Assembly (NCBI GenBank): GCA_903837255.1
Contig: CAILTZ010000460.1
Span: 1-10,478, forward strand
Length of the DNA: 10,478 nt
Source of the DNA: an uncultured Pirellula sp.
GTDB lineage: Bacteria > Planctomycetota > Planctomycetia > Pirellulales > Pirellulaceae
Direction of reading: 5' to 3'
Both the position numbers and the translations under genes were made by a program. The notes below the pieces were generated by a model, which was given only the letters and a program-made list of their open reading frames with translations, was not told the DNA's origin and did no database searches. Shown in pieces: positions 1 to 10,478 of the stretch; position 1 is the first letter of the stretch, and every line of letters begins with the position of its first letter.

Positions 1-156
1 CGAACGCAACCAACTGACAATGGTTTCGCAAGCTTCTATGACTTCCAACTGCAGGAACACGACGAGGTTGTATGGCGATTGGTCTCGATTCAATTTGAGC
101 CAACAATCACCACCGCAAACCTCACTCGGAAGCTTGCCCTGCGCGCGGCCCGCTAA
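1..156 (+). CDS. 3' end of an unidentified gene (partial)
   Basis: Reading frame 1 is open from the first base of the window to a TAA at 154-156, giving 51 residues without a start, so the gene begins to the left of the window. The tail has an acidic patch (QEHDEVVWRL) followed by a basic end (TRKLALRAAR). I do not recognise a family and no motif supports a function. The frame stops 18 bp before the convergent stop of the neighbouring propeller gene, a spacing typical of two real genes meeting tail to tail. That spacing is the main reason to believe the frame is coding. It could still be a chance open stretch, since 51 codons is short. Confidence 0.5.
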   Translation, partial: RTQPTDNGFASFYDFQLQEHDEVVWRLVSIQFEPTITTANLTRKLALRAAR

Positions 157-174
157 GCATGAGTCCACCATCGC

Positions 175-1542
175 CTACGGCTTTTTGATCGCATAGAGGG
201 CTTGGTAAGTGCGGATGTACAAAACTCCGTCGGCAACGACCGGGCTGGCCGTAATCGCTTCTTGCATCTGGTTGGTCGAGACGATCTGAAAGTCTCGACC
301 AGCCTTGACCACGGTGCAATGCCCATCGTTTGACGCAAAGTAAATATGACCGTCGGCATACGTCGGACTCGATCGATGCTGCCCGGTATAGGTCCTCTGG
401 AAGTATACTTCCTGGCCGGTCTTGTGGTCCAAACACTGCAACTTGCCATCCTTGTGCAAGATATAAACCAATCCATCGACCACCAACGGGATCGATACAT
501 CCGGTGTACGTGGGATGTTCCATGCCAACACCTCCGGCTTCGAAGAACTCTCCCCCTGCAACGACTCGTTGACCTTCAAGGCCACCATCGGCCCCTCCTT
601 GGCGGTCGGAACAAGGATCGATCCGGGGATCACCAATGGCGATGCAACGAATCGAAAGGTCGGATCACTCTGCTTGGGATTGATCTTCGTCGGCCCATTC
701 AAGTCCCCAAATCGCCAAAGCTCTCTGCCATCGCTGAGCTGATGGCCGGTGATGCAATCGGCCCCATGGACGACCAAAAACTCTTGCTTGCCATCGCGAT
801 AAATAAAGGGCGATGCATACGAGTGCTTGCACTCAAACTCAGCCTGCGTGATCCGATCGACCGACCAAACGGTCTCCCCGGTCTTCTTGTCGAGCTTGAT
901 CACCTTGCCTGTCCGAGTGTTGTCGTCTCGACGCATCGGACCATGCAACAACTGCAAATACAACCCGTCGCCATCGAGAACCGGGGTGCTTGTCATGCCG
1001 AACTGTATGTCGAGCTTGCCAAACTTGTCATTCACATCGATCTTCCAGACCGGCTGGCCATCGACGGTATAACAAGCCAATATGCCCGTTCCAAAAAAAC
1101 ACCAAACGTGCTTGCCATCGGTGCTCGGTGAGGGAGATGCCGAGTTGCCTTCGCCCGCCCGAGCGTCCTGATTCCCCGAACCGACCTTCTGCTGCCAAAG
1201 GATCTTGCCATCCTTGGTGCTCACTGCAATAAGAACCAGATCGTCTCCTTGGGCACTGGTCAAAAAGATCCGGTCGCTCCACACCACCGGTGTGGCTCCG
1301 GCCTGGCCAGGCAACTCGCATCGCCACATGACGTTGTCTTTCGCAGACCATTGGGTCGCGATATTCTTCTCTGCCGAAACGCCGTCGTTCTTGGGCCCAC
1401 GCCATTGCGGCCAATTGTCGGCGAACGCACCAGTGATCGTTCCACAGGCAAGAAGCCCACCGAAGAACATCGCTCTGGTGAAGATTCGGGACTCGGCCAA
1501 AGAACTACTATTTCTCGATCGTTGCATGGGAGGGGTACTCAT
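175..1542 (-). CDS. Exported PQQ-type beta-propeller repeat protein
   Basis: This 455-residue protein has an N-terminal export signal with a hydrophobic stretch at about residues 25-38 and a likely signal-peptidase site after AFA at 41. The mature part opens with NWPQWRG (43-49), a hallmark of the PQQ-like propeller proteins common in planctomycetes. Repeated blades follow, with the pattern TPVV/SPLV..G.(I/L)Y....G.L.....TG..VW, for example around ATPVVWSDRIFLTS, TSTPVLDGDGLYL and ITASPVVADGVLYI. The fold is shared by BamB-like scaffold proteins and quinoprotein dehydrogenases. I see no dehydrogenase catalytic signature, so the role is probably binding or scaffolding outside the cytoplasm; substrate unknown. 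The ATG at 1542 directly follows an in-frame TAG. No clear Shine-Dalgarno site precedes it, and ATG codons 6 or 25 are alternative starts. The gene is divergent from the amylase at 1690. Confidence 0.88.
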   Translation of the reverse strand: MSTPPMQRSRNSSSLAESRIFTRAMFFGGLLACGTITGAFADNWPQWRGPKNDGVSAEKNIATQWSAKDNVMWRCELPGQAGATPVVWSDRIFLTSAQGDDLVLIAVSTKDGKILWQQKVGSGNQDARAGEGNSASPSPSTDGKHVWCFFGTGILACYTVDGQPVWKIDVNDKFGKLDIQFGMTSTPVLDGDGLYLQLLHGPMRRDDNTRTGKVIKLDKKTGETVWSVDRITQAEFECKHSYASPFIYRDGKQEFLVVHGADCITGHQLSDGRELWRFGDLNGPTKINPKQSDPTFRFVASPLVIPGSILVPTAKEGPMVALKVNESLQGESSSKPEVLAWNIPRTPDVSIPLVVDGLVYILHKDGKLQCLDHKTGQEVYFQRTYTGQHRSSPTYADGHIYFASNDGHCTVVKAGRDFQIVSTNQMQEAITASPVVADGVLYIRTYQALYAIKKP

Positions 1543-1628
1543 CTAGGGTACGTTGCGGGTGGGAGGGGTTGGATAGGTCGGATATGGCCGCCTGCGGGAC
1601 TGGCAGTGGGCTTGCAGACTGGCCCCAG

Positions 1629-1634
1629 TATAAT
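1629..1634 (+). promoter_or_regulatory. Candidate -10 box upstream of the amylase gene
   Basis: A perfect TATAAT lies 55 bp before the amylase ATG, inside the 147-bp divergent spacer (1543-1689). No good -35 box is found at the right distance: TTGCAG at 1612-1617 is only 11 bp away. It is therefore a candidate sigma-70-type promoter resting on the -10 element alone. A transcript from here would carry a leader of roughly 45-50 nt. Confidence 0.35.
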
Positions 1635-1689
1635 CGGTCATCGCGGTTTTTTGTGTGTCCTGAGGATCTTGTACGGGTTGACTGAGTTT

Positions 1690-3687
1690 ATGACTAAAAA
1701 TTGCTTGGCATGCCTTGCCGTCTTGCTGTGTCTCACGCAAATACTCGCCCAGGAATCGACCCGCCCGCTGGCCATCACCAAAGTCGAACCTCCCTCATGG
1801 TGGACCGGCTCGAGGACCAACCCAATCCGACTGCTCCTGGCCGGACAAGGCTTCAGCGAAGATGTTTTGCTCGCCGCCAATCGCGATGGATTGCAGTTTA
1901 CGAACCTGAGAGCTAGCCAAAACGGACACTACCTGTTTGCCGACCTGCACATCGCTCCGGACTGCCAACCCGGCCCAGTAAAGATCGAAGTAAAGATCGA
2001 TGCCAAAATCGATACGGCGAGCAACGGCCCAAACTCGCCGGGCCAGCTCAAATCAATCGGTCAATTCGATTGGCAAGTCCTCGAGCATCCTACGCATCAG
2101 CCCGCAGGGTTCGGCCCCGAGGACTTTATCTACTTCCTGATGCCCGACCGATTCTGCGATGGAGACCCTGCGAATAATCGCTCAACGAAATCTCCTGATA
2201 TCTACGACCGCACCAAGTCGCGGTTCTACCACGGCGGAGATATCACCGGCTTGGCCAGCAAACTCGATTACATCCAAAGCTTAGGGGCCACAGCGATTTG
2301 GACGACCCCGATCTACGACAACATCGATGCCCCTGACCTGAAAGAAATGCACCCCGAGCCGGGAGGGACCCAGCGAGTCCCAACCACCGGTTACCATGGC
2401 TATGGTGCCATCGATCTATACTCGGTCGATGAGCATTTCGGAACTCTCGACGAACTCAAGTCGTTGATCGACCAAGCCCACCGGCGGGGGATAAAAGTAA
2501 TCCAGGACCAGGTCGCCAACCACACAGGCCCCTACCACGCTTGGGCCCAAGACCCCCCCACGCCAACCTGGTGGAACGGTACGGCCAAATCCCACCTAAA
2601 GAACAATTGGCAAAAATGGACGGCCATGAACCCCAGGGCCGCTTACCAAACCCAACAACTCAATCTCGAAGGTTGGTTTGCCGACGTGCTTCCGGATCTA
2701 AACCAAGACGACCCCGAGGTCGCCAAGTACTTGATCCAACACTCGATCTGGTGGCTAGGCGTTGCAGGCTATGATGCGATCCGAATGGACACGCTTCCGC
2801 ACGTCCCAAGAAAATTCTGGCAGCATTGGGCTAGCTCGGTCAAACGCGAGTTTCCAAACACCAAAGTCCTCGGCGAACTCTACGACCAAGACCCAGTTTT
2901 GGTGGCCTATTACCAAGGTGGTCGCCCAGGCCACGACGGGATCGACACGCAGATCGATACGCTGTTTGACTTTGGACTCTTTACTCCAATTCGAAACGCG
3001 TTTGCAAAAGGCAAAAGCATCCGTGAGGTTCATCAGATGTTTGCAAGGGACTGGCTATATGTCGATCCAAACCGCCTGGCGACCTTCCTAGGAGTTCACG
3101 ACATGCCTCGCTTCATGCACGAAAAAGGTGCCACCATCGAGGGACTCCAATCGGCCATGACCCTGATGATGACCAGCCGTGGTACGCCGATCCTCTACTA
3201 CGGCGACGAACTTGCCATGCTCGGTGGCGAAGACCCTGACAACCGAAGAGACTTTCCCGGAGGCTTCCCCAATGATCCTCGAAACGCCTTCGATGACGCT
3301 GGCCGCGAACCCAAAGAGCGCCAAATCTGGAATCACATCGCAAGGCTCGGTGCGATCCGCAAGGAGTACTCTGCCCTAGCCACCGGTAAGTCGCTCGATC
3401 TGCTCGATGCCGAGCAGCAGTATGTCTATGCCCGAGTCAGCGACAAACATACGTTGGTCATCGCCCTGAACAACGACACCGAAGCCTCGGTCATCGAATT
3501 CGAGGCCGGCCCACTTCAGAGTCAAACATTAGCCAAGGGTTGGTCGTTTCAATGCGATGACCTGCTCGGAGGATCCAACTCTCTGCGCGTTGAGTTCGAT
3601 ACGAGCAACCCCAAGGCTACCATGGTGCCCAAGGCGACGGTCAATCTGCCCGCTCGCTCCAGCGCTGTGTTCTTGTTGCCAGAGTGA
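1690..3687 (+). CDS. Exported GH13 alpha-glucan hydrolase, cyclomaltodextrinase/neopullulanase-like
   Basis: This 665-residue protein should cleave alpha-1,4-glucosidic bonds in starch-type oligosaccharides or cyclodextrins outside the cytoplasm. A signal peptide spans residues 1-20, with cleavage after QILA. Residues ~28-130 match the cyclomaltodextrinase N-terminal domain, starting with VEPPSWWTG. The (beta/alpha)8 catalytic domain begins near 138 (PEDFIYFLMPDRF). All GH13 regions are present: DQVANH (D273, H278), the nucleophile D367 with R365 in IRMD, the acid/base E396 in LGELYD, and H470/D471 in VHDMPRF. A C-terminal beta domain ends at TVNLPARSSAVFLLPE. The frame is open upstream to 1249, but that part is antisense to the propeller gene and the signal peptide begins exactly at the ATG at 1690, so that start was chosen. 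No good ribosome site precedes it. Neopullulanase or maltogenic amylase specificity cannot be separated by eye. Confidence 0.92.
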   Translation: MTKNCLACLAVLLCLTQILAQESTRPLAITKVEPPSWWTGSRTNPIRLLLAGQGFSEDVLLAANRDGLQFTNLRASQNGHYLFADLHIAPDCQPGPVKIEVKIDAKIDTASNGPNSPGQLKSIGQFDWQVLEHPTHQPAGFGPEDFIYFLMPDRFCDGDPANNRSTKSPDIYDRTKSRFYHGGDITGLASKLDYIQSLGATAIWTTPIYDNIDAPDLKEMHPEPGGTQRVPTTGYHGYGAIDLYSVDEHFGTLDELKSLIDQAHRRGIKVIQDQVANHTGPYHAWAQDPPTPTWWNGTAKSHLKNNWQKWTAMNPRAAYQTQQLNLEGWFADVLPDLNQDDPEVAKYLIQHSIWWLGVAGYDAIRMDTLPHVPRKFWQHWASSVKREFPNTKVLGELYDQDPVLVAYYQGGRPGHDGIDTQIDTLFDFGLFTPIRNAFAKGKSIREVHQMFARDWLYVDPNRLATFLGVHDMPRFMHEKGATIEGLQSAMTLMMTSRGTPILYYGDELAMLGGEDPDNRRDFPGGFPNDPRNAFDDAGREPKERQIWNHIARLGAIRKEYSALATGKSLDLLDAEQQYVYARVSDKHTLVIALNNDTEASVIEFEAGPLQSQTLAKGWSFQCDDLLGGSNSLRVEFDTSNPKATMVPKATVNLPARSSAVFLLPE

Positions 3688-3711
3688 ATCGATGGGGCCA
3701 GTCAGTCAGAC

Positions 3712-4002
3712 CTACCAACGTATCTCAACCGGTGCGCCGGCGCGGACCCCGAGCATCATCGCCGCAGAGTCCTCCACCAAGTGGAGTTTCAAAGGGGCAT
3801 CCCCGTCGGCAATCGCTATGAGCGTCATGGCCGGTTGCTGGTGATCGTTGCCAAAGATGCCGATGGTCTCGTGCTCTTCGTCGACCAACACCCGAGTCTC
3901 GGGCGATCGTGGAATGTCCTTCCATGCTGTCGACACAATATCGGTGACCAAATCTCCGTTGGAGGAAACCTCAACCACCGTTCCTTGAATTCGTCTCGAC
4001 AC
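3712..4002 (-). CDS. Small protein resembling the SAM hydroxide adenosyltransferase (DUF62) C-terminal domain
   Basis: This 96-residue protein opens with RIQGTVVEVSSNGDLVTDI, close to the G.V..VD.FGNLVTNI opening of the C-terminal domain of the SAM-dependent halogenase/hydroxide adenosyltransferase family. It ends with LVEDSAAMMLGVRAGAPVEIRW, close to that domain's SA..LG...GD.V.V ending. The catalytic N-terminal domain, which binds S-adenosylmethionine with paired Asp residues, is absent, so enzymatic activity alone is doubtful. The family match is from motif memory and is moderate. The start is GTG at 4002: an in-frame stop lies at 4027-4029, and AGGAG (plus-strand 4011-4015) sits 8 nt upstream, a textbook ribosome site. 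Its stop lies 24 bp from that of the convergent amylase. The upstream same-strand gene, the MCE protein, is 207 bp away, so the gene is probably transcribed on its own. Confidence 0.75.
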   Translation of the reverse strand: MSRRIQGTVVEVSSNGDLVTDIVSTAWKDIPRSPETRVLVDEEHETIGIFGNDHQQPAMTLIAIADGDAPLKLHLVEDSAAMMLGVRAGAPVEIRW

Positions 4003-4010
4003 GTATGCTG

Positions 4011-4015
4011 CTCCT
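4011..4015 (-). promoter_or_regulatory. Ribosome binding site fixing the GTG start at 4002
   Basis: AGGAG on the minus strand lies 8 nt before the GTG at 4002-4000. It is one of the few strong Shine-Dalgarno sites in the window and settles the start of the small DUF62-like gene. Confidence 0.7.
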
Positions 4016-4057
4016 GGGAAGTGGCTCTAGCGGCGAATTCGATCTGTTTAGATGTCG

Positions 4058-4085
4058 CTGTGCAGTTGTTACTGTGCAGTTGTTG
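4058..4085. repeat. Tandem duplication of a 14-bp unit
   Basis: CTGTGCAGTTGTTA at 4058-4071 is followed at once by CTGTGCAGTTGTTG at 4072-4085, so 13 of 14 positions are identical. It lies in the non-coding spacer between the MCE gene and the DUF62-like gene, 56 bp upstream of the latter's start. The second copy shares its last bases with the left arm of the adjacent hairpin. Confidence 0.8.
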
Positions 4086-4104
4086 CGGGGCCAATTGCAA
4101 CAAC
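4079..4104. other. Hairpin with perfect 8-bp stem
   Basis: GTTGTTGC (4079-4086) and GCAACAAC (4097-4104) form a perfect inverted repeat around a 10-base loop. No U-tract follows on either strand, so an intrinsic terminator is not well supported. On the minus strand it would fall in the 5' leader of the DUF62-like gene if transcription starts at the AT-rich box near 4110-4115. Confidence 0.45.
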
Positions 4105-4109
4105 CGCAT

Positions 4110-4115
4110 TTTATA
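4110..4115 (-). promoter_or_regulatory. Weak candidate -10 box for the DUF62-like gene
   Basis: The minus strand reads TATAAA here, in an AT-rich run, about 108 bp upstream of the GTG start. A TTGTCA lies upstream but only 6 bp away, too close to serve as its -35 box. The call rests on one hexamer. Confidence 0.2.
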
Positions 4116-4138
4116 CAAAGCTGACAACCCAGGGGGCT

Positions 4139-4166
4139 AGCACGCAGACCTCGTGCCCAGCGTGCT
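4139..4166. terminator. Stem-loop downstream of the MCE gene
   Basis: AGCACGC (4139-4145) pairs with GCGTGCT (4160-4166) across a 14-base loop, 44 bp past the MCE stop codon. The position suits a 3'-end structure or terminator for that gene. No U-tract follows on the minus strand, so the terminator role is uncertain. Confidence 0.3.
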
Positions 4167-4209
4167 TCGCGAAAACTTCACAACATTAAGAATTTCTAAC
4201 CTTCGTCTT

Positions 4210-5697
4210 TCACCGGATGGCGATCAACCATCCCCGGGGCCCTTTTCGGACCACTCCCAGCCAACGGCCCTGGCCAACGTCCACCACCGGCGCTCCGTCG
4301 AGCTCACCTGCGAGCTGAAACGAGTCGTCGAGTTGAAGGCCTCGATCGGTTTTCGAAAACCGGTTGCTGTCGACAAGAACCGAACCGTCGGTTTCGGATC
4401 CGATAATTAAAATCTCTCCCGGATCGCCATCGATGGGCCGGAGAAACTGACGGGAATCCAGAAGCGGTTCGGCGATGGAGGGTTGGGCAGATAGCTGAAT
4501 TCGCAGGACCTTGCTCCCATCGGAAAGCGCTATGGCCTCAATCGGCTCAAAGGTCGCTTGCGACACCCCGGCAACTTCTAGCTGCCCTGTTTTTTCAATC
4601 GCCGATTTCGACAGCGTGGCAAAGTCCTCCCGACACATGAGGGTCCCATCGTCGAGCAACAACCCCCAACCGAGCTTTTGTTTGGTCACGGCAAAGCCAA
4701 ACGAAGTCTGCTTCCAAACTAGGCTCGTGCGGTAACTGACCGGCGATTGTCGCTGAAGCTTGTCCCAGATCGCACCGTAGGGCAACGAGGGTTTCCAGTC
4801 GCCCCAATCATCATCGGGCTGTTCATGGAGCACAAACCGCGCCCCGGTGCCAACCACCTTGCCTTTGGAATCCGGGGTGGCAAACTCGATCCCGCCATAG
4901 AGAACTTGACTCAACGAATCGGCTTCGAGTTTCAAGCCGGTGATGCCGAGGTTGACGCGCCAACCGCTACGAAGCCAGAACTTGGAGTTCGTGCGCACCA
5001 GTTCATGGTACTCCGGATCGATCGCACAGCGGACCAGGACGCTTCGTGCATCGCTTGCCAAAGTCACCGAGAGAACATCGCCGACGTGGAATCCCCGATG
5101 TAGGATCGGCGTGCCACTGTCCAAACCGTACCGCTTGGGTGAATCAAGGATAAACTCAACGGCCCCTTCTTTGGGGCGGATCGGGGGTGCCGATTCCAGA
5201 CCTTGGAAACGCTTGACGCTGTATTTGTCGGCTGGACCTGGCTCCATCGCGATGTATTTCGGACCGACGATGGTATCGAGTCCGCCAACGGTATCAAAGG
5301 ATACGATCGGTCGAACGATCCAGAAACTCGTTCCATCGGTCACTACGCGGCGAGCGCTGGAATTCAATCGTACCGAGACATGGATTTTGGGCGTGGTATC
5401 CCTTGGCGAAGATTCGCCGCTGGAGGACTCGCCCATGAAAGATGCACCAAGGACAATCTTCTCAACGCGGCCAACATCGATCCCACGGTACCGAAGAGCC
5501 TCTCCGGGTTGCAGGCCATGCCCCTCCTCAAACTCGATGTGGATCAGTTCTCCTTCATTTTGGTAGGACCGAACAAAGAGCACCAGACTCAGCAGTCCGC
5601 ACAATGCAGTCACCGCCCAAAGCCACGAATAGCGTCCCCTTTTCTTTAGGATCGGTACTGCCAGTGGAACGGTTTGGTCAATCGAATTGGATTCCAT
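4210..5697 (-). CDS. PqiB-like MCE-domain membrane protein with a degenerate trypsin-like C-terminal domain
   Basis: This 495-residue protein has one N-terminal membrane anchor (about residues 23-42) and two MCE (MlaD-type) domains. The first spans ~50-154, with GLQPGEALRYRGIDVGRV and, as in PqiB, FWIVRPIVSFDTVGGLDT. The second spans ~178-275, with GLDSGTPILHRGFHVGDV. MCE proteins form rings that carry lipids between membranes of the envelope. A Ser-rich loop (87-103) interrupts MCE 1. PqiB normally continues into further MCE or coiled-coil needle segments. Here residues ~320-495 instead follow the order of a trypsin/HtrA domain: GWGLLLDDGTLMCRED, a middle strand pair, RPIDGDPGEILIIG, then ELDGAPVVDVGQGRWLGVV. 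The His and Ser positions appear to hold Asp358 and Asp467, so it is probably not a protease. That part is inference. The ATG at 5697 lacks a strong ribosome site. No pqiA or permease gene adjoins it. Confidence 0.88.
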   Translation of the reverse strand: MESNSIDQTVPLAVPILKKRGRYSWLWAVTALCGLLSLVLFVRSYQNEGELIHIEFEEGHGLQPGEALRYRGIDVGRVEKIVLGASFMGESSSGESSPRDTTPKIHVSVRLNSSARRVVTDGTSFWIVRPIVSFDTVGGLDTIVGPKYIAMEPGPADKYSVKRFQGLESAPPIRPKEGAVEFILDSPKRYGLDSGTPILHRGFHVGDVLSVTLASDARSVLVRCAIDPEYHELVRTNSKFWLRSGWRVNLGITGLKLEADSLSQVLYGGIEFATPDSKGKVVGTGARFVLHEQPDDDWGDWKPSLPYGAIWDKLQRQSPVSYRTSLVWKQTSFGFAVTKQKLGWGLLLDDGTLMCREDFATLSKSAIEKTGQLEVAGVSQATFEPIEAIALSDGSKVLRIQLSAQPSIAEPLLDSRQFLRPIDGDPGEILIIGSETDGSVLVDSNRFSKTDRGLQLDDSFQLAGELDGAPVVDVGQGRWLGVVRKGPRGWLIAIR

Positions 5698-5811
5698 CGC
5701 GCGGATTCTCGGTTTTCAACACTTCCGGGGTTCTGTCAGTGGTCCTGAGATTGTACGATACTCGCTAGGCAGAAAAATACTCAAGAACTACGATTCAAAC
5801 GGTTCCAAGCC

Positions 5812-6048
5812 ATGCACCATGCTTTGCAAATTCTCGGTGGCCATCTAGTTAGTGGCCAAACAATTAGTGGCCGCTTGCTCATCGGACCACTGGCCCATGC
5901 CGGGCACGGTCCTGTCGATGCAAACCATCCGGCCCACTACCTGACGGCTCCAGAACACCTCGTTGCGGTCGTTGCAATCGTGGCCTGCGTCGTGATCGCA
6001 GGTTGGTTTGCTGCCCGAACGGCTTATCGGATTTCAAAACCGACTTGA
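5812..6048 (+). CDS. Small His-containing membrane protein of unknown function
   Basis: This 78-residue protein has one clear membrane span at about residues 49-68 (EHLVAVVAIVACVVIAGWFA) followed by a basic end (RTAYRISKPT). The N-terminal half contains histidines at HH, GGH, AHAGHG, NHPAHY and PEHL, which may be coincidental or may bind metal. Its first third carries a five-residue period, GGHLV-SGQTI-SGRLL, matched in the DNA by GTGGCC every 15 bp. I do not recognise a named family. The hydropathy pattern, the frame filling the space between divergent and convergent neighbours, and the lack of a better frame support it as a gene. Its last 25 bp overlap the tail of the convergent SIMPL gene. 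No Shine-Dalgarno site precedes the ATG, and the start is 114 bp from the divergent MCE start. Confidence 0.65.
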   Translation: MHHALQILGGHLVSGQTISGRLLIGPLAHAGHGPVDANHPAHYLTAPEHLVAVVAIVACVVIAGWFAARTAYRISKPT

Positions 6049-7049
6049 ATATTGACCGATAGGACCAAGTCGTTGGGGTTGGCTTGAAGAATCCGACGCT
6101 CGGTCTTCTCTAGCGCATCTTGGACCGCGTACGGTGTGCTGACCAAGACTCCGTTGACATAGGTCGGTCCGCTGTTTGTGTTGCTTGCGGCCATGGGTTG
6201 AATGTTGGAGCTGATCATTCGCACTTCACCGAGCTGCTTGCCGGCCGCGTCTGCCAGACGCTGCGCTTGGCCCTTGGCCTTCTCAAAGCACTTCTTCAAT
6301 GCTGCTGCCTCTTGGCTCTCGCTCAAGATCCCTACATAAACGACCTGAGAGTCGACCGTGGATACAGGGTTTGAAGTGGAAACATACGCGCTTGCTCCCA
6401 TCAAGGGCATGATCTGCTCGAGCTCTTCCTCGGACAACTGGACTCTCAGCTTGGTACCCCTGAAGTCTTTGGATTGGGCGAGCCGTCGAAGCTTGGCACC
6501 AAACTCGATGCTAACGTCTAGATTCTCTTCGGTCATCGGCCATTCGGCGATGAGCCGATTGGTGGCTGCATGGATGGACGGAAGCGGCTCGGAATCCCCA
6601 TCGAGCTCCTCCTCTTCCTGGAGCAGCATCTCGCGCAGTCGACCTCTCATCTGTGGATTGTTCACCTGCATCTGCGCCGCTTGGCGACGCATCCACTGTC
6701 GGGCGGACTCGGGGTTCTCAACAAACGGTACGGTGTTGGTCAGGATCGGCATGGTCCAACGGTAGCTGCCGTCGGTGCGACCGAGCTCGCTTAGGAGTTT
6801 CTCGACCGTCTTGCGATGATCACGCAGAGACGCAATCGCCTCTTCCCCCTCGCGACCCTCGACGCGAAATGGGACACGCAACTGAATGGCCACCGGCTGG
6901 AGCGTGACGGCCTCTTGTGCAGATACCGTCAGAAGGGGCGCAGCTGTAGCCCCGGCGACGGAGCCGCCAGAGGTCTGGGCCAAACTCACTTCAATTACGG
7001 TTGTACCGAAGACCAAAGCTAGAGATGCAAGCAACCAAGGACGTAGCAC
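6024..7049 (-). CDS. Exported SIMPL (DUF541) domain protein
   Basis: This is a 341-residue protein with an N-terminal signal segment (LRPWLLASLALVFGTTVI) and a likely cleavage site near SLAQ. The C-terminal half carries the SIMPL/DUF541 pattern: AALKKCFEKAKGQAQRLADAAGKQLGEV, then a variable stretch, then the closing strand SVNIQVGFEIR. Family members are envelope proteins, some tied to oxidative stress defence; the biochemical role is unknown. A charged insert with an acidic run (EEEELDGDSE) lies in the middle. The start was placed at GTG 7049 because GGAGG (plus-strand 7058-7062) lies 8 nt upstream. An in-frame GTG at 7070 would add seven residues and lacks such a site. The gene follows lpdA on the same strand after a spacer of ~120 bp and ends overlapping the small plus-strand gene. 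Confidence 0.85.
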   Translation of the reverse strand: MLRPWLLASLALVFGTTVIEVSLAQTSGGSVAGATAAPLLTVSAQEAVTLQPVAIQLRVPFRVEGREGEEAIASLRDHRKTVEKLLSELGRTDGSYRWTMPILTNTVPFVENPESARQWMRRQAAQMQVNNPQMRGRLREMLLQEEEELDGDSEPLPSIHAATNRLIAEWPMTEENLDVSIEFGAKLRRLAQSKDFRGTKLRVQLSEEELEQIMPLMGASAYVSTSNPVSTVDSQVVYVGILSESQEAAALKKCFEKAKGQAQRLADAAGKQLGEVRMISSNIQPMAASNTNSGPTYVNGVLVSTPYAVQDALEKTERRILQANPNDLVLSVNIQVGFEIR

Positions 7050-7057
7050 GATCAAGG

Positions 7058-7062
7058 CCTCC
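7058..7062 (-). promoter_or_regulatory. Ribosome binding site deciding the SIMPL gene start
   Basis: The minus strand reads GGAGG, 8 nt upstream of the GTG at 7049-7047. It lies inside the longer frame that begins with GTG at 7070, so it favours the internal start. Confidence 0.65.
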
Positions 7063-7171
7063 AGGACCACAAAAGAGCGCTGAAATACAGTTCTTTTATG
7101 ATACTACGAAGCCGTTGCAAAGGGCCGACAAAGTCTCGAAAACTCTTGCAAAGGCACCCAAGCTCGTCCTG

Positions 7172-8605
7172 TTACTGGGCCGAATGCTTCTTGGGCTTGT
7201 AAATCTCGGTCGCCGTTCCAAAGTGGACCTCGCCAGCATTCATCAGCGTTTCGCTCAGGGTCGGGTGAGGATGGATCGATTCGGTCAGATCGCGAACTTC
7301 ACAACCCATCTCGATGGCTAGGACCGCTTCTGCAATCAACTCGCCAGCACCAGAACCAACAATCCCACACCCGAGGACTCGGTGTGTCGTAGGATCCACT
7401 AGCCATTTGGTCAGGCCGTCGGTGCAACCCAGGGCTTGGGCTCTTCCACTAGCCGCCCAAGGATAGACTTCGACATCGATAGCGATGCCTTCTTTCTTGG
7501 CGCGATCTTCGGTCAGACCCGCCCAAGCGATCTCAGGATCGGTGAAGACCACCGCAGGAATCGCTTGCTTGTCGAACGATACGTTGCGACCAAGAATGAC
7601 TTCGATGGCCACCTTGGCCTGATGGCTGGCTTTGTGAGCTAGCATCGGTTCTCCGGCGATATCGCCGATGGCAAAAATATGCGGATCAGCCGTACGCTGC
7701 TGCTTGTCGCAAACAGCAAACCCTCGCTGATCGACCTGGACTTGGGTGTTCTCCAACCCCAGACCCTGGCTGGCAGGCCGACGCCCGACGCTCACAAGCA
7801 CCCGGTCAAAGCGTTCGTGTCCGAACTTGCCTGGCCCTTCAAAGGTGACTTCGATCTGGTTATCAACCTCGGCCACCGAGCCGACTTTGGTGCTCAGGTA
7901 GATTCGGTTGTCAAAGAGTTGTTTCAAGCGGCGTTGCAGGGGTGCGACCAAGTCCCGGTCAGCCCCTGGCAGGAGCATATCGGTCCACTCGACCACGCTG
8001 ACTTGGGAGCCCAAGTGGGCGTAGACTGTCCCCATTTCCAAACCGATGTAACCACCTCCAATGACAAGCAGTTTGGCTGGAACATCGGCTAGGTTCAGCG
8101 CCCCGGTGGAATCCATCACACGCTCCGAGCCGATCTGGAAGCTCGGTGGCATGGCCGGCACACTACCGGTGGCCAGCACGCAGTAGTCAAAGGTCAGCTT
8201 GCCGCCCTCGGGGATGCTCGGATCGGATCCTTCGAGAATCAGGGTGTTGGAGTTTTCAAAGCGTCCTCGGGCGCGGATCACTTTGACGTTCCTACGCTTG
8301 GCTAGCTGAGCCAATCCACCGCTGAGGGTTTCGATGACTTTCTCTTTGCGTGCGCGAACTTTATTGATGTCGATCTTCGGCTCGCTGAACTCGACTCCCC
8401 AGCCGCTGGTCAGCTGGTGGGCTTCATCGATGACTTTGGCCACATGGAGCAAAGCCTTCGATGGGATACAGCCTCGTAGTAAACATGTCCCACCGAGCTT
8501 TGGTTCGCTCTCGATGATGACGACTTGGTGTCCCTCGTCTGACGCGAGGAAAGCCGCTGCATAACCGCCAGGACCACCACCTAGGACGACGATTGGAACG
8601 TGCAT
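7172..8605 (-). CDS. lpdA: Dihydrolipoyl dehydrogenase (E3 component)
   Basis: This 477-residue flavoprotein reoxidises dihydrolipoamide of 2-oxoacid dehydrogenase complexes or the glycine cleavage system, using FAD and NAD+, in the cytoplasm. The FAD-binding GGGPGG lies at 9-14. The redox disulfide is C41/C46 in GGTCLLRGCIPSK. The second nucleotide-binding motif is VIGGGYIGLEMG, followed by the FAD contact FAIGDIAGEPMLAHKA. The dimerisation domain ends with HPHPTLSE, giving the catalytic pair H447/E452. Length and motifs are canonical. The ATG at 8605 directly follows an in-frame TAA, so no upstream extension is possible from there. No clear ribosome site is visible. No E1 or E2 gene is in the window, so which complex it serves cannot be told. 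It lies 120 bp downstream of rpsD on the same strand, with a hairpin and a TATAAT box between them. Confidence 0.96.
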   Translation of the reverse strand: MHVPIVVLGGGPGGYAAAFLASDEGHQVVIIESEPKLGGTCLLRGCIPSKALLHVAKVIDEAHQLTSGWGVEFSEPKIDINKVRARKEKVIETLSGGLAQLAKRRNVKVIRARGRFENSNTLILEGSDPSIPEGGKLTFDYCVLATGSVPAMPPSFQIGSERVMDSTGALNLADVPAKLLVIGGGYIGLEMGTVYAHLGSQVSVVEWTDMLLPGADRDLVAPLQRRLKQLFDNRIYLSTKVGSVAEVDNQIEVTFEGPGKFGHERFDRVLVSVGRRPASQGLGLENTQVQVDQRGFAVCDKQQRTADPHIFAIGDIAGEPMLAHKASHQAKVAIEVILGRNVSFDKQAIPAVVFTDPEIAWAGLTEDRAKKEGIAIDVEVYPWAASGRAQALGCTDGLTKWLVDPTTHRVLGCGIVGSGAGELIAEAVLAIEMGCEVRDLTESIHPHPTLSETLMNAGEVHFGTATEIYKPKKHSAQ

Positions 8606-8647
8606 TTAAAATCAGAAAAGAGAGTTTTGAACAGGGACAATAAGCAA

Positions 8648-8680
8648 CGAGGCTCGATTCGACGGATCGAACGAGCCCCG
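8648..8680 (-). terminator. Strong stem-loop between rpsD and lpdA
   Basis: GGCTCG (8651-8656), a bulged A, and TTCGA (8658-8662) pair with TCGAA (8667-8671) and CGAGCC (8672-8677) around a CGGA loop. Two further pairs outside follow one mismatch. This is the strongest hairpin seen in the window and lies 46 bp after the rpsD stop. The minus strand that follows (TTGCTTATTG) is only mildly U-rich, so it may be a terminator, an attenuator or an mRNA-end stabiliser. Confidence 0.5.
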
Positions 8681-8696
8681 CAGATTTACTCTGGCT

Positions 8697-8702
8697 ATTA
8701 TA
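8697..8702 (-). promoter_or_regulatory. Candidate -10 box for lpdA
   Basis: The minus strand reads a perfect TATAAT, 24 bp after the rpsD stop and about 92 bp before the lpdA start. No recognisable -35 box lies 16-18 bp upstream. A transcript starting near 8690 would contain the hairpin at 8648-8680 in its leader. Confidence 0.35.
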
Positions 8703-8725
8703 GTCGTTGGGAATCCAGCGGGTGA

Positions 8726-9337
8726 TTAACGCGACAGGAATTCGACGACGATGTTGGCGTTCACTGGCAACGAGATATCCGTTGGACCCGGAGCGCCTAG
8801 CATGGTCGCTCGGAGACCTTCGGTATCCAGGGACACCCACTCCAGAGGAGCTGGTGGATTGTTGGCAATGATACCTCGGTAGAGGTTTCGGACCGCTTCA
8901 GTGCTGCGGACTTCGATCACATCTCCGGGCCGTAGCGAGAACGAAGGGCTGGTGACCTTCACTCCGTTGACCTTGAAGTGGCCGTGAACGATCCCCTGTC
9001 GAGCTTGCGGGCGAGTCTTGGAAAGCCCGAGCCGTCGAACAACGTTGTCCAGTCGTCGTTCGCAAAGGAGCAAGAGCGTTTCGCCGGTATTGCCCTTTCT
9101 GCGAACCGCATCATCGAAGTATCGGCGGAGCTGCCGCTCGCCGAGTCCATAGTAATACTTGATCTTCTGCTTTTCGGCCAATGCGGTCCCGTAGTTGCCG
9201 GTACGGCGACTGCGGGGGTGCATACCAGGCGGACTATCTTTCCGCTTTTCAAAAGCGCGGACGCATCCTGCGCTTTCGTAGAGCAGTGCGCCAAAGCGAC
9301 GATTCACACGCGCCTTGGGTCCTGTGTATCGCGACAT
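8726..9337 (-). CDS. rpsD: 30S ribosomal protein S4
   Basis: This 203-residue protein is a primary binder of 16S rRNA that nucleates assembly of the 30S body. The N-terminal part (MSRYTGPKARVNRRFG) and the linker GNYGTALAEKQKIKYYYGLGERQLRRYF are typical. The S4 RNA-binding domain spans about 93-150, with ERRLDNVVRRLGLSKTRPQARQGIVHGHFKVNG. The protein ends with the conserved NANIVVEFLSR. Only one Cys (C25) remains in the N-terminal region, so this is a zinc-free form. AGGAG (plus-strand 9344-9348) lies 6 nt before the ATG at 9337. The gene is not beside rpsM, rpsK, rpoA or rplQ, its usual partners; instead it follows rplL after 235 bp. Feedback control by S4 cannot be judged from this sequence. 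Confidence 0.97.
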   Translation of the reverse strand: MSRYTGPKARVNRRFGALLYESAGCVRAFEKRKDSPPGMHPRSRRTGNYGTALAEKQKIKYYYGLGERQLRRYFDDAVRRKGNTGETLLLLCERRLDNVVRRLGLSKTRPQARQGIVHGHFKVNGVKVTSPSFSLRPGDVIEVRSTEAVRNLYRGIIANNPPAPLEWVSLDTEGLRATMLGAPGPTDISLPVNANIVVEFLSR

Positions 9338-9428
9338 GCGATTCTCCTGCTTTTTGAATTCGGCTCAGTCGGCTCTCTTTGCTACACCGCAAAGGTCTGC
9401 TGGCCAGGGGATCTTGGATGGATATTCA

Positions 9429-9444
9429 GAACTTGCGAAAGTTC
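9429..9444. other. Small hairpin upstream of rpsD
   Basis: GAACTT (9429-9434) and AAGTTC (9439-9444) form a perfect 6-bp stem around the tetraloop GCGA (plus strand), 91 bp upstream of the rpsD start. On its own it could be chance. It is listed because it is the third inverted repeat in this spacer. Confidence 0.3.
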
Positions 9445-9457
9445 ATGCATGGCAAAC

Positions 9458-9484
9458 TAGAGCGGTCCATTATGAACCGCTCTA
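9458..9484 (-). terminator. Stem-loop with 9-bp perfect stem in the rplL-rpsD spacer
   Basis: TAGAGCGGT (9458-9466) and ACCGCTCTA (9476-9484) are exact inverted repeats around a 9-base loop. On the minus strand the stem is followed by GTTTGCC, a poor U-tract. It may end rplJL transcription or sit in the rpsD leader. Confidence 0.4.
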
Positions 9485-9526
9485 TTGATGTTTACATGCT
9501 AAGGAATTTCACCGAGTAAGCGTTCC

Positions 9527-9554
9527 TGCGAGGTGTGCTCAAGGCAACCTCGCA
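9527..9554 (-). terminator. Stem-loop 18 bp after the rplL stop
   Basis: TGCGAGGT (9527-9534), a bulged G, and TGC (9536-9538) pair with GCA (9544-9546) and ACCTCGCA (9547-9554) around the loop TCAAG. That gives eleven pairs with one bulge, starting just after the rplL stop codon. No U-run follows on the minus strand, so a factor-independent terminator is possible but not proven. It could instead protect the rplL mRNA end. Confidence 0.45.
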
Positions 9555-9572
9555 AGTGGGCCACAGTGCGAA

Positions 9573-9974
9573 CTACTTGAGTTCGACCGTAGCACCGGCT
9601 TCGGTGAGTTCCTTCTTGATCTTCTCGGCGTCTTCCTTGGAGATTTGTTCCTTGATCTTCGAAGGAACACCTTCGACCAACTTCTTGGAATCGATCAGGG
9701 ACAGACCGGTCAAGTTCTTAACGATCTTGACGATGTCGAGTTTCTTGTCGCCGAAGGCGGTCAAGACAACGTCGAATTCGGTCTTCTCAACCACGGCAGC
9801 GGCAGCACCTTCGGTAGGAGCGGCCATGACCACGGCGCCACCGGCGGCGGCTTCGATGCCATGGACATCCTTAAGGTAATCGCTGAGTTCCTTGGCTTGC
9901 TTGAGCGTCAGGCCGACGATCTTCTCGCCTAAGTTCTGGATATCTTCCGCGTAAGCGGTTGCTGACTCGGACAT
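9573..9974 (-). CDS. rplL: 50S ribosomal protein L7/L12
   Basis: This 133-residue protein is the multi-copy stalk protein that recruits translation GTPases to the 50S subunit. It has the N-terminal dimerisation helices (about 8-39, with the segment IVGLTLKQAKELSDYLK). An Ala/Gly-rich hinge (42-62) follows. The C-terminal globular domain (64-133) runs from EKTEFDVVLTAFGDKK to the typical end KKELTEAGATVELK. The segment that reads GLGLKEAK in most bacteria is GLSLIDSK here (90-97). GAGG (plus-strand 9984-9987) lies 9 nt before the ATG at 9974, and an in-frame stop at 9987-9989 fixes the frame. It follows rplJ, as usual, but is not followed by rpoB. Confidence 0.97.
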   Translation of the reverse strand: MSESATAYAEDIQNLGEKIVGLTLKQAKELSDYLKDVHGIEAAAGGAVVMAAPTEGAAAAVVEKTEFDVVLTAFGDKKLDIVKIVKNLTGLSLIDSKKLVEGVPSKIKEQISKEDAEKIKKELTEAGATVELK

Positions 9975-10062
9975 TCTAACGTTCCTCTATAGTAAAAACG
10001 GACAAACTAAACTCACCGGCGAGAATGAAAAACCGGTTGTTTCAAACGAATTGTTTTGGAAA

Positions 10063-10079
10063 CCGACGCACGCCGTCGG
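10063..10079. other. Second hairpin of the rplJ-rplL spacer
   Basis: CCGACG (10063-10068) and CGTCGG (10074-10079) pair perfectly around a 5-base loop. It lies 10 bp from the stronger hairpin at 10090-10107, on the side nearer rplL, so the rplJL transcript would carry two stem-loops in tandem. Confidence 0.45.
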
Positions 10080-10089
10080 CTTCCTGACT

Positions 10090-10107
10090 CCCGGTCTTGC
10101 GACCGGG
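10090..10107 (-). other. Hairpin with GCAA tetraloop in the rplJ-rplL spacer
   Basis: CCCGGTC (10101-10107 read on the minus strand) and GACCGGG (10096-10090) form a perfect 7-bp, mostly G-C stem. In the rplJL transcript it is capped by GCAA, a stable GNRA tetraloop. It starts 10 bp after the rplJ stop. No U-tract follows, so a partial terminator, processing site or stabiliser is more likely than full termination. Confidence 0.5.
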
Positions 10108-10117
10108 GATTGTACGA

Positions 10118-10478
10118 CTATTCACTGGCTGCCTCAGGGGCGGAACCTTCTTCTCGGTCCTCAATCATCTTCTTGACTTGACCGGCGATCTTGCGAGCCG
10201 GACCCACCACTTGGCCAGCAAGGGTGCTACCTGGCGAGAGGATCTGACCCAAGAGCAATGCAATTTGCTCTTGGCGATTCGGCCATTTGGCAACCTTTTT
10301 GACTTGTTCTGCGGTCATGGCTTCTCCGTCCATGACCCCACCCTTGATCTGTAGCTTGGAGAAGGCTCCGGAATCGGCAAGCTTGGTCACTGTCTTGACC
10401 AAGGAGACGAAATCCTCACCACCCCAAATCACTGCCAGACTGCCGGTCTGATCGTCGAATGCTGGACGGAGCGTGGAA
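10118..10478 (-). CDS. rplJ: 50S ribosomal protein L10 (5' part outside window)
   Basis: The frame is open from the right edge of the window and gives 119 C-terminal residues of L10, the stalk base that binds L7/L12 dimers to 23S rRNA. RPAFDDQTGSLAVIWGGEDF matches the L10 segment with the conserved central strand. It continues through LVKTVTKLADSGAFSKLQIKGGVMDG, a helical ALLLGQILSPGSTLAGQVVGPARKIAGQV region, and an acidic C-terminal tail (EDREEGSAPEAASE). The tail region is where L12 dimers dock in the family. The GTG at 10432 is an internal valine codon, not the start, because homologous sequence continues upstream of it. rplL follows after 143 bp, a longer gap than is usual for this pair. 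Confidence 0.93.
   Translation of the reverse strand, partial: STLRPAFDDQTGSLAVIWGGEDFVSLVKTVTKLADSGAFSKLQIKGGVMDGEAMTAEQVKKVAKWPNRQEQIALLLGQILSPGSTLAGQVVGPARKIAGQVKKMIEDREEGSAPEAASE

Follow-up and report, generated by a model that had tools for sequence, protein, structure and literature searches.

What does a protease-like domain with an altered active site do at the end of an MCE protein? The question is raised by a gene of an uncultured Pirellula sp., located in a stretch of 10,478 nucleotides (the window) that constitutes contig C460 of a 4.64 Mb genome in 912 contigs, 83% complete. A first-pass annotation, made from the letters of the window, had described the product as an MCE/PqiB-like protein that passes from two MCE domains not into a coiled coil or extra MCE modules but into a dead trypsin/HtrA (S1C) domain at residues 320-495. 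That region is indeed encoded by positions 4210 to 4740, and the stretches cited for the resemblance, GWGLLLDDGTL, RPIDGDPGEILIIGS and ELDGAPVVDVGQGRWLGVV, are all found in the translation of the reading frame. The features are compiled in Table 1.

Table 1. Position of the MCE gene, its predicted domains and the former catalytic slots in the window.
Feature	Position	Strand	Basis
MCE protein gene (PqiB/LetB type) with predicted C-terminal pseudoprotease domain, 495 aa	4210..5697	-	ORF; Pfam MlaD; LetB E 1.9e-85; genus match 26/27
Putative N-terminal transmembrane helix, residues 25-46	5560..5625	-	helix H25-46 in full-length model
MCE domain 1, residues ~51-167	5197..5547	-	Pfam MlaD best stretch 50-154; model strands
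MCE domain 2, residues ~180-291	4825..5160	-	second MlaD stretch; LetB/PqiB alignment to ~306
Terminal MCE motif W..W.P.LP.G, residues ~298-308	4774..4806	-	alignment to LetB C-terminus
Predicted C-terminal PA-clan (HtrA/chymotrypsin-fold) pseudoprotease domain (CTD), residues ~309-495	4213..4773	-	AF2 model; Foldseek, VIA-align; sequence-only profiles
Asp358 codon, slot of catalytic His	4624..4626	-	hhalign register
Lys396 codon, approximate slot of catalytic Asp, least certain of the three	4510..4512	-	hhalign register
Asp467 codon, slot of catalytic Ser	4297..4299	-	hhalign register

The part of this description that concerns the MCE region was borne out. Pfam PF02470 (MlaD/MCE) matches the 495-residue protein in two stretches with 69.3 bits, against a cut-off of 25.1, and the Pfam scan returned nothing besides MlaD. 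In the PDB, LetB was the best match and PqiB was found with an E value of 4.2e-31; both alignments stop at residue ~306. The NCBIfam model PRK10807 (PqiB) covers residues 18-293 at 2.2e-45, under its full-length cut-off. The full-length structure model (pLDDT 83.3, pTM 0.52) shows a helix at residues 25-46, followed by two MCE domains and a region of strands; past the MCE part (after residue 291) it has neither a coiled coil nor a long helix. Judging from its hydrophobic sequence and from LetB and PqiB, the N-terminal helix is probably inserted in the membrane. The MCE part closes with the W..W.P.LP motif, which in a loose form is present in the last 60 residues of 43 of the 46 CTD-less homologs among those listed, and W301, P303 and G308 rank among the most conserved positions of the alignment. 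The CTD starts directly past this motif, where E. coli LetB ends, and hence is expected at the end of the protein opposite its inner-membrane anchor.

In agreement with the proposed protease fold, the AlphaFold2 model of the CTD (pLDDT 91) is a PA-clan double beta-barrel, a prediction that rests on one family member modelled twice, as the CTD and as the full-length protein. All 50 matches listed in a Foldseek comparison with the PDB were HtrA1, HtrA3, DegS or DegP, the superpositions being loose, with TM scores of about 0.42-0.53 and rmsd values >6 Å. Sequence profiles agree weakly with this fold. The CTD profile yielded four PDB matches at E<=10, all of the TEV type, the best at 2.3e-4 and the others at 0.21-0.27. 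Aligned by hhalign to seven HtrA-like proteins from the window's own genome, a profile of 68 CTD sequences scored 26.2 (E 0.0026); the alignment is collinear, but its hhalign probability is only 11.5. For comparison, the highest score among 100 column shuffles was 22.3 and their mean 10.95; the reversed CTD profile scored 12.7 and the MCE region 16.7. With the PDB profile matches and an hhalign score above 100 of 100 shuffles, the PA-clan relationship is detectable without a structure. The trypsin/HtrA assignment is thus supported by the model, the Foldseek matches and a weak profile signal, and the comparison with DegP and DegS suggested at the outset returned both of them as matches to a predicted double barrel. 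No Pfam family covers the CTD in either the 495-residue protein or the 68 CTDs scanned, which ruled out a known MCE-associated C-terminal domain. Trypsin_2 does not exceed its cut-off in the 495-residue protein, and one of the 68 CTDs reaches an E value of 0.048. Sub-threshold Pfam matches (MreC core, Peptidase_C25_C, GAF, T2SSE and others), each in one or two members, were taken as chance.

The first-pass annotation had placed Asp358 in the slot of the catalytic His and Asp467 in that of the Ser; both positions are correct and the hhalign register pairs them in the same way, with Lys396 falling at the catalytic Asp. The slots were then compared in 187 near-complete CTDs, 177 of them unique, taken from the 117 ORFs of the loci and from 74 of 120 listed homologs. 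At the His slot Asp occurs in 106, Glu in 28, Asn in 13 and Ser in 13 of the 177 sequences, while at the Ser slot His occurs in 93, Asp in 38, Asn in 17 and Cys in one. Neither His at the first nor Ser at the second was found in any of them, the Asp slot is occupied by Asp in five, and an intact triad is present in none. Catalysis therefore looks lost throughout the family, as had been claimed for the single protein. As to whether the Asp substitutions are kept in orthologs, the absence of the catalytic His and Ser is general (177/177), and Asp itself varies (106/177 and 38/177). An active protease fused to MCE domains, as an ancestor might look, was sought among the 177 CTDs and not found. 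The sole Cys at the Ser slot belongs to one relative (L053, CTD near 3550-4122), in which the His slot holds Ser.

The fusion recurs, patchily, across the planctomycetes. Within the genus the 495-residue protein was matched in 26 of 27 genomes, and all 18 genomes that are >=90% complete and <=5% contaminated have a match; one of the 26 matches ends before the CTD (G538) and one is split over two contigs (G545). Outside the genus the distribution of the CTD gene is patchy. The CTD was found in at least 11 of 146 genomes of the order sample and in at least 46 of 392 of the phylum sample at E<=0.01, at least 35 of them at E<=1e-10; both tallies include the window's own genome and are lower bounds, as the best 22 (order) or best 8 (phylum) candidates per genome were scored. 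In the retrieved loci, all 117 CTD ORFs hold MCE domains, 77 having been retrieved by an alignment that includes MCE and 40 by the CTD alone, with weaker CTD matches left out and duplicates between collections retained. Two MCE domains are present in 86 of these ORFs and three in 30, and one ORF is truncated; relatives with two or three MCE domains were found across Planctomycetota. One locus titled Alphaproteobacteria (L055) has five neighbour-gene clusters in common with L060, L073 and L080, titled Phycisphaerae or Phycisphaerales, and probably is a mislabelled planctomycete genome.

The CTD is under purifying selection and hence maintained. For 16 pairs, dN/dS (NG86) was 0.02-0.09 in the MCE part and 0.04-0.26 in the CTD, with saturation for the window's own pairs and an undefined value in two pairs; in 13 of the 14 comparable pairs the CTD evolves faster. 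The distances of the two parts correlate across 74 proteins with r 0.78 (best of 500 permutations 0.09), which fits a single old MCE-CTD fusion whose parts were inherited together. Twelve profile matches had a length suitable for a stand-alone CTD. Four were inspected, and since three of them begin in the MCE end (P0123, P0125 and P0128) and P0130 begins inside the CTD, they were read as fragments or mis-called starts; this reading is less secure for P0128, which lies on a long contig.

The gene most often found beside the fusion is pqiA. Neighbours were clustered for 77 of 81 loci; in the other four the MCE ORF had not been picked. Of these 77, 37 have a PqiA-type gene upstream, which in 36 is the immediate neighbour, and Pfam PF04403 was confirmed in all three PqiA-type neighbours scanned. 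It is the only neighbour that recurs at one position in more than 10 of these loci, most clusters lacking annotation, and a conserved downstream partner did not emerge. By profile, the retrieved stretch holds a same-strand PqiA for 92 of the 117 CTD ORFs and none for 25. In three of the 92 (L108, L136 and L140) PqiA, MCE and CTD are joined in a single ORF; such natural fusions support the notion that PqiA and the MCE-CTD protein work together. The association was also followed in 36 of the 44 genomes other than the window's own that carry a CTD at E<1e-10 in the order and phylum samples. All 36 have pqiA; in 33 (not in G248, G133 and G014) it is the immediate upstream neighbour of the CTD gene, as judged by contig and coordinates, so that contig edges may hide a linkage. 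PqiC (PF03886) is present in 13 of the 36 and adjoins the CTD gene in none.

Within the genus, PqiA was found in 24 of 27 genomes. In 14 of these its gene is the immediate upstream neighbour of the MCE gene, and the MCE protein shares 39-49% identity with that of the window; in 10 the two genes lie on different contigs and this identity is >=50%. All of the latter ten belong to the window's half of the genus. Two genomes have the MCE gene and no PqiA was found in them (G000 and G542), and in G527 neither was found. PqiC was detected in none of the 27 genomes, the window's own included. The latter, at 83% completeness, has no match to PF04403 or PF03886 anywhere, and the linked pqiA and pqiC of a PqiABC operon were accordingly not found there.

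Other genes in the window were recorded as well. A SIMPL (DUF541) gene (6024-7070, minus strand) lies directly upstream of the MCE gene and is also found in six relatives. Positions 3712-4140 hold overlapping antisense ORFs of 96 residues (minus) and 119 residues (plus), neither with a Pfam match, and the longer one clusters with ORFs in three relatives. At 8726-9974 (minus), what comes after the L7/L12 ribosomal protein gene is the gene for ribosomal protein S4 and not rpoB, its usual neighbour.

Taken together, the computation supports a CTD of the predicted fold that has lost its triad, is joined to MCE domains and evolves under purifying selection, in a gene associated with pqiA and without a linked pqiC. 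The explanation we favour, and to which we give about even chances, is a variant of the PqiB/LetB-type lipid transporter in which the dead protease barrel replaces needle and PqiC as the distal docking or capping module. The 495-residue protein would be the MCE subunit of a PqiA/LetA-type transporter, with residues 25-46 as its inner-membrane anchor, and would continue through two MCE domains into the dead trypsin/HtrA-fold CTD. If it assembles as a hexamer, by analogy with characterised MCE proteins, six dead barrels would come to lie at the distal end and may stand in for the coiled-coil needle of PqiB and the PqiC collar. They might bind an outer-membrane partner or a periplasmic lipid carrier, perhaps via the old peptide groove, and a lipid route could thereby link the short ring stack with the outer membrane. 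Docking or capping against such a partner appears the likeliest role, at roughly one half, because the coiled coil is absent, PqiC is unlinked and turned up in none of the genus genomes, and the fold is that of a dead peptide-binding domain. Other dead or borrowed protease folds are described as used for binding, namely the HtrA-fold domain of MamO and the S1C domain of RsgI9 (7sjy), in the accessible sections of PMC4794232 and PMC12203970, respectively. Against docking speak the lack of a pqiA match in the window's own genome, the 25 of 117 CTD ORFs without a same-strand pqiA in the retrieved stretch, the patchy distribution outside the genus, the loose superpositions and the low hhalign probability. 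The occurrence of pqiC elsewhere in 13 of the 36 CTD genomes indicates that a replacement of PqiC is not general at the genome level. It is rather doubtful that the arrangement goes further, with six dead proteases ringing the distal end and an acid plus His/Asp site gripping an outer-membrane partner or gating lipid exit, so that PqiC and needle are unnecessary.

The reading next in line, tentative as it is, takes the CTD as a ligand-less structural collar, its sole task being to stabilise the distal end of the MCE hexamer or to act there as a spacer. The linker residues W301, P303 and G308 belong to the most conserved positions and those of the groove do not, and the faster evolution of the CTD also fits a loosely constrained spacer. 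The former active-site pair stays polar, however, with Asp/Glu in 134 of 177 and His/Asp/Asn in 148 of 177, a degree of constancy that a pure spacer does not seem to require. In a further reading, Asp/Glu at the His slot and His/Asp/Asn at the Ser slot would form a repurposed site that binds a metal or a small ligand for gating or sensing. The commonest pairs at the His and Ser slots, Asp-His (58/177) and Asp-Asp (35), would suit such a site, and MamO is described as binding metal, though at other positions (PMC4794232, accessible sections). Both columns are only moderately conserved, with ranks 32 and 48 of 176, and we consider this use unlikely; for the same reason any binding surface, also under the docking reading, may lie elsewhere.

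Somewhat less likely still is a role in proteolysis, in which the dead CTD would bind an active periplasmic HtrA and activate or recruit it. It has a precedent in MamO, which promotes MamE-dependent proteolysis, but there, according to the accessible sections of PMC4794232, activation used the transporter domain and not the protease domain. Potential targets exist, with 13 PF13365 places above cut-off in the same genome, yet no HtrA gene is among the few neighbour clusters identified, most clusters lacking annotation. That the CTD is still an enzyme with a non-canonical nucleophile is very improbable. The Cys of L053 is one in 177, and although the best PDB profile match of the CTD is a TEV-type cysteine protease, the His slot is without His in every sequence, the Asp slot is not conserved, and two residues ahead of the Ser slot 96 of the 177 CTDs carry an acidic residue and six a Gly.

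The docking or capping reading, if true, would mean that a lipid conduit may do without the partner protein used by E. coli. An account of how lipids cross the planctomycete envelope is absent from the accessible parts of the literature examined, and the MCE-CTD protein is a concrete, conserved candidate; what caps a short MCE tube becomes a testable question in cultured planctomycetes, of which Bythopirellula polymerisocia has a homolog (locus L031). The CTD also represents a domain family absent from Pfam. According to the accessible sections of PMC5561183, more than 97% of MCE proteins fall into four architectures, all four of them lacking a protease domain; the types with three and seven MCE domains are called specific to Proteobacteria there, whereas tandem-MCE proteins occur across Planctomycetota. 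In the literature on MCE proteins and HtrA pseudoproteases, no MCE-protease fusion appears in the titles and abstract openings among the matches listed, a scope outside which most subscription papers and preprints lie. The combination of MCE with a dead protease apparently is a design not described before and a new use of this fold.

Of the known systems, MamO shares with the CTD an HtrA-fold domain in which catalysis is lost. As described in the accessible sections (PMC4794232), which mention no MCE domain, MamO keeps His and Asp but has Thr for Ser; two His residues on its surface bind metal, and its C-terminal part is a transporter domain. The S1C domain of RsgI9 belongs to an anti-sigma factor, without a link to lipid transport in the accessible text (PMC12203970). 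The elongated MlaD of Veillonella likewise adds a C-terminal beta domain to an MCE protein, an outer-membrane beta-barrel proposed to replace carrier and lipoprotein and reported absent from MlaD of the PVC group (PMC10665443, accessible sections). That domain is a predicted membrane barrel, whereas the window protein has a protease fold on a multi-MCE protein. With E. coli PqiB, which acts with PqiA and PqiC, the protein has in common the N-terminal membrane anchor, the tandem MCE domains and, in most relatives, pqiA beside the gene. PqiB (type III) has three MCE domains, a number found in 30 of the 117 relatives, and its coiled coil contacts PqiC, which holds it at the outer membrane (PMC10897342, accessible sections); the window protein has two, a PA-clan domain in place of the C-terminal coiled-coil needle, and pqiC is unlinked. 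LetB (YebT) of E. coli shares the terminal W..W..LP motif, but ends there; it has seven MCE domains (PMC5561183, accessible sections), whereas the window protein has two and continues into the CTD.
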